A DNA stretch of 64,000 nt from Dehalococcoidia bacterium (GTDB taxonomy: Bacteria; Chloroflexota; Dehalococcoidia; DSTF01; JACRBR01): NCBI GenBank assembly GCA_015478665.1, contig JADMII010000001.1, forward strand, positions 62,001 to 126,000, read 5' to 3'. The stretch's first letter is position 1, and each line of letters begins with the position of its first letter. The translations under genes were made by a program, and so were the position numbers. Positions 1 to 64,000 of the stretch are shown piece after piece. The notes under the pieces are model-generated. The model worked only from the letters and a program-made list of their open reading frames with translations. It was not told where the DNA came from and made no database searches.

Positions 1-9
1 CCAACCACC

Positions 10-615
10 CTACCCGATCGTGCCTTTCGTGCTCGGCGCCTCGCCCGCACGCCGTGGGTCGAGGCGCGACGCCGCGCAGAGCGCCCGCCCGAGCGCCTTG
101 CACACCGCCTCCGCGCGATGGTGGTCGTTCGCGCCGGCGAGGACGCGCGCGTGCAGCGTCAGCCGCGCCTCCGCCGCGAAGGAGCAGAGCAGGTGCTCGA
201 CGAGTGACGCCGGCAGCTCGCCGATGCGCTCGAGCGTCCACGCGACGTCGAGCACGCAGTACGGCCTGCCGCTGATATCGACGGCGACCGACGCCAGCGC
301 CTCGTCGAGCGGCACGAGCGCATCCGCCATGCGGACGATGCCGGCGCGTTCACCGAGCGCGCGGTCGAAGGCCTGGCCGAGCGCGAGGCCCACGTCCTCG
401 ACGGTGTGATGCTCGTCGACGTGGAGGTCGCCGCTGGCGCTGACCTGCAGGTCGAAGAGGCCGTGCTTGCCGATCTGCTCGACGAGGTGGTCGAGCATGC
501 CGATGCCCGTCTGCGCCGACGCCTGGCCGCGGCCGTCGAGGTCGAGCGTCACCTCGACGCGCGTCTCCTTCGTCTCGCGGACGACGTGCGCCGCGCGATC
601 AGCCACAGACGTCAC
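10..615 (-). CDS. hisB: imidazoleglycerol-phosphate dehydratase HisB
   Basis: Dehydrates imidazole glycerol phosphate to imidazole acetol phosphate in cytoplasmic histidine synthesis. The frame opens further upstream, but I chose the GTG at 615 because the family's conserved block (R-x-T-x-E-T followed by the dimetal-site motif DEHHTVEDVG) then begins near residue 12 and the product is about 201 residues, the normal size for a monofunctional HisB. A second metal-site block, ANDHHRAEAVCKALGRA, lies near the C-terminus. No clear Shine-Dalgarno sequence precedes the GTG. It is the last visible his gene of the minus-strand cluster, about 210 bases downstream of hisC, and that gap shows nothing beyond short CTG-rich repeats. 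The product assignment is secure; the start is less so. Confidence 0.93.
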   Translation of the reverse strand: MTSVADRAAHVVRETKETRVEVTLDLDGRGQASAQTGIGMLDHLVEQIGKHGLFDLQVSASGDLHVDEHHTVEDVGLALGQAFDRALGERAGIVRMADALVPLDEALASVAVDISGRPYCVLDVAWTLERIGELPASLVEHLLCSFAAEARLTLHARVLAGANDHHRAEAVCKALGRALCAASRLDPRRAGEAPSTKGTIG

Positions 616-824
616 GCGTGACAGCAGCTGCGGTGAGAGGAACGGCAGGCTCCGCAGATGATGCAGCTGGCGAAGGGAACCGCGGACGGCGCAGATGGAG
701 GCCGATGTGCCGGGTTCGGGTTTGCAAGCCCGGCGTCCCGAAGGCTGCGTCGTCATTGCCGGCGATCGTCAGCCGGGCGACCTGTCGTCTCCTGTCTGCT
801 GTCTGCTGTTGCCTCGTGGGCACG

Positions 825-1937
825 TCACTCCCCCCGGAGCTCTCGCCCGATCTCGCGCAGCGCGCGGACGAGCGGCTCATTGTGCTCGGGCAAGCCGACG
901 CTGATGCGCAGGTGGTTGCGCAGGGCCGGCGCGTCGAAGTAGCGGACGAAGATGCCGCGCTTCGCGAGCCGCTCCTTCACCTCGAGCGCGTCGACGTCTT
1001 CGAGCCGGCAGAGGATGAAGTTGGCATCCGACGGGTACGCCGTGATCCAGTCGATCGCCTCGAGCAGGCCGGCGAGCGCGTTGCGCGTGCCGGCGATCCT
1101 GCAGGCACGCTCCGCCAGCAGCGGCGCATCGTCGAGCGCAGCCCGGGCGGCTACGCCGGCGGCGACGTTGAGGTTGTACGGCTGCTTAATCGTCATGAGG
1201 ACGGCGGCGAGCGCCGGCGACATGATGCCGTAGCCGGCGCGCAGCCCGGCGAGCCCTGCCCACTTGCTGAAGGTGCGCAGCACGACGAGGTTCTCGTGTT
1301 CGGACAGCAGCGGCAGCGCGGAGTGCTGCGTGCCCGCGAATTCGATGTATGCCTCGTCGACGACGACAAGGAGGCCGGTGTCGAGCAGGCGCTCGAGTTG
1401 CCCGGGCGGCAGGAGATTGCCCGTCGGGTTGTTCGGCGACGCGATGAAGATCGCCTTCGCGTCAGACGCCAGCTTCTCGATGCGCGGGACGTCGAGCGCG
1501 AAGCTCGCCTGGCGAGGCGCTTCGAGCACACGGGCGCCGGCGACCTGCGCCGAGAACAGGTACATGCCGAACGTCGGCGGGCAGTCGATGACGGCGTCCC
1601 CGGGCGCGATCACGGCGCGCAGGACGAGATCGATCAAGTCGTCGCTGCCGAGGCCGCAGACGATGCGCTCGTCGTCGACATGCAGGTAGGCGGCGAGCGC
1701 ATCGCGCAGGGCGCGCTGGTCGGGGTCGGGATAGATGTGGTAAGCGCGATAGGCAGCGAGCGCGGTGAGCGCCTTCGGCGAAGGGCCGAACGGGTTCTCG
1801 TTGCCGTCGAGCTTGAGCACATCAGCCGGCGCGATGCCGGCGCGCGCGGCGAGCACGTCCGTCGGCTCGATCGGCACGTAACCCGGGAGCTCGAGCAGGT
1901 CCGGGCGGATGAGCGCGCGGAGGTCGTGCTTGCGCAT
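825..1937 (-). CDS. hisC: histidinol-phosphate aminotransferase HisC
   Basis: PLP-dependent class I/II aminotransferase converting imidazole acetol phosphate and glutamate to histidinol phosphate. In the 370-residue product the cofactor-site pieces are in order: LDGNENPFGPS (43-53), the SPNNPTGN loop (167-174), VVDEAYIEF (192-200) and FSKWAGLAGLRAGYG, with the Schiff-base lysine at about K225. The C-terminal substrate arginine motif LRISVG is present. The start ATG at 1937 gives the expected family length. Upstream on the other strand is a frameshifted DinB-like gene, so hisC is separated from hisD by about 850 bases and probably has its own promoter. Confidence 0.95.
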   Translation of the reverse strand: MRKHDLRALIRPDLLELPGYVPIEPTDVLAARAGIAPADVLKLDGNENPFGPSPKALTALAAYRAYHIYPDPDQRALRDALAAYLHVDDERIVCGLGSDDLIDLVLRAVIAPGDAVIDCPPTFGMYLFSAQVAGARVLEAPRQASFALDVPRIEKLASDAKAIFIASPNNPTGNLLPPGQLERLLDTGLLVVVDEAYIEFAGTQHSALPLLSEHENLVVLRTFSKWAGLAGLRAGYGIMSPALAAVLMTIKQPYNLNVAAGVAARAALDDAPLLAERACRIAGTRNALAGLLEAIDWITAYPSDANFILCRLEDVDALEVKERLAKRGIFVRYFDAPALRNHLRISVGLPEHNEPLVRALREIGRELRGE

Positions 1938-1989
1938 GCGGCATGATAGCGCGCGACGCCCCTCGCGCGCGGTCGACTCGTGCCCGCTG

Positions 1990-2040
1990 ATTGGTGACCG
2001 GTGCCTGGTGACTGGTGAACGACAGGTGACTGGCGACCGC
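1990..2040. repeat. short GGTGACTGG-type repeat
   Basis: Several imperfect copies of GGTGACTGG/GGTGCCTGG occur back to back between hisC and the DinB-like gene. A related, longer run is found at 20590-20696 (partly on the opposite strand). It carries no open frame of its own. Confidence 0.5.
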
Positions 2041-2095
2041 GTCGCTGCTGCCGGCGACGGCGCCGCCCGGACGCGCTCGCTCGCCTACCGCAGGC

Positions 2096-2660
2096 GTGGT
2101 ATCTCAGGACGTGCAGCAGTCGACGGTCGTCCGGTTTTGCCTGATCTGCGGCGTCGAGCGGGAGCTGCCGGAGCCGCTGCTCGACGGGTTCGCGTGGGCG
2201 CCGGCGCTCATCGGCGAGGCCCTGGACGGCGCCATCCCGACGAGCGGCAACGACTGGAGGCCGGGCGAGGTGCTGGCCCATCTCGCAGACTCGGAGATCA
2301 ACTTCGGCGCGCGGCTGCGCTGCATCCTCGCCGAAGCGCAGCCGCTGATCGCGTCGTGGGACCAGGAGCGATGGGCGGAGGCGCTGCGCTACCGCGAACG
2401 CGACGTGGCGCTCGACCTGGCGACGTTCGTCGCCACGCGCGCGGCGAACATCGACGTGCTCCGCCGCGCCGGCGAGAGCGCTGTTTGCCCGTACGTACGT
2501 CCAGCCGGCGTACGGCTGGCAGCCGGGCGGGCCGCTGCCGCAGCGGGCGCGCACGCTCGGCGACCTCGTGCGGCACCGGGCGGACCACGACCTGCAGCAT
2601 CTTGCGCAACTCGCCTCCGGCGGCTCTGGCGCGCCTTCGCCGGTCGATGGCCGAAAGTAG
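2096..2660 (+). pseudogene. DinB-family (DinB_2-like) protein, frameshifted
   Basis: The first frame, from a GTG at 2096, reads a DinB/YfiT-like four-helix domain (for example WRPGEVLAHLADSEINFGAR and RDVALDLATFVATRAANIDV) up to about position 2476. The family-like C-terminal part (ARTYVQPAYGW, then DLVRHRADHDLQHLAQL with its metal-site histidines) continues only in another frame, ending at the TAG at 2658-2660. One extra base, or two missing, near 2470-2480 explains the break. Members are usually putative metal-dependent thiol-transferase or hydrolase-like proteins of unknown substrate. It may be a true pseudogene or a sequencing error. It lies opposite in strand to the his genes that flank it. 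Confidence 0.7.
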
Positions 2661-2794
2661 CGGCCGGCGGTTCTGTCTTCGGCGCGTCAGATGCGCGATG
2701 CTCGTGCTGCGGCAGGGGACTTGGCTGCTGGATCAACATTCAGCTACTGACGGAGCGCCACAGTCGACCATCCGCCGATGGCGCAGCCGCGCCG

Positions 2795-4126
2795 CTATTC
2801 TCCGCCGTTCAGGCGGAGCTCGATCGAGCGGGCGTGCGCCGTGAAGCCCTCGGCGCGGGCGATGGCGGCGGCGGCCGGGCCCATCTCCTGAAGACGCGCA
2901 GCGTCGACAGCGACCACGCTCGTGACCTTGAGGAAGTCATGGACGCCGAGCGGCGAGGCGTAGCGCGCGGCGCCCGACGTCGGCATCACGTGGCTCGGGC
3001 CGGCGGTGTAGTCGCCGAGCGATTCGGGCGCCTCGTCGCCGACGAAGATGCCGCCGGCGTTGCTGACGGTCGCGGCCACCGTCGCGGCGTCGCGCACGAG
3101 CAGGCAGAGGTGCTCGGGCGCATACTCGCTCGCCAGCTCGACGGCCTCGGCGACGCTGGCGACGACTGCGGCGCCGCCGCGCGCCTCGAACGAGACCCGC
3201 GCGATGTCCTCGCGCTCGAGCAGGCGCAGCTGACGTTCGACCTCGGCGCCGACGGCGGTCGCCATCGCGTCCGACGTCGTGAGGAGGATCGGCGTCGCCA
3301 GCTCGTCGTGTTCCGCCTGCGCGAGGAGGTCGGCTGCTGCCAGCACCGGGTTCGCGGCGTCATCGGCGATGACGATGGTCTCGCTGGGACCATAGAGCGC
3401 ATCGATGCCGACGGCGCCGAAGACTTCGCGCTTGGCCACGGTGACGAAGATGTTGCCTGGCCCGACGATCTTGTCGACGCGCGGCACGGTCTGTGTGCCG
3501 TACGCCATCGCGGCGATGCCCTCGGCGCCGCCGCCGCAGAAGACGCGGTCGACGCCGGCGATCCCCGCGGCGGCGAGCTTGAGCGGCGCGACGCGGCCGT
3601 CCGGGCCGGCCGGGCTCATCATGATCAGCTCGCTCACGCCGGCGACCTTCGCCGGGATCGCCGTCATCAGCACGGACGACGGGTACACGGCGCCGGGGGA
3701 CGTCGGCACGTACATACCGACGCGCTCGACAGCCCGCACCTGCATGCCGATGCCGTCGCGGCTGAACGAGCGCGACGAGTGCTCGCGCTGGAGCTCGTGG
3801 TAGGCGCGGATGTGCCGGGCGGCTTCACGCAGCGCGACGAGGAGGCCTGCATCGACTTCCGCGGCGGCCGCGGTGACCTCGTCGCGGCTGACTTCGAAGG
3901 AGCGGAGCGCGGCGCCCGTGAACGCGCGCGTGTACGAGGCCAGCGCTTCGTCGCCGTCGCGCCGCACGTCGTCGATGATGCGCCGCACCTGCTGCTCGAC
4001 CGGGAGGTCGGCGCCGAAGAGCACGGCGTTCTTCTCCCGGATGTGCGGCGGCAGCTCGGTCTCGCCGATCGGCTGCCGGCGAAGGAGCGTCGCGCGCGCC
4101 TCCGCGGCGCCGTGCAGGATCTTCAT
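2795..4126 (-). CDS. hisD: histidinol dehydrogenase HisD
   Basis: Zinc enzyme that oxidises L-histidinol to histidine in two NAD-dependent steps. The 443-residue product has the expected landmarks: GPGNIFVTVAKREVFG (222-237), the zinc-site QAEHD (270-274), the general acid/base pair in EYAPEHL (334-340, E338/H339), GDYTAGPSHVMPT (371-383) with the Asp ligand, and the C-terminal histidine in FTAHARSIE (about H431). The start ATG at 4126 gives normal family length. Upstream, 163 bases without a gene separate it from the phospholipase-like gene, so it may be expressed from the hisZ promoter or from its own. Confidence 0.96.
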   Translation of the reverse strand: MKILHGAAEARATLLRRQPIGETELPPHIREKNAVLFGADLPVEQQVRRIIDDVRRDGDEALASYTRAFTGAALRSFEVSRDEVTAAAAEVDAGLLVALREAARHIRAYHELQREHSSRSFSRDGIGMQVRAVERVGMYVPTSPGAVYPSSVLMTAIPAKVAGVSELIMMSPAGPDGRVAPLKLAAAGIAGVDRVFCGGGAEGIAAMAYGTQTVPRVDKIVGPGNIFVTVAKREVFGAVGIDALYGPSETIVIADDAANPVLAAADLLAQAEHDELATPILLTTSDAMATAVGAEVERQLRLLEREDIARVSFEARGGAAVVASVAEAVELASEYAPEHLCLLVRDAATVAATVSNAGGIFVGDEAPESLGDYTAGPSHVMPTSGAARYASPLGVHDFLKVTSVVAVDAARLQEMGPAAAAIARAEGFTAHARSIELRLNGGE

Positions 4127-4289
4127 GCGCGGCCCTCACCGCCGGTCCCTCCGGGCGCGAGGGGATCTGTCGTGCCGTGGGACGGGAGCCGTGCGCGGAG
4201 CGACCGGCGCGCGGCCAACGCGAATGAGCGGGGCGGTGTTCCGGCCTCCAGCCAGCCTCCAGCCTCAGTCCGTGTGAGGGGACGCGCGC

Positions 4290-5033
4290 TCATGCCAAAT
4301 ACTCCCGGATGACGCCACGCGCCTTCTGCTTCGCGCTGTCGAGGTATTCGCGGATACGCTCTTCGCCCACGCGGTCGATGGTGCCGCGCAGCAGCTCATC
4401 GGCGTGCTGCTCCATGAAGCCGGCGATCGCGGCTTCGCCGATGCCCGCCGACTGCAGATGACGCGACATCATGCGCTCGAAGTGCGGCGCCGTGCTGATC
4501 ACCTCGACCTGCCTGTCGCGCCAGTCGCGCAGGACGTCGCCGGCGATGAAGTCGACCGCCAGCTCGAGGGAGGTCTCGCTGAGCGCACGGCGGATATCGT
4601 CGGTCGCCTCGGCGTCGGTGCGCTGCTCGCGGTCGAGGTGGAGCTGCAGCAGGCGGTCCATGACGTCGGCCATCAGCTCGTCGCCCAGCAGGCCGCCCTT
4701 GCCGAAGTACTGGCGGTAGATCTGCGTGATGTACTCCTCATCAAGGACGAGGTGCGAGATGTAACCGGCGACGAAGGCGGCGGTCGCGTCGTCGAGCGCG
4801 CGCGCGTCGCGCAGGCCGGGCTCCTGCTCGAAGAGACGCCGCACACCGCTCTGCTCGCCGAGACACTGCAGGTCGAAGAAGTGCGTCCGCGCGCGGTCCC
4901 AGCGCGTCAGGATCCGGATGTCCGGCGTCGTCGCGCCGAGATAGTAGGCCCCGCGGTCCGCATCCAGAGTCGCGGAATCGAGATCCGCGGCAAGCGAGCG
5001 GGCGACGACCATGTGCAGGCCGAGCGGCGGCAT
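4290..5033 (-). CDS. zinc-dependent phospholipase C-like protein
   Basis: 247-residue protein of the zinc-dependent phospholipase C/nuclease-like fold (PF00882 type): N-terminal LGLHMVVARSL, then GATTPDIR, RTHFFDLQ and GYISHLVLDEEY place His and Asp residues where this family binds zinc. No signal peptide is visible, so it is probably cytoplasmic, unlike classical secreted PLCs. The frame extends into hisG, but the ATG at 5033, two bases after the hisG stop, is the natural start and implies translational coupling. Substrate is unknown. A role in histidine synthesis is not established; the family is a common orphan in high-GC bacteria. Confidence 0.75.
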   Translation of the reverse strand: MPPLGLHMVVARSLAADLDSATLDADRGAYYLGATTPDIRILTRWDRARTHFFDLQCLGEQSGVRRLFEQEPGLRDARALDDATAAFVAGYISHLVLDEEYITQIYRQYFGKGGLLGDELMADVMDRLLQLHLDREQRTDAEATDDIRRALSETSLELAVDFIAGDVLRDWRDRQVEVISTAPHFERMMSRHLQSAGIGEAAIAGFMEQHADELLRGTIDRVGEERIREYLDSAKQKARGVIREYLA

Positions 5034-5035
5034 CG

Positions 5036-6424
5036 CTATCGCCTCCCGGCGGCGGCCGGCGCGAGCGCGGCGGCCCGGAAGCGCTCGACGAGCGCATCGA
5101 ACACGTCGCCGCGCGCGCCGTGCGGGCGGGACTTGTTGGCGATCAGGCAGTTGGTCGATTCGAAGAAGCGCTCGAGCACCGTGAGGTTGTTGGCGCGCAC
5201 GCTCGAACCGGTGTCGATGCCTTCGATCAGGATCTCCGCGTCGTCGGGGACGAAGCCCTCCGACGCGCCAGCGATCGGGATGACGCTGTAGCGGCCGGCG
5301 TGGCGTTCGCGCGCGAAGTGATCGGCGATGTTCGCGTACTCGCTCGCGACACGGATCGGCGCCTGCGGCGAGCGCGCCCGCCACTCGCGGATCGCGCCCG
5401 CGACATCGTTCGCGGCGACGTCCTTCACGATCGCCGCGAGCCCGTAGCGGCAGCGCCCGAGGTCGACCACCTGCTCAACCGGGCTCGACGGAAACTCGAC
5501 GAGGTGGTCGAAGAGCCAGTCGCGCCCCGTCACCGCAAGATCGAACTGGCCGAGCGCGACCTGCTGCGCCATGTCTTGCGGCCGGATCACCTTCACCTCG
5601 ACGCCGTCGACGTCGATCCCCGGGCGGCGCACGAGCGGGCCGTCGTCGTAGCCGTGGACGCGGACGCCGGCAGCGTGCAGCACCGCGACGGCGTCCGGCT
5701 GCTGGTGGCCGTCCGGAAGGGCGATGCGCACGACGCCGCGCGGCGCCGCGTCCGCGAAGGGCAGGTCGAGCTTCGGCGGCACGCTGAGCGCCGCGCTGCT
5801 GTCAGCGCCGCCGCCGCCCTCGAGCAGGCGCGCCAGCGAGCGCGACAGATCCCTGGCCGCGATGCTGCGGCGGTTCGCGATGAGGCAGGCCGAGCTGCGC
5901 AGCACCGGCCAGAGCGGTCGCAGGCCGAGCGCTTCGACCGCGGCGGCGTCGCGGGCGGCGATCAGCGCGAGATCTGCGTCTTCCGGCGGGTAGGCCTCCG
6001 CAGCGCCGTGGAGGCCGAAGACGCGATAGCGCGCCAGCCGCATGCGCCGGGCGACGGCGATGGCGACGTTCGCGTACTCACTGACGATGCGCAACGAGGG
6101 CGCGCAGCGGTCGCCGGCGGCCGCGAGCCACAGCGTGAATGCACCGTAGCCCAGGTCGCGCAGCCGCACGACGTCATGGCCGGGGAAGCGCTGCGTCAGC
6201 TCTTCGATCCAACCGGAGGAGCAGATGCCGATGTCGTACTGGCCGAGCGCGACCTGCACAGGGATGTCCTTTTCCCGGAAGACGCGGGCGACGCCGCCAT
6301 CATCGAGCGAAAAGCGGAGGGCGCGCGAGCCGGAAGCGTAGTCAGCGATGCCGCAGCCGGCGGCTTCCAGGAACGCCGCCGAGTCGCGGCGCAGGTCGCC
6401 CGTCGGCAGCGCGAGGCGGATCAT
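5036..6424 (-). CDS. hisG: tandem-domain ATP phosphoribosyltransferase HisG
   Basis: First committed step of histidine synthesis (ATP + PRPP). The 462-residue protein contains two HisG catalytic-type domains end to end instead of one domain of about 200-220 residues. Domain 1 covers roughly 1-200 and domain 2 roughly 230-445; both show VQVALGQ/QQVALGQ, SEYAN and a closing LIAN element (181-184 and 427-430). Only domain 2 keeps the PRPP-loop signature, IEGIDTGSSVRANNL (400-414). In domain 1 the same place reads IAARDAAAVEALGLRP, so it looks non-catalytic. No C-terminal long-form HisG regulatory domain is present, in keeping with the hisZ gene just upstream, which overlaps the start (ATGA). Confidence 0.88.
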   Translation of the reverse strand: MIRLALPTGDLRRDSAAFLEAAGCGIADYASGSRALRFSLDDGGVARVFREKDIPVQVALGQYDIGICSSGWIEELTQRFPGHDVVRLRDLGYGAFTLWLAAAGDRCAPSLRIVSEYANVAIAVARRMRLARYRVFGLHGAAEAYPPEDADLALIAARDAAAVEALGLRPLWPVLRSSACLIANRRSIAARDLSRSLARLLEGGGGADSSAALSVPPKLDLPFADAAPRGVVRIALPDGHQQPDAVAVLHAAGVRVHGYDDGPLVRRPGIDVDGVEVKVIRPQDMAQQVALGQFDLAVTGRDWLFDHLVEFPSSPVEQVVDLGRCRYGLAAIVKDVAANDVAGAIREWRARSPQAPIRVASEYANIADHFARERHAGRYSVIPIAGASEGFVPDDAEILIEGIDTGSSVRANNLTVLERFFESTNCLIANKSRPHGARGDVFDALVERFRAAALAPAAAGRR

Positions 6425-7653
6425 CGCCCGCGTCCCAGCTCGCCGATGACGTCGTCGACGCTGTGCAACACGAGGCCGCGGCCGTCGCGGTCGAGCGTGA
6501 AGCCGCCATCGGCGCCGCGGCAGATGAGGCGATGCCCGCGCGACGCTGCGCCGGCGATCGTCGCGACGCTGATGCCGGCGGCGCGCAACGCGGCGGCTGC
6601 GGCGAGCGCCGCTGCGTGGTCGCGCGGACTGTCGGACTCCGGCTCGATGGCGATGCCCGGGGCAGGTGGCGGGTCGCCGCGAGTGAGGTCGGCGAGCGGC
6701 TGCACGAAGAGCGCGAACCCGGACGCCGGCACGCCGGCGCCCCCCACGAGGGCGATCAGCTCGTCGTAGCGGCCGCCGGCGCCGACGCGCTGGCCCGCGC
6801 TCTCGAAGCTCATGACGGTGCCCGAGTAGTACTCGAAGCGGCGGGCGAGCACGGCGCTGATGCGGGGCGCGACGCCGGACGCTTCGAGCACCTCGACGAT
6901 GAACGCCAGCTCGTCGAGCGGGCCGGCAAGCGCCGGAATCGCGCCGGCGAGCGACGCGCGCACGTTCTGCACGTAGCCGAGTCCCGCCCCCTCGATCTCG
7001 AAGAGCAGGCGCAGCGGCGCGTTGAGCTGCGGCAGCCGCGCCTCGATCTCGTCGACGACGGTGAGGTCGCCGTCGAGCAGACGGTCGTACGCCGCGGACT
7101 GCGCGTCGGCGGGCAGCCCCGCGGCGGCGAGCACCACGCGGACGATGCCGGCGTGCGACAGACGCACGGTGACACGCGGCAGGTCGAGCGCCGCGAGCGC
7201 GTCGAGCGCCAGGGCCACCAGCTCGATGTCGCCGGCGCGGCCGGTGTCGCCGATCAGCTCGACGCCGCACTGCCACTCCTCGCGCGACGCGCCGTCATCG
7301 GTGAAGCGCAGGACGGGCTGGCTGTAGAAGAGCTTCGCAACGCCGGGCGAAGCGAGCCGCTCGCTGTAGAGGCGGGCGGCGGCGATCGTCGAGTCCGGGC
7401 GGAGGACGACGCGCTCGCCGCTCCAGCCGTCCCAGTCGAGGAAGGAGTAGACGTGGTCGAGGGTCTGCGGCGAGAGCGTGCCGGCGGCGGTGAAGAGGTG
7501 GAGCGGCTCGATGACCGGGGTGCGCACTTCGCCGTAGCCCCAGCGGCGGCAGGCGGCCGCGAACGCCGCCTCGATGCGGCGGAGGCGCGCCATCTCGTCG
7601 GGGAGCACATCGCGCATTCCCCGCGCCCGCTGGGTGCTGGCAACCTCTGGCAT
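6421..7653 (-). CDS. hisZ: ATP phosphoribosyltransferase regulatory subunit HisZ
   Basis: 410-residue class II histidyl-tRNA synthetase-like protein. It has the N-terminal RGMRDVLPDEM block, a motif 2 region (FYSQPVLRF, then EEWQCGVELIG), RRFEYYSGTVM and GGRYDEL, with only a short, diverged C-terminal region in place of the anticodon-binding domain. Motif 2 lacks the usual HisRS arginine context. This paralogue type acts as the regulatory subunit that short-form HisG needs. The 4-base overlap with hisG supports HisZ over a true HisS. It is the first gene of the operon, with a candidate promoter at 7701-7730. A HisRS function cannot be fully excluded from sequence alone. Confidence 0.83.
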   Translation of the reverse strand: MPEVASTQRARGMRDVLPDEMARLRRIEAAFAAACRRWGYGEVRTPVIEPLHLFTAAGTLSPQTLDHVYSFLDWDGWSGERVVLRPDSTIAAARLYSERLASPGVAKLFYSQPVLRFTDDGASREEWQCGVELIGDTGRAGDIELVALALDALAALDLPRVTVRLSHAGIVRVVLAAAGLPADAQSAAYDRLLDGDLTVVDEIEARLPQLNAPLRLLFEIEGAGLGYVQNVRASLAGAIPALAGPLDELAFIVEVLEASGVAPRISAVLARRFEYYSGTVMSFESAGQRVGAGGRYDELIALVGGAGVPASGFALFVQPLADLTRGDPPPAPGIAIEPESDSPRDHAAALAAAAALRAAGISVATIAGAASRGHRLICRGADGGFTLDRDGRGLVLHSVDDVIGELGRGR

Positions 7654-7673
7654 CTCGAGTCTCGCAACGCATC

Positions 7674-7694
7674 ATCCCCGCCGGCGGCGGGGAT
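7674..7694 (-). other. GC-rich hairpin in hisZ leader
   Basis: Perfect 9-bp stem (ATCCCCGCC paired with GGCGGGGAT) with a 3-base loop, lying right where a transcript from the 7701-7730 promoter would begin. It could stabilise the 5' end, or terminate transcription from the broken gene upstream. No T-run follows it. Confidence 0.5.
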
Positions 7695-7700
7695 CAGCGC

Positions 7701-7730
7701 AGTCTATCCAACGTCGCGGCATGCGGACAA
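7701..7730 (-). promoter_or_regulatory. candidate promoter of hisZ-hisG operon
   Basis: On the minus strand, TTGTCC (7730-7725) and TAGACT (7706-7701) are 18 bases apart, close to a sigma-70 type -35/-10 pair, about 48 bases before the hisZ ATG. Confidence 0.45.
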
Positions 7731-7950
7731 TCGGCGCAGGCACACGCATACGCGCTTCGGGACAGGGCTCGCTTGCAGGCGACGGGGTCCGTCACGTCGA
7801 AGCTGAGATAGCGCGCAGAGACGGAGAGCCGGAGGAGTCCCGAAGGATGAACGCCGTCGCGGCGGATGACCCGCGGCGCCTCCCCGCCGCCGCGGCGGAG
7901 GTGGCGACCGGCGATGATACGACCTTCGAGGAAATGACGGACTATGCCCG

Positions 7951-8538
7951 CTACGGTGCGGTCACCATTCGCTGAGCCACCGCCGTCCCGTACGCGTCCG
8001 CTTGCTTCGTCGCCAGGGCAGCGCGTTCGCCGGCGGTAGGCGTCGCGGACACGGGCGCGGCCGATGACGGTCCCGTTGTAGCCGTCGATGTACAGCGTCA
8101 TCTGGATGAACCTCTGCGGCCCCACGCCCGGCGGCGCCGACGACGCCAGCTCCGTGAACGTTCCGGACGCGCTGACGACCCGGATCGGGTAATCGCCGGC
8201 GTAGGGAGAGCGCATCGACCCAGGCGCGGTGATATCGCCGCTGAGGGCGCCGAACGGCTTAGCGTCGCTTGAACGGTGCCCGGTGTGATGCCCTGACCCC
8301 GTGACAGGCCGCCTGTGAGCACCCGAATCGCGGCATCGGCGCTGATGCTGGCGGCGCCGCTTGCCGGCCGCGACGTACCGGGCGGAGCCGGTGTGAAGCG
8401 AGCGGGCTTGATGGCGACCGTCGTCGCCAGGCCGCCGGCACTGGATGCCGCGAAGGGACGCACGACGACGACGACAGCCGACGCAGCGGCAACGGCCGCG
8501 ATGAATGCGACGATCGGCAGCAGCAGCTTCAGACGCAT
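7951..8538 (-). pseudogene. membrane-anchored/exported protein, twice frameshifted
   Basis: Starts at the ATG at 8538, after a GAGG ribosome site, with a signal-anchor sequence (LLLPIVAFIAAVAAASAVVV). Reading then has to change frame near 8270-8280 (to KPFGALSGDITAPGSM and SPYAGDYPIRVVSASGTFTE), and again near 8040 to reach ATPTAGERAALATKQADAYG and a TAG at 7951-7953. In each segment one frame reads as a coherent exported protein with a beta-rich middle and an alanine-rich helix at the end. I do not recognise the family. Two frameshifts in one gene mean either decay or poor local sequence quality. Confidence 0.5.
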
Positions 8539-8723
8539 GAGTGATCCTCGATTCCCGACGCAATATTGCTGGAGAGGCGTTCACGCTGTTCCCGGGGGCC
8601 CGGGTCTCGCGCCGGCGTCGAGATGTAGTCGCTCTCACCGAGCGAGACGACCGCGCGCATGATCAGCAGCGCCAGCGGGACGGAGAGCAGAAACCGCCGG
8701 AGCTTGCACCCGGGCACTCTCAT
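8529..8723 (-). CDS. small hypothetical protein with N-terminal hydrophobic segment
   Basis: 64 codons opening with a basic N-terminus and a hydrophobic stretch (RRFLLSVPLALLIMRAVVSL), preceded by a good GGGGAGGA ribosome site six to seven bases before the ATG. Its stop overlaps the start of the exported-protein gene at 8538, as in coupled genes. No family recognised. It may encode a small membrane protein or simply be a leader frame. Confidence 0.4.
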   Translation of the reverse strand: MRVPGCKLRRFLLSVPLALLIMRAVVSLGESDYISTPARDPGPREQRERLSSNIASGIEDHSCV

Positions 8724-8882
8724 ATCGTCCTCCCCTGCTCAGCCGCGCCGCCGGTCAGATGCCGGCGAGTCGCGATAGCGCTCAGCAGCGCCATCCACAC
8801 GCCGGCCTCGAGCCGCCGGCCTCCGCGCAGAAACGCCGGCCAGTAGCTGGCGCCCCGGCCGCCGAGACATACTGCCGGCAAC

Positions 8883-9995
8883 ATGGCGGGCCAGCGGACC
8901 ATCCTGCACGCGGACATGGACGCCTTCTACGCGTCGGTCGAGCAGCGCGACCGGCCCGAGCTGCGCGGCCGGCCGGTAGTCGTCGGCGGCGCGCCGGAGG
9001 CGCGCGGCGTCGTCGCCGCCGCCTCGTACGAGGCGCGCGCGTTCGGAGTGCGGTCGGCGCTGCCGATGAGTCGCGCCCTCCGGCTCTGCCCGGAGGCGGT
9101 GCGCGTGTCGCCGCGGTTCGACCGCTACGGCGAGGTGTCGCGCCAGGTGATGGCGGTGTTTCGGTCGATGACGCCGCTGATCGAACCGCTCTCGCTCGAC
9201 GAGGCGTTCCTCGATATCACCATGCAGACGACGGCGCACGGCGGCGCCGAAGCGGCGGCTCGGCGGCTGAAGGCGGAAGTGCGGCGAGTGACGGCGCTCA
9301 ACGTGTCGATCGGCGGCGGCGCGAACAAGACGGTGGCGAAGATCGCGTCCGATGCAGGCAAGCCGGACGGGCTGCTGATCGTCGCCGCCGGCGCCGAACG
9401 CGCGTTCCTCGCACCGCTGCCCATCCGCGCGCTGTCGGGCATCGGCCCGAAGGCGGAGGCGCTGCTGACGGCGGCGGGCATCCGGACGATCGGCGAGCTC
9501 GCCGAGGCCGACGCCGGGCAGCTGGAGCGCATGTTCGGCTCGCGTGGCGTGCAGCTCCGGGAGATGGCGCGCGGCATCGACCAACGGCCGGTGGAGCCGG
9601 TACAGGAGCGCAAGTCGATCAGCGCCGAGACGACATTCGCGCACGACGTCGTCGATGGCAGCGACCTGCGTCAGGAGCTGCGGCGGCTGGCCGATGAGGC
9701 TGCGCGCCGGCTGCGGGAGCGGCGCATGCGGGCGCGGACGATCGTCCTGAAGTTGCGATATAGCAACTTTCGCACCATCACCCGGCGCGCGACGCGCGCC
9801 CAGCCCACGGACGAGCGCGACGTCATCGCCGGCGAAGCCGAGCGTCTGCTGGATGTGGTCGTCGAGCCGGGCGACCGCTTCCGCTTGATCGGTGTGACGT
9901 GCGGCCACCTCTCAGGCCTCGAGGCGAGCGGACAGCTGTCGCTCTGGGCGCCGGGTGACGCGCGTGCAACGCCTGCGGGCGACGCGAAGTTATGA
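8883..9995 (+). CDS. dinB: DNA polymerase IV (Y-family)
   Basis: Error-prone translesion polymerase, 370 residues. Metal-binding motifs: HADMDAFYASVEQ (D11, D13) and SLDEAFLD (104-111, D106/E107). YEARAFGVRSALPMSRA and the helix-hairpin-helix IRALSGIGPKAEALLTAAGI are typical, and a little-finger domain follows (SISAETTFAHDV onward). The last residues (QLSLWAPGD) resemble a beta-clamp binding peptide. The start ATG at 8883 puts the first catalytic Asp at residue 11. It stands alone on the plus strand with no SOS box visible to me. Confidence 0.95.
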   Translation: MAGQRTILHADMDAFYASVEQRDRPELRGRPVVVGGAPEARGVVAAASYEARAFGVRSALPMSRALRLCPEAVRVSPRFDRYGEVSRQVMAVFRSMTPLIEPLSLDEAFLDITMQTTAHGGAEAAARRLKAEVRRVTALNVSIGGGANKTVAKIASDAGKPDGLLIVAAGAERAFLAPLPIRALSGIGPKAEALLTAAGIRTIGELAEADAGQLERMFGSRGVQLREMARGIDQRPVEPVQERKSISAETTFAHDVVDGSDLRQELRRLADEAARRLRERRMRARTIVLKLRYSNFRTITRRATRAQPTDERDVIAGEAERLLDVVVEPGDRFRLIGVTCGHLSGLEASGQLSLWAPGDARATPAGDAKL

Positions 9996-10420
9996 CGAGC
10001 CGCCGACACGACGACAGCGCGGGCGCGGCGATGCAGCGGATGCAATGTCTTCTCACCGCGCTTCCCCTCGATGCGCCGCTCCCGGCTGCCGCTGGAGAGC
10101 GCGCGACCACTCGTGCAAGCTACCTTCGCGGCAGCTGCGCAGCACCCTTCCGGCGGCGCGGCGTCACCGTTCGGTCTTCAGGCGTCACCCCGCGTCCAGC
10201 CTCTGCCTGCTGAGAGAGTTCGTCTGGCGCAACCGTAGCAGGACGGCGCGTTCAACTGACGCATCACTGCCGCGCCCAGCGCCGCGCAACTCGGTCTTCA
10301 CGCGTCAGACGCCTCCAGCTTCTCCCTGCGGAGACAACTCGTCCGTCGCAGCCGTGCCAGGATGGCGCGTTCAACTGACGCGCGCCACCGCCGCGCGGCG
10401 CTGACGCCGGGCCATCGGCT
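9996..10420. other. non-coding interval with imperfect tandem repeat
   Basis: 425 bases between two convergent genes with no convincing gene. Its main content is the two-unit repeat annotated at 10172-10411; the first 175 bases show no clear element. Confidence 0.6.
10172..10411. repeat. two-unit imperfect 120-bp tandem repeat
   Basis: The unit beginning CGGTCTTCA at 10172 recurs at 10292. Both units carry, in the same order, a CTCC/CCAGC block, a TCGTC...CGCA block, and the identical string GGCGCGTTCAACTGACGC near the end. Unit length is 120 bases with many substitutions, so the duplication is old. Confidence 0.65.
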
Positions 10421-10831
10421 TCAGGCGCGCCGCCGGAGCGCGATCACCGGGATCCTGCGCGCCGTATTCTTCTGGTACTCGGCGAAGTTCGGCATCAGTT
10501 TCGACTGGCGGGCGTACAGGCGGTCGCGCTCGTCGCCGTGGACCACCTCGGCGGTGGCCTCAAAGCGCTCCTTGCCGCGCTCGACGGTGACCTGCGGATG
10601 CGCGAGCAGGTTGAAGTACCAGGCCGGATGCCTCGGCGCGCCACCCATCGATGCGAAGACGTAGATGTTGCCTCCGTCCTCGAGCGGCACAAGCGGCGTC
10701 GTATGCGCGCGCCCGCTGCAAGCGCCGGTGGTCGTCAGGAGCACGAGGTGCGCGCACGAGAACGATCCACCGACGCGGCCATCGTTCGCGCGGAACTCGT
10801 CGATGATCTTGCGGTTGAAGTCGTTCGCCAC
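10421..10831 (-). CDS. F420-dependent nitroreductase family protein (Ddn/DUF385-like)
   Basis: 136-residue split-barrel protein with the family pattern GRAHTTPLVPLEDGG, then VFASMGGAPRHPAWYFNLLA and a PQVTVERG strand. Relatives in mycobacteria and Chloroflexota use reduced deazaflavin F420 to reduce nitro compounds, quinones or other substrates. This suggests, but does not prove, that the organism makes F420. Start ATG at 10831. It ends beside the tandem repeat and begins about 60 bases from the tRNA-Gly fragment that bounds the mer island. Confidence 0.82.
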   Translation of the reverse strand: MANDFNRKIIDEFRANDGRVGGSFSCAHLVLLTTTGACSGRAHTTPLVPLEDGGNIYVFASMGGAPRHPAWYFNLLAHPQVTVERGKERFEATAEVVHGDERDRLYARQSKLMPNFAEYQKNTARRIPVIALRRRA

Positions 10832-10892
10832 GCTGGCGGTCTGTCACCCGCTGGCGTCGCCGCAAATGGCCCGAAGCGCCGCGGCGAAGGAC

Positions 10893-10937
10893 TGGAGCGG
10901 GAGACGAGACTCGAACTCGCGACCCTTTGCTTGGGAA
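10893..10937 (-). other. displaced 3' half of tRNA-Gly (left att-like repeat)
   Basis: 45 bases that match the 3' half of tRNA-Gly(CCC) at 13162-13206 in 41 of 45 positions, from the anticodon loop to CCA. The match stops sharply at the anticodon loop; no 5' half follows, so it is not a working tRNA. The four differences are two compensating base-pair changes in the T stem. Confidence 0.8.
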
Positions 10938-11056
10938 CAAGTTAGGGGTTCTGCAAGCTGCTCCAGATTCGAAACTAGGCCCGAAATCTATGCAAGCTGC
11001 ACCTCATTAGGCGCACATCTCGCGGTCACTTTCGGCACGCTGCCGGGTCGATCCTA

Positions 11057-11557
11057 TCACAGATCAGAACGCAAAAGGACGCCTTCGGTTTCCTTCCCAT
11101 TGGACCGGCGTCGAGGTCGGACCGCGCTGATTGGCGTGCTCTCCTCACTGACCAAACCCACGCACGCGCACGGGGTCATTCCCGGGACCTTGCGGCTGCG
11201 CGGGCTCATCGAGCGAACGCCTTCCAGGATGGCGCGGAGACGTTCACGCGTCCGACGGAGCTTACGCATGCGCTCTTCGATTCGCGCTACGGAACCCTCG
11301 ATGTTTGCTGTCAGCGCTTGGCGAACTTCCCCGCATGCCGCGTCGTGCGCGACCCGCACGATATCCGCCACCTGCTCCAGCGGCAGCTCCAGCTCGCGGA
11401 GCCCGTGTGCGAGCTTGAGGGCCGCCAGGTGTCCCTCGTCGTAGTCCCGGTATCGATTTGAACGTCGGATCGGCCGCGGCAGCACGCCTATCCGCTCGTA
11501 GTAGCGAATCGTATCGATGCTGAGCCCGCTGGCCCTGGCTGCCTCGGCGATGTTCAT
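11057..11557 (-). CDS. merR: MerR-family metal-responsive regulator
   Basis: 166 residues: a MerR winged helix (MNIAEAARASGLSIDTIRYY, then GVLPRPIRRSNRYRDYD), a dimerisation helix (about 75-115) and a C-terminal tail. The frame opens ten codons earlier, but the ATG at 11557 has a perfect AGGAGGT ribosome site and starts right at the DNA-binding domain. Cysteines sit at 75, 130 and 132. C75 matches the first Hg(II) ligand of classical MerR, but the second and third are spaced differently, so mercury specificity is inferred from the divergent merA and the operator between them. Confidence 0.85.
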   Translation of the reverse strand: MNIAEAARASGLSIDTIRYYERIGVLPRPIRRSNRYRDYDEGHLAALKLAHGLRELELPLEQVADIVRVAHDAACGEVRQALTANIEGSVARIEERMRKLRRTRERLRAILEGVRSMSPRSRKVPGMTPCACVGLVSEESTPISAVRPRRRSNGKETEGVLLRSDL

Positions 11558-11566
11558 GGCACCTCC

Positions 11567-11597
11567 TTGACTCTGGAGCGGCTCCATAGTTTAGCGT
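11567..11597 (+). promoter_or_regulatory. mer operator/promoter
   Basis: TTGACT (11567-11572) and TAGCGT (11592-11597) are separated by 19 bases, the overlong spacer that MerR-type activators untwist. A dyad is centred at 11580, with 9 of 10 bases matching between 11570-11579 and 11581-11590. It sits between the divergent merR and merA starts, as in known mer operons. Confidence 0.8.
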
Positions 11598-11639
11598 TGT
11601 CTAGGGAGGCGCCGGTAAGACGCCCCGGAGGAGGCTACG

Positions 11640-13049
11640 ATGCGCGAATACGACTACATCATCATCGGCGGCGGCGCCGGCGCGTTCGCGGCCGCAACGA
11701 GAGCGAACGACGTGGGCGTCCGGAGCGTGTTGATCAACGACGGGTTACCACTAGGCGGTACCTGCGTGAACGTCGGCTGCGTCCCCAGCAAGCATCTTCT
11801 CGCCGTCGGCGACGAGTACTACTACCCGCAGCGGCCCGTGTTCGATGCGCTGAAGAACGGCCACAAGGCGGCGTTCGACTTCGGCGCGGCCATCCGCGAG
11901 AAGCGCTTGCTCATCGATCAGATCCGCGCCTCGAACTACAGCGACGTGCTGGCGAGCTTCAACGGCCTGGTCGAACTGATCGTAGGCCGGGCGCAGTTCG
12001 TGTCGCCGCAGGAAGTCGAGGTCAACGGCGAGCGCGTGCGGGGAAGCAAGTTCTTGATCGCGACCGGCTCGCGGCCGTCGGTCTTGCCGTTCCCCGGCAT
12101 CGAAGGAGTGGACTACCTGACGAACCGTACGGCGATGGAACTGGAGACGCTGCCGGCCTCGATGATCGTGATCGGCGCCGGTCCCATCGGCCTTGAGCTT
12201 GGGCAGATGTTCCTCCACTTCGGCACAAAGGTGACGGTGCTGGAGAAGATCCCGCAGATCCTCCCGCGGGTCGAGCCGGAGGTGGCGGCCGAGTTGCAGC
12301 GCTCGCTGGAGGCGGAAGGGATGCAGATCCACTGCGCCTGCGAGATCAAGCGCGTCTGGCAGCAGGGCACGCGACGCTTCGTCGAGGCCGACGTCTTGGG
12401 CGAGTTGCGCACCTTCGAGGCAGACCAACTCCTGCTGGCGACGGGCGTCGTGCCCAACAGCGACGGCATGGGCCTGGAAGCCGCAGGCATGCGGGTGAAT
12501 GCGCGCGGCTTCATCGAGACCGATCCCTTCCTGGAGACGAGCACGCCCGGCATCTACGCCGCCGGCGATGTCGTAGGGAAGGCGTTTCTCGAGACCGTCG
12601 CCGCGAAGGAAGGCGCGACTGCCGCCGCTAACGCCCTCGGCGCCGCGGGCAAGACGATCAACTACGAGCACGTCCCGGCGGCCGTCTTCACCAACCCCCA
12701 AGTGGCGATGGTGGGGCTCACCGAGGAGCAGGAGGTGGAACGCTTCGGCGCCTGCTCGTGCCGTACCGTCGAGGTCGCGCGCATTCCGAAGGCGCAGGCG
12801 GTGAAGGAGACGCGCGGCCTCATCAAGATGGTGATCCATCCGGAGACCAGCGTGATCCTCGGTGTGCACATCGTGGCGCCGATGGCGGCCGACCTGATCC
12901 ACGAGGCGACGCTCGCGGTGAAGTTCGGGCTGACGGTGGACGACATCATCGACACCGTGCACGTGTTCCCGACGCTGAGCGAGGGTATCAAGCTCGCGGC
13001 CCAGGCCTTCACGCGTGACATCAGCGTAATGAGCTGCTGCATCGTCTGA
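11640..13049 (+). CDS. merA: mercuric reductase MerA
   Basis: FAD-dependent pyridine nucleotide-disulfide oxidoreductase that reduces Hg(II) to volatile Hg(0) with NADPH. Of 469 residues: FAD-binding GGGAGA near 10-15, the redox-active GGTCVNVGCVPSK (C42/C47), an NADPH-binding IGAGPIGLELGQ, and the C-terminal vicinal pair SCCIV (C466/C467) that hands mercury to the active site and separates MerA from lipoamide dehydrogenases. There is no fused N-terminal metal-binding domain. A GGAGGAGG ribosome site precedes the ATG. Divergent from merR and the main cargo of the island. Confidence 0.95.
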   Translation: MREYDYIIIGGGAGAFAAATRANDVGVRSVLINDGLPLGGTCVNVGCVPSKHLLAVGDEYYYPQRPVFDALKNGHKAAFDFGAAIREKRLLIDQIRASNYSDVLASFNGLVELIVGRAQFVSPQEVEVNGERVRGSKFLIATGSRPSVLPFPGIEGVDYLTNRTAMELETLPASMIVIGAGPIGLELGQMFLHFGTKVTVLEKIPQILPRVEPEVAAELQRSLEAEGMQIHCACEIKRVWQQGTRRFVEADVLGELRTFEADQLLLATGVVPNSDGMGLEAAGMRVNARGFIETDPFLETSTPGIYAAGDVVGKAFLETVAAKEGATAAANALGAAGKTINYEHVPAAVFTNPQVAMVGLTEEQEVERFGACSCRTVEVARIPKAQAVKETRGLIKMVIHPETSVILGVHIVAPMAADLIHEATLAVKFGLTVDDIIDTVHVFPTLSEGIKLAAQAFTRDISVMSCCIV

Positions 13050-13081
13050 GCGATTGAGCGCCACAGACTCGGAGTCTAACG

Positions 13082-13161
13082 ATGGCTGAAGCGTCCGCCG
13101 TACTGAAGGTGCAGGGCATGACCTGCACCCGGGGCGACGTGGCGGTTGGGGATGGGAGCAG
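13082..13161 (+). pseudogene. truncated heavy-metal-associated (MerP/HMA-like) domain
   Basis: An ATG at 13082, 32 bases after merA, begins ASAVLKVQGMTC, the first strand and the GMTC metal-site start of an HMA domain, but the second cysteine and the remaining 50 or so residues are missing. The coding sense runs straight into the tRNA-Gly repeat, so the gene was cut by the island boundary. Confidence 0.6.
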
Positions 13162-13237
13162 TGGAGCGGGAGACCGGACTCGAACCGGCGACCCTTTGCT
13201 TGGGAAGCAAATGCTCTACCAACTGAGCTACTCCCGC
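13162..13237 (-). tRNA. tRNA-Gly (anticodon CCC)
   Basis: 76 bases including an encoded CCA. Acceptor GCGGGAG, D arm, anticodon stem TTTGC/GCAAA with loop TTCCCAA, and T loop TTCGAGT all pair correctly. Its 3' half is duplicated at 10893-10937, marking it as the integration site of the mer island. Confidence 0.97.
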
Positions 13238-13330
13238 TCGCTCCGCCATTCTACCGCGGCCCGCATCGTCCCGCGCCCACGGTCGCCCGCGCGCAGCCGC
13301 CGGACGCTGCTGCCCGACCGTACGCCGCAC

Positions 13331-14590
13331 CTAATACAGCGCCTGCGCGATCAGCGCTTCCGCGATCTCCTCGTCGCTCATGCCGAGGATCTCCCTGCAC
13401 ACGAGCTCGTTGTGCTCGCCCAGCAGCGGCGCCGGCGACCGCAGCACGCCGGGCGTCTTCGAAAGCCGGAACGGAGGGCCGTCGTAGGCCGTGCGACCGG
13501 CCTCCGGATGGTCGAGATAGACGTAGTAGCCGCGCGCCTTCAGATGCTCGTCTTGCAGCATGTCGCGCGCGTTCTGCACGACGCCCGCCGGCACCCCCTG
13601 CGACTGCAGCAGCGCCATCACCTCCTCCGCCGGCCGGCCGGCCGTCCAGCCGCTGATCTGCGCGTCGATCTCATCCTCGTGCGCCTTGCGTCCGGCATGC
13701 GAGCCGAAGCGCTCGTCCTTCGCCCACGCCGGGCTGCCCATCGCCGCAACCAGCCCCCACCACTGGGCGTCGTCGAAGACAGCGATCGCGCACCAGCGGT
13801 CCTCCGGCTGTCCGTTCCACTCGCCGTCGCGGCAGCGGAAGGCGCCGTGCGGCGCCGCGTGCGGCAGCCGGTTCCCGGCGCGCGTCTCGACGCGCCCGTT
13901 CACCGTGCAGTCCATCAGCGCCGGCGCCAGCGGCGCGACCGACGATTCGATCTGCGCGAGCTCGATGCGCTGGCCGTGGCCGGTCTTGCGCCGATGATGC
14001 AGCGCGGCGAGGATCGCGACGAGCGTGTGCCCCGGGTTGATTACGTAGTCCGGGTAGTTCGTGCCGATGCCCATCGGCGGCCGCTCCGGGAAGCCGCACA
14101 GCTCGTTGTAGCCGGTGATCGGCGAGAGCACGGCGCCGAAGCCCATGAAGTCCTTGTGCGGCCCGTCGTACCCCTGCATCGGCTGATAGACGGCGATGAT
14201 GTCCGGCCGCAGCCGCACGAGCTCCTCGTACAGCAGCCCCCAGCGCTCGATGATGCGCGGCGTGAAGTTCGTGAGGAAGATGTCGGACCAGGCGATGAGC
14301 TTCTCCGCCATCCGCTTGCCGAGCGGCGTGTTGAGGTTCAGCGTCAGATCCAGCTTGCCGGCGTTGTAGTTGTTGAAGTAGCCGCTGACGTTGTACGTAT
14401 TCTTCCCCGGCGGGAACGGCCCGACGCTGCGCAGCCCGTCGAGGTGGGCCTCCGACTCCACGCGTACGACCGTCGCGCCGAACGTCGCCAGATTCTCCGC
14501 GCAGATGGGGCCGGCGCCGAACCACGAGAAATCGGCGACCTTGATCCCGGACAGCGGCTGCCCCCTCGTCGGCGTCGCATCGATGCTCAT
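13331..14590 (-). CDS. CaiB/BaiF family III CoA-transferase
   Basis: 419 residues with the family's N-terminal block (SGIKVADFSWFGAGP, then GATVVRVES), DLTLNLNTPLGK, and the C-terminal region GPPFRLSKTP followed by LGEHNE. These enzymes move CoA between carboxylic acids, for example formyl-, carnitine- or succinyl-type donors; the substrate here cannot be read. The frame is open upstream, but the ATG at 14590 shares a base with the stop of the amidase gene (TAATG) and starts just before the conserved domain. Last gene of a five- to six-gene minus-strand operon that also holds a second CoA-transferase. Confidence 0.9.
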   Translation of the reverse strand: MSIDATPTRGQPLSGIKVADFSWFGAGPICAENLATFGATVVRVESEAHLDGLRSVGPFPPGKNTYNVSGYFNNYNAGKLDLTLNLNTPLGKRMAEKLIAWSDIFLTNFTPRIIERWGLLYEELVRLRPDIIAVYQPMQGYDGPHKDFMGFGAVLSPITGYNELCGFPERPPMGIGTNYPDYVINPGHTLVAILAALHHRRKTGHGQRIELAQIESSVAPLAPALMDCTVNGRVETRAGNRLPHAAPHGAFRCRDGEWNGQPEDRWCAIAVFDDAQWWGLVAAMGSPAWAKDERFGSHAGRKAHEDEIDAQISGWTAGRPAEEVMALLQSQGVPAGVVQNARDMLQDEHLKARGYYVYLDHPEAGRTAYDGPPFRLSKTPGVLRSPAPLLGEHNELVCREILGMSDEEIAEALIAQALY

Positions 14591-16095
14591 TACGATCCCT
14601 CCAGCGCGCGTGCTCGTTCCGTGTAGGCGGGCGGCGGGATGAAGCCGCCGATGACGTCCGCGAGCCGGCGCGCGATGTCGATCGGCGTCCGGTCCTCGAG
14701 GTATGGCCCGATGATCTGCACGCCGACAGGCAGCCCGGCGGACGTCAGTCCCGCCGGCGCCACGCTCGCCGGCAAGTACGCGGCGCCGGCCAGTCCCGCC
14801 CACGCCAGGATCTCGATCGACGGCCGGCGCTGGCCGTCGACCTCCACCGTGCGCGCGCCCGGCGGCACGCTGTGGTCATGCGCGAAGGCGGCGGTCGGCG
14901 CCACCGGGCAGATCAGCGCGTCGAAGTCACGGAAGAGCGCGGCCCAGCGCGCCCGCAGCTGCGCCCGCTCTTCGTTCGCCTGCAACCAATCGCGATGCCG
15001 CTGCGTGACGTTCCGCGCGAAGAGCCCCTCCCACGACGCCTCCGCCGCGGCCGGCGCCTCCGCGCGCCGTCGCAGCATCTCGAACGTCTCCTCCGGCAGA
15101 CCGGCCGCGATCGCGGGATGCATCAGGCGCCCGAAGAGGTCGGTGGCTTCGCCGAGCGTCACGCCGGGGCGCGCGCCTTCGTCGACGGTGACGCCGGCCG
15201 AGCGCAGCGATTCGACGACGGCGACGAGCCGCCGCAGCACCTCGCCGTCGACGGGCGCCGCGGCGTCGTCGAGCCAGGCGGCGATCCGGTATGCGCGCAA
15301 GGACGTGCGGCGCGGCGGCGGCAGGCGCAGCTTCCAGGCGACGGCGCCGGCGTCGTCGGGGCCGGCGAGCACGTCCATGCCGAGGTCGAGGTCATCGGCG
15401 CTGCGCCCCATCGGCCCGAGCACGCTGATGTCCGCCGCTGAGAGCGAGCCCGGCATGCCCGGGATGTGGCCGCGCTTGGGGATCAGCCCGAACGTCGGCT
15501 TGTGTCCGTAGACACCGCAGTAGTGCGCGGGGTTGCGGATCGAGCCGCCGATGTCGCTTCCGGCCTCGAAGCCCGTCAGCCCGGCCGCAAGCGCGGCCGC
15601 GGAGCCGCCCGACGAGCCGCCGGGGACGCGGCTCAGATCCCATGGGTTGTTCGTCGTGCCGAAGACATCGTTGTAGCTCTGGAAGTCGGCAGCGAACGCC
15701 GGCAGGTTGGTCTTGCCGAAGATCACCGCGCCGGCGACGCGCAGCCGCGCGATCGCATCGGCGTCGCGACCCGGCACATGGTCGGCGAGCGCCGGGGCGC
15801 CGCAGGTCGTGCGCATGCCGGCGGTCTCGTACGAGTCCTTCACCGTCATCGGCAGCCCGTGCAGCACGCCTCGCGTCACGCCGCGCGCCGTCTCGTCGTC
15901 GGCCCGCTGCGCTTCGGCCCGCGCACGCTCGCCGTCGAGGGTGACGACAGCGTTCAGCTGCGGGTTGTAGCGCTCGATGCGCCCGAGGTAGAGGTCGAGC
16001 AGCTCGCGGCTGGAGACGCGCTTCTCACGCAGCATGCGCGCGAGGTTGGTCGCCGACTCGAAGGCCAGGTCCGGCACCGCCGCCTCCTCGCTCAT
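14590..16095 (-). CDS. amidase signature family hydrolase
   Basis: 501 residues of the amidase-signature fold with its Ser-cisSer-Lys apparatus: the catalytic Lys in LPMTVKDS (about K86), GGSSGGSAAALAAG (159-172), and the nucleophile in GSDIGGSIRNPA (about S185). The C-terminal LPVGVQIIGP and related blocks are normal. It hydrolyses a carboxamide or ester; being placed between two CoA-transferases suggests release of a free acid that is then activated with CoA. Start at the ATG at 16095, overlapping the upstream CoA-transferase stop (ATGA). GatA is unlikely since gatB/gatC are absent. Confidence 0.88.
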   Translation of the reverse strand: MSEEAAVPDLAFESATNLARMLREKRVSSRELLDLYLGRIERYNPQLNAVVTLDGERARAEAQRADDETARGVTRGVLHGLPMTVKDSYETAGMRTTCGAPALADHVPGRDADAIARLRVAGAVIFGKTNLPAFAADFQSYNDVFGTTNNPWDLSRVPGGSSGGSAAALAAGLTGFEAGSDIGGSIRNPAHYCGVYGHKPTFGLIPKRGHIPGMPGSLSAADISVLGPMGRSADDLDLGMDVLAGPDDAGAVAWKLRLPPPRRTSLRAYRIAAWLDDAAAPVDGEVLRRLVAVVESLRSAGVTVDEGARPGVTLGEATDLFGRLMHPAIAAGLPEETFEMLRRRAEAPAAAEASWEGLFARNVTQRHRDWLQANEERAQLRARWAALFRDFDALICPVAPTAAFAHDHSVPPGARTVEVDGQRRPSIEILAWAGLAGAAYLPASVAPAGLTSAGLPVGVQIIGPYLEDRTPIDIARRLADVIGGFIPPPAYTERARALEGS

Positions 16096-17390
16096 ACGAC
16101 GCCGCGCGCGCGCAGCGCCTCCACGTCGGGCAGCGACAGGCCGAGCTCGTCGCCGTACACGTCGATGTTGTGCTCGCCCGGCAGCGGCGCGCGCCGGTGG
16201 ATCGCCCACGGCGTCTCAGACAGGCGGTACGGCGGGCCGGCATAGCGGAGCGTCTCGCCGAGCTCGTCGTGATGCACGTCATGCAGCCAGGCGCGCGCCT
16301 GGAGTTGGGGATTCTTCACGAGGTCCGCCGGCGTCGAGACGACGCCGAACATGAGTCGCCGGCGCTGCCCTTCTTCGTAGAGCGTCCACTTGCTCTGACT
16401 CTTGCAGAACCGCGAGAAGACGTCGTAGATGTGGCCGAGCGTGCCGAGCGCCGCCTGGAGCTTCGGCGGGTCGGCGGCCAGCGCCGCCAGGCCGGTGAGG
16501 AAGCGCAGGTTCAGCTGGCCGATCATCTCCCTGTACGGGTCGTCGTTGAGGTCTTCGGCCTTCCCTGCGTCCGTCATCCATTCGAGCATCGCGCTCCACG
16601 GCGCGCCGCCGGGCGTGCCGAGGTAGGCGAAGACCTGTCCATCCGTGCAGTCGTAGACGCCGATGCCGGCGATGTCGATCGGCAGGGCGCCGCGGGCGCC
16701 GGTGCGCTGGCGGATCGCGCCGGTCATGTCGAAGGTCTGCATCGCCGTCTCCTGGTTGATCGAGAGCGCCTCCTGCATGGACACATCGACGTGCTGGCCA
16801 CCGCCGCCGTTGTCGCGCTGCAGCACCGCCATCAGCGTGCCGGCGGCGGCTTGGATGCCGGCGCCCGTGTACCCCTGGTAGCCGTAGGGCATGTTCGGCG
16901 GGTCGGCCTTGTCCCCGGCCAGCGTCATCATGCCGCCCATCGCCACGCCGACGATGTCGCTCCAGCGATAGCGCGCGTGCGGTCCATCCTGCCCGAAGCC
17001 CGTGATCGAGGTGAGGATGAGGTTCGGCCGGATCTCCGTCAGCGCATCGTAGCCGAGGCCGATGCCGTCAAGGAATCCCGGCTCGAACGTCTCGACGACG
17101 ACATCGGCGGTGGCGACGAGCCTCCGGAAGAGCGCGCGGCCATCGTCGCTCGTGAGATCCAGCGTGATACCGCGCTTGTTGGTGTTGAGATGGAAGTAGG
17201 AGAGGCTGCGCTCCGGCGATGCATCGTCGTGGTAGAACGGACCGATGCGCCGCGCGGGGTCGCCGGACGGCGGCTCGATGCGGATGACGTCGGCGCCGAG
17301 GTCGGCGAGCAGCTTGGCGGCGTAGATGCCGATGTCGCCGGCGAGGTCGAGGATGCGCAGGTCGTCAAGCGCGCAGGTGGTCATCATCAC
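16092..17390 (-). CDS. CaiB/BaiF family III CoA-transferase (second copy)
   Basis: 432 residues, only distantly similar to the copy at 13331-14590. LDDLRILDLAGDIG, LLADLGADVIRIEPPSGDP, ETFEPGFLDGIGLGYDAL and the C-terminal GPPYRLSETP followed by LPGEHN are family marks. Three adjacent Met codons (17390, 17387, 17384) could start it. The first overlaps the stop of the hicA-like remnant (TGATG) and overlaps the amidase at the other end, so the whole block is likely one message. Two different family III transferases side by side may form a heteromeric enzyme or act on successive acids. Confidence 0.9.
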   Translation of the reverse strand: MMMTTCALDDLRILDLAGDIGIYAAKLLADLGADVIRIEPPSGDPARRIGPFYHDDASPERSLSYFHLNTNKRGITLDLTSDDGRALFRRLVATADVVVETFEPGFLDGIGLGYDALTEIRPNLILTSITGFGQDGPHARYRWSDIVGVAMGGMMTLAGDKADPPNMPYGYQGYTGAGIQAAAGTLMAVLQRDNGGGGQHVDVSMQEALSINQETAMQTFDMTGAIRQRTGARGALPIDIAGIGVYDCTDGQVFAYLGTPGGAPWSAMLEWMTDAGKAEDLNDDPYREMIGQLNLRFLTGLAALAADPPKLQAALGTLGHIYDVFSRFCKSQSKWTLYEEGQRRRLMFGVVSTPADLVKNPQLQARAWLHDVHHDELGETLRYAGPPYRLSETPWAIHRRAPLPGEHNIDVYGDELGLSLPDVEALRARGVV

Positions 17391-17607
17391 TCCTTCAGCA
17401 GCGCCACAAACACGTCGGTCGTCAACCCTGCCTTGTGGATCGCCGCCGTCGAGAGACCGGTCCTCACCCCTTCACGCGTGGCCGGAAGCGGCGTCACCAT
17501 CTGGCCATTCGGCATCATGGCGATGTTGTTCTGATCGCGGCGTCGTCGCCTCGCCACACCTCCCGCTTTTCTGAAACGCCCGCACAACATCGCGACAACG
17601 TGGGCAG
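17387..17607 (-). pseudogene. hicA: HicA-like toxin remnant, frameshifted
   Basis: After the hicB stop, one frame reads ELPTLSR, the usual N-terminus of HicA/YcfA proteins. The rest (RFRKAGG, MMPNGQMVTPLP, AAIHKAGLTTDVFVALLKE) continues in the neighbouring frame from about 17590, so one base is gained or lost. The family's GSHH segment, which holds the catalytic histidine of this mRNA interferase, is replaced by DQNN. Both features suggest the toxin is dead. The assignment is from pattern resemblance only. Confidence 0.5.
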
Positions 17608-17617
17608 CTCGGGCGCG

Positions 17618-17920
17618 CTATACCGCGGCGGGCAGATCGATCGTCGTGATGGCCGCGCCCTCGGTCGATGCCGGCACCTCCTGGTCATCCGCACGCAGCA
17701 CATCCACGTGCGAGCCGCGGGCATCCGGCGCGCCGGGTACAGCGTGCGCGGCGTCGGCGCCTCGCTCGGCGTGGGCATCGAGGTGCGAGCCGCCGGCATC
17801 CGGCGCGCGGGTGAGCACCTCTTCGATCGTTTCGCCCTCCGTATGGCAGCCGGGATGCATCGGAAACTCGGCCCGGAATCCACCCGGATCCGCCTCGTGT
17901 ATGACGAATCGCGACGTCAT
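17618..17920 (-). CDS. hicB: HicB-family antitoxin-like protein with internal duplication
   Basis: 100 residues opening with the HicB fold (FVIHEADPGGFRAEFP, then HPGCHTEGETIEEVL). Its second half contains two copies of an APDAGGSHLDA / APDARGSHVDV segment (DNA copies near 17786-17815 and 17717-17745), about 25 residues apart, where normal HicB has one, so a tandem duplication lengthened the protein. The end, LRADDQEVPAST, again looks family-like. The start overlaps the nitronate monooxygenase stop (ATGA). It is followed by the degenerate HicA, so it may be an orphan. Confidence 0.65.
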   Translation of the reverse strand: MTSRFVIHEADPGGFRAEFPMHPGCHTEGETIEEVLTRAPDAGGSHLDAHAERGADAAHAVPGAPDARGSHVDVLRADDQEVPASTEGAAITTIDLPAAV

Positions 17921-19089
17921 GACACCGACGCGTTGACGCGCGCGCGCAGGCCTTCCGACAGGATCTGCGCCGCCTCCGTGACCATCGCCTCGAAGATCTC
18001 CTTCGCCGGGCGCGACTCGTGGAGCATGCCGGAGATCTGGCCGGCCGGGTTCATCACCAATTCGAGCTTGTCGGCCTGACGCGCCGCCGCCATGATCTCG
18101 CCGGAGATGATGCCCTGCATGCCCATCGGCAGCGCGTCGAGCTTCTGCGACTCCCAGTACTCGATGAGCGGGTTGTTGATGTTGCGCATCGTCTTGCCGC
18201 TGTACAGGCGCGTCACCCGCGTGTCCTCCTCCGTGGCGGCGAGGATACGATCCTTCAGCAGCTGCGGCCACGACGCCTCGCGCGAGACGAGGAACGCCGT
18301 CCCCACCCAGACGCCGTCCGCGCCCGCCGCCAGCGCCGCCGCGATGCCGCGGCCGTCGCCGATGCCGCCTGCCGCGGCGACGGGCGTCGGCGCCACCGCG
18401 TCGATCACCTGCGGCAGCAGCGCCAGCGTGCCGATGCGGCCGGTGTGCCCGCCCGCCTCGGTGCCCTGCGCCACCACGACGTCCGTGCCCGCGTCAGCGA
18501 TACGGCGCGCGTTCTTGACGTTGCCGACGAGGCCGATGACCTTCGCGCCCTGCGCGTGGAAGGCATCGGCGTACGGGCCGGGATTGCCGAGGCCGGCGGC
18601 GAACACCGGCACCTTGAGCTCGAGGATGGCGTCGACTTGGCTCTTCGAGAAATTGCCGCCGAAGCCGCGGCGGATGCCCTGCGACATCTCTTCCTGCGCG
18701 GCGCGTCGCGGGAGTCCGAATTCCTGCTCGGCGCTGTCGATGAAGCGCCGGTACTGCTCCGGCAGCATCTCGCGCGGGCTGCGCTGCGGCGGCTGCGGCG
18801 GCGCATCGCCGTCGGCCTTCGCCGCACCGTCGCCCTGCGGTGCCGCGACGCCGGACGGCAGCAGCACATCGACGCCGAACGGCTTCGACGTGAGGTCACG
18901 GATGCGCCGCACCTGGCGCTCGATCTCGTCCGGCGGCATCGATGCCGCGCCGACGATGCCGAGGCCGCCAGCTTCGGAGACGGCGGCGACCAGCTCGGCC
19001 GTCGCGACACCGCCCATGCCGGCGAGGATCACGGGGTATTCGATGTCCAGGATGTCGCAGAGACGGGTATGCAGCGTGGGCCGCGCCAT
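17917..19089 (-). CDS. nitronate monooxygenase-like flavoprotein
   Basis: 390-residue TIM-barrel flavoprotein of the 2-nitropropane dioxygenase/IMP dehydrogenase-like family: IEYPVILAGMGGVAT at the N-terminus, AQGTEAGGHTGR (FMN phosphate and active-site region), AAGGIGDGRGIAAALAAGAD and VWVGTAFLVSREA. An Ala/Pro/Gln-rich insertion sits near residue 80-100. The reaction is oxidation of nitronates, but many relatives have unknown substrates, including enoyl-ACP reductase-like roles. First gene of the overlapped operon with hicB and the CoA-transferases. A second copy is at 24771-25748. Confidence 0.85.
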   Translation of the reverse strand: MARPTLHTRLCDILDIEYPVILAGMGGVATAELVAAVSEAGGLGIVGAASMPPDEIERQVRRIRDLTSKPFGVDVLLPSGVAAPQGDGAAKADGDAPPQPPQRSPREMLPEQYRRFIDSAEQEFGLPRRAAQEEMSQGIRRGFGGNFSKSQVDAILELKVPVFAAGLGNPGPYADAFHAQGAKVIGLVGNVKNARRIADAGTDVVVAQGTEAGGHTGRIGTLALLPQVIDAVAPTPVAAAGGIGDGRGIAAALAAGADGVWVGTAFLVSREASWPQLLKDRILAATEEDTRVTRLYSGKTMRNINNPLIEYWESQKLDALPMGMQGIISGEIMAAARQADKLELVMNPAGQISGMLHESRPAKEIFEAMVTEAAQILSEGLRARVNASVS

Positions 19090-19288
19090 GAGTGCCTCCG
19101 GGGCGAATCTGCAGCGTCGGATGCAGGCCTCGCCAATCTAGCGCCGGCCATCGGAGCATGCAACCGCGTTCCCGCCCGGCGAACCACCGACCACCGACCA
19201 CCAACCAGCACCCGCGACTACGTCGCGCAGCGCGGGCGCCCGGCGACTACCGCGCCCGGCGCCGTCCGTGGTAGGATCAGGCGCCTCC

Positions 19289-19365
19289 GGGCGGTTAGCT
19301 CAGCTGGTTAGAGCGCCACGTTGACATCGTGGAGGTCACTGGTTCGAGTCCAGTATCGCCCACCA
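19289..19365 (+). tRNA. tRNA-Val (anticodon GAC)
   Basis: 77 bases including CCA. Acceptor GGGCGGT pairs with ATCGCCC (one G-T pair), the D arm is AGCTCAGCTGGTTAGAGC-like, anticodon stem CCACG/CGTGG has loop TTGACAT, and the T loop is TTCGAGT. Confidence 0.97.
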
Positions 19366-19563
19366 TCCCACATCAGACCGCGCGCCCGGCGTTGATGCGC
19401 GGGCGCGCGGCTTCGTTCGGCGTTCGTCGCGACTGCGCGCCGCTCGTCGCGCTGCCCGGTCGCACCGGTCGAGCATCAACGCCGGCGTTCGCCGCCCACC
19501 CTGCCGCACCTGCGACGGCCCGCCTTCAATCCTCCGGTACACTCACATGCTTGGGCATGCACG

Positions 19564-20577
19564 ATGACGATGAGGAGGCGGACCGTGGCGACCCTACTCG
19601 GCGACCTGTCGTTGCAGGACGATTACACGCACCCGCTCGGCAGCGAGTCGAACTTCAACGAGAGCATGTACTTCAACTTCTTCGACCGGAAGCGAACGAG
19701 CGGCGGCTTCGTCCGGCTCGGCAACCGCCCGAACGAGGGCTACGCCGAGATGACGCTCGTGCTCTACCTCCCCGACGGCAGCGTGCTGTTTCAGTTCAAG
19801 CGTCCGGAGGTGCGCGCCAACGACGCGATGGACGCCGGCGGCATGCGCGTTGACGTCATCGAGCCGATGCAGCGACTGCGCACGACCTACGACGGCTCCG
19901 CCGTCCACCTGCGCGAGCCGGCGCAGATGGCGGAGCCGCGCGAGGCCTTTCGCAACAACCCCCATCGCCGCGTCCACCTCGATCTCGTCCACGAGGCCGC
20001 CGGGCCGGTCTACGGCAGCAGCGGAGGCCGCCGGCAGGTCGTCGACCCGGAGAAGGAGTTCGCGAAGGCGCACTACGAGCAGCACATGCGCGTCAGCGGC
20101 ACGATCCGCGTCGAGACCGCCGACGGCGCTGGCGACGACGTGATCGAGATCGACGGCCTCGGACTGCGCGACCACTCGTGGGGACCCCGATACTGGCAGG
20201 CGATCCACTCGTATCGCTGGCTGACGATCAACTTCGCGCCCGACTTCGGGATGATGGTGTCCGAGATCTGGCAGTCCCCGGAGCAGCGCCGCCAGAGCGG
20301 CGTCGTCGTGCGCGGCGACATCCTCGAGCCGATCACGGCCGTCGAGATCGATACGGACTTCGAGGACAACGGCCTCTACCATCGCGCGCTGCGGGCGCGG
20401 CTGACGCTGGCAAGCGGCGAGCGGCTCGACGTCACGGGCGATGTGATGGGCTTCATCCCGCTGCGCAACCGCCGCGAGGGCATGACGACGCACGTCGGCG
20501 AAGGCATGACCGAGTTCCGCTGCGGCGAGCACGTCGGCTACGGGCTGTCGGAGTACCTGGACCAGGTCGGCGCGTGA
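19564..20577 (+). CDS. DUF7064/DUF7065-like (AttH/CrtC-like) protein
   Basis: 337 residues, beta-rich, no signal peptide. The stretch GLGLRDHSWGPRYWQ and the paired front half (NFNESMYFNFFDRKRTSGGF) resemble the two-domain lipocalin-like proteins annotated as DUF7065/DUF7064 in actinobacteria and Chloroflexota, related to carotenoid hydratase CrtC and AttH folds. The biochemical role is unknown; hydrophobic ligand or terpenoid binding is a guess. The start ATG at 19564 is one of two close Met codons. It stands alone, 200 bases after tRNA-Val. Family call from memory of motifs only. Confidence 0.6.
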   Translation: MTMRRRTVATLLGDLSLQDDYTHPLGSESNFNESMYFNFFDRKRTSGGFVRLGNRPNEGYAEMTLVLYLPDGSVLFQFKRPEVRANDAMDAGGMRVDVIEPMQRLRTTYDGSAVHLREPAQMAEPREAFRNNPHRRVHLDLVHEAAGPVYGSSGGRRQVVDPEKEFAKAHYEQHMRVSGTIRVETADGAGDDVIEIDGLGLRDHSWGPRYWQAIHSYRWLTINFAPDFGMMVSEIWQSPEQRRQSGVVVRGDILEPITAVEIDTDFEDNGLYHRALRARLTLASGERLDVTGDVMGFIPLRNRREGMTTHVGEGMTEFRCGEHVGYGLSEYLDQVGA

Positions 20578-20589
20578 CGCGGCGCGCGA

Positions 20590-20696
20590 CCGCCAACCGG
20601 TCACTGGTCACTGGCGTTGGTGCCCGGTGCCTGGCCACTCGTCACTGGTCACTACTGATTGGTGGCGCTGGTGCGTGCCTGGTGGCCGGTGAGCGC
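20590..20696. repeat. GGTCACTGGTCACTGG-type repeat cluster
   Basis: About 100 bases made mostly of imperfect GGTCACTGGT, GGTGCCTGG and TGGTGGC units, in the gap between two genes. It is related to 1990-2040. No gene fits here. Confidence 0.6.
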
Positions 20697-20770
20697 TGAC
20701 TGCCACGGGCGCGATGGGCGCGTCGCCCGGCGCCGCGCGAACCGCCTCGCTGGCGGTTGCCGCGCTGTGC

Positions 20771-21250
20771 CTACTTCTGGATGACGAGCGGCAGACGGCC
20801 GCCGTCCGGCGTCTTGAAGACCAGCGTCAGCGGGTTGCCGGGGTGCACGCTCGTGTTTTGCGGAAGGTCGACGACCAGCTCGACGTGCTCGCCGGCATCG
20901 ATCACGTCGTCGCCGTTGCCGTCGAGCCAGTTCAGCGTGTAGCCGGCGGGCACGGATGCGGCAGCCGAGGCGCTCATCTCCGTCTCGGCCTGCAGCCGGG
21001 CGCCGTCGAGCGAGATGCCGGGCGCGCCGTCGAGCGCCAGCGGCACCACGAGGCGCCGGATGACACCGCCGTCGTCGGTCGTCTGCACTGTGCCATCGAC
21101 CAGAAGCGAGGCTCGCGCGGGCTGCGCGTTCGGCGCCGCCGACTGCGCTCGCGCCCATGGCTGGAAGAGCCAGAGGCCGACGCCGGCGAGGGCCGCGATC
21201 AGCAGGAGCGAGACGGGCCGGGTGTTGAAGCTGATGGTGCGGCTGCGCAT
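20771..21250 (-). CDS. secreted or anchored small beta protein, archaellin-like pattern
   Basis: 159 residues: a basic start, a hydrophobic segment (PVSLLLIAALAGVGLWLF), then a beta-rich domain ending NGDDVIDAGEHVELVVDL and LTLVFKTPDGGRLPLVI. The C-terminal half resembles the archaellin/pilin-type beta domain (a GE-V-x-I strand pattern followed by P-x-G), which occurs in some Chloroflexota, but the signal does not have a clear class III peptidase site. Role unknown; alternatives are any small envelope protein. Monocistronic on the minus strand, ending beside the repeat cluster at 20590-20696. Confidence 0.55.
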   Translation of the reverse strand: MRSRTISFNTRPVSLLLIAALAGVGLWLFQPWARAQSAAPNAQPARASLLVDGTVQTTDDGGVIRRLVVPLALDGAPGISLDGARLQAETEMSASAAASVPAGYTLNWLDGNGDDVIDAGEHVELVVDLPQNTSVHPGNPLTLVFKTPDGGRLPLVIQK

Positions 21251-21409
21251 GGGGTACCTCGTGCGATTCGCGGCGTGTCGTCAGACAGTAGAACGCCGGC
21301 CATCGCAGAAGTGTTACCCGGTGCAGGCACCCAGTTTCAGCGCCGTCGGAGTTCCGGCTCCTCGCCGCCACCGGACGGTTCCCGAAGCGCCCGGCCTGCC
21401 GGCGACCCA

Positions 21410-21498
21410 ATTGGCCCCCGGCCGCCCGGGCGCGACGTGGATGGCGTGTCCGATAACGGCGGATGACGCCATTGGCCCCCGGCCGCCCGGGCGCGACG
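21410..21498. repeat. 28-bp perfect direct repeat, 61-bp period
   Basis: The 28-base sequence at 21410-21437 (ATTGGCCCCCGGCCGCCCGG, then GCGCGACG) is repeated exactly at 21471-21498. Each copy holds a GC-rich palindrome. The region lies between ruvC and the secreted-protein gene, so it could be a terminator pair or a small selfish repeat. Confidence 0.75.
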
Positions 21499-21539
21499 GC
21501 GGACTCTCGAAGCCAGGGGACGGACGGCGACCGCGCCCG

Positions 21540-22058
21540 CTACCTGGCGCCGGCGAGCAGGGCCGCGGCGCGATGCTGGACGGCATGACAGAGGGCGACG
21601 GCGAGCGCGTCGCTGGCGTTGAGGTCGGCCGGCGGCTCCGCCATGCCAAGCTGCAGCCGCAGCATCTCGCGCACCTGCGCCTTCTCGCCCTGGCCGTAGC
21701 CGGCGACCGACGCCTTGATTCGCGCCGGCGCGTAGTGGCAGACCGGCAGCCCGGCCAGCGTCGCCGCCAGGATCGCCACGGTCCGCGCCTCGCCGACCGC
21801 CATCGCCGACCGCACGTTCGCGCCGACAAACGGCTCTTCGACGGCCATCACCGTCGGCTGGAAGCGGGCGATGACGTCGCCGAGCTCCGAGAAGATGTGC
21901 TCGAGCCGCCGCTCGAGCGGCAGGCGCGACTTCGGCGCGATGACGTCGCAGGCGAGCGCGCGCGGCTCGCTGCCGGCGAGCGTGATCACGCCCCAGCCCG
22001 TGTACCGCGTCCCCGGGTCGATGCCGAGGATGATCGCCGGGGCGACCGCGTCGGTCAC
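21540..22058 (-). CDS. ruvC: Holliday junction resolvase RuvC
   Basis: 172-residue endonuclease that cuts Holliday junctions during recombination repair. IIGIDPG-type first motif LGIDPGTRYTGWG (D14), AVEEPF (E74/E75) and LNASDALAVALCHA (D150) are the catalytic segments. The residue equivalent to E. coli D138 is Asn (N147). That site is also His in some species, so activity may be intact. Starts at a GTG at 22058, four bases after yebC, as in the common yebC-ruvC operon, but ruvA and ruvB do not follow. Confidence 0.94.
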   Translation of the reverse strand: MTDAVAPAIILGIDPGTRYTGWGVITLAGSEPRALACDVIAPKSRLPLERRLEHIFSELGDVIARFQPTVMAVEEPFVGANVRSAMAVGEARTVAILAATLAGLPVCHYAPARIKASVAGYGQGEKAQVREMLRLQLGMAEPPADLNASDALAVALCHAVQHRAAALLAGAR

Positions 22059-22062
22059 GCGC

Positions 22063-22812
22063 TCAGCTCGTGTAGGCGGCGAGCACGTCGTCGCTGAACT
22101 CGGCGTTGAAGTACACCTTCTGCACGTCGTCGAGCGCCTCCAGCTTCTCGACGAGGCGGAGCACCTGGATCGCCGCCTTCTCGTCCAGCTGGACGGTCGT
22201 CTTCGGCACGCGCGCCGTCTCCGCCGCGTCGACCGCCACCTGCTGCTCCTCGAGCGCCTTCTTCACGGCCTCGAGCTCGCCCGGGCCGGTATAGATGTCG
22301 ATCGTCTCGTCGCCGATCTGCACGTCTTCGGCGCCGGCGTCGATGGCGTACAGGGCGACGTCGTCGGCGTCCACGCCATCGCGCGGCACGTTGATGACGC
22401 CCCGGCTGTCGAAGTTCCAGGCGACCGACCCCGATTCGCCGAGGCTGCCGCCGGCGCGCGTGAAGACGTTGCGCACCTCGGCGACGGTGCGGTTCTTGTT
22501 GTCCGTCGCCACTTCGACGATCACCGAGGTGCCGGCGGGGCCGAAGCCCTCGTACGTGATCTCCGCCAGCTCGGAGCCCTCGCCGCCGCCAACCGCGCGC
22601 TTGATCGCGCGGTCGATGTTGTCGGCGGGCATGTTGTTGTCGCGCGCCTTCTGGACGGCGAGGCGCAGCCGGAAGTTGGCGTTGGGGTCGCCGCCGCCCT
22701 GCCTGGCGGCGATGATGATCTCCTTCGACAGCTTCGTGAAGAGCTGCCCGCGCTGGGCGTCGGCGGCGCCCTTCTGTCGCTTGATCTGCGACCACTTTGA
22801 GTGACCGGACAT
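22063..22812 (-). CDS. yebC: YebC/PmpR family regulatory protein
   Basis: 249 residues starting MSGHSKWSQIKRQKGAADAQ, the unmistakable N-terminus of the YebC/TACO1 family. Relatives bind DNA as transcription regulators or assist translation of proline-rich stretches at the ribosome. A GGGAGG ribosome site precedes the ATG at 22812; the open frame extends far upstream, but without conserved sequence. First gene of yebC-ruvC; the divergent gap 22813-22968 must hold its promoter. Confidence 0.95.
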   Translation of the reverse strand: MSGHSKWSQIKRQKGAADAQRGQLFTKLSKEIIIAARQGGGDPNANFRLRLAVQKARDNNMPADNIDRAIKRAVGGGEGSELAEITYEGFGPAGTSVIVEVATDNKNRTVAEVRNVFTRAGGSLGESGSVAWNFDSRGVINVPRDGVDADDVALYAIDAGAEDVQIGDETIDIYTGPGELEAVKKALEEQQVAVDAAETARVPKTTVQLDEKAAIQVLRLVEKLEALDDVQKVYFNAEFSDDVLAAYTS

Positions 22813-22968
22813 CGGCCTCCCGCCCTCCGCGTTCCCTGACGGCAACTGGTTGAACGCTCCATCGTAACAACTGCGATGCGGCAGCAGCCAGACACGCCGC
22901 AGGCGCCGTCCGACAGTGAATGAGACGCAACGACGCCTTGCACGGGCGCCTGCTACCATAAAGCGCGC

Positions 22969-23820
22969 ATGAATCTCGACGCACTCCCGTACACATCGTT
23001 CATCGTGCTGGTCGAATTTTGCGTCGGCAGCCTGCTGGTCTGCGTCTTCGCCGACTGGCGCGGACGCGTGGCGCCGAGCTTCGTGAAGTTCAGCGCCGGC
23101 ATGGTCGCCGTGGCGGCGGTCGTGCTGCTGCTGAACTCGCTCGCGCTCGACCCGCGTTCGCTGATCGGCGGCTATCACCTCGACGATGGCCTCGCCCGCT
23201 GGCTGAAGGTGCTCTCGGCCGTCTTCCTCGTCGCCACCCTGCCCTACAACTGGTCGGTGCTGCGCGAGGACAAGCGTGCGTCGCTGTACAGCGGCCTCGT
23301 CGCGCTGGCCGCCGGCATCGTGCTCGTCGGCGTCACCTCGTACTACGTGAGCCTGCCGACCTGGGGCTTCGCCGGCGCCTTCCTCAGCCTCCTTGCGGGC
23401 ACGCTCGCCGTCGGCGCCGTCGTGCTTGCGATGACGCTCGGTCACTGGTACCTGGTGACGCCGCGGCTGCCGAAGCAGCCCCTCGAAGAGCTGACGCTGC
23501 TGCTCGTCGCCGCCATCGCGCTGCAGACGCTCCTGCTCGTGCTCAACGTCGCCATCCCCGCGCGCGAGGTCCCCTCGGCGACGGCGTTCCTCGGCTCGAA
23601 GACGCTCGGAAGCAACCCTGCGTTCTGGCTGCGCATCGTCATCGGCCTCGCCTTCCCGGCGGCACTCGGTTCGATGTCGTGGATGTCGAGCAAGGGCTAC
23701 CCGGCGAACGAGAACGCGATGATGGCAGCGACCGGCCTCCTCTACATCGCCGTCGGCGCCGTCCTCGTCGGTGAAGTGCTCGCCCGCGGGCTGATGTTCC
23801 TCACCGGCGTCCCGGTCTGA
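22969..23820 (+). CDS. polytopic membrane protein of unknown function
   Basis: 283 residues with about eight hydrophobic segments spread over the whole length and short polar loops. A charged-aromatic patch, LGHWYLVTPRLPKQPLEEL, sits in the middle. The helix count and the GHWYL patch are somewhat like NrfD/DmsC-type quinol-interacting anchors, but no partner subunit genes are nearby, so I name no function. ATG at 22969 follows a TACCAT hexamer by nine bases. It ends 9 bases before the phosphatase fragment. Confidence 0.7.
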   Translation: MNLDALPYTSFIVLVEFCVGSLLVCVFADWRGRVAPSFVKFSAGMVAVAAVVLLLNSLALDPRSLIGGYHLDDGLARWLKVLSAVFLVATLPYNWSVLREDKRASLYSGLVALAAGIVLVGVTSYYVSLPTWGFAGAFLSLLAGTLAVGAVVLAMTLGHWYLVTPRLPKQPLEELTLLLVAAIALQTLLLVLNVAIPAREVPSATAFLGSKTLGSNPAFWLRIVIGLAFPAALGSMSWMSSKGYPANENAMMAATGLLYIAVGAVLVGEVLARGLMFLTGVPV

Positions 23821-23829
23821 CCGCGAGGG

Positions 23830-24102
23830 ATGGCGCGCGTCTACCTCATCCGGCATGCCTCCCCGCGCATCGAACCCGGCCTGCCGCCGGCGCGCTGGCG
23901 GCTCTCGCCGTACGGCATCGAAGAGTCGCGCCGGCTCGCGGCGGCGGCCGCCGACAGCCGGGGCATCGAAGCGCTCTACAGCAGCGTCAAGGCGAAGGCG
24001 ACGGCGACGGCAGCGATCATCGCACTGGCGAGGGGCGCGTGTGGGGTAGTCGGGCTGGAGAACCGGGGCGCCTTCCTGTCCAACGCCGCACCGCCCGGGT
24101 GA
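23830..24102 (+). pseudogene. histidine phosphatase (SixA-like) N-terminal fragment
   Basis: 90 codons carrying the phosphoglycerate mutase-like start VYLIRHASPRIEPG, with the RH catalytic motif, and SPYGIEESRRL and ALYSSVKAKATATA. Normal members need another 60-100 residues with a second catalytic His; here the frame ends in unrelated sequence at 24102 and no continuation is found in the other frames. Probably truncated and inactive. Confidence 0.6.
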
Positions 24103-24122
24103 GACGAACCGCGCCCACGCGC

Positions 24123-24713
24123 TCAGTGGCGCGCCTCCGGCAGATCGACGTCCACGCGCAGCGCGTCGAAACGCGCTGCCGTCGGGGCATCGACGTCGGT
24201 GTGGAATGTGGCGTGGACGCGGTTCACGAGGTTCGCCGTGCCGACGCTCATGCACAGCTCGAAGATCTCCTTCTGCGAGAAGCGCGCGGCGAGCGCGTCC
24301 CACAACGCATCGGGCACGCTCACCTGCTCTGTCAGGCTGTCCGCGTACGTGAGGACGAGGCGATCCGTCTCGTCGAAGCAGGGCGCGTTGCGCCAGTCGG
24401 CGAGCCACGAGAGTTCTTCATCGGACAGCCCTGCGCTTGAACCAAGCGCCAGATGCGTCGGCACTCAGTAGTGGCAGCGGTTGAGCTGCGACGAGCGCAG
24501 ATATGCCAGCTCGCGCAGCCGCGGCGCCAGACTGTTGCGCAGGTAGAGCCCGCGGACCAGCGCGTCGAACGCATCGAGGAAGTCGCGGTGGTTGGCGAGG
24601 ATCTTGCGGACGTTGAGCTGCGCGTCGGGGCCGCCGAAGGCGTCGTACAGCGCCCGGATCTCCGGCGATGCGTCTTCGTACTCGACCGGCCGCACGCGTG
24701 ACATCTGCCGCAC
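24123..24713 (-). CDS. carboxymuconolactone decarboxylase/AhpD-like protein, candidate selenoprotein
   Basis: Two halves in the same frame, 24713-24468 and 24464-24123, are separated by one TGA (24467-24465). Read through, they give a complete 196-residue CMD/AhpD-fold protein. The TGA sits exactly where the family has the second cysteine of its redox motif: N-R-C80-H-Y-[TGA 83]-V-P-T-H87-LALG, so the residue would be selenocysteine (CxxU). A 7-bp perfect hairpin with a GTT loop follows 15 bases after the TGA. Sec-containing AhpD-like proteins are a known bacterial selenoprotein group; such proteins reduce peroxides or other thiol-linked substrates. The alternative is a TGC/TGT-to-TGA mutation or a sequencing error. 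selA/selB/selC are not in this window. Confidence 0.75.
24431..24452 (-). promoter_or_regulatory. candidate bacterial SECIS hairpin
   Basis: In the message, GCGCTTG (24449-24443), loop GTT (24442-24440) and CAAGCGC (24439-24433) form a perfect 7-bp stem. Two more pairs (24452-24451 with 24432-24431) are possible with G at 24450 bulged. The loop begins G-U and its first G is 23 bases after the TGA, within the spacing described for bacterial SECIS elements (about 16-37). Confidence 0.65.
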
Positions 24714-24770
24714 CTCCGTCCGCGCCCACGCCTCGATCGTAGCAGGCCGCGCGGCCGAAGCGGCTCCTTA

Positions 24771-25748
24771 CTACGGTCGCGGCAGCTGCGCCAGCACCTC
24801 GTCCGCCTCGCGCATGATCTCGTCGATGATGGCGGCCGCCGGCTTCACGTCGCGCACGAGCCCCGACGCCTGGCCGGCGTACGCGCTCTGCGCGCGCGCC
24901 GGCGCTTCCTGCGGCACGGTCGCTTCCGCGCGGATCGCGGCGATCTGCTCCCGCAGTTCCGCCTCGCGTCCGTGCCATTCGGCGGCGAACTCCGTGCGTA
25001 CCGTGCGGCCGTGGATCCACTCCGGCCACGGCCACGGGATGCCATCGACGATGTCGAAGACATCGGTCCAGATGGTGTCGTCCGCGGTTGCCGCGAGGAT
25101 CCGCTCGCGATGCTGATACGCGGGCGGCTCCGACTCCTCGGCCGCAACGAAGCGCGTGCCCATGATCACGCCCTGGGCGCCGAGCGCCAGCGCCGCCACG
25201 AGGCCGCGGCCATCGGCGATGCCGCCCGCGGCCAGCACCGGTACGCCCGCGGCGGTGTCGACGGCCTGCGGAACGAGCGCCATCGTCGCGACGCTGCCGG
25301 TGTGGCCGCCCGCCTCGCCGCCCTGCGCGATGATCACGTCGACGCCGGCCGCGGCCGCCTGCCTCGCCTGCGCCACCGTCTGCACCTGGTGCAGGACGAT
25401 GATGCCGGCGTCCTTCGCGCGGCGGACGTACGGCTGGGCGTCGCCGAATGTGAAGGTCACCGACGGCACCCGCTCTTCGATGCAGACATCGAGCAGCTGC
25501 GGCAGCGCCGGCAGGATGTGCACCCAGAGGTTGACGCTGAACGGATGCCCGGTGAGCTCTCGCGTGCGCCGGATATCATCGCGCAGGCCTGCCGGGCCAC
25601 GACGGCTGACGCCGCCGAGGCCGCCGAGACCGCCCGCGTTCGCGACGGCGGCGGCGAGCGCCGGTCCCGCCGTGCCGCCCGCCATGCCGGCGTTGCCGAC
25701 GGGCCGTTCGATGCGGAGCAGGTCGCAGACCGCTGTGTGCAGCTGCAT
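24771..25748 (-). CDS. nitronate monooxygenase-like flavoprotein (second copy)
   Basis: 325 residues of the same TIM-barrel family as 17917-19089: VNLWVHILPALP, AQGGEAGGHTGSVATMALVP, AAGGIADGRGLVAALALGAQ and VIMGTRFVAAEES. The N-terminal GNAGMAGGTAGPALA replaces the usual QAPMAG block. Start set at the ATG at 25748 right before the conserved domain. The substrate is unknown. It begins divergently from plsY, with about 145 bases between. Confidence 0.84.
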   Translation of the reverse strand: MQLHTAVCDLLRIERPVGNAGMAGGTAGPALAAAVANAGGLGGLGGVSRRGPAGLRDDIRRTRELTGHPFSVNLWVHILPALPQLLDVCIEERVPSVTFTFGDAQPYVRRAKDAGIIVLHQVQTVAQARQAAAAGVDVIIAQGGEAGGHTGSVATMALVPQAVDTAAGVPVLAAGGIADGRGLVAALALGAQGVIMGTRFVAAEESEPPAYQHRERILAATADDTIWTDVFDIVDGIPWPWPEWIHGRTVRTEFAAEWHGREAELREQIAAIRAEATVPQEAPARAQSAYAGQASGLVRDVKPAAAIIDEIMREADEVLAQLPRP

Positions 25749-25892
25749 CAGACGTCGTCCCCCAACCCGCGGAGCGCCCGCGGCAGACTCCCTGTGATGG
25801 TGCTGCTGCAACTATATCCGGCGGTGGAACGCGCTCCCATTGCGCCGGGCGCTGCATGCTGCTACGAATCGGACGAGGCAAGGAGGCAGCGC

Positions 25893-26576
25893 ATGTGGTG
25901 GGCGCTCGTCGCGGCGGCGGCCATCGGCTACCTGATCGGCTCCATGCAGTTCGGGCTGCTCGTCGGCCGGGCGACGCGCGGCGTCGACATCCGCGAGTAC
26001 GGCAGCGGCGCCACCGGCGCCACGAACGTCATCCGCACGGCCGGGATGAAGGCGGGCGTCTTCGTCATCTTCGCCGATGTCGCCAAGGGCCTGGCGCCGG
26101 TGTACATCGCCTTCGGGCTCGCCCGGGCCGCCGGCCTGCACGGCGATGACCGGGCGTGGGTCGCCGCGCTCGCCGGCTTCGCCGCCGTCTGCGGGCACAT
26201 CTGGCCGCTGTACGCCGGCTTCCGCGGCGGCCGCGCCGTCGCCACCGGCTTCGGCGCAGCGCTGGCGATGAACCCCGCGGCCGCAGCGGCGCTGATCCCC
26301 GTGGCGGCGCTCGTCGTCGCCGGCGTGCGCATCATGTCCGTCATGTCGATCACGATGGCGCCGCTGCTGGCGCTCGTCTTCATCGTGCTGGCCGCGCTCG
26401 GCATCAGCCCCTGGCCGTACGCCGCCTACGCCGCCGCCAGCGCCGCGCTCATCGTCTGGAAGCACCGCGCGAACATCCGCCGCCTGCTCGCCGGCACGGA
26501 GCCGAAGATCGGCCGCGGTGGCGAACGCCGCGCCGAGGCGGCGAACGCGGCCGCAGTCCACGAGCGTCGTGCGTAG
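25893..26576 (+). CDS. plsY: glycerol-3-phosphate acyltransferase PlsY
   Basis: 227-residue membrane enzyme that acylates glycerol-3-phosphate with acyl-phosphate, the first step of phospholipid synthesis. GYLIGSMQFGLLVGR, REYGSGATGATNVIR, GHIWPLYAGFRGGRAVATGFG and WKHRANIRRLLAGTEPKIG are the family's conserved cytoplasmic loops. AGGAGG lies six bases before the ATG. Convergent with the flippase-like gene. Confidence 0.95.
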   Translation: MWWALVAAAAIGYLIGSMQFGLLVGRATRGVDIREYGSGATGATNVIRTAGMKAGVFVIFADVAKGLAPVYIAFGLARAAGLHGDDRAWVAALAGFAAVCGHIWPLYAGFRGGRAVATGFGAALAMNPAAAAALIPVAALVVAGVRIMSVMSITMAPLLALVFIVLAALGISPWPYAAYAAASAALIVWKHRANIRRLLAGTEPKIGRGGERRAEAANAAAVHERRA

Positions 26577-26662
26577 GCCGGCCGGCGCCTGGCCGCCAGA
26601 TCCCCGCACGACGGCCGCGCGCACGCTCCCGGTGCGCCGCTGACCCGTCGCTTCGGTGTCCC

Positions 26663-27700
26663 TCACGCCTCCGGGCGCAGGGGCTCCGGCGCTTCGACGC
26701 GCCCCGCCGGGGCCGGCGCAGCGCCGCGGCGCCGCTCCCAGAGCGTCACCGCCGCCAGACCGAGCGCGTTCGTGACGACGAGCAGCAGCCCCAGCGCGAA
26801 GCCGGTCGAGGCGCCCTGCGCCGACGTCGCACCGGCGTGCCTGACCAGCGCCGAATAGCCCGACTCGCGCAGCCCCAGGCCGCCGATCGTCACCGGCAGC
26901 AGCACGGCGAGCGCCACCAACCACGTCGCGAAGGCCCAGTACCACCAGCTGACGTGGGCGCCGAAGGCGCGGCCCGCCAGCGTGATCGACGAGATGTAGA
27001 CGACCTGGATCAGCAGCGAGAAGATCACCATCTGATACACGGCGATCAGCTCGCCGCGGTGCGCGATCAGGTTGCGGAGCGCATGCCCCTGCCGCAGCGC
27101 CGGGAAGGGCAGGCGCGGCAGCAGCAGCATCACCACGCCTGCCGCAGCGCCGCCGCCCAGCAGCGCGACGACGCCGACCCAGGCCGCGCCGAACGAGAAC
27201 GCCGCCCCCAGCGCGCCGATGCAGGTCATCGCCGCGTAGCCGGTCGCGCGCTCGTACAGCACGCTCATCGTCACGTCGCCGGCGCGCACGCCAGGCTCCC
27301 GCTGGATGCGATACACGCGGTACACATCGCCGCCGACCGCCGTCGGCAGCACGGTGCCGACGAGCGTCGCGACGCAGTAGGTGCGGGCGATGAGCAGCAA
27401 CGGCAGGCGGACGTCGCGGGCGCGCAGCAGCGCCGTCCACTTGCATACGACCAGCGCCTGCGTCAGCAGCATCGCCGCCAGCGCCGCCAGCAGCAGCGGC
27501 ACATCGGCGTGCCGCACCGTGCCGGCGATGTCGGCAGGCGAGAGGCGGTAGACGAGGGCGGCGACGATCGCCGCGGTGGCGACGACGCGGAGGATCGCGA
27601 AGGTGCGGCTTCGTGCGAAGCCGCTTCGCTGCGGATCAGGCGCGGCGGCCGCGTTTCCTTCGATGGCCAAGGATACTCTGCACGATCCCCAGTGCGGCAA
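26663..27700 (-). CDS. lysylphosphatidylglycerol synthase TM / flippase-like membrane protein
   Basis: About 345 residues with 8 or so membrane segments of the UPF0104/LPG_synthase_TM (AglD-, YbhN-like) family; ATLVGTVLPTAVGGDVYRVYR and LPVTIGGLGLRESGYSALV are its two characteristic stretches. Such proteins are linked to moving or modifying lipid-linked sugars or amino acids. The start is uncertain: TTG at 27700 or TTG at 27670, both inside the 3' end of rodA, so translation is coupled to it. It would be the last gene of the mre/rod operon. Confidence 0.78.
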   Translation of the reverse strand: MPHWGSCRVSLAIEGNAAAAPDPQRSGFARSRTFAILRVVATAAIVAALVYRLSPADIAGTVRHADVPLLLAALAAMLLTQALVVCKWTALLRARDVRLPLLLIARTYCVATLVGTVLPTAVGGDVYRVYRIQREPGVRAGDVTMSVLYERATGYAAMTCIGALGAAFSFGAAWVGVVALLGGGAAAGVVMLLLPRLPFPALRQGHALRNLIAHRGELIAVYQMVIFSLLIQVVYISSITLAGRAFGAHVSWWYWAFATWLVALAVLLPVTIGGLGLRESGYSALVRHAGATSAQGASTGFALGLLLVVTNALGLAAVTLWERRRGAAPAPAGRVEAPEPLRPEA

Positions 27701-28760
27701 GCAGCGTGATCAGCGAGCTGCCGCCCTGGCTCACGAACGGCAACGGCACGCCCGTCACCGGCACCAGCCGGATGTTGACGCCGATGTTCACGAAGACCTG
27801 GAAGAGGATAAACGTGACGACGCCCACCGCAATCAGCCGCCCGAACGCATCATCGGCATGACCGGCAACGCGCAGGCAGCGGAACAGCATCAGCACGAAC
27901 AGCGAGAACAGCAGCATCGCGCCGATGAAGCCCAGCTCCTCGGCGCCGACGCTGAAGATGTAGTCCGTCGTCTGCGTGCGCAGATAATCGAGCTGCGTCT
28001 GGGTGCCGCGCGTGAACCCCTGCCCCAGCAGGCCCCCCGAGCCGATGCTGATCTCCGCCTGCAGGATGTTGAAACCCGTGCCGAGCGGATCCTTGCCAGG
28101 GTCGAGCCAGATGCTCAGCCGGTCCTTCTGGTACCCCTGCGCCGCCGCGAGGACGGCGAACGGCGTCAGCGCGACGATCAGCGCCGTCAGGCTGACGATG
28201 TGCAGCCGCCGTACGCCGGCCAGCATCGCCATGCCAAACCACATCACCACGAACACCGCCGACGAACCCAGGTCCGGCTCGATGATGATCAGCGCCGCCG
28301 GCAGCGCGGCGATCGCGATCGACGTCACGAAGACCCGCAGCGACTGCATGCGCCCCTCGTTGTCGTCGAAGAACTTGGCCAGCATGATCACCGTACAGAC
28401 CTTCGCGATCTCCGACGGCTGCACCTGCGTGCCGCCGATGACGATCCAGCGCCGCGAGCCGTACGCCGAGCCGCCCGCGAACAGCACGAAGAGCAGGCCG
28501 GCGACCGAGACGACGTACAGCGTCAGGCTGAGCGGGCCGAAGATGCGATAGTCGACGCGCGACAACACAAGCATCGCCACGAGGCCGATGGCGGCGAACG
28601 CAAGCTGGCGCGAGACCGGGTGCGAGAACGCAGCCGACGGCGAGCCGTAGGTGGTCAGGCTGCCGCTGTAGATGAGCAGCGCTCCGTACGCGGTCAGCGC
28701 CAGCGCCGATAGCAGCAGCAGGTAATCGAACTCGCGCGTCGGCGCGGTGCGCAGGTTCAC
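27636..28760 (-). CDS. rodA: rod-shape glycosyltransferase RodA (SEDS family)
   Basis: 374-residue, ten-TM SEDS peptidoglycan polymerase. FAGGSAYGSRRWI, QPSEIAKV, EPDLGSSAVF, GTGFNILQAEISIGSGGLLG, VGAEELGFIGA and VPLPFVSQGGSS are the family motifs. It starts at GTG 28760, which overlaps the mrdA stop (GTGA), so the long open frame upstream is not used. Pairs with PBP2 to lengthen the cell cylinder; a second SEDS protein, FtsW, is at 40566-41846. Confidence 0.95.
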   Translation of the reverse strand: MNLRTAPTREFDYLLLLSALALTAYGALLIYSGSLTTYGSPSAAFSHPVSRQLAFAAIGLVAMLVLSRVDYRIFGPLSLTLYVVSVAGLLFVLFAGGSAYGSRRWIVIGGTQVQPSEIAKVCTVIMLAKFFDDNEGRMQSLRVFVTSIAIAALPAALIIIEPDLGSSAVFVVMWFGMAMLAGVRRLHIVSLTALIVALTPFAVLAAAQGYQKDRLSIWLDPGKDPLGTGFNILQAEISIGSGGLLGQGFTRGTQTQLDYLRTQTTDYIFSVGAEELGFIGAMLLFSLFVLMLFRCLRVAGHADDAFGRLIAVGVVTFILFQVFVNIGVNIRLVPVTGVPLPFVSQGGSSLITLLAALGIVQSILGHRRKRGRRA

Positions 28761-30697
28761 GGCTGTGCCTGCCCGAGCGGCGGCGCCGCGGCCGCCGCCT
28801 GCTGCTGCGGCCGGTGGAAGTAGTAGCTGAGGATCTGCGCGCCCACCGGCGCCGCATTCGTCGCGCCGACGCCGTTCTGCAGGAAGACCGTGACCGCCAG
28901 TTGCGGGTTCTGCGCCGGCGCGAAGCCGCTGAACCAGGCATGCGTCGCCGACGTGTCGCCCGGGCCGCGCACGCCGTACTCCGCCGTGCCCGTCTTGCCG
29001 GCGATCTGCAGGTCGTCCTTGAGATTCGCCGGCGTCGCGCTCCCCCAGGCGACGGCATCGATCATGCCCTGCCGCATGATCGCGAAGTTCGCCGCGCTGA
29101 TCGGCAGCTGTCGCGCCACCTGCGGCGTGTTCGGCACGACGACGTGCCCCTGCGCATCGCGCACCTCGCGCACGACGCGCGGCACGAGCAGCGTGCCGCC
29201 GTTCGCGACGGCCGCTGTCACGCGGAGCATCTGGATCGGCGATGCCGTCACGAACCCCTGCCCGATCGCCATGTTGTACGTGTCGCCGAGCGTCCAGACG
29301 TCGCCGAACGTCTGCTTCTTCCATGCCGGATCAGGGATGTTTCCGGCGACCTCCCCGGGAAGGTCGATCCCCGTCTTGCTGCCGAGGCCATAGGCGCGCG
29401 CGTAGAGCGCCAGGCGGTCCGGCCCGAGTCCGTTGAAGTTCTGACCGTACCAGTGGTAGCCGCCCGCCAGGTAGTAGAAGTACACGTCGGACGACCAGGC
29501 GACGCCCGCGTAGAAGTTGAGCGGCCCGAGGACGCGCCAGTCCTTGAACGTGTAGAGGATCGACGGGTCGTAGTCGTTCGGCACGGTGATGTAGCCATTG
29601 CTCGTGATCATCGTGTTCGCCGTTGCGACGCCTTCCTGCAGCGCCGCCGTGCCCGTGATCTGCTTGAAGATCGAGCCCGGAGCGTTCTGGGCGCCGATCG
29701 CCTGGTTGACCAGCGGCTTGTTCGGGTCGTTGAGGTACTGGTTGAGCTTCGCCTCGTCGACCGTGCCGGAGAAGACGTTGTCGTCGTACTGCGGCAGCGA
29801 GACCATCGCCAGCACCTCGCCGGTGCGCACGTCCATCACGACCGCCGCCGCCTGCCCGCCGTTCGCCGCTTTCTGCAGGATCTCCGTCGTCTTCTTCTGG
29901 AGGTCCAGGTCGATCGACAGCATGACGTCGTCGCCGGCCTTCGGTTGGTCCTCGGCCAGCGTGCGGATCGCCCGGCCCGATGCGTCCTTCTCGATCTCCT
30001 GGCGCCCCGGCGTGCCGCGCAAGTACTGCTCGTACGTGTACTCGACGCCGGACTTGCCGAGCCGGTCGCTGGCGATGTAGCCGCTGTTCTTCAGCGTCGC
30101 GTATTCCTGCTGGTCGATGCGCCCCGTGAAGCCCAGCACGTCGGCGAGCAGCGGGCCCGTCGTGTACTTCCGCACCGGCTCGACGATGATCTGCACGCCG
30201 GGCAGCTTCGACAGCTCCTCCCGTGTGCGGAACGCGGCCTGCTGGTCGAGCCCATCCTTGATGATCACCGGCGTGAACGGGTTGTTCGACCGCCGCGCCT
30301 GCTCGACCTTGAGCGTCGTCTCGAGCGCCGGCACGCCGAGCAGCCGCTGCAGCCCTGCCGCGATCTCGAGCGTGCGGCTGCGCGGCAGGTCCGCCGGGAC
30401 AATGGCGGCGGAGAAGCTCGGCACGTTCTGCACCACAGGCACGCCGTTGCGGTCGTAGATGATGCCGCGCGCCGGGATCACCGGCTCGATGCGCAACTGG
30501 TTCAGCTGCGCCCGCCGCTCGAACGTCCGCCCATCGACGAGCTGCAGCCGCGCCAGCTGCACGGAAAGCGCGACGAAGGCGATGAGCACGACGAGCTTCA
30601 GGAGGTTCAGCTTGAGCTTCAGCCGCTCCTTCGGGTCCGCTTGCTCGGTGTTCTCGACGCGCCAGCGCCGGCGCCTGTTGTTGGTCAGCAATCCCAT
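28757..30697 (-). CDS. mrdA: penicillin-binding protein 2 (elongasome transpeptidase)
   Basis: 646-residue class B PBP: cytoplasmic basic tail, one membrane anchor (about 33-54), PBP dimer domain (VIPARGIIYDRNG 73-85) and a transpeptidase domain with APGSIFK (S342/K345), the SSD motif in WSSDVYF and KTGTAEYG. It crosslinks peptidoglycan made by RodA. Residues are Ala/Gln-rich at the C-terminus. The gene order mreC-mreD-mrdA-rodA is the normal elongasome operon. Confidence 0.95.
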   Translation of the reverse strand: MGLLTNNRRRRWRVENTEQADPKERLKLKLNLLKLVVLIAFVALSVQLARLQLVDGRTFERRAQLNQLRIEPVIPARGIIYDRNGVPVVQNVPSFSAAIVPADLPRSRTLEIAAGLQRLLGVPALETTLKVEQARRSNNPFTPVIIKDGLDQQAAFRTREELSKLPGVQIIVEPVRKYTTGPLLADVLGFTGRIDQQEYATLKNSGYIASDRLGKSGVEYTYEQYLRGTPGRQEIEKDASGRAIRTLAEDQPKAGDDVMLSIDLDLQKKTTEILQKAANGGQAAAVVMDVRTGEVLAMVSLPQYDDNVFSGTVDEAKLNQYLNDPNKPLVNQAIGAQNAPGSIFKQITGTAALQEGVATANTMITSNGYITVPNDYDPSILYTFKDWRVLGPLNFYAGVAWSSDVYFYYLAGGYHWYGQNFNGLGPDRLALYARAYGLGSKTGIDLPGEVAGNIPDPAWKKQTFGDVWTLGDTYNMAIGQGFVTASPIQMLRVTAAVANGGTLLVPRVVREVRDAQGHVVVPNTPQVARQLPISAANFAIMRQGMIDAVAWGSATPANLKDDLQIAGKTGTAEYGVRGPGDTSATHAWFSGFAPAQNPQLAVTVFLQNGVGATNAAPVGAQILSYYFHRPQQQAAAAAPPLGQAQP

Positions 30698-30733
30698 AGA
30701 TCTTTGCGCCGCCCGTGGGCGGCCCCAGTCCGA

Positions 30734-31234
30734 TCAGTACGACAACCGGTGGCGCCGCTCGACGGGCCGGGCGACGCGCATCACCGCGTAGACCGGCAGC
30801 GTGAGCGCCATATTCACGGCGACGGAGGGCGCCACGTCGCGCGTAACCGCGGCGCCGATGTCGCGGGCGCCGCCCGTCCCGACGACGCTCAGCAGCATCA
30901 CACCCTCGTACGCCACCGTCGAAGCGGCGACGAGCGCCAGCACGAGGAGCACCTCGCTGTGCACGATGTGCAACTCGCGCACGACGCCGAACGCCGCCAG
31001 CGGCAGCAGCGCCAGCAGTACCAGCCCCGGCGTCTGCAGCCCGATCAGCCCGAGCGTGATGCCCGCAACAGCGATCATCGGCAGCACGTCATCGAGCCCG
31101 CGCACGACGAGCCACGCCGCGAGCAGCACGAGCATCAGGTTCGGCACCACGCCCAGCACGTGGAACTGCTGCACGGACGACGCCTGCACCAGCGCCAGGA
31201 AGAACACGAGGACGCCGCCGAGCCAGTACCGCAC
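30734..31234 (-). CDS. mreD: rod-shape-determining protein MreD
   Basis: 166-residue hydrophobic protein with five to six membrane segments, starting at the ATG at 31234. VQASSVQQFHVLGVVPNLML matches the MreD pattern of a first helix followed by a P-N-L motif. The placement between mreC and mrdA, 12 and 36 bases away, supports the call since MreD sequences are poorly conserved. Confidence 0.88.
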   Translation of the reverse strand: MRYWLGGVLVFFLALVQASSVQQFHVLGVVPNLMLVLLAAWLVVRGLDDVLPMIAVAGITLGLIGLQTPGLVLLALLPLAAFGVVRELHIVHSEVLLVLALVAASTVAYEGVMLLSVVGTGGARDIGAAVTRDVAPSVAVNMALTLPVYAVMRVARPVERRHRLSY

Positions 31235-31246
31235 GCTCCCCCCTCG

Positions 31247-32071
31247 CTACGGCTGCGCGATCGTCTTCGGCTCAAAGCTCGTCAGAACCATCACCTGCTC
31301 GATCTGGTCGAGGCTCGCCAGACGGTCGACCTGCACGCTCTGGAACAGATCCTGCTCGGCGTTCTTCACCTGCGAGACGCGGCCGATGACGATGCCCGGC
31401 GGATAGCCGCCGCCGATGCCTGATGTGATGACGAAGTCGCCTTGCTTGACGATGGCGCCCTGCCCGACGAACTCCATGTCGAGGCTGCCGCCGTAGTCGC
31501 CCGCCACGACGCCCTCCGCTCGCGACTCCTGCACCATCGCGCTCACGGCGCTCTTCGGATCCGTGATCAGCGTCACCCAGGCGTAACCCGAGAACGTCTT
31601 GGAGACCGTGCCGACGAGGCTCCGTCCCTCGCTCACGACGATCATCCCTTCCTTCACACCGTCCGCGCTGCCGCGGTCGATGGCGACGATGCGGCGCGCG
31701 TTGCTGGAGTCGCGCGCGATCACGCTCGCCGACAGGAAGCGGTCGGCGGGGAACTGCTGCTTGATCGCGTTGGCGTCCTGCGCGTTCTTCAGCTGCGTCG
31801 CGTCCTCGCGCGCGCGGGCGAGGTCGTTCGTCAGCCGCTCGTTCTCCGCGCGCAGCTTCGCGTTCTCGCTCGAGAGGCCGCTGGAGTCGGTGAAGTCGTT
31901 CACCCAGTTCGCGATCGGCGTCGTCGCGTCGTGCAGCGCGCGCTGCATCGGCGCCGTGACGACGAGGGTGAGGTTCTCGACCGGGTCGAGCGCGGTGATG
32001 CGACCGGCGGCCATCAGCACGAACGCCGCGACCGCCAGGAAACCCGTCCACGCCAGCGTCCGTGCCGTCAA
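31247..32071 (-). CDS. mreC: rod-shape-determining protein MreC
   Basis: 274 residues: one N-terminal membrane segment (FLAVAAFVLMAAG), a coiled coil (ENAKLRAENERLTNDLARAR), then the MreC beta domain with GSADGVKEGMIVV, AEGVVAGDYGGSLDMEFVG and VITSGIGGGYPPGIVIG. I chose TTG at 32071 because GGAAGGAGAG-type ribosome sequence precedes it by six bases and it gives a normal short cytoplasmic tail; the frame is open further up without conserved residues. It scaffolds the elongasome in the periplasm. mreB, its usual partner upstream, is not in this window. Confidence 0.92.
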   Translation of the reverse strand: MTARTLAWTGFLAVAAFVLMAAGRITALDPVENLTLVVTAPMQRALHDATTPIANWVNDFTDSSGLSSENAKLRAENERLTNDLARAREDATQLKNAQDANAIKQQFPADRFLSASVIARDSSNARRIVAIDRGSADGVKEGMIVVSEGRSLVGTVSKTFSGYAWVTLITDPKSAVSAMVQESRAEGVVAGDYGGSLDMEFVGQGAIVKQGDFVITSGIGGGYPPGIVIGRVSQVKNAEQDLFQSVQVDRLASLDQIEQVMVLTSFEPKTIAQP

Positions 32072-32379
32072 GCGACTCTCCTTCCCTCGGAGTCGGAACC
32101 GCGCCCGCGCCGCGCACGGGCGAGATCGGATTCGACGCAGAGCGCCGGCTTCGGGGCAGTGCGCCCGGCCGGGGCGCGACGAGGAGTGGCGTGAGTCGCG
32201 ACGAGTATAGCCGATCATCTCCCGACGATCGACCGCTGCGCGAAGCCAGAAATATTACAGATCGATGTGTGACTTCAAGCAGACCATCGCCCGTTCACAG
32301 TGTGCTCGCTGACGGCGGCATGCGGCGCTGCGGACGAAGCAGCCACGCAGGCCGCCCGAACGCCCGGGGCGCCGCCCGG
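32072..32379. other. intergenic region upstream of mreC
   Basis: 308 bases between the mreC start and the moaB/mog stop. On the minus strand a TTGAAG (32278-32273) and TAATAT (32257-32252) pair sits 15 bases apart, and a TATACT hexamer occurs near 32211-32206; either could serve mreC. Nothing else recognised. Confidence 0.4.
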
Positions 32380-32868
32380 TCAGCGATGCTCGGTATCGCC
32401 CTGCAGGAGCTGCACGGCGTGCGGCAGGACAGCGAGCACGGCGCCGAGGCTCTCCCGCACGCCCTTCTCGCTGCCCGGCAGGTTGATGATCAGCGTCGCG
32501 CCCCGCACCACGGCGACACCGCGGCTGAGCATCGCCCGCGGCGTGTGCCGCAGGCCCTCAACGCGCATGGCCTCGGCGATGCCCGGCACCGGCCGCTCGC
32601 CGACGTCGCTGGTGGCGTCCGGCGTCACGTCACGCGCGGCGAGACCGGTGCCGCCGGTCGTGACGATGAGGTCGACGCCGCCGCCGTCGCACCAGGCGCG
32701 CAGTCGTGCCGCGACCTGGTCGCGCTCGTCCGGGACCACGTCATGCGTCGTGACCTCGGCGCCGATGCGCTCGAGGAGCTCGCGGATCGCCGCGCCGCTC
32801 GTGTCGGGCCGCTCGCCGCGGCTGCCCTTGTCGCTCACCGTCAGGATTGCCGCCCGGATGCTGACCAT
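32380..32868 (-). CDS. molybdopterin adenylyltransferase-like MoaB/MogA
   Basis: 162 residues of the MoaB/Mog fold: AAILTVSDKGSRGERPDTSG, DLIVTTGGTGLAARDVTPDA (the TTGGTG substrate loop) and LIINLPGSEKGVRESL. It adenylylates molybdopterin before metal insertion, acting in Moco synthesis. The ATG at 32868 starts the domain directly. No other moa/moe gene is adjacent, but a ModE-type regulator is found at 57119-57451. Confidence 0.92.
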   Translation of the reverse strand: MVSIRAAILTVSDKGSRGERPDTSGAAIRELLERIGAEVTTHDVVPDERDQVAARLRAWCDGGGVDLIVTTGGTGLAARDVTPDATSDVGERPVPGIAEAMRVEGLRHTPRAMLSRGVAVVRGATLIINLPGSEKGVRESLGAVLAVLPHAVQLLQGDTEHR

Positions 32869-32999
32869 GCCCCACGGTAGAAGCGCCGGCGAGCGGCGGC
32901 AAGCGGGCATCGCACTCGCACAGCGGCAGGGAATCGGGCGCGCGTCGCCTGGGCGATGGCGCAGGGAGCGCTCTGTGGGAAATTTATCTGAATGCCCCA

Positions 33000-33027
33000 T
33001 TGACATCGGTTGGTTGAGTGGTAATCT
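33000..33027 (+). promoter_or_regulatory. dcw cluster promoter
   Basis: Consensus -35 TTGACA (33000-33005) and -10 TAATCT (33022-33027) with a 16-base spacer, in an AT-richer patch about 70 bases before mraZ. It is one of the best sigma-70 type promoters in the window. Confidence 0.8.
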
Positions 33028-33028
33028 A

Positions 33029-33043
33029 TGGGAGTTCGTGGGA
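33029..33043 (+). promoter_or_regulatory. MraZ-type operator repeat
   Basis: Two TGGGA repeats (33029-33033 and 33039-33043) five bases apart lie right after the -10, matching the TGGGN-N5-TGGGN direct-repeat pattern bound by MraZ in other bacteria. A third, lone TGGGA is at 32976-32980. This suggests negative autoregulation of the dcw operon. Confidence 0.7.
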
Positions 33044-33097
33044 AATCTGGCGACGGATGGATCCGTGTGAGCAGCTGGCAGGACATCGGCCGATCCC

Positions 33098-33541
33098 GTG
33101 TGGTTGATTGGAACCTTCGAGTACGCAATGGACGAGCGAGGGCGGCTGCCGCTCCCTCCCCGCTATCGCGACGCGTTCCGGAATGGGATCGTGCTCAGCC
33201 AGGGTTCCCCGGACACTTGCGTCCAGATCCAGACGCAGGAGGCCTTCGACAAGCGGGCGGCAGAATGGATGGCGGCGTCGAGCATGGAGCGCCGCGGGCG
33301 CGTGCGGCGGCGCGCGCTGATGGGCCGGTCGTGGGAGACGAAGCTCGACGCACAGAATCGGGTGCTGATCCCGCCGCCCCTGCGCGAGTTCGCCCGCCTC
33401 TCCGGCACGGTGCTCCTCGTCGGCACCGGCGAGCTCTTCGAGGTCTGGGCGCCGGACGAGTACACGACCGAGATGGAGCGCGTGGACGACGAACTGCCGG
33501 CGAACCTGGAATCGATCCAGCCGTGGGAACGGGAACGATGA
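33098..33541 (+). CDS. mraZ: transcriptional regulator MraZ
   Basis: 147 residues with two AbrB-like half domains: [20 protein letters not shown] and [20 protein letters not shown]. It binds repeats upstream of its own gene and controls the division and cell wall cluster. The GTG at 33098 is the only start that keeps the first strand (VWLIGTFEY). The stop overlaps the rsmH start (ATGA). Confidence 0.94.
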
Positions 33542-34479
33542 TCATGGCTGTCACCCGCCACACGCCCGTCATGCTCGAAGAAGTGATCGCCGCGCTGAAC
33601 GTGCGCGCCGGCGGCCGCTACATCGACTGCACGCTGGGCGGCGGCGGCCACGCCGAGGCGATCCTCGAGCGCTCGCAGCCCGGCGGCGTCCTCCTGGGCA
33701 TCGACGCCGACGCGGCGGCGATCGACCGCGCCAGCGAGCGGCTCGCGCCCTACGGCGATGCGTTTCGCGCCGTCCGCGCCAACTTCCGCGAGGTCGGCGA
33801 CATCTGCGCGCAGCTCCAGTTCGTGCCCGTGAACGGCGTCCTGCTGGACCTCGGGCTGTCGTCGGACCAGCTCGAAGAGGGCGCCGGATTCAGCTTCCAG
33901 AGGGAGACGCCGCTCGACATGCGCTTCGGCGGCGAGGGCACCACGGCGGAGCAGATCGTCAACACCTACAGCGAGGCGGCGCTGGCCGACCTCATCTTCC
34001 GGTACGGAGAAGAGCCGGCGAGCCGCAAGATCGCTCGCCGGATCGTCGAAGCTCGCCCGGTCCGGACGAGCAGGGAACTCGCCAAAGCCGTCGAGCAGGC
34101 CGTGGGTAGGAGAGCAGGTAGGAACACCCATCCCGCCACCAGGACGTTTCAAGCTCTCCGCATTGCGGTGAATGAGGAACTCTCGTCCCTCAGCGCCGCC
34201 CTTCCTCAGGCCCACGGCCTGCTCGGCTTTGGGGCACGCCTCGCCGTGCTCAGCTATCACTCGCTCGAGGATCGCATCGTGAAGGAGTACATCCGTCGCG
34301 AGTCGCGGGACTGCATCTGCCCGCCGGGCCTGCCCGAATGCCGCTGCGGCCACAAGGCGACGCTGCGGCCGGTGACGCGCGGCGCCCTGCAGCCCGCCGC
34401 CGCCGAGATCGCCGCCAACCCGCGCGCGCGCAGCGCCCGCCTGCGCGCGGCCGAGCGCATCGCCACCACCGCAGCGTAA
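33538..34479 (+). CDS. rsmH: 16S rRNA (cytosine-1402-N4)-methyltransferase RsmH
   Basis: 313 residues. [14 protein letters not shown] start, SAM-binding [16 protein letters not shown] and [52 protein letters not shown] and [14 protein letters not shown] all match MraW/RsmH. It fine-tunes ribosome decoding and is the standard second gene of the dcw cluster. Starts at ATG 33538 overlapping mraZ, or at ATG 33544. Confidence 0.96.
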
Positions 34480-34489
34480 GGGGAGGCGC

Positions 34490-34939
34490 ATGGCACTCCT
34501 GCACCGCACCGCGCTTCCCGCGCCGCGGCTGCTCGGACGCCGCATCTCCGCGCGGGCGGTGCTGATCGCCGTCGCCGTCGTGGTCGTCGCCGTCGCGGCG
34601 TTGCAGGTGAACCAGTTCAGTCGTGCGGCAAGCACCGGCTACACCATCGACGCGCTGACGCGGCAGCGCGCCGCGAAGCAGGCCGAGAACTACGAGCTCG
34701 AGGCCCAGGTGGCGCGGCTGTCGTCGCTCAGTCGCGTCGAATCCGACGCGCGGACGAAGCTCGGGCTGGTGCCGGCGACGCGCACGATCTACGTGACGGT
34801 GAACCAGCCGCTGCCGAGCGGGCCATCGCTGCCGGCGCGGTTCCAGGAGCAGGCGGCGGCGGCAGCGGCCAATCTGCCGCCACCGCCGCCCGCTCCATCG
34901 TTGTGGAAGCGACTGCTGCAACTCCTGCCGTTCTACTAG
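34490..34939 (+). CDS. ftsL: cell division protein FtsL-like
   Basis: 149 residues: short basic cytoplasmic tail, one membrane helix (AVLIAVAVVVVAVAALQV), then a coiled-coil stretch (RQRAAKQAENYELEAQVARL) and a proline/alanine-rich end. Sequence is weakly conserved, but size, topology and position between rsmH and ftsI fit FtsL, which links FtsQ and the FtsWI synthase. Confidence 0.82.
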   Translation: MALLHRTALPAPRLLGRRISARAVLIAVAVVVVAVAALQVNQFSRAASTGYTIDALTRQRAAKQAENYELEAQVARLSSLSRVESDARTKLGLVPATRTIYVTVNQPLPSGPSLPARFQEQAAAAAANLPPPPPAPSLWKRLLQLLPFY

Positions 34940-34970
34940 CGGCGGCCGCGGCGCGAGGGGAAGGGGCGCA

Positions 34971-36695
34971 ATGTTCGGGCTTCGCGGCAGGATGCATGCG
35001 CGACTGATCGCGCTGGCCGGCGTCTTCGCCGTCGCCGGGCTGCTGCTCGCCGCCCGCGTCGCCTACATCCAACTCGTCGATGACGCCCGCTACAAGGCGG
35101 AGGCCAGGAACGAGCACTACGGCCAGCAGGTCGTGCGCGCCGCGCGCGGCGCCATCCTCGACCGCAACGGCTTCCCGCTGGCGACCACCGTCAACGCCTA
35201 CGACGTCTACATCAACCGCGCCGACTGGGCCGATGACGCAGCGGCGCTGAAGGGCGCCGCGGTGATCGCGCCGGCGATCGGCCGCCAGCCGGCGGAGCTG
35301 ATCGGCGCCGTGCGGAAGGACAAGACCGGCCTCTACCTCGCCTACAGCGCGCTCGACTTCGACAAGGGGACGGCGCTTCAGGCGGCGAAGCCGGTGGGGC
35401 TGCGCCTCGTCGAGACGACGCGCCGGCAGTACCCGGAGGGCGACCTCGCTTCCAACCTCCTGGGGTTCGTCGGGCGCGACCATACGGGCCTCACGGGCAT
35501 CGAACTCGACTTCGACAAGGAGCTCGGGGGCACTCCGGGCACCATCTACTTCGAGCGCGACAGCATCGGCAACCGGCTCTCCCTCGGCGCCGAGCGCCCC
35601 GGACAGAAGGCGACGCCCGGCGGCAACGTGCGCCTGACGATCGACCGCTACATCCAGCGCCTCGTCGAGAGCGAGCTCGACCAGCAGATCGCCAGGACGG
35701 GCGCGCTGGGCGGCACGATCATCGTCATGCAGCCGAAGACGGGCGCCGTGATGGCGATGGCGAGCCGGCCGGGCTTCAAGCTCTCGCAGCTCGACCTCAA
35801 CGACCCGAATCAGGCGCTCTTCCGCAACCGCGCGGTGACCGACGTCTACGAGCCCGGTTCCGTCTTCAAGCTCGTGACGGCGGCGACGGCGATCGACCTC
35901 GGCGTCGTCACCCCGAACAGCACCTACAACGACACCGGCTACGCGCAGATCGGCACGTCGACGATCCGTAACTGGGACTACAGCGCAAACGGCACTACCA
36001 CGGTCACCCAGATCCTGCAGCGCAGCCTGAACACGGGCGCCGTCTGGATGAGCGGGCTCGTGGGGGCGGACAAGTTCTATGCATCGGTGAAGAAGTTCGG
36101 CATCGGCGACGCCACGGGCGTCGGCCTCAGCGGCGAGCCGGACGGGCTCGTACGGACGAACGCCGACCCCAACTGGTCGCCCGTCGACCTGGCGACGAAC
36201 AGCTTCGGCCAAGGCATCGCCGCGACGCCCTTGCAGGTGCTGACGGCGATCAACTCCCTGGTGAACGGCGGCAAACTGATGCGTCCGTACATCGTCCAGG
36301 AGATGGATACGCCGGGCGGCGCGAAGACGTTCGGACCGCAGCTCGTGCGGCAGACCGTCAAGCCGGAAACGGCGGCGCAGGTTGCCGATATGATGAACCA
36401 GGTGGTCGAAGGCGTCGCCGGCGAGCAGGCGCAGACGAAGGGCTACCACGTCGGCGGCAAGACCGGCACGACCACCGGCGCCACGCTCGCCGATGGCACC
36501 GTGCACAACGGCAACATCGCCTCCTTCGTCGGGTTCGGGCCGGTGCGCGACCCCCAGATGATCATGCTTGTGAAGCTGGACTACATGAACGACGTGCTCG
36601 GCGGCCAGGCAGCGGCGCCGGTCTTCCGCGACCTGGCGCCCGCCATCTTCGCCTATCTCGGCGTCGCGCCGGACGACCCGTCGGCCGCGCGCTGA
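34971..36695 (+). CDS. ftsI: division transpeptidase FtsI (class B PBP)
   Basis: 574 residues: N-terminal membrane anchor (about 11-31), dimer domain opening VRAARGAILDRNGFPLA, and transpeptidase motifs EPGSVFK (S297/K300), SLNTG and GGKTGTT. No PASTA repeats follow. Crosslinks septal peptidoglycan with FtsW. The ATG at 34971 has a GGGGAAGGGG ribosome sequence. In most clusters murE comes next; here the next gene, 100 bases on, is murF. Confidence 0.94.
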   Translation: MFGLRGRMHARLIALAGVFAVAGLLLAARVAYIQLVDDARYKAEARNEHYGQQVVRAARGAILDRNGFPLATTVNAYDVYINRADWADDAAALKGAAVIAPAIGRQPAELIGAVRKDKTGLYLAYSALDFDKGTALQAAKPVGLRLVETTRRQYPEGDLASNLLGFVGRDHTGLTGIELDFDKELGGTPGTIYFERDSIGNRLSLGAERPGQKATPGGNVRLTIDRYIQRLVESELDQQIARTGALGGTIIVMQPKTGAVMAMASRPGFKLSQLDLNDPNQALFRNRAVTDVYEPGSVFKLVTAATAIDLGVVTPNSTYNDTGYAQIGTSTIRNWDYSANGTTTVTQILQRSLNTGAVWMSGLVGADKFYASVKKFGIGDATGVGLSGEPDGLVRTNADPNWSPVDLATNSFGQGIAATPLQVLTAINSLVNGGKLMRPYIVQEMDTPGGAKTFGPQLVRQTVKPETAAQVADMMNQVVEGVAGEQAQTKGYHVGGKTGTTTGATLADGTVHNGNIASFVGFGPVRDPQMIMLVKLDYMNDVLGGQAAAPVFRDLAPAIFAYLGVAPDDPSAAR

Positions 36696-36795
36696 GGCGC
36701 GAGCGGGTGCCGGCGTGACGCCGCCGGCCGAAGGAAGCAGCATCGCCGCAAGCCAGCGGGGCAGACGGCGACCGGGACGCAGGGCAGGACAACCG

Positions 36796-38157
36796 ATGAT
36801 CACCGCGAAGGAGCTCGCCACGGCGCTCCGTCCGCAGTTGGTGACGGCGCCGGACGTCGGGCCGCTGCGCTTCCGGCACGCGGTCGTCGATTCGCGCACG
36901 GCCGGGCGCGGCGACCTCTTCGTCGCGCTGCCCGGCGAGCGCGTCGACGGCCACGACTTCGTCGCCGATGCCGCCCGCCACGGCGCCAGCGGCGCCATCG
37001 TCACGCGCGCGGTCGCGGCGCCGCTCGCGCAGTACGTCGTCGGCGATGCGCTGGCGGCGCTCCAGGCGCTGGCGACGCGGCGCCGCGCCGAGCGGTCGCG
37101 CGTGAAGGTCGTCGGCGTCACCGGCAGCGTCGGCAAGACGACCACGAAGGAGATCATCGCCTCCGTCCTGGCGACCCGGTACCCGCTGCTGAAGAGCGAG
37201 GGCAACCTCAACAGCGAGATCGGCCTGCCCCTGGTGCTGCTGGAGCTGACGCGGCGGCATCGCCGCGCCGTACTCGAGATGGGCATGTGGGCGCCGGGCG
37301 AGATGGCGCAACTCTGCGCGATGGCGAAGCCGGACGTCGGAGTCGTGACGATGGTCGGGCCCGTGCACATGGAGCGCCTCGGGACGATCGAAGCGATCGC
37401 CCGGGAGAAGGCGGTGCTGCCGGCATCGCTCCCGCCTTCGGGCGTCGCCGTCCTCAACGCCGACGATGAGCGGGTCGCGGCGATGGCATCGAATACCCGC
37501 GCCCACGTCGTCACGTTCGGCATGACGCCGGACGCCGACGTGCGCGCCGATGACGTCGAGAGCCACGGCCTCGCCGGCGCGCGCTTTACACTCGTCCACG
37601 GCGGCGAGCGCGAGCCCGTGTACTCGCATCTGCCCGGACGCGCGCTCGTGCACAACGCGCTCGCCGCCGCCGCCGTCGGCCTCGTCGACGGACTGACGCT
37701 GCCCGAGGTCGCGCAGGCGCTGACCGCGGCGCCGGCGTCCGTGCGCTTCCGCACGCTGGGCGGCGCCGGCGGCGCGACGATCATCGATGACAGCTATAAC
37801 GCCAGCCCCGCCTCCATGCTGGCGGCGCTCGACCTGCTGGCCGAGACGCCGGGCCGGAAGATCGCCGTGCTCGGCGACATGCGCGAGCTGGGCGCCGCCG
37901 AGGCGGCAGGCCACCGCGAGGTCGGCCTGCGCGCTGCGGCCGTCGCCGACGTAATCATCGCCGTCGGCGCGCTGGGGCGGATCATCGGCGAGGCGGCCCG
38001 CGACGCCGGCCACGCCGACGCCCGCATCGTCGCCGACGCCTGCGAGGTGGCGCCGACGCTCCGGCCCGAGCTGCGGCGCGGCGACCACGTGCTGATCAAG
38101 GCGTCGCGCGCGCTGGCGCTCGAGTCCGTGGCCGAGGAGCTGAGGGAGCAGCCGTGA
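36796..38157 (+). CDS. murF: UDP-MurNAc-tripeptide--D-Ala-D-Ala ligase MurF
   Basis: 453-residue Mur ligase. N-terminal VDSRTAGRGDLFVALPGERVDG-type uridine domain (31-52), ATP loop VVGVTGSVGKTTTKE (105-119), EMGMWAPGEM, NADDERV and DDSYNASPASMLAAL identify MurF rather than MurE. It adds D-Ala-D-Ala to the tripeptide precursor. I prefer the ATG at 36796 to the open frame from 36715, because the family starts here. The stop overlaps mraY (GTGA). Confidence 0.94.
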   Translation: MITAKELATALRPQLVTAPDVGPLRFRHAVVDSRTAGRGDLFVALPGERVDGHDFVADAARHGASGAIVTRAVAAPLAQYVVGDALAALQALATRRRAERSRVKVVGVTGSVGKTTTKEIIASVLATRYPLLKSEGNLNSEIGLPLVLLELTRRHRRAVLEMGMWAPGEMAQLCAMAKPDVGVVTMVGPVHMERLGTIEAIAREKAVLPASLPPSGVAVLNADDERVAAMASNTRAHVVTFGMTPDADVRADDVESHGLAGARFTLVHGGEREPVYSHLPGRALVHNALAAAAVGLVDGLTLPEVAQALTAAPASVRFRTLGGAGGATIIDDSYNASPASMLAALDLLAETPGRKIAVLGDMRELGAAEAAGHREVGLRAAAVADVIIAVGALGRIIGEAARDAGHADARIVADACEVAPTLRPELRRGDHVLIKASRALALESVAEELREQP

Positions 38158-39122
38158 CGTACGCGCTGTTCACGGGCGCCGCCGCCGCGGTGGCCGCCGC
38201 CATCCTCGGGCGGCCGCTGATCGCCTTCCTGCGCGCGAAGAAGCTGGGGAAGTCGATCAGCAGCGAGGGGCCGGAGTCGCACATGGTGAAGGCCGGCACG
38301 CCGACGATGGGCGGGGTGCTCTTCATGGGCGTCGCGCTGGCGGCCGGGCTGATCGCCGGCGTGCCGAAGGACCGTGGCGTGCTGCTGCCCGTCGCCGTCG
38401 GGCTGGTGCTGGTGGTCGTCGGCATCTACGACGACCTCGGCACGCTGCTGGGCCGCGAGGTCCACGGCGCGCACGAGCGCAGCGGCATGCTGCTGAAGCT
38501 GGCCACGTTCACCGGCGTCGCCGTCGTCGCCGCCTGGATCCTCTACGGTGCCATCGATGCGCCGCGCCTGCTCGTGCCGCACTACGGCGCCTACGACATC
38601 GGCCCCGTATACATCGTCATCGCCAGCTTCGTCATCGTCGCCATGACCAGCGCCGTCGGCGTCACCGATGGGCTCGACATGTTGGCCGGCAGCACCTGCG
38701 CCGTCGCATTCGCTGCCTTCGGCGCCATCGCCCTGTTCCAGGACCAGGTCGGCCTCGCGACCTTCTGCTTCGCGGTCAGCGGCGCGCTGCTCGGCTTCCT
38801 CTGGTGGAACGCCTACCCGGCGCGTGTCTTCATGGGCGAAGCCGGCGCGCTGCCGCTCGGCGCGACGCTGGCGATCGTCTCCCTGATGACCGGCTGGTGG
38901 CTGCTGGCGCCGCTCGTCGGCGTCGTCTTCGTCGCCGAGATCCTCGCCGACGTGATCCAGATCGGCTACTTCCACGGGACGGGGAAGCGGTTCTTTCGCA
39001 TGGCGCCACTCCACTGTCACTTCGAGAAGGTCGGCTGGCCGGAGACGACGATCACGGCGCGGTTCCTCGCCGTCGGCGTCATCGGTGCGCTCTGCGGCGT
39101 CGCCCTGGCGGCGCTCAATTGA
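38154..39122 (+). CDS. mraY: phospho-MurNAc-pentapeptide transferase MraY
   Basis: 322-residue, ten-TM enzyme making lipid I from UDP-MurNAc-pentapeptide and undecaprenyl phosphate. GPESHMVKAGTPTMGGVLFM, IYDDLGTLLGREVHG, VTDGLDMLAG, FMGEAGALPLGATLA and the loop PLHCHFEKVGWPETTI are diagnostic. Begins at GTG 38154 inside the murF stop. Confidence 0.95.
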   Translation: MTYALFTGAAAAVAAAILGRPLIAFLRAKKLGKSISSEGPESHMVKAGTPTMGGVLFMGVALAAGLIAGVPKDRGVLLPVAVGLVLVVVGIYDDLGTLLGREVHGAHERSGMLLKLATFTGVAVVAAWILYGAIDAPRLLVPHYGAYDIGPVYIVIASFVIVAMTSAVGVTDGLDMLAGSTCAVAFAAFGAIALFQDQVGLATFCFAVSGALLGFLWWNAYPARVFMGEAGALPLGATLAIVSLMTGWWLLAPLVGVVFVAEILADVIQIGYFHGTGKRFFRMAPLHCHFEKVGWPETTITARFLAVGVIGALCGVALAALN

Positions 39123-39135
39123 TATGCCGGGCCTA

Positions 39136-39164
39136 TTGACAGATAATTGATAAGATGCTATGAC
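39136..39164 (+). promoter_or_regulatory. AT-rich candidate promoter at murD start
   Basis: TTGACA (39136-39141) and TATGAC (39159-39164) are 17 bases apart, in the only AT-rich stretch of the inner cluster. The -10 overlaps the annotated murD ATG at 39160, so a transcript from here would have to use a GTG start at 39184 or 39196. Confidence 0.4.
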
Positions 39165-40566
39165 TGGTGAACGAGACTTCCTGGTGGGGAAACGCGTGAC
39201 CGTACTCGGTCTCGGCATTGAAGGCGTCGATGTTGCCCGCTACGCGGCGGCGCACGGCGCCCTCGTCACCGTGATCGATGCCCGGCCCGCCGCAGCCCTC
39301 GCCGGCAGGATGCAGGAGCTCGAGGGTCTGCCCATCACCTACGCACTCGGAGAGCCCGGCGTCGGCCTCGTCGCAGCCAGCGACATCGTCTTCGCATCCC
39401 AGAGCGTCCCTCTCGCCTCGCCGGCCATCGCCGCCGCCCGCGCGCACGGCATCGCCGTCAGCTCGATGACGCGCTGGTTCTTCGAGCACTGCCCCGGCCC
39501 GACCATCGGCATCACCGGCAGCAGCGGCAAGACGACGACCACCAGCCTCGTCGCGGCAATGCTCGAGGCCGCCGGGCTGCCGCGGATGATCGGCGGCAAC
39601 ATCGGCATCGGCCTGCTGAGCCAGCTCGATGCGATGGACGCGCGCACATGGGCCGTGGTGGAGGTGAGCCACAGCCAGCTGCAGCTGCTCGAGACGAGCC
39701 CGCACATCGCCGCCGTGCTGAACGTCACCCCGAACCACCTCGACCGCTTCAGCTGGGAGGAGTACGTCGACCTCAAGCGCCGGATCGTGCGCTACCAGAC
39801 GCGGCAGGATTCTGTCGTCTTGAACGCACGCGACGAGATCTCCGCCTCCATCGCCGACCTGACGCCCGCCGCTGCCTGGCACTTCACCACCGACGCGGAT
39901 CTCGAGGGCAACGGCGCCTTCGTCCGCGACGGCGCCGTCTTCCTGCGACGCGACGCCATCGAAGAGATGCTGCTGCCGCTCGAGGAGATCCCGTTGCGCG
40001 GCGCCCATAACGTCGAAAACGTCCTCGCCGCCGCCGCCATCGCGGCGACCGCCGGCGTCAGCGGCGAGGACATCGCCCGGGCGATCCGGGCGTTCCGGCC
40101 GGTACCCCACCGGCTCGAGTTCGTCGCCGAGGTCGAAGGCGTCCGTTACGTCAACGACAGCATCGCCTCGACCCCCGAGCGCGCGGTTGCCGGCATCCGC
40201 TCCTTCGTCGAGCCGCTCGTGCTGCTGCTCGGCGGCAAGGACAAGGACCTGCCGAAAGAGGGGCTTGCCGAAGAGGCACTGCGTCGCTGCACGGGCATCG
40301 TCTTCTTCGGCGCCGATGGACCGCTGCTCGAAGCGGCGGTCGAGGCGCAGGCGCAGCTCGTCGCGCCCGAAGATCGGCCGCAGACCGCGCGACGCGCGCG
40401 GCTCGACGAGGCGGTGCGCGCCGCGCGCTCGATGGCCGGACCCGGCGACGTCGTGCTGCTCTCGCCCGCCTGCACGAGCTTCGACGCCTACGCCAACTTC
40501 GAGGAGCGCGGCGAGGAGTTCCGGCGGCTCGTGCGCGCGATCGCGACGGAAGCGGAGGCCGGCTGA
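39160..40566 (+). CDS. murD: UDP-MurNAc-L-Ala--D-Glu ligase MurD
   Basis: 468 residues. VTVLGLGIEGVDVARYAA (Rossmann-like domain), ATP loop TIGITGSSGKTTTTS (115-129), NVTPNHLDRF, GAHNVENVLAAAAIA, YVNDSIASTPE and LLLGGKDKDLP are MurD features. Adds D-glutamate. The ATG at 39160 is followed by in-frame GTG codons at 39184 and 39196, which would still keep the domain intact. The stop overlaps ftsW (TGATG). Confidence 0.94.
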   Translation: MTGERDFLVGKRVTVLGLGIEGVDVARYAAAHGALVTVIDARPAAALAGRMQELEGLPITYALGEPGVGLVAASDIVFASQSVPLASPAIAAARAHGIAVSSMTRWFFEHCPGPTIGITGSSGKTTTTSLVAAMLEAAGLPRMIGGNIGIGLLSQLDAMDARTWAVVEVSHSQLQLLETSPHIAAVLNVTPNHLDRFSWEEYVDLKRRIVRYQTRQDSVVLNARDEISASIADLTPAAAWHFTTDADLEGNGAFVRDGAVFLRRDAIEEMLLPLEEIPLRGAHNVENVLAAAAIAATAGVSGEDIARAIRAFRPVPHRLEFVAEVEGVRYVNDSIASTPERAVAGIRSFVEPLVLLLGGKDKDLPKEGLAEEALRRCTGIVFFGADGPLLEAAVEAQAQLVAPEDRPQTARRARLDEAVRAARSMAGPGDVVLLSPACTSFDAYANFEERGEEFRRLVRAIATEAEAG

Positions 40567-41846
40567 TGTCGGTCACCGCGCACCCGTCGCGCCTGCGCGT
40601 GGGCAGCCCCGACTATCTGATCATCGTGACGGTGGCGGCGCTCGTCGTGTTGGGCTGCATCGCCGTCTACAGCTCCAGCTTCGCCCTCGGCATCCTCGAG
40701 TTCGGCGACGCGAACTACTTCGTCTTCCGCCAGGTCTTCTTCGGCATGGTGGGCGCCATGGCGATGTTCGTGCTGATGAAGAGCGACTACCGCCAGCTGC
40801 GCGTGCTCAGCCCGCTGCTGATGCTGGTGGCGCTGCTCGGCCTCGTCGCCGTGCTGGTGCCGGGCATCGGCTTCGAGCGGAATGGCGCTACGCGCTGGAT
40901 CGCCGTCGGCGGGCCGGTGCCGCCGCTGCAGCCGAGCGAATTCGCGAAGCTGGCGCTGATCATCTACGTCTCCGCCTGGCTCGCCGGCCGCGGCGACGAG
41001 GTGAAGAACTTCTGGAACGGCTTCTTCCCCACGGTCGTCTTCGTCGGGATCATCGCCGGCCTCGTCATGCTGGAGCCGGACCTCGGCACGACGATCGTCA
41101 TCGTCCTGACGACGATGACGCTCGTGTTCGTCGCCGGCGCGTCGATGACACACATCCTCGCCTTCGGCGCCATCGCGACGCTGGTCGCGGTGCTGCTGAT
41201 CTTCACCGGCGAGTACCGCGCCGACCGCATCTTCGCCTTCATCAGCGCCGAAAAGGACCCGAGCGGCCGCGGTTTCCAGACGCTGCAGCTCCTCATCGCG
41301 CTCGGCAGCGGCGGCCTGCGCGGCCTCGGCCTCGGCGCCAGCCGCCAGAAGTTCTTCTACGTCCCGGGCGCCCACACCGACGGCATCTTCGCCATCATCG
41401 GCGAGGAGCTGGGGTTCATCGGCTCCGTGATCGTCATGGTCCTCTTCGTCGTCCTGCTCGTCCGCGGCTTCCGCGTCGTCCTGCGGGCGCGCGACGACTT
41501 CGGCTCGCTGCTCGCCGTCGGCATCGTCTCGTGGGTGGCCTTCCAGGCGCTGATCAACATCGGCGGCATCACCCGCTCGCTGCCGCTCACCGGCATCCCG
41601 CTGCCCTTCCTCAGCTACGGCGGCTCGGCGCTCATGTCGATGCTCGCCGGCATCGGCGTCCTGCTCAGCGTGTCGCGCTACGGCGTCGACCCGCGCACCG
41701 TCACCGGGAAGCCGCGGCCGCAGGACGGCTCCGACACGATCGTACGGGCGCCGGCGCGGAAGACGACGACGCGGGCGGCGGCGCGCACGGCCACGGCGCG
41801 CAAGCCGAAGGCGCCGGCGTGGCCGGAGCGGAAGGGAGCGCAGTGA
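40566..41846 (+). CDS. ftsW: septal peptidoglycan polymerase FtsW (SEDS family)
   Basis: 426 residues with ten membrane segments. RWIAVGGPVPPLQPSEFAKL, MLEPDLGTTIVI, GRGFQTLQLLIALGSGGL, AHTDGIFAIIGEELGFIG and IPLPFLSYGGSALMSML match FtsW. An unusual 60-residue C-terminal tail rich in Lys, Arg, Ala and Thr (RKTTTRAAARTATARKPKAP) extends into the cytoplasm, much like the H1-like protein at 55616-55903. Works with FtsI at the septum. Confidence 0.94.
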   Translation: MSVTAHPSRLRVGSPDYLIIVTVAALVVLGCIAVYSSSFALGILEFGDANYFVFRQVFFGMVGAMAMFVLMKSDYRQLRVLSPLLMLVALLGLVAVLVPGIGFERNGATRWIAVGGPVPPLQPSEFAKLALIIYVSAWLAGRGDEVKNFWNGFFPTVVFVGIIAGLVMLEPDLGTTIVIVLTTMTLVFVAGASMTHILAFGAIATLVAVLLIFTGEYRADRIFAFISAEKDPSGRGFQTLQLLIALGSGGLRGLGLGASRQKFFYVPGAHTDGIFAIIGEELGFIGSVIVMVLFVVLLVRGFRVVLRARDDFGSLLAVGIVSWVAFQALINIGGITRSLPLTGIPLPFLSYGGSALMSMLAGIGVLLSVSRYGVDPRTVTGKPRPQDGSDTIVRAPARKTTTRAAARTATARKPKAPAWPERKGAQ

Positions 41847-42940
41847 AGGTGCTGTTCGCGGGCGGAGGCACCGGCGGTCACGTCTACCCGAGCCTCGCGG
41901 TCGCGCGCGCGCTCGAAGCAGAGCTGCGGGCGCGAGGCGAGCCGATCGAGCTCCTGTACGTCGGCGTCCGCGGCCGCGTCGACGAGCAGATCGTGCCGCG
42001 CGAGGGGATCCCCTTCCGGGCGATCGCGGCCGGACAGCTGCGCGTCTCGTCGCCGCTCGCGTTCGCCCGCGGCACCGTGTTGCTCGTCCGCGGCACCGTG
42101 CAGGCGGCCGGAATCGTCCGCCGCTTCCGGCCTGACGCGGTGTTCGCCACCGGCGGCTACGCCAGCGTGCCGGTCGGCATCGCCGCGCGCGTCCTGCGGC
42201 GGCCGCTCGTCGTCTACCTGCCCGACGTCACGCCCGGCTGGGCGGTGCGCCTGCTCGCGCGGCTCGCGAGCCGCGCGGCGACGACATCCGATGCCGCACT
42301 GGCGCGACTGCCGGCCGGCCGCACGACCGTCGTCGGCTATCCGGTGCGCGACGACTTCTGGACGCTCGACCGCGGGACGGCGCGACGTCGTCTTGGCATC
42401 GCCGAAGACGCCGCCGTCGTGCTCGTCACCGCCGGCAGCCTCGGCGCCCGCGCCGTCAATGACGCCGTCATCGCAGCCCTGCCGCGGCTGCTCGCGCGGG
42501 CGACGGTCGTCCACGTGACCGGCGCGGCCGACGAGGCGCGCGCGGCCGGCGCCCGAGCGGCGCTACCGGTTGGGCTGCAGCCGCGCTACCTCGTGCGTCC
42601 GTACCTCGACGCCATGCCGGCGGCAATGCACGCCGCGGACGTCGTCGTCAGCCGCGCCGGCGCCTCGACGCTCGGCGAGCTGCCGGCGGCTGGCGCCCCG
42701 GGCGTGCTGGTCCCCGGGGAGTACGAGGGCTGGTCGCAGGCGCCGAACGCGGAGTACCTGGCGGCGCGCGGCGCCGCCGTCGTCGTCCGCAACAGCGAGC
42801 TCGGCAGGCTCGCCGAGCGCGTGCTCGAGCTGCTCGCCGACGGACCGCGCCGGACGGCGATGGCCGCGGCGATGCGCTCGCTCGCACGGCCCGGCGCGGC
42901 GAAGGAGCTCGTCGGGCTGCTGGTGGAGGCGGCCGCATGA
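41843..42940 (+). CDS. murG: undecaprenyl-PP-MurNAc-pentapeptide GlcNAc transferase MurG
   Basis: 365 residues. VKVLFAGGGTGGHVYPSLAV, PDAVFATGGYASVPVGIAA, VTAGSLGARAVNDAV and SRAGASTLGELPAAGAPGVL are GT28-family glycine loops and donor-site segments. Makes lipid II on the inner membrane face. Starts at the GTG at 41843 overlapping the ftsW stop. Confidence 0.95.
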   Translation: MKVLFAGGGTGGHVYPSLAVARALEAELRARGEPIELLYVGVRGRVDEQIVPREGIPFRAIAAGQLRVSSPLAFARGTVLLVRGTVQAAGIVRRFRPDAVFATGGYASVPVGIAARVLRRPLVVYLPDVTPGWAVRLLARLASRAATTSDAALARLPAGRTTVVGYPVRDDFWTLDRGTARRRLGIAEDAAVVLVTAGSLGARAVNDAVIAALPRLLARATVVHVTGAADEARAAGARAALPVGLQPRYLVRPYLDAMPAAMHAADVVVSRAGASTLGELPAAGAPGVLVPGEYEGWSQAPNAEYLAARGAAVVVRNSELGRLAERVLELLADGPRRTAMAAAMRSLARPGAAKELVGLLVEAAA

Positions 42941-44331
42941 GAAGCGCAAACATCCCCGAGCGCGTCCACATGATCGGCATCGGCGGCGTCCACATGTCGG
43001 CGATCGCCCGTATCCTGCTCGCCTGGGGCCACACGATCAGCGGCTCCGACCAGAAGGCGAACGCGACGACGGCCGGCATGGAGCGACTCGGCGTCCGCGT
43101 CGCCATCGGTCACGCGGCAGAGAACATCGGCGACGCGCAGTTGGTCGTCGCGACCTCCGCCTCGACGTTCTGGGACAACCCGGAGATCGCGGAGGCGAAG
43201 CGCCGCGAGGTTCCGGTGATCAAGCGCGCGGAGATGGTGGCGCGGCTGATGGACGGCCGCTTCAGCATCGCCGTCGCGGGCACGCACGGGAAGACCACGA
43301 CGAGCGGGCTGATCGCCCACATGCTCGTCGAAGCCGGCCTCGACCCGACGTACCTGATCGGCGGCGAGGTCCGCACGCTCGGCACGAACGCGGCGCCCGG
43401 CGAGGGGAAGTACATCGTCGTCGAGGCGGACGAGTTCGACCGCGCGTTCCTGAGCTACGCGCCGGACGTCGCGATCATCACGAACATCGAAGCCGACCAC
43501 CTGGACATCTACCGCACGATGGACGCGCTCGAGGACGCCTTCGCCCAGTTCGCCGCGAATGTGCCGCAGGACGGCCACCTCATCGCCTGCGCCGACGACC
43601 CGCGCCTGCGCCAGCTCGTCGGTTCCGGCGCCGGCGTGCGCGCGCACGACGTCCAGACCTACGCCCTCGACCACGACGCGACGTGGACGGCGGGCGTCCC
43701 GAAGCCGGAGGAGCGCGGCCAGGCGTTCGACGTGCGGGCGTCTGGCCGCGGCTTCGGGAGCTTCACGATCGAACTGGCGGGACGGCACAACGTGCGCAAC
43801 GCGCTCGCCGGCATCGCCGCCGGCGACACGATCGGCCTCGACCGCGACGTGATCCGCGGCGCCCTGGCCTCGTATCGCGGCGCCGAGCGGCGGTTCGAGC
43901 ATGTCGGCGAGGCCGGCGGCGTCACGGTGATGGACGACTACGCCCACCACCCGACCGAAGTGCGCACGACCGTCGCGATGGCCCGCGAGCGCTTCGGCCG
44001 CCGCCGCCTCGTCGCGCTCTTCCAGCCGCACACCTACTCGCGCACGGCGTACCTGCTCGACGAGTGGCGGACGTGCTTCGAGGGCATCGACGCGCTGTAC
44101 ATCGCCGAGACCTACGCCGCGCGCGAGACGCCCGAAGCCGGCATCGGCGCGGCGGAGCTGGCGGCGGCTGTCGCATCGCCACGGGCGACCTACGCCGGCT
44201 CGCTCGACGAGGCGGCGGCCCGCATCGCAGGCGAGCTGCGGGCCGGCGACGTCTTCATCACCGTCGGCGCCGGCGACGTCGAGACGGTGGGACCGAAGGT
44301 GCTGGAGTCGCTGCGACGGGGCGGCGCGTGA
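42937..44331 (+). CDS. murC: UDP-MurNAc--L-alanine ligase MurC
   Basis: 464 residues. HMIGIGGVHMSAIARILLAW, the ATP loop AVAGTHGKTTTSGLI (112-126), EADEFDRAFL, TNIEADHLDIY, HNVRNALAGIAAG and DDYAHHPTEVRTT are MurC signatures. Adds the first amino acid of the stem peptide. Overlaps murG by four bases (ATGA). Confidence 0.96.
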   Translation: MRSANIPERVHMIGIGGVHMSAIARILLAWGHTISGSDQKANATTAGMERLGVRVAIGHAAENIGDAQLVVATSASTFWDNPEIAEAKRREVPVIKRAEMVARLMDGRFSIAVAGTHGKTTTSGLIAHMLVEAGLDPTYLIGGEVRTLGTNAAPGEGKYIVVEADEFDRAFLSYAPDVAIITNIEADHLDIYRTMDALEDAFAQFAANVPQDGHLIACADDPRLRQLVGSGAGVRAHDVQTYALDHDATWTAGVPKPEERGQAFDVRASGRGFGSFTIELAGRHNVRNALAGIAAGDTIGLDRDVIRGALASYRGAERRFEHVGEAGGVTVMDDYAHHPTEVRTTVAMARERFGRRRLVALFQPHTYSRTAYLLDEWRTCFEGIDALYIAETYAARETPEAGIGAAELAAAVASPRATYAGSLDEAAARIAGELRAGDVFITVGAGDVETVGPKVLESLRRGGA

Positions 44332-44393
44332 GCGGAAGCATCGCGACGGCGCCCGTGGAGTGCCGCCCGACGGCAGGGCGCGGCAGGGGGACG

Positions 44394-45314
44394 ATGGACA
44401 ACGGACTCTTCGACGAGTTGGCCGCGATCGCGCCCACGAAGCGCGGCGAGCCGTTGTCACGTCACACGACGTTCGGCATCGGCGGCCCGGCAGACATCTT
44501 CGTCACCGTCCGCGGCGCCGAAGCCCTTCGGCGCGCCGTCGTCGCCGTGCGGGGCGCGGGCGCGCCGCTGTTCGTGCTCGGCGCCGGCAGCAACATCCTA
44601 GTCGGCGACGGCGGCATCCGCGGCGTCGTCATCGATAACCAGGCGGCGCACGTCCGCGGCCCGGAGGAGCGCGATGGCGCGCTGATCGTGACGGCGGAGT
44701 CCGGCACGCCCTTCGCGACGCTCGCCCGGAGCATGTCGAAGCGCGGCTTCGGCGGCATCGAATGGGCCGCCGGCATCCCCGGGACGCTCGGCGGCGCCTG
44801 CGTCTACAACGCCGGCGCCTACGACGGCTGCCTCGCCGACGTGCTCTGCGCGGTCACCGTCCTCGGCGCCGACGACCGCGAGCGCCGGCTGGAGGCCGGA
44901 GAACTGCAGCTGGCGTACCGCAGCAGCGGCTTCACGCGCGGCGCCCTGCCCGGGGTGGTCGTGCTGGCGACGGAGCTGGCGCTGCGGCGCGACGATCCGG
45001 CGGCGCTGTCGGCGCGCATCGCCGACTTCGACCGCCGGCGGCTCGATGCGCAGCCGCGCGGCCGCAACTCCGGCAGCACCTTCAAGAACCCGCTCCCGCG
45101 CCAGGCGTGGGAGCTGATCGATGCCGTCGGCCTGCGCGGCGAGCGCATCGGCGATGCGCAGTTCTCCGAGAAGCACTGCAACTTCATCGCGAACCTCGGC
45201 GCGGCGCGCGCGCGCGACGTGGCGGCGCTGATGCGCGAGGCGCAGCGGCGCGTCCGCGAGCGCTTCGGCATCGAGCTCGAGAACGAAGTGGCGTACGTCG
45301 GGGAGGGCTTCTGA
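44394..45314 (+). CDS. murB: UDP-N-acetylenolpyruvoylglucosamine reductase MurB
   Basis: 306 residues: FAD-binding HTTFGIGGPADIFV, LGAGSNILVGDGGIRGVVI, GIEWAAGIPGTLGGACVYNAG-type block, YRSSGF, and SGSTFKNP with the catalytic serine. NADPH-dependent step giving UDP-MurNAc. A GTG at 44328 overlapping the murC stop would add 22 residues; I chose the ATG at 44394 because an AGGGGG ribosome site precedes it and the domain begins there. Either start is possible. Confidence 0.93.
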   Translation: MDNGLFDELAAIAPTKRGEPLSRHTTFGIGGPADIFVTVRGAEALRRAVVAVRGAGAPLFVLGAGSNILVGDGGIRGVVIDNQAAHVRGPEERDGALIVTAESGTPFATLARSMSKRGFGGIEWAAGIPGTLGGACVYNAGAYDGCLADVLCAVTVLGADDRERRLEAGELQLAYRSSGFTRGALPGVVVLATELALRRDDPAALSARIADFDRRRLDAQPRGRNSGSTFKNPLPRQAWELIDAVGLRGERIGDAQFSEKHCNFIANLGAARARDVAALMREAQRRVRERFGIELENEVAYVGEGF

Positions 45315-46393
45315 TGACCGGCGGGAAGCTTCGGCTCGGCGTCGTCTTCGGCGGCCGCTCCGCCGAGCACGAGGTGTCGGTGATGTCGGCGATGGACGTG
45401 CTGGCCGCGGCCGACGGCGATCGCTTCGCGATGGTGCCGTTCGGCGTCACGCGCGACGGCCGCTGGCTGACGCCCGGCGAGACGCGGTCGCAGCTCGCGC
45501 GCGCGGACGCGCCCTTCCAGAAGCGGCTCGACGCCGACGTGCCGCAGCTCCTCGAGCGCAGGGACGTGCTCGGGGAACTGCGGCACGTCGACGTCGTCTT
45601 CCCGCTCGTCCACGGCGTGAACGGCGAGGACGGCACCCTGCAGGGCATGCTCGAGATGTTCGGCGTGCCGTACTGCGGCTGCGCCGTCACGGCGAGCGCC
45701 ATCGGCATGGACAAGGCGCTGCAGAAGAAGCTCTTCAGCGCCGCCGGCCTGAAGGTCGCCCGCTACCTGACGGTGCGCGAGCACGAGTGGGAGGACGCCG
45801 GCGACGACGTCACGCGCGGCGTCGAAACGCAGCTCGGCTACCCGGCCTTCGTCAAGCCCTCGAACGGCGGCAGCAGCCTCGGCGTCAGCAAGGTGCGCTC
45901 GCGCGAGGACCTCGGCGCGGCGATGCGCAGCGCCTTCGCCCTCGACCGTACGATCCTCGTCGAAGAGGCGATCGCTGGCCGCGAGCTGGACTGCGGCGTC
46001 CTCGGCAACGACGACCCGCAACCCTCGCCCGTCGGCGAGGTGGTGCCGGCCGGCGAGTTCTACGACTACGCAGCCAAGTACCTCGACGACAGCGCCCGCA
46101 CGATCGCCCCCGCCGACATCCCGGACGAGCGCGCCGCTGCCGTGCAGGAAAGCGCCGTGCGCGCCTTCCGCGCGATCGACGCGGCCGGCTTCTCGCGCGT
46201 CGACTTCCTCCTGCCCGACGATGGCGCGCCCGTCGTGAACGAGATCAACACGCTGCCCGGATTCCGCCCGATGAGCATGTTCCCGCACCTCTGGTCGCTC
46301 GCCGGCCTGAGCTACCGGGAGCTGATCAGCCGCATCGTCGACCTCGCGCTGGAGCGCTCTATGGCCAGGACTCTCCGCGATGCCGGTCGCTAG
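45314..46393 (+). CDS. ddl: D-alanine--D-alanine ligase
   Basis: 359-residue ATP-grasp ligase: VVFGGRSAEHEVSVMSA, PLVHGVNGEDGTLQGML, PAFVKPSNGGSSLGVSKV, EEAIAGRELDCGVLGN, and VNEINTLPGFRPMSMFP (metal site). It makes the D-Ala-D-Ala that MurF uses. Starts in the murB stop (TGATG) and overlaps ftsQ by 14 bases. Confidence 0.95.
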   Translation: MTGGKLRLGVVFGGRSAEHEVSVMSAMDVLAAADGDRFAMVPFGVTRDGRWLTPGETRSQLARADAPFQKRLDADVPQLLERRDVLGELRHVDVVFPLVHGVNGEDGTLQGMLEMFGVPYCGCAVTASAIGMDKALQKKLFSAAGLKVARYLTVREHEWEDAGDDVTRGVETQLGYPAFVKPSNGGSSLGVSKVRSREDLGAAMRSAFALDRTILVEEAIAGRELDCGVLGNDDPQPSPVGEVVPAGEFYDYAAKYLDDSARTIAPADIPDERAAAVQESAVRAFRAIDAAGFSRVDFLLPDDGAPVVNEINTLPGFRPMSMFPHLWSLAGLSYRELISRIVDLALERSMARTLRDAGR

Positions 46394-47231
46394 GACGCCG
46401 AAGCGCTGGCCCTACCGCAACGCGCGTCCAGCGCGCGGCCGGCGCGTGGTGCGCGCCTCCGATGCGCCGCGCGGCGTGCAGGCGCTGCTGCCCGTCGTGC
46501 CGCGCCTGCAGGTGACGCGGCGGCAGGCGCGCATCGTCCTGGCCGCGGCCGCCATGGCGATGCTGCTGTCCGCCGCATGGTGGGCGTACCACTCGCCCTG
46601 GCTCACCGTCAGCGACGTGACGATCGCCGGGGCGAAGAGCATCTCGCCCAGGCAGGTGCAGCTGGCGGCCGGCATCGACGGCGACAGCATCTTCGCGCTG
46701 GATCTGCGGGCGGCGCAGGCGCGCGTGCGGGCGTTGCCGCTCGTGCGCACGGCGACGGTCAGGAAGGACGGACTGCACGGCGTGGCGATCAGCGTCCAGG
46801 AGCGCAGCGTCTGGGGCTCCTGGTCGGCCGCCGGCACGAGCGTGCCGGTCGATGCCGACGGCGTGGTGCTCGACGGCGCCGCGCCGAAGGGCGCGCCGGT
46901 GATCATCGTCGCCGACGCGCAGCGCCCGGTCCAGCCCGGCGACACCATCGACGCCGGCGCGGTGCAACTCGCCGCGCGCCTCCTCCGCGAATCCGATGCG
47001 TCATTCGGGCGCAAGGTGCTCGCGTTCGCCTACCGGCAGGACAGTGGCTTGACGGCCGTGCTCGCGGCCGCCGATGCCGGCGGCAAGCCCGTGTGGGTGA
47101 CCTTCGGCGATGGACGCGATTACGACTACAAGGTGGCGGCGCTGTACGTCTTGTTTCAGCGCGCGAAGGAGCAGGAGCTGGCGCTCAACGTGGTCGACCT
47201 TCGGTATGGCGACCGCCTGAGCTTCAGGTAG
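46380..47231 (+). CDS. ftsQ: cell division protein FtsQ
   Basis: 283 residues: an Arg-rich cytoplasmic tail of about 50, one membrane helix (IVLAAAAMAMLLSAAWWAY), a POTRA domain (VSDVTIAGAKSISPRQVQLA, then SIFALDLRAAQARV) and a beta domain (ISVQERSVWGSW). It connects the Z-ring side to FtsL and the FtsWI synthase. Position between ddl and ftsA is classical. Confidence 0.9.
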   Translation: MPVARTPKRWPYRNARPARGRRVVRASDAPRGVQALLPVVPRLQVTRRQARIVLAAAAMAMLLSAAWWAYHSPWLTVSDVTIAGAKSISPRQVQLAAGIDGDSIFALDLRAAQARVRALPLVRTATVRKDGLHGVAISVQERSVWGSWSAAGTSVPVDADGVVLDGAAPKGAPVIIVADAQRPVQPGDTIDAGAVQLAARLLRESDASFGRKVLAFAYRQDSGLTAVLAAADAGGKPVWVTFGDGRDYDYKVAALYVLFQRAKEQELALNVVDLRYGDRLSFR

Positions 47232-47249
47232 GCACCGGGGAGGACAGAC

Positions 47250-48494
47250 ATGAGCCGTGGAGGGACGTTCGCATCGGTCGACATCGGCACGACGAAGGTG
47301 TGTACCGTCGTCGGCGAGGTCACCAGCGACGATGAGATGCGCATCCTCGGCGTCGGCGTCGCGCCCTCGGAGGGGCTGACGCGCGGCATGGTCGAGAACA
47401 TCCGCGACGCGACGGAATCGATCCGGGCGTCGGTCGGGAAGGCGGAGCGTTCGAGCGGCACGCGCATCCTCTCGGCGCATGTCGGCATCGCCGGCCAGCA
47501 GATCAGCTGCCTGAACAACCGCGGCATCATCGCCATCCCCGACCGTACGCGGCCGATCCTGCCGGACGACGTCACGCGCGTGCTCGATGGCGCGCGCGTC
47601 GTCAGCATCCCGACGAACCGCGAGATCATCCACGTCATCCCGCGCTACTACGTCGTCGACGGCCAGGACAACGTCTCCGACCCCGTCGGCATGTACGGCA
47701 CGCGGCTCGATGTCGAGACGCACATCGTCACCGGCATCGATAGCGCCATCCAGAATCTCACGAAGTGCGTCGAGAACTGCGGCGTGCAGGTCGATGGCCT
47801 CATCCTCGAGCCGCTCGCGAGCGCCGAGGCGGTGCTCGACGCCGAAGAGAAAGAGCAGGGCGTCGTGCTGGCTGATATCGGCGGCGGCACGACGGACATC
47901 GCCCTGTTCATCGAGGGGAGCGTGATGCACACCGCCGTCCTGCCGGTGGGCGGCAACCACGTGACGCGCGACGTCGTCGTCGGGCTGCGGGCGCCGTACC
48001 AGGCCGCCGAGGACGCGAAGCGGCGCTGGGGGCATGCCATCCCCAGCTTGGTCGATGCGCAGGAAGAGATCACGCTCGAGGCATTCGGCTCCGAAGGATC
48101 GAAGACCGAGGTGCGGCGCCGCCTCTGCGAGATCATCCAGGCCCGCATGGAAGAGATCCTCGAGATGGTGACGGCAGAGGTGAAGCGCGCCGTCCACGAC
48201 GAGATGGTGTCGGCCGGCATCGTGCTCACCGGCGGCGGCAGCAAGCTCCCCGGGATCGACGTGCTCGCCGAGCAGGTGACCGGCTGGCCGGCACGCACCG
48301 GCATGCCCCGCAACCTGCAGGGGCTCACGGACGTGCTGCTCGACCCCGCGTACTCGACGAGCGTCGGGCTGCTGCAGTGGGCCGTCAACGAGGCGGAGGC
48401 GAGCGCCTGGCACCACGCGCCCGGCCGCTCGCTCGACCTCAACAGCGTCTGGCGCCGCCTCGGCAACTGGGCGCGCGTGCTCCTGCCGCAGTAG
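47250..48494 (+). CDS. ftsA: cell division protein FtsA
   Basis: 414 residues of the actin fold: FASVDIGTTKVCTVVGE (phosphate 1), ADIGGGTTDIALF (phosphate 2) and GIVLTGGGSKLPGID (adenosine). The C-terminal end, RRLGNWARVLLPQ, is an amphipathic membrane-targeting helix. It tethers FtsZ to the membrane. An AGG-rich ribosome site precedes the ATG. Confidence 0.95.
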   Translation: MSRGGTFASVDIGTTKVCTVVGEVTSDDEMRILGVGVAPSEGLTRGMVENIRDATESIRASVGKAERSSGTRILSAHVGIAGQQISCLNNRGIIAIPDRTRPILPDDVTRVLDGARVVSIPTNREIIHVIPRYYVVDGQDNVSDPVGMYGTRLDVETHIVTGIDSAIQNLTKCVENCGVQVDGLILEPLASAEAVLDAEEKEQGVVLADIGGGTTDIALFIEGSVMHTAVLPVGGNHVTRDVVVGLRAPYQAAEDAKRRWGHAIPSLVDAQEEITLEAFGSEGSKTEVRRRLCEIIQARMEEILEMVTAEVKRAVHDEMVSAGIVLTGGGSKLPGIDVLAEQVTGWPARTGMPRNLQGLTDVLLDPAYSTSVGLLQWAVNEAEASAWHHAPGRSLDLNSVWRRLGNWARVLLPQ

Positions 48495-48516
48495 GCGGGG
48501 TGGTCGTGAATCGGTA

Positions 48517-48683
48517 GTCGATCGTCGATGGTCAGGATGAAGCGAGCACAGGGCAGGAGGTCGGATGTGATTCATCGAAAGCAGAGACGCGCGGGGGACG
48601 AAGCGCCATCAGCGGCCGACGCCGAAGCGGTCGATACGGCGCCGGGCGACGGCCGCCGCGACAATCGACCATCAACGATCGAC
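48517..48683. repeat. 17-bp inverted repeats bracketing ftsA-ftsZ gap
   Basis: The segment at 48517-48533 is the reverse complement of 48667-48683 in 16 of 17 positions, so about 167 bases are bracketed by near-perfect inverted repeats, built from CGATCGTCGAT/ATCGACC-type words. No gene is seen inside. It resembles a miniature inverted-repeat element or a long-stem RNA. Confidence 0.55.
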
Positions 48684-48767
48684 CAGCGCCGCCGGCCGGT
48701 GCAGTCGGTGATGTTCGAGGAAGAGGTCAGGGAACTGCGACGGGAGCAGCAGCAGAGGGAGGCGAGG

Positions 48768-49886
48768 ATGACCAGGACATACGCAGACGGACTGCCGCCG
48801 ATCAAGGTCGTCGGGGTCGGCGGCGGTGGCTGCAACGCCGTCAACCGCATGATCGCCGAGCAGATCGCCGGCGTGCAGTTCGTCGCCGTCAACACCGACG
48901 CGCAGGCACTCCAACTCTCGCCGGCGGAGCTGAAGATCCGCATCGGCGACAAGCTCACGAAGGGGCTGGGCGTCGGCGGTGACCCGGCACGCGGGCTGCG
49001 CGCCGCCGAAGAGAGCCGCGATGAGTTGTTCGAGGCGGTTCGCGGCGCCGAGATGGTCTTCGTCACGGCCGGCATGGGCGGCGGCACCGGCACCGGCGGC
49101 TCGCCGATCGTCGCCGAAGTGGCGAAGGAGGCCGGCGCGCTGACGATCGGCGTCGTCACGAAGCCCTTCGGCTTCGAGGGCACGAAGCGCCGCAACGATG
49201 CCGAGGAAGGCATCCAGCGGCTGCAGGACAAGGTCGACACGCTGATCGTCATCCCCAACGACCGCCTGCTTGCCGCCTGCGACGAGAAGGCCACGGTCGA
49301 AGAGGCCTTCCGCACCGCCGACGACGTCCTGCTGCAGGGCATCCAGGGGATCAGCGAGATCATCACGCTTCCGGGCGAGATCAACCTGGACTTCGCCGAC
49401 GTACGCAAGATCATGGCCGAAGCCGGACCGGCGCTGATGGCGATCGGCCGCGGCGCCGGCGCCAACCGGGCGGCCGATGCGGCGCAGATGGCGATCGCCA
49501 GCCCGCTGCTCGACGTGTCGATCAGCGGCGCCAAGGGCGTCCTGTTCAACATCACCGGCGGCCGCAACCTCGGCCTGCAGGAGCTGAACGCCGCGGCCCA
49601 AATCATCCAGGGCGTCGTCGACCCGAACGCGGAGATCATCTTCGGCACCGCGACCGACCCGAAGCTCGGCGACGAGGTGAAGATCACCGTCATCGCCACC
49701 GGCTTCGCGCGGCCCGTCGCCGTCACGGCGATCCCGCAGCAGTACCGGCGCGACCTGCCGCCCGACGACGCGTCACCGGCGACGGCGCCGGCACCGGCGG
49801 CCGCGCCCGAGCCCGCGGCCGCGCAGCCAAACCCGCAGGACATGGAGCTACCGACGTTCCTGCGCCGCACCGTGGCGGCGCGCTAG
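48768..49886 (+). CDS. ftsZ: cell division GTPase FtsZ
   Basis: 372-residue tubulin homologue. [23 protein letters not shown], the GTP signature [35 protein letters not shown] (T7 loop) and the C-terminal interaction peptide [10 protein letters not shown], after an Ala/Pro linker. The frame is open to 48528, but the ATG at 48768 has a GGGAGG ribosome site and directly precedes the domain; ATG 48711 is an alternative with a helical extension ([18 protein letters not shown]). Last gene of the dcw cluster. Confidence 0.96.
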
Positions 49887-49980
49887 GAGCGTGGGCAGGA
49901 CCGGGAAGGAGGTGCCTGTCTAGCCAGACGATCCCGGCGGTTCGCCTCCGGGAGCTTTCCCCCACCAGGGAAAGACAGCG

Positions 49981-50021
49981 GGCCGTGAGCGGCGTATTGG
50001 GAGATGACGCCGCTCACGGCC
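49981..50021 (+). terminator. 15-bp perfect hairpin after ftsZ
   Basis: GGCCGTGAGCGGCGT (49981-49995) and ACGCCGCTCACGGCC (50007-50021) pair perfectly around an 11-base loop, about 95 bases after the ftsZ stop. There is no T-run, so termination without Rho is not certain, but it likely ends the dcw transcript. Confidence 0.65.
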
Positions 50022-50082
50022 TAACCATCCCTGTCCGAGGCGGCGCGGCCGTCACCGTGCGGAGCTCTCAAGCCGGACAGAG

Positions 50083-50147
50083 AAAAATGTAGCCCGACCC
50101 GGTGACGTGGCACGGGCAGGTACCACAACTCCGGGAGCCTGGGCTAC
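50083..50147 (-). terminator. terminator of the TadE-like transcript
   Basis: On the minus strand GTAGCCC and GGGCTAC (50147-50141 and 50095-50089) close a stem containing nested CCCGG/CCGGG and GTGG/CCAC helices, followed by ATTTTTCT. This is a large hairpin plus U-run downstream of 50269. Confidence 0.55.
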
Positions 50148-50268
50148 GCGGCGATTGTACCGCGCGGCGCCCCGGATTTCCATAACCGGCGTCAACCCTG
50201 CACAGCGGGACCATCGCCTTGGCGCGCCCGCGAGCTCGCGTCGACGCGCTCCCAGGCATCTGCGCCAG

Positions 50269-50721
50269 CTACTCGATCCGCATCGCCGTCGAGGCCGAGA
50301 TCGTCAGGTCGGACAGCGTGCCGCCGCTGAAGAGGCTGATCACGCCCTTGAGCGGCGTGATGTACTTGTAGTCGAACTTGGTCGAGACCGTCGCGGTCTG
50401 GCCGGAGATGCAGCTCGTCGAACACGAGACGGACACGCTCGCCTTCGACTGCTGCAGCCCGCCCATCGTCCCGCAGGCCTTCTGGACGACGGCGTTCGTG
50501 CTGCCGCTGCTGCAGAGGACGTAGCCGGACGGCGGCGTCCCGGCGTTGCCGATCGAGGCGTAGCGCGCCGCCTCACGCGCCGCCGAGCTGACGGTGATGT
50601 ACGTCTTCAGGCCGTTCCCGAAGTCGATGATGCCGAACACCAGGATGAACAGGAACGGCATCATCAGCGCGAATTCGACGATGCCCTGCGCGCCTTCTTC
50701 CCGCCTCAGCCGACCGAGCAT
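50269..50721 (-). CDS. TadE-like pseudopilin
   Basis: 150 residues with the TadE start: a short basic tail (LGRLRREEGAQGIVEFALMM) and hydrophobic helix (PFLFILVFGIIDFGNGL), then a small extracellular domain with cysteines (VLCSSG, KACGTM, SCSTSCISG) likely forming disulfides. TadE/TadG proteins are processed by a prepilin peptidase and join tight-adherence pili. Start at the ATG at 50721; longer open frames upstream lack conserved sequence. No other tad genes are in the window. Confidence 0.85.
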   Translation of the reverse strand: MLGRLRREEGAQGIVEFALMMPFLFILVFGIIDFGNGLKTYITVSSAAREAARYASIGNAGTPPSGYVLCSSGSTNAVVQKACGTMGGLQQSKASVSVSCSTSCISGQTATVSTKFDYKYITPLKGVISLFSGGTLSDLTISASTAMRIE

Positions 50722-51056
50722 GGCCTGTCTCCCTTCAGCGCGCTCCGCTCGCCTCATTGCCGCCCCCGGTGGAGGTCGCTGACGCATGCGCGCGCACCGT
50801 GAATGACGGGGCCACCCCTGCAACCGCCAATCCTGCATCTCCAGTATCGGACGGATCGGCGCCCGGACGCAGTGCCGGGTTGCGGACGCTCGGAAGTGGA
50901 CGGGCGCCGGGGAGTGGAGACGGCACACTGGCGCAGCGCGCGGGCGGGAGATCGCCCGCCACGATTGGGATCAGCCAGGCCCCGGTGGCCGCCGGTCGTC
51001 GTACTTCCGAAAGGCATCCGAGCACAACATATAGGGCAATCGCACGGTCCTGCTCA
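50722..51056. other. intergenic region between tadE-like gene and nrdR
   Basis: About 335 bases separating divergent genes. Apart from the nrdR promoter at its right end, no gene, repeat or clear second promoter is visible. Confidence 0.5.
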
Positions 51057-51085
51057 TTGACAAGCACTAGATGTAGTGCTACTCT
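51057..51085 (+). promoter_or_regulatory. nrdR promoter with NrdR box in the spacer
   Basis: TTGACA (51057-51062) and TACTCT (51080-51085) are exactly 17 bases apart. The spacer contains CACTAGATGTAGTG (51065-51078), a palindrome that fits the NrdR box consensus (CwAtATaTwG core). Bound NrdR would cover the promoter, giving autorepression and control of the downstream nrdJ. Confidence 0.78.
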
Positions 51086-51133
51086 CGGCGGTGTCGCGTG
51101 TCCTCCTGACGCGCGCGGAGGAAGGGACAGCCG

Positions 51134-51775
51134 ATGCGGTGTCCATATTGCGGATCGGAAGACTCGAAGGTCGTCGACTCGCGAGACGTCGAGGATTCGA
51201 TCCGCCGCCGGCGTCAATGCCTGAAGGCCGGATGCGCCGGCCGTTTCACCACCTACGAGCGCGTCCAGGCGGTGGCGCTCTACATCGTCAAGAAGGACGG
51301 CCGCCGCGAGGAGTTCTCGCGCCCGAAGCTGCTCTCCGGCCTCCGACGCGCCTGCGAGAAGCGGCCGCTCGCCGCGCGCGACATCGAGCAGCTCGCCGGC
51401 GACATCGAGGCGGCGCTCTACGCCGCGGGGACGGCCGAGGTGCCGTCGAGCACGGTCGGCGAGCTCGTCATGGAGCGCCTCCGCGCCGTCGATGCCGTCG
51501 CCTACGTCCGCTTCGCCAGCGTCTACCGCGAGTTCGGCGACATCGACGCCTTCCGCGCGCTCCTCGACGCCGTCGCGTCCGGCGAGAGGCCCGGCGCCGC
51601 GCAGCTGCCGCTGCTCGACGGCGCGGAGTTCGCGCCCCCTTCCATCCGTCTGCAACCGGCCGCACCGGATCAGAGAACCCGTAACCGCCGCCCGGTGCGG
51701 CCGGTGCAGTCTCCCGTCTCCCTGGCGGGCGAGGCTGCATCACGAGAGCAGGCGCGGGCGCGCAGGAAGGCATGA
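51134..51775 (+). CDS. nrdR: ribonucleotide reductase repressor NrdR
   Basis: 213 residues: zinc ribbon RCPYCGSEDSKVVDSR with Cys 3, 6, 29 and 34, then the ATP-cone (FSRPKLLSGLRRACEKRPL, VREFGD-like ASVYREFGDIDAFRALLD). It senses dATP/ATP and represses nrd genes. About 55 residues longer than usual, the extra part being a low-complexity Arg/Ala/Pro tail. A GGAGGAAGGG ribosome site precedes the ATG. Confidence 0.95.
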   Translation: MRCPYCGSEDSKVVDSRDVEDSIRRRRQCLKAGCAGRFTTYERVQAVALYIVKKDGRREEFSRPKLLSGLRRACEKRPLAARDIEQLAGDIEAALYAAGTAEVPSSTVGELVMERLRAVDAVAYVRFASVYREFGDIDAFRALLDAVASGERPGAAQLPLLDGAEFAPPSIRLQPAAPDQRTRNRRPVRPVQSPVSLAGEAASREQARARRKA

Positions 51776-51821
51776 CGCCACGAGCCGCGGCCGGCGGACG
51801 ACAGCACACGAGGGAGCGACT

Positions 51822-52202
51822 GTGCGCATCGAAGGCAAACTGCTGAACACCGACGGCGAATTCATCGCCAGCGGCCCCTGCGAACTGGACCGCGATCGCG
51901 GCGAGGTGACGATGTGGCCCTCGTGGGAGATGCACATGCTCGAACGCGAGCACGGCGCGCTCGTACTCGAGCTCGACGACGGCAGCCGGCTCGCCATCAG
52001 CGACAAGCACCTGACGTTCAAGCTCACCGGCTCCAGCGAGCAGCGGATCTCCGTCTACCGCCTGCGCATCGTCGAGCGCGTGCCAGACCACCTCGCGGCG
52101 GGCTACACCGCAGCGACGGAAGCGCGCCCGCCGGCAGCCGCCGATGCGCCGGAGCCGGCGACGACGCCGGCCGACGCCGCACGAGCGGAGCGCACACGCT
52201 GA
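51822..52202 (+). CDS. hypothetical protein, beta-rich, nrd operon
   Basis: 126 residues from a GTG at 51822 with AGGGAG eight bases before it. The first 85 residues look like a small beta-barrel (VRIEGKLLNTDGEFIASGPC, ALVLELDDGSRLAISDKHLT), and the rest is Ala/Pro-rich and disordered. No family recognised; the barrel part is vaguely PilZ- or Sm-like. It overlaps the next gene by one base. Confidence 0.6.
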   Translation: MRIEGKLLNTDGEFIASGPCELDRDRGEVTMWPSWEMHMLEREHGALVLELDDGSRLAISDKHLTFKLTGSSEQRISVYRLRIVERVPDHLAAGYTAATEARPPAAADAPEPATTPADAARAERTR

Positions 52203-52465
52203 TGTACGTCGATGCCTTCGTCGCCGATCTCGTCCGCGCCTGCGCCGCGCAGCCCGGCGACCCGCGCGCTGAAGACGCGCTCGCGCTGCTCACCGACTAT
52301 CGCCTTGCCGGCATCGACGAGCGCGGCTTCGACTGGCTGCTGGCGCAGATGCGCGGCGGCCGCGCGCCGCTCGCGCTGCTGGCATCGCGCGCCGAGACGA
52401 TCGCGCAGGATCTGACGGACCGCTGGCAGGCGTACCAGCAGCGGACGACGCGCGCACGGGCGTAG
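52202..52465 (+). CDS. small helical hypothetical protein, nrd operon
   Basis: 87 residues, all predicted helix (VDAFVADLVRACAAQ, GDPRAEDALALLTDYRLAG, RAETIAQDLTDRWQAYQQ). ATG at 52202 overlaps the preceding stop (TGATG), so the two are coupled. Not recognised. Confidence 0.55.
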   Translation: MYVDAFVADLVRACAAQPGDPRAEDALALLTDYRLAGIDERGFDWLLAQMRGGRAPLALLASRAETIAQDLTDRWQAYQQRTTRARA

Positions 52466-52474
52466 AGCGCACGC

Positions 52475-52777
52475 ATGCAGACGCGACGACGTGGGTTTAG
52501 CGCTTCGGAAGGTCGGCAATCAGCGGTTGCGGCGAGGCCGCGCTTCGACGACGCTATGGCAGCGTTGAGCATGGAGGCGATGGCGTTCCTCTGGCGTGTG
52601 CACTCCGGCGATGCACCGGCCGTGCGCGCGACCGCCGTCGCCTTCCTGCAACGGCTCGGCGCGGTCGCTGCGGCCGCCGACCTCGGCGAGAGCCAGGCAT
52701 GGCAGGACAACATCACGAGCTGGCGCGCGATCGCGAGGCTTGCCGGCGCAGATGATCCGTGGATGCAGGCAGGCTAG
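52475..52777 (+). CDS. small helical hypothetical protein upstream of nrdJ
   Basis: Up to 100 codons. The conserved-looking part starts near the ATG at 52556 (AALSMEAMAFLWRVHSGD, RATAVAFLQRLGAVAAAADL) and ends 23 bases before nrdJ. The 5' end is uncertain because neither Met has a good ribosome site. No family recognised. Confidence 0.45.
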   Translation: MQTRRRGFSASEGRQSAVAARPRFDDAMAALSMEAMAFLWRVHSGDAPAVRATAVAFLQRLGAVAAAADLGESQAWQDNITSWRAIARLAGADDPWMQAG

Positions 52778-52800
52778 CGAAGGAAAGGAATCCCCGAGTC

Positions 52801-55566
52801 ATGGTTCTCCAGGCCGAGCCGGAAGTACGCCGCACCCTCGCCCGTAGCGGGTTCACGATCGATCGCTTCTTCACGCGCGCCGGCGATGACCCGTTCGCAT
52901 CCGTCGCGTGGGCCTCGCGCAGCGCCGTCATCGCCGATGAGAGCGGCAACGCCTTCTTCCAGCAGAACGACGTCGAGATCCCGGAGTCGTGGTCGCAGAC
53001 GGCGACCAATGTCGTCGTCTCGAAGTACTTCCGCGGCCCGCTCGGCAGCGACCGCCGTGAGCGCAGCGTGCGCCAGCTCATCGGCCGCGTCGTCGACACG
53101 ATCACGAACTGGGGCACGAAGGACGGCTACTTCGTCGACAGCGACGAAGCACAGACCTTCCGCGACGAGCTGACGCACCTGCTGGTACACCAGAAGATGG
53201 CCTTCAACAGCCCCGTCTGGTTCAACGTCGGCGTCGAGCCGCGGCCGCAGTGCTCGGCCTGCTTCATCCTCTCCGTCGAGGACACGATGGAATCGATCCT
53301 CGACTGGTGCAAGACGGAGGGGATGATCTTCAAGGGCGGCTCCGGCTCCGGCATCAACCTCTCGCCGATCCGCTCCAGCACGGAGCAGCTCTCGGCCGGC
53401 GGCCAGGCGAGCGGCCCGATCAGCTTCATGCGCGGCGCCGACAGCATCGCCGGCTCGATCAAGTCCGGCGGCAAGACGCGGCGGGCAGCGAAGATGGTCG
53501 TGCTCAACGTCGACCACCCGGACATCGAGGACTTCATCGACGCCAAGGTGAACGAAGAGCGGAAGGCGTACGCCCTGGGCGCCGCCGGCTGGGACATGTC
53601 GCTCAACGGCGATGCCTGGTCGTCGATCCAGTTCCAGAACGCGAACAACTCGGTGCGCGTCACGGACGAGTTCATGCGGGCGGCCGGCGAGGGGCGAGAC
53701 TGGGACCTGAAGGCCGTCGTCGGCGGCGGCACCGTGCGCACCGTGAGCGCGCGGGCGCTGCTGGAGCAGATGGCGGCGGCGGCGTGGGAGTGCGGCGACC
53801 CCGGCATGCAGTACGACACCACGATCAACGACTGGCACACCTGCGCGACGACCGCGCGGATCAACGCCAGCAACCCCTGCTCCGAGTACATGCACGTCGA
53901 CAACAGCGCCTGCAACCTGGCGTCGCTCAACCTGCTGCGGTTCAGCGACGAGGCCGGCGTCTTCGACGTCGAAGCGTTCCGGCGCGCCGTCTCCGTCACG
54001 ATCTGGGCGCAGGAGATCATCGTCGGCAACTCGAGCTACCCGACGGAGAAGATCGCCGCGAACACGCGCGCGATGCGGCAGCTCGGGCTCGGCTACGCGA
54101 ACCTCGGCGCGCTGCTCATGACGCTCGGACGTCCCTACGACTCCGACGAAGGACGCGCGTACGCCGCGGCGATCACCGCGTTGATGACGGGACATGCGTA
54201 CGCGACGTCCGCCGCGATCGCGCAGCGCGTCGGTCCGTTCGACGCCTTCCACGAAAATCGCGACGCGATGCTGCGCGTAGTTGCAAAACATCGCGATGCA
54301 TCGCGTACAATACACGCAGCGCATGCAACGAGTGAGTTGATCGATGCAGCGCAGAAGGCGTGGGATGACGCAGCAGACCTCGGATCGAAGTTCGGCTATC
54401 GCAACGCGCAGGCGACAGTGCTTGCGCCGACCGGGACGATCGCCTTCATGATGGACTGCGACACGACCGGCGTGGAGCCGGACATCGCGCTGGTGAAGTA
54501 CAAGAAGCTTGTCGGCGGCGGCATGATGAAGCTCGTCAACGGCAGCGTGCGGCCGGCGCTCCTTCGCCTCGGCTACAGCAGCGCCGATGCGACGGCGATC
54601 GAGACGTACATCGACGAGCACGACACCATCGAGGGCGCACCGCAGCTGCGCGACGAGCACCTGCCGATCTTCGACTGCGCGTTCAAGGCGCCGAACGGCG
54701 CGCGCTCGATCCACCACATGGGTCACATCAAGATGATGGGCGCCGTGCAGCCGTTCATCTCCGGCGCCATCTCGAAGACGGTGAACCTGCCGAACGAGGC
54801 GACCATCGCCGACATCGCCGACGCCTACGTGCAGGCATGGGAGCACGGCGTCAAGGCCATCGCCATCTACCGCGACGGCTCGAAGAAGGTGCAGCCGCTC
54901 TCGACGTCGAACGGCCAGGCGGCGGACGCCGCCTGGGAGGCGAACCCCGTGCGCCGCAAGATGAGCGACACCCGAAACTCGGTCACCCACAAGTTCAGCA
55001 TCGAAGGCCACGACGGCTACATCACCGTCGGCCTCTACGACGACGGCACGCCGGGCGAGATCTTCCTCTCGATGGCGAAGCAGGGCTCGACCGTGAGCGG
55101 GCTGATGGAGGCGTTCGGGCGCGCGGTGTCGTACGCGCTGCAGTACGGCGTGCCGCTCCCGGACCTCGTGCGGAACTTCAGCCACATGCGCTTCGAGCCC
55201 ATGGGCCGCACGGAGAACCGCGACATCCCTGTCGCCCAATCGATCATCGACTACGTCTTCCGCTGGCTCGCCGGCCGCTATATGTCGGCGGCGGAAGCGT
55301 ACGAGGTGGGCGTGATGACGCCCGAGATCAAGGCGGCGCTCGCTGCCGGTCAGTACCCGCTGCCGATCAGCGCGCCGGCCGTGGATCGCGGGGGTGCCGC
55401 TGCCGGAAGCGCGGGCGCGAGCGACGCCGGGCCGGCGATCTACCAGTCCGACCGGGCGAACGGCCACGCCGATGCACCGGCGTGCGCGAGCTGCGGCTGG
55501 ATCATGATTCGGTCGGGGACGTGTTACCGCTGCGAGAACTGCGGTAGCACGAGTGGCTGCTCCTAA
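52801..55566 (+). CDS. nrdJ: B12-dependent (class II) ribonucleotide reductase NrdJ
   Basis: 921 residues; reduces ribonucleotides with adenosylcobalamin, so needs neither oxygen nor an iron subunit. RPQCSACFILSVEDTMESIL, GGSGSGINLSPIRSS, the catalytic triad NPCSE (358-362) within SNPCSEYMHVDNSACNLASL, and APTGTIAFMMDCDTTGVEPD are diagnostic, and the end is a zinc ribbon (CASCGWIMIRSGTCYRCENC). No ATP-cone is seen at the N-terminus. The ATG at 52801 follows GAAGGAAAGGAA. Likely under NrdR control from 51057. No cobalamin riboswitch is visible in front of it. Confidence 0.95.
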   Translation: MVLQAEPEVRRTLARSGFTIDRFFTRAGDDPFASVAWASRSAVIADESGNAFFQQNDVEIPESWSQTATNVVVSKYFRGPLGSDRRERSVRQLIGRVVDTITNWGTKDGYFVDSDEAQTFRDELTHLLVHQKMAFNSPVWFNVGVEPRPQCSACFILSVEDTMESILDWCKTEGMIFKGGSGSGINLSPIRSSTEQLSAGGQASGPISFMRGADSIAGSIKSGGKTRRAAKMVVLNVDHPDIEDFIDAKVNEERKAYALGAAGWDMSLNGDAWSSIQFQNANNSVRVTDEFMRAAGEGRDWDLKAVVGGGTVRTVSARALLEQMAAAAWECGDPGMQYDTTINDWHTCATTARINASNPCSEYMHVDNSACNLASLNLLRFSDEAGVFDVEAFRRAVSVTIWAQEIIVGNSSYPTEKIAANTRAMRQLGLGYANLGALLMTLGRPYDSDEGRAYAAAITALMTGHAYATSAAIAQRVGPFDAFHENRDAMLRVVAKHRDASRTIHAAHATSELIDAAQKAWDDAADLGSKFGYRNAQATVLAPTGTIAFMMDCDTTGVEPDIALVKYKKLVGGGMMKLVNGSVRPALLRLGYSSADATAIETYIDEHDTIEGAPQLRDEHLPIFDCAFKAPNGARSIHHMGHIKMMGAVQPFISGAISKTVNLPNEATIADIADAYVQAWEHGVKAIAIYRDGSKKVQPLSTSNGQAADAAWEANPVRRKMSDTRNSVTHKFSIEGHDGYITVGLYDDGTPGEIFLSMAKQGSTVSGLMEAFGRAVSYALQYGVPLPDLVRNFSHMRFEPMGRTENRDIPVAQSIIDYVFRWLAGRYMSAAEAYEVGVMTPEIKAALAAGQYPLPISAPAVDRGGAAAGSAGASDAGPAIYQSDRANGHADAPACASCGWIMIRSGTCYRCENCGSTSGCS

Positions 55567-55615
55567 CGGTAGGGGCAACAACAAGCGTCAGGGAAGACAA
55601 GGAGGCAGGGTACGT

Positions 55616-55903
55616 ATGGCTGTTACCGCGAAGAAGCCGGCTGCAAGGAAGCCGGCAGCCAAGAAGACGACGGCCCGCAAGCCGGCGGCGAAGAAGGCGA
55701 CCACGGCCCGCAAGCCGGCCGCCAGGAAGCCGGCGGTGAAGAAGACGACGGCCCGCAAGCCGGCCGCCAAGAAGGCGACCACCGCGCGCAAGCCGGCCGC
55801 CAGGAAGCCGGCCCGGGCCGCCGCGGCGAAGTCCCGGACGACGACCGCGAAGAAGCCGGCCGCCAGGAAGACGACGGCGCGCAAGCCCGCCGCCAAGAAG
55901 TAG
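55616..55903 (+). CDS. histone H1-like Lys/Ala/Pro-rich protein
   Basis: 95 residues made of KKPAARKPAAKKTTARKPAA-type repeats, resembling the C-terminal tail of eukaryotic H1 and bacterial HC1/AlgP-like proteins. It almost certainly binds DNA or RNA non-specifically and condenses the nucleoid. AAGGAGG lies 11 bases before the ATG. It ends 8 bases before a strong hairpin. The repetitive DNA makes its length likely to vary. Confidence 0.85.
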   Translation: MAVTAKKPAARKPAAKKTTARKPAAKKATTARKPAARKPAVKKTTARKPAAKKATTARKPAARKPARAAAAKSRTTTAKKPAARKTTARKPAAKK

Positions 55904-55910
55904 GCAACGA

Positions 55911-55939
55911 CGGGTGGCAGCATCCCCGGCTGCCACCCG
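55911..55939 (+). terminator. hairpin terminator after H1-like gene
   Basis: CGGGTGGCAGC (55911-55921) pairs perfectly with GCTGCCACCCG (55929-55939) across a 7-base loop, then pyrimidine-rich sequence follows. Confidence 0.75.
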
Positions 55940-55970
55940 CACGCCTCTCCCCCGACAGGCGTGAACACGT

Positions 55971-55998
55971 GGCCGGCCCCGGCCGTTCGGGGCCGGCC
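55971..55998 (+). terminator. second GC hairpin
   Basis: GGCCGGCCCCG (55971-55981) and CGGGGCCGGCC (55988-55998) form an 11-bp stem with a 6-base loop. It may back up the terminator at 55911 or belong to the 5' leader of the small gene at 56039. Confidence 0.6.
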
Positions 55999-56038
55999 AC
56001 TCCTCCACCGGCCGGGCATCGCCAACAGGAGGCGAACC

Positions 56039-56179
56039 ATGCAGTTCTTCATCGCGCTGGCCGTGCTCACCACTGCCTCGGCCGCCTACCTGCTCCATCA
56101 GTTCCGGCGCCTCGGCGAGGCCGCGGCGCCGGCCAGCAGCGACCACGAAGCCGACGGCGAGGAGCTGAAAGCCGCCTGA
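56039..56179 (+). CDS. 46-residue single-span membrane protein
   Basis: A short open frame: one membrane helix at the very start (FFIALAVLTTASAAYLLHQF) then an acidic tail (SSDHEADGEELKAA). The ribosome site AGGAGG is well placed before the ATG. Not recognised; size and layout resemble small regulatory membrane proteins. Confidence 0.55.
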   Translation: MQFFIALAVLTTASAAYLLHQFRRLGEAAAPASSDHEADGEELKAA

Positions 56180-56204
56180 TCCGCGAGCAAAATCACATAA
56201 TAAA

Positions 56205-56457
56205 TTGGCACGGACGCCATCTCCCGAGTATGATCGGAACCGGGCATTCGCCCGCCGAAGGGCGGCGGCGTCCGGAAGCACGGACGCTCCCCGCCGCCCC
56301 CTTCGGCGGGGATCTCTTCTCGACGACGACACACTGCCGGTGACTCCAGTGCGGGGCAGCGAAATCACGCATCCCCGGCGGTTCGCTTGGCGACGTTCGG
56401 CCGTTGAACACCAGCCGGCGCGGACGCAAAGAAGGGGCGCTTCCCGCGCCCCTTCTT
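56205..56457 (+). ncRNA. candidate small RNA with own promoter and terminator
   Basis: TTGGCA (56205-56210) and TATGAT (56229-56234) are 18 bases apart in an AT-rich patch. From about 56241 a structured, non-coding stretch follows: a long stem pairing 56251-56262 with 56299-56310, and finally a 12-bp perfect hairpin, AAGAAGGGGCGC (56429-56440) with GCGCCCCTTCTT (56446-56457). No open frame with a ribosome site fits. The last hairpin also serves as terminator for the convergent gene at 56496. Confidence 0.5.
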
Positions 56458-56495
56458 CGTCTGCGCTGTGCCGCATCCCGGCGGCACGTGAACTG

Positions 56496-56912
56496 CTATC
56501 CGCGCCGCCGCGCGCCCGCCAGCAATGAGCCGGCGCCGGCAACCCCCAGCAGCCCGCCGCCAAGCAACAGCCACACGCTCGGGCCGCTGGCGCCGCCGGG
56601 ACCGGTACCCGTCGACGGCGCCGTCGTCGCCGGCGATACCGCGCCCGCCGCCGTCGGCGTGCCCGCTGCAGTGATCGACGTGCCCGCCGCGATCGGCGTC
56701 GACGTCGTCGCTGCCGTGCCCGTCCCTATCGCTGAGGTCGTCGCCTCGGCCGTGCCGGTGCCCGTCGTCGTCGTCGCACTGCCGGCGGTGGTCGAGGGTG
56801 TCGTGCTGGGCGTCTGGCCGGACACGGAACCCGTGCCGATGAACGCGATCGCGAGCATGGCGATGCCTGCGCCGATGCCCACCGCCCCAGCCATCTTCCT
56901 GATTTGTCTCAC
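56496..56912 (-). CDS. Thr-rich secreted or surface-anchored protein
   Basis: 138 residues: a signal sequence (AGAVGIGAGIAMLAIAFIGT), a Thr/Ala/Ser-rich low-complexity middle, and a C-terminal hydrophobic helix with a basic end (WLLLGGGLLGVAGAGSLLAG then ARRRG). There is no LPXTG box, but the tripartite end is like a sortase or exosortase sorting signal. The GTG at 56912 has AGGAGGAG five bases upstream and is preferred to the Met at 56894. Likely heavily O-glycosylated wall or stalk material; no specific role. Confidence 0.62.
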   Translation of the reverse strand: MRQIRKMAGAVGIGAGIAMLAIAFIGTGSVSGQTPSTTPSTTAGSATTTTGTGTAEATTSAIGTGTAATTSTPIAAGTSITAAGTPTAAGAVSPATTAPSTGTGPGGASGPSVWLLLGGGLLGVAGAGSLLAGARRRG

Positions 56913-57118
56913 GGGTCTCCTCCTGAGCGATGAATACGTGGCCTCGTTCCTGGGCACGATAGCGACAGCCTCCGCGCGCCTCAACGAAATTCGGGGTAGC
57001 GTCGGAGCCTCGTCATGCCTTTGAAACAGGCTCCGCCAAGAAGCGCAGCGGCGCGCAAGCACGCCGATCGCCGACGCTCGCCGGCACGTGCAGAGTCGGC
57101 GCGCCGTATGATGACGGC

Positions 57119-57451
57119 GTGGAACCACGCGCGAAGCTCTGGATCGAGCACGAAGGCAAGCTGGCGCTCAGCGACTACCGCGTCCGCCTGCTGCTCCTCA
57201 TCGAGCAGACGGGCTCGCTCGCAGAGGCGGCGGAAGCGATGCAGCTGTCGTATCGCCGCGCCTGGGGGAAGGTGCGCGAGATCGAGCATAACCTCGGCCT
57301 GCAGCTCGTCGAGAGCGCGGCCGGCGGCGCTGGCGGCGGCGGCTCGCGCCTCACCGAGGACGGCCGGCGGCTCGTCGCGCTGTACCAGCGCTTCCACGAC
57401 GCCGTCGTCGCCGACCTCGGCCACGAATTCACGCGGACCTTCGGCGAGTGA
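57119..57451 (+). CDS. ModE-type winged-helix regulator
   Basis: 110 residues of the LysR-like N-terminal ModE domain: RVRLLLLIEQTGSLAEAAEA, LSYRRAWGKVREIEHNLGL and SRLTEDGRRLVALYQRFHD. No molybdate-binding C-terminal (MopI) domain is present, as in the short ModE-like proteins. It probably represses or activates molybdate or tungstate genes. The GTG at 57119 lies six bases after TATGAT (57107-57112), so the message may be leaderless. Confidence 0.88.
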   Translation: MEPRAKLWIEHEGKLALSDYRVRLLLLIEQTGSLAEAAEAMQLSYRRAWGKVREIEHNLGLQLVESAAGGAGGGGSRLTEDGRRLVALYQRFHDAVVADLGHEFTRTFGE

Positions 57452-57565
57452 CGGCAGCCGCACGCCCACGCCCCGTGGGGTACGGCGCCAGCACGGCAGC
57501 CGGGTCTATCGTGGAGGGGGCGTGCAGGTCTACGCGCGCGATAGCGGCCATCGAAGGAGGCACGG

Positions 57566-57748
57566 ATGGATCTCACCCTGGAAGACAGCGAAGCAAACCT
57601 GCTTCTGCGCGTGCTGACGCAGGACCTCTCGGCGTTGAAGATGGAGATCTCGAACACCGAGGACTACGGCATGCGTGAGGGCCTCAAGCGCGACGAAGAA
57701 GTGCTAAAGAGCGTCATCCGCCGCCTCAACCCGACGGCGCCCCTGTAG
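57566..57748 (+). CDS. 60-residue conserved-looking hypothetical protein
   Basis: LTLEDSEANLLLRVLTQDLS, then MEISNTEDYGMREGLKRDEE, then SVIRRL: two amphipathic helices with charged faces. GAAGGAGG is ideally spaced before the ATG. I have no family name for it; the pattern is of a short helical-hairpin protein. It is convergent with the GH3/winged-helix gene. Confidence 0.65.
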   Translation: MDLTLEDSEANLLLRVLTQDLSALKMEISNTEDYGMREGLKRDEEVLKSVIRRLNPTAPL

Positions 57749-57772
57749 CAAGCGCTCGACGCCCGCCGTCCA

Positions 57773-60772
57773 TCACGCGTCGAGCCGGAAGCCCTGCCCA
57801 CGCAGCGTCGCGATGTACGAGCGCTCGCCGCCGGCCTGCACGATGCGCTCGCGGAGGCGCCGGACGAGCGCGTCGAGCGCCTCCTCGGACACGCCCTCGG
57901 CGTAGGCGTCCGGCCAGATGTGGCTCACGAGCTCTTCGCGCGCGACCACCTTCCCGCGCCGCTCGAAGAGGAACGCGAGCAGACGGAACTGCTCGTTCGA
58001 CAGTCCGGGCTTCGCCTCCTGTCCCCGCACGTACACCCGCCGCGTCTCGAGGTTGACCTCGAGGTTCGGCGGCGGTCCCGTCGGCGGCTCCGCGAGCGCG
58101 ACGCCGCCCGCAGCCGACGGCGCGGCGACCGGCGCCACGGCGACGGCCTCAACCGGGGCCGACGAGCGTGGGACGGCGCCCGCTCGCGCCCGGTTGCGTC
58201 GATACCGCAGCGCGGCGACCCCGGCGAGCGCCGCGGCCAGCAGTCCGGCGGCGGCGACGACGGCGATGATGATGTTGCGGCGCCCGGAGCTCGCCGTCGT
58301 CGCGACGCGCGGCGTCGCCGTCGGCGGCGCCGCCCCGCCGATGCTGACCGCCAGCTTCGGCGACGCGATATCGGCGATGCTCGCCGTCGCGGTATATCTG
58401 CCGCGTCCGGCGGCGCCGAGGGTGGCCGCGGCGAGGCCGTCGACCGTGCGCGCCGTCGCCGTCGTCGTGACGCCGGCATCGGTGACGAGCGCGAACGACA
58501 CCGTCGAGCCGTCCGGCACCGGCTCGCCGTTCGTGTCGACGATCGGGCCGGCGACGAGCGGAAGGCTGCGCGTATCGACCACCGCCTGCGGGTCCTGGCC
58601 GTAGACCGTCAGCGGGATCCGCTGCTGCGGGTCGGGTTGCACCGCCTGCGCGACGCTGTAGAAGATGCCACTGATGTCGACCGGCGAGTGGCCCTTCGGA
58701 GTCACATCACCATAGAGCGCGCGGAAGCCGGTCTCGACCGACGCCTGCGTCTTGCTGTAGACGGCGAAGTAGGCGGCGAGCTTGCTGACCTGCGTCGAGT
58801 CCAGGTGGTACGGCACGTTGTAGGCGATGCCGACGAGCGTCTTGTTGCGCAGGTCGACGGGCGGCGCATCGAGGAAGCGCTTGACCGCGCCCGACGCGGG
58901 ATAGTTCACCGGGTCGTACTCCGTGAGCGCAAAGACGATCCACGACGCGTCGCCGACCGCGCGCGCCGTCGTCGCGTTCGCCGGGTCGTCCGGCGTCGTC
59001 AGCCAGCTGGCGAGCGCGCCGAAGCTGATCGTCGAGACGTCCGCCGGTTTCAGCCGCGACGCGCCGGACGGCCCGTACAGCTGCAGCAGCGTGTCCTGCA
59101 GGCTCGACTGCGATTTCACCCGGTACGGGTAGCAGTCTGCCCAGCACTCGACGATCAGCACCTTCTCCGGCGAGACCGGTCCGCGCGGCAGCCGGCTCCG
59201 CAGGTCGGCAACGGTCTGCGGCTGGATCAGCGTCAGCGCATCCTCCGAGATCCGCCGCATCGCGTCCGCGCCCTGGCCGGCGGCCGAGGCGGCCTTCACC
59301 GGGTCGACGCTGACATCGGCGAGCTGGAGCTTCGGGTAGAGCTTGAGCTTGGCGGCGATGACGTGCCGGACGGCATCATCGACGCGGCGGCGGAAGTCTG
59401 GGCTGTCGTTGTACTGCTGCCGCATGTAGAGGATGCTGTCTTCGATCGTCGGGAGCTGGTTGTCCTTCCAGCCCGGCTTGGCCGGGTCCGGGTAGAACTC
59501 CACCAGCGGCAGCAGGTCGTTGCCCGCCATGAGCGCATCCTTGACGACGGTCCGGTTCGGAAATTCCGCTTGGCCCTCCACCTGGGCGTACCACGTCTTC
59601 AGCGCCTCGACGCCGAGCGAGTCGGCCATGACGAGTCCGCCCTGCCGCCAGTCCGAGAACTCCGGCAGTTGCATCAGCGTATTCAGCGCGTTCGGGTCGA
59701 TGGACACCGGCCCCGTGAACGGCGCCGTCGACGACGGCACGAAGTTTCGGTAGCGGATGTGCGAGACCATCATGCCGTCGGCAGTTCCGAGCGGGTCCTT
59801 CGGGTCGGCGCGGTCCACCTCGGCGAACGGCGCCAGCTCCGACAGGCGCAGCTGGTCGAGCGACTTGTTTACCGTCGGCACTTCGCTCTCGGTCGAACGG
59901 TCGCTCTCGCCGTGGCCCGGAAAGTGCTTGGCGATGCTGAGCATCGAGCCGCCGCTGCCCTCGTGCACGCCGCGCACGTAGGCGCGGCCGAGCTGGCCGA
60001 CCCACGCCGGGTTGCCGCCGAACGAGCGGATGCCGATGTCACCCTGGCCGCCGGAGCGCGGCGTGTCGAGCACATCGACCACCGGCCCGAGCAGCATGTT
60101 CACGCCCGCCGCGGATAGCTCCCGCCCGACGATCTTGCCCGTCTGCTCGGCGTCCGCCTTGCTCCACGTAGCGCCGAGGGTCATGTTGTTCGGCACGGAC
60201 GTGTAGCCGTTCGTCACGTTCGTCAGCGGGAACAGGTCACCCTCGTTGTCGGTGGCGATCAGCAGCGGCACGAAGTACGTCGAGCCCGCCGGCCCGCGCT
60301 GCGTCGTCTCGTACGCCCGCTGCTGCAGGCCGTTGGTCAGCGCCGACAGCTGCGTCGCCGTATCGCCGCTGTTGACGATGTTCCCGTTGCTCGCCTGGAT
60401 CAGCACCGAGCCGACCTTGAAGTCGCGAATGAGGGTGGCGATGTCCGAGTTGGCGGAGACGTCGTTGCCGACGAAGTTCACCATCACCAGCTGCCCGATG
60501 CGCTCGTCGACGCTCAGCGAAGCCACCACGCGTTCGACCATCGCCGGGTCGACGCCCGCCGGCGGCGTCTGGGCGCGCGCGGGCGATGGCGTGTCGCCCA
60601 GCATCGCGCCGAGCAGCCCCACGACGGCAAGCAGCGCCGCCCACGTCGCTCCCGGGAAGCGGCGACGGCTCTCGGATCGACGCGGCAACCGTACGGCGGG
60701 ATGCAACACGAAACCGATTATGCCATGCCCCTTCGCTCGATGACACGTCGTATCCGAAGGACGCCCGGGCAC
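57773..60772 (-). CDS. GH3 hydrolase-like sensor joined to cytoplasmic OmpR-type winged helix
   Basis: 999 residues. Order: signal-anchor (42-62), glycoside hydrolase family 3 domain of the NagZ type (RIGQLVMVNFVG 91-102, IATDNEGDLFP, IAKHFPGHG 280-288, and the nucleophile region GLVMADSLGVEAL with D384), a second alpha/beta and a beta domain (about 530-815), one membrane helix (834-856), a linker, and a winged-helix DNA-binding domain (905-998: PGLSNEQFRLLAFLFERRGK, VREELVSHIW-like and RSYIATLRGQGFRLDA). The GHG loop reads ESDRSTE where NagZ enzymes have the D-S-H dyad, so catalysis may be lost. Predicted role: a membrane one-component regulator sensing wall sugars. GTG at 60772, or GTG 60709. 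Confidence 0.85.
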   Translation of the reverse strand: MPGRPSDTTCHRAKGHGIIGFVLHPAVRLPRRSESRRRFPGATWAALLAVVGLLGAMLGDTPSPARAQTPPAGVDPAMVERVVASLSVDERIGQLVMVNFVGNDVSANSDIATLIRDFKVGSVLIQASNGNIVNSGDTATQLSALTNGLQQRAYETTQRGPAGSTYFVPLLIATDNEGDLFPLTNVTNGYTSVPNNMTLGATWSKADAEQTGKIVGRELSAAGVNMLLGPVVDVLDTPRSGGQGDIGIRSFGGNPAWVGQLGRAYVRGVHEGSGGSMLSIAKHFPGHGESDRSTESEVPTVNKSLDQLRLSELAPFAEVDRADPKDPLGTADGMMVSHIRYRNFVPSSTAPFTGPVSIDPNALNTLMQLPEFSDWRQGGLVMADSLGVEALKTWYAQVEGQAEFPNRTVVKDALMAGNDLLPLVEFYPDPAKPGWKDNQLPTIEDSILYMRQQYNDSPDFRRRVDDAVRHVIAAKLKLYPKLQLADVSVDPVKAASAAGQGADAMRRISEDALTLIQPQTVADLRSRLPRGPVSPEKVLIVECWADCYPYRVKSQSSLQDTLLQLYGPSGASRLKPADVSTISFGALASWLTTPDDPANATTARAVGDASWIVFALTEYDPVNYPASGAVKRFLDAPPVDLRNKTLVGIAYNVPYHLDSTQVSKLAAYFAVYSKTQASVETGFRALYGDVTPKGHSPVDISGIFYSVAQAVQPDPQQRIPLTVYGQDPQAVVDTRSLPLVAGPIVDTNGEPVPDGSTVSFALVTDAGVTTTATARTVDGLAAATLGAAGRGRYTATASIADIASPKLAVSIGGAAPPTATPRVATTASSGRRNIIIAVVAAAGLLAAALAGVAALRYRRNRARAGAVPRSSAPVEAVAVAPVAAPSAAGGVALAEPPTGPPPNLEVNLETRRVYVRGQEAKPGLSNEQFRLLAFLFERRGKVVAREELVSHIWPDAYAEGVSEEALDALVRRLRERIVQAGGERSYIATLRGQGFRLDA

Positions 60773-60963
60773 GCGAGCATGCGAACGGGATCCCGGTTCT
60801 GCCTGCGCTCAGGCGACGGGATCGTCCGTGCGTCGGGCAGCGGCGAGCAGGGCAGCGCTGGCGTGCAACGCCGCCGCTTCGAAGCGGCCGGCGAAGCGCC
60901 TCCGGAAGTTCGTCATCGCACCACGCCGCGTACCTGCGGCCCTCGCCCGATCCACAATGAGGC

Positions 60964-61578
60964 GTGAGCGGTGACCCGCATGCCCACTGGCACATCGGCT
61001 GCTCCGGCTGGAGCTATCGGCACTGGCGCCGGACGTACTATCCCGCGGACGTGCCGGCGCGCCGCTGGCTGACACACTACGCCAGTCAGTTCGACACCGT
61101 CGAGCTCAACAACAGCTTCTACCATCTACCGGCCGCCGACGCGATCGCCGGCTGGGTCGGGGCCATACCACCGGGGGTCCGCTTCAGCGTCAAGGCGAGC
61201 CGCCTGATCACGCACAACAAGCGGCTGGCGAACAGCGAGGAGTTGCTCCGGAACTTCTTCGCGCGCGTGCGCCTCTTCGGCGACCGGCTCGGGCCTGTGC
61301 TGTACCAGCTCCCACCGACCTTCCTGCGAGACGAGGCGAGACTGGCGGCATTCCTCGACCTGCTGCCCGCAGACCTGGTCCACGCCTTCGAGTTCCGGCA
61401 CGAAAGCTGGTGGCACCCGGACGTGTACGCGCTGCTGCGCCGTCACCGCGCCGCCTTCTGCATCTACAGCCTCGGCGCCCAGGCGTCGCCGGTCATCGCG
61501 ACGTCGGCGCACGTGGTTGAGGCGCATCGTCGCGCGAACGGCGCATCGGCTCTTTGGGGGGCTGAGGTTGGAGGATGA
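60964..61578 (+). pseudogene. DUF72 (YecE-like) protein, C-terminally truncated
   Basis: HIGCSGWSYRHWRRTYYPAD, VELNNSFYHLP, WVGAIPPGVRFSVKASRLIT, VLYQLPPTF and FEFRHESWWHPDVYALL define the DUF72 TIM barrel. The protein stops after SPVIATSAHVV with unrelated residues, lacking the final 50 or so residues (the family's Y-x-R-x-H-G and F-N-N-D segments). Its stop overlaps the next ATG at 61575. Function of the family is unknown. Probably non-functional, though a shortened form cannot be excluded. Confidence 0.65.
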
Positions 61579-61595
61579 TCAGCAATCCGTATAAT
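61568..61595 (+). promoter_or_regulatory. promoter for a leaderless message
   Basis: TTGGAG (61568-61573) and a perfect TATAAT (61590-61595) 16 bases apart. Only six bases separate the -10 from the ATG at 61602, so transcription would begin at or next to the start codon. Confidence 0.65.
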
Positions 61596-61601
61596 CGGGC
61601 G

Positions 61602-64000
61602 ATGGAGAGAGCAGACCCGGCGCGGATCGCAGCCGGCGCGCTCAGCGTCGCGACGTCGAAGACCGCCGTGCCCCGACGGCGGCCCGATGTCGTGCGGCGG
61701 CCGCGCCTCAACGCGCTGCTCGATGCGGCGATCGGCGCGAAGGGCACGTTGCTCGCCGCCCCGGCGGGCTATGGCAAGACGACCCTCGTCGTCGACTGGC
61801 TGCAGTCGGTCGACTTCGGCGTCGCCTGGCTGGCGCTCGACGAGTGGGACGGCGACCTGCCGGCCGGCACGCGCGGGCTGGCCCAGGCGATCGACGCCGG
61901 ACTCGGCGTCGAGCTGGCGCTCGGCGACGAGCGATTCTGGCAGCCGCGCAGCATCGCCACGACGATGATCAACGCCATCGCGCAAAGCGAAGAGTACGCC
62001 GTGCTCGTGCTCGACGACGTCCATCTCGTGCAGGCGTCGGAGCCGGTCATGGCGCTGCTGGCGATCCTCCTCGAACGGGCGCCCGAGAACCTGCACGTGG
62101 TGATGACGTCGCGGACGCGGCCGCCGATCCCGGCGCTGTCGCGACTGATCGCCCGCCGGGAGGTGACGACGATCGGCGTCGAGGATCTGGCGTTCACGGC
62201 GCGCGAGGGGCGGGAACTGCTGGATTCGCTGGGGCGTGCGGTCTCGGACGACGAGGCGGAGATGCTGCACGAGCGCAGCGAAGGCTGGGCGGCGGCGCTC
62301 GTATTGGGGGCGACCACGGCGGCAGCGGCCATCGCGGGCAACGGCGCAGTAGCCGGCGTGAACGTCGGCCTGTCGCTGGCGGAGTACGTGCAGGGCGAGG
62401 CGCTGACCGGGGTCCCGGAGGAGCTGCGCCGCTTCCTGCGCGATGTCTCGCTCCTGCCGGTCTGGACGCCAGCGCTCTGCGACGAGCTGTCGGGCCGCCG
62501 CGACAGCGAGCGCCTGCTACACGAGGCCGTGGCGCGCGTGCTGTTCGTATCCCAGTACGCCGATGACCCGCCGATGTACCGCTGCCACCAACTCCTGCGG
62601 TCCCTGCTGATGCAGCAGTTCCGCAGCGAGGAGCCTGAACGGTACGCCGAAGCCGGCCGCACGGCATCGGCGGTGCTCGTGCGCTTCGGTCTGCTGAACG
62701 AGGCCGCGGATCTGCTGTTCGAGCTCCAGGCATGGGAGCAGGCGGCGGAGTTGCTCGAGACGATCGCGCCGCGGCTGATCCAGCAGGGCCAGGCGCGCGG
62801 CCTCGCCGACTGGATTGACCGCCTGCCGCTCGAGGCGCAGGCCGCGCGCGCCAACCTGCAGGTGTGGCGGGCGCGCGCATCGTACAAGCTCCAGGAGTTC
62901 GACGAGGCGCTGCACCTGATCGAGGACGCGGTGCGCTCGCTGCGCGACGCGGGCGACACGCACGGGCTCGTCGAGGCGCTCTTCGTGCGCGGGGAGACGC
63001 AGCGGCGCAAGGGCTATTACGACGCGGCGCTCAGCACCTTCCGCGAGGCGCGGACGCTGCTCGAGTTCGCCGGGGACGATGACCTGCACCTCGCCGGCGA
63101 CGCGCTGCGCAACCTCGGCGTCACGCACACGATCATGGGCGAGCTCGATGCCGCGACCGACGAGCTCGAGGAGGCGCGCCTGGTGCTCGAGCAGGTCGGT
63201 GACCTGCAGGGGATCGGCAATACCTGCGTCTCGCTCGCCCAGTGCTACGCGCGGCGCGGCGATCAGGCGCAGGCGCTCGCCTCCCTGCAGCGCGCACAAT
63301 CGGCCTTCGAGCGCGCCGGCAACACCTTCGACCTCGGCCTCACCCTCAACAACACGGGCATGCTGTACTACGAGCTCGGCGAATACGAGCAGGCGCTCCA
63401 GGTCTACGACCGCGGCCTGCGACTCGTGCGAGGGGCGGGCGCGCGCGCGTACGAGCAGACCATCCTCGCCGGCATCGCGGAGACGTATCGCGAGATGGGG
63501 CGATTGCAGGAGAGCCTCGCGGTCTACGAGGAGCTCGGCCCGATGCTGGCGACGACGCAGGTGCCGTACCTCGTCGCCGTAATCACCGAGGGCCACGCCC
63601 TCACCCGCATCGCGCTGGGCGAGGGCGAGGAGGCGGCGCGCCTGCTGTGGTCGGTGGCGCCGGCCACGGCCGATGCGCCGCGGACGCCGCAGCATCGGCT
63701 GGCGGAAGCCCAACTGGCGCTCGCGCGGGGCGATGCCTCGCTGGCGCTCGGCCACGTCGATGCCGCGCTGCGTGAGCTCGCGGCCGCCGACGACCGCCAC
63801 GGCGTCGCCGTCGCCGTGTTCCTGCGCGCCCGCGCCCTGTTCGAGGCGCATCAGCCGCGCAAGGCGATGGCCGAGCTGGAGCGCGTCGCGGCGGTCTGCG
63901 AGGAGCTCGGCTACCATCGCTTCCTGCGCTCGCAGGCGGCAGCCGCCCCGGAGTTGGTCGAGTACGCCCGCATCCATCACGTCGCGGCGCGCCTGATCGG
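61602..64000 (+). CDS. MalT/LuxR-like STAND ATPase regulator, partial at window end
   Basis: At least 799 codons, open to the window end. RPRLNALLDAAIGAKGTLLA, the Walker A loop APAGYGKTTLVVDWL (53-67), Walker B VLVLDDVHLV (about 135-142), a winged-helix and arm region (SEGWAAALVLGA, FLRDVSLLP), then many TPR-like helical pairs (LFVRGETQRRKGYYDAALST, LNNTGMLYYELGEYEQALQV). MalT-type regulators end in a LuxR helix-turn-helix, expected beyond 64000. I chose ATG 61602 from the promoter position; ATG 61575 is in the same frame and would add nine residues. Confidence 0.88.
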   Translation, partial: MERADPARIAAGALSVATSKTAVPRRRPDVVRRPRLNALLDAAIGAKGTLLAAPAGYGKTTLVVDWLQSVDFGVAWLALDEWDGDLPAGTRGLAQAIDAGLGVELALGDERFWQPRSIATTMINAIAQSEEYAVLVLDDVHLVQASEPVMALLAILLERAPENLHVVMTSRTRPPIPALSRLIARREVTTIGVEDLAFTAREGRELLDSLGRAVSDDEAEMLHERSEGWAAALVLGATTAAAAIAGNGAVAGVNVGLSLAEYVQGEALTGVPEELRRFLRDVSLLPVWTPALCDELSGRRDSERLLHEAVARVLFVSQYADDPPMYRCHQLLRSLLMQQFRSEEPERYAEAGRTASAVLVRFGLLNEAADLLFELQAWEQAAELLETIAPRLIQQGQARGLADWIDRLPLEAQAARANLQVWRARASYKLQEFDEALHLIEDAVRSLRDAGDTHGLVEALFVRGETQRRKGYYDAALSTFREARTLLEFAGDDDLHLAGDALRNLGVTHTIMGELDAATDELEEARLVLEQVGDLQGIGNTCVSLAQCYARRGDQAQALASLQRAQSAFERAGNTFDLGLTLNNTGMLYYELGEYEQALQVYDRGLRLVRGAGARAYEQTILAGIAETYREMGRLQESLAVYEELGPMLATTQVPYLVAVITEGHALTRIALGEGEEAARLLWSVAPATADAPRTPQHRLAEAQLALARGDASLALGHVDAALRELAAADDRHGVAVAVFLRARALFEAHQPRKAMAELERVAAVCEELGYHRFLRSQAAAAPELVEYARIHHVAARLI

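Follow-up and report, generated by a model that had tools for sequence, protein, structure and literature searches.

A predicted AhpD-like selenoprotein with a UGA codon in its redox motif in a Dehalococcoidia genome

The minus-strand gene at 24123-24704 of the window, by which we mean the whole 64,000-nucleotide stretch of Dehalococcoidia DNA analysed here, almost certainly encodes an AhpD-like/CMD superfamily selenoprotein in which the UGA at codon 80 is read as selenocysteine (Sec). This reading, put forward in a preliminary description of the same DNA, is supported by the selenocysteine machinery of the genome, by a column of TGA codons shared among 30 homologues, and by a downstream hairpin that is conserved with a compensatory change. 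Standard gene callers break or shorten the gene at the TGA, an annotation that the conservation of the TGA and of the hairpin corrects.

Translation of the whole frame (24713-24123, minus strand) revealed a single internal stop, the TGA at 24467-24465, with a second TGA at 24125-24123 as the true terminator; as first described, the internal TGA falls exactly on the second residue of the CxxC redox motif (CHY-U-VPTH). Counted from a GTG at 24713 the motif reads C80-H-Y-U83-VPT-H87, matching the numbering originally given (C80-H-Y-TGA-xxx-H87), but the ATG at 24704 is the better start, because the starts of the closest homologues (M[AS]R or M[AG]R types) align there and an SD-like GGAGG lies upstream of it. 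From this ATG the protein has 193 residues and the motif becomes Cys77-His-Tyr-U80-Val-Pro-Thr-His84; the codon of Cys77, the presumed resolving residue of CxxU, lies at 24474-24476 on the minus strand, in a column invariant among 24 Sec homologues. An FMN-dependent NMO/FabK-like gene (24771-25811) precedes the Sec gene on the same strand, at a distance of 66 nt from the start. No gene neighbourhood is conserved between the window and the closest homologue of the Sec gene, L024, which has a cupin-like gene upstream by sequence reading, and since the NMO/FabK-like pairing is not kept near L024 we can name no partner for the Sec gene. On the opposite strand, 23830-24102 holds a histidine-phosphatase-like ORF of 90 aa that matches the Pfam model over its initial third only and is probably truncated or frameshifted.

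We then turn to the homologues, among which L024 comes from a different family of the class; at 63% identity to the window protein, it carries TGA at the same codon and keeps CHY-TGA-VPTH. Upstream and downstream of the TGA the two are about equally similar (48/79 and 66/102 identical residues, respectively). Of 120 aligned homologues, 58 show Cys at the Sec column, 30 have TGA (counting the window gene) and the remaining 32 have Glu, Gly, Lys or Val, bearing out the expectation that relatives would show Cys here. Only one other in-frame TGA occurs within the aligned domains; it sits in a single row, 2 residues short of the row's C-terminal end. TGA-bearing homologues occur in other families, in other classes and in a second phylum, and across 400 genomes of the phylum one TGA is present in a large proportion of the best matches. 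In a maximum-likelihood tree the window gene groups with L024, L106 and L119 in a four-member clade made up entirely of Sec genes (support 100/98), with further Sec clades elsewhere and at least 3 label changes forced by well-supported branches. An orthologue was not seen in the seven family-mates searched, some of whose assemblies are incomplete (72-97%), and the distribution of the gene is patchy in this respect. Separately, five homologues listed as having a TAG or TAA in frame (L151-L155) were considered as UAG-Sec genes and ruled out: in four the stops lie only at the gene end, and in L152 the TAG stands just before the likely start.

The hairpin, GCGCTTG-GTT-CAAGCGC at 24433-24449 on the minus strand, begins 15 nt after the TGA and may be drawn either as a perfect 7-bp stem with a GTT loop or as a 6-bp stem with a 5-nt loop (GGTTC), its loop G at +22/+23; the stem, loop, spacing and first loop G at +23 of the preliminary description are all confirmed. 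Under a strict rule (a perfect 7-bp Watson-Crick stem and a loop of 3-6 nt that opens with G at +16 to +28), such a hairpin follows 0.65% of positions across the GC-rich window by chance; under lenient rules that allow GU pairs and looser loops, one follows 8% of positions and appears in 23% of synonymous recodings of the gene. RNA folding gave the hairpin region no excess of energy over shuffles (MFE z = 0.22), and with that value and the lenient chance rate we reject hairpin stability as stand-alone evidence. Because the energy of the hairpin alone is not significant, the proof of the Sec reading is comparative. Hairpins with a G loop, a stem of at least 5 bp and a loop start at +17 to +24 occur in 29/30 Sec homologues, where the start lies 18-23 nt after the TGA, in 4/58 Cys homologues and in 2/32 others, and 7-bp stems in 18/30, 0/58 and 0/32, respectively; as the Sec homologues are related, these counts are non-independent events, and Fisher p values overstate their independence. 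L024 has the same 7-bp hairpin as the window gene, a T-A pair being replaced by C-G in a compensatory manner. All four members of the all-Sec clade pair the 6-bp core in full, two pairs having changed on both sides, and no slid control paired in more than 54% of cells; the covariation score, computed with only four sequences, was matched by 58/500 shuffles. The hairpin is weak evidence when taken alone and draws its significance from conservation in relatives.

These comparisons bear directly on whether the TGA is simply damage, that is, whether the gene is a pseudogene or its Cys codon was altered by a sequencing error or a random nonsense mutation. The assembly is a draft in 66 contigs and a change from Cys to TGA is a single-base event, yet independent genomes from other families, from other classes and from a second phylum keep the TGA, at one column only, the frame downstream of it is intact and equally conserved, and the hairpin is conserved as well. 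L024, L106 and L119 refute such damage in practice, and we regard it as very improbable.

Slightly less probable again is that the UGA serves mainly as a selenium-dependent truncation switch, the conserved product being the truncated N-terminal part or a mixture under regulation and not a constitutive full-length selenoenzyme. In any UGA-Sec gene termination naturally competes with the insertion of Sec, which lends the idea some general plausibility; against it, the 79-residue product shows no sign of a separate function, the halves on either side of the UGA are about equally conserved, and the redox motif straddles the UGA itself.

Full-length decoding with Sec would draw on machinery that the genome (2.67 Mb, 98.9% complete) carries in full: selA, selB, selC and selD, which the preliminary description had named as the genes to look for, are all present. 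Only matches above curated cut-offs were counted, because related-family controls match weakly in many genomes, as expected of EF-Tu-like and tRNA-like matches. In a profile search of the genome, selA scored 525 bits (cut-off 268) and selD 352 bits (cut-off 125), while SelB is full-length (611 aa) with its GTPase, beta-barrel, wing-2 and wing-3 domains, including the SECIS-binding winged helices. The tRNA-Sec gene (selC; L016:6422-6519) has anticodon TCA and scores 66.4 bits, and ARAGORN agrees. It is located at G000:C26:61422, on the same contig as the window, ends 486 nt before window position 1 and lies ~24.6 kb from the Sec gene. The selD reading frame itself carries a TGA (SCAG-U-AGK), making SelD of this genome a predicted selenoprotein in its own right (L019 around 1531 on the plus strand; G000:C9:119223-120158). 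Formate dehydrogenase alpha was ruled out as a further Sec gene of the genome, no family member exceeding the cut-off and none carrying a TGA. A general reassignment of TGA in this organism, for instance to Trp or Gly, would account for an in-frame TGA but has a negligible probability, given that the Sec gene itself terminates at TGA, which therefore still serves as a stop here, that the neighbour at 22969-23820 also ends at TGA, that the main alternative at the column is Cys and not Trp or Gly, and that a dedicated tRNA-Sec with a TCA anticodon and SelB are present.

With the UGA translated as Sec, the protein matches PF02627 (CMD) at 57.2 bits, above the gathering threshold of 23, and the AhpD core domain model TIGR00778 at 37.7 bits, above the cut-off of 27.8. 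An AlphaFold2 model built from 24 Sec homologues reached a mean pLDDT of 92.8, and its best PDB matches are PA0269 and AhpD proteins, with peroxidase-related proteins matching as well. The AhpD-like relay E-x11-C-x-x-C/U-x3-H is present as E65, C77, Y79, U80 and H84, which corresponds at identical spacing to the five residues of the proton relay proposed for Pseudomonas aeruginosa PA0269 (Glu36, Cys48, Tyr50, Cys51, His55; PMC3141380), so that Cys51 of PA0269 is the counterpart of Sec80. The fold is shared with PA0269 and with Mycobacterium tuberculosis AhpD; both have Cys at the Sec position, and the enzymatic data there concern Cys proteins. Debrominase Bmp8 has the same fold too (TM-score 0.79), at an identity of 16-18%.

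Judging from its fold and motif, the enzyme would most probably reduce peroxides or disulfides, as a thiol/selenol peroxidase or oxidoreductase. In the mechanism that we propose, SelB and tRNA-Sec(UCA) would decode the UGA at codon 80 as Sec, guided by the hairpin 15 nt downstream, and the UGA at the 3' end of the gene would bring about ordinary termination. The product would adopt an all-helical AhpD fold with the relay Glu65-Cys77-Tyr79-Sec80-His84. Within it, the selenolate of Sec80 is most likely the attacking (peroxidatic) residue, acting on a peroxide or a disulfide; Cys77 would resolve Sec80 as a Se-S bond, and a cellular thiol reductant would then recycle that bond.

Selenoproteins of this kind have been on record since 2005, when CxxU proteins of the Sargasso Sea were found to include 27 AhpD-like (COG2128) and 4 CMD-domain sequences (PMC1088965); both groups are listed in reviews of 2022 (PMC9312934) and 2026 (PMC13188914). 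The preliminary description was right that AhpD-like Sec proteins were already known, but its suggestion that a CMD-branch member from this lineage would be new does not hold, as CMD (PF02627) proteins with CxxU were published in that same 2005 study and are widespread in the phylum. With the AhpD-like selenoproteins of COG2128/TIGR01926 the window protein shares the AhpD fold, CxxU and a UGA followed by a bacterial SECIS; it nevertheless scores only 43.8 bits against TIGR01926 (peroxidase-related), below the cut-off of 81.8, and belongs to a subclade of its own, CxYU-[VI]PTH. With the CMD-domain selenoproteins it shares CxxU and the PF02627 match.

None of three curated NCBIfam (seleno)protein models of the fold is reached. 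The best NCBIfam match, NF053654 (YciW-related), extends over nearly the full length of the protein at 58.1 bits, below its equivalog cut-off of 310; NF041238 (AhpD-related CFYUT) gives 14.2 bits, below its cut-off of 175, and the remaining model 12 of 110 bits. Across the phylum, AhpD-like selenoproteins are abundant and diverse and include several branches of Sec members only; the one to which the window gene belongs stays well short of the curated (seleno)protein models checked. The novelty is limited, the kind being known and frequent in the phylum; what remains is the all-Sec subclade CxYU-[VI]PTH, with 4 members and no curated model among those searched. It is conceivable, if on balance rather doubtful, that this group (window, L024, L106 and L119) represents a small uncurated AhpD-like subfamily, all of whose known members use Sec, perhaps with a specialized substrate such as an organic hydroperoxide, or with a role in reductive dehalogenation as in Bmp8.

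The wider tree contains further variation at the active site. A separate Sec clade (L121, L122, L123, L124, L126, L131 and L133) has the motif CPFU-MD[TI]N, with the SECIS loop nearer the TGA (+18/+19) and without the His that normally follows the motif. Two Sec AhpD-like paralogues from different clades, L024 and L114, occur together in G041, a genome of the class; L114 is nearer to NF053654 (147.6 bits) than the window protein is. In a large sister clade (L025-L047 and others), Glu, or else Gly, Lys or Val, stands in place of Cys/Sec (xxYE...H), such that a redox residue was apparently lost to replacement; this clade includes the homologues found in the window's own genus and family.
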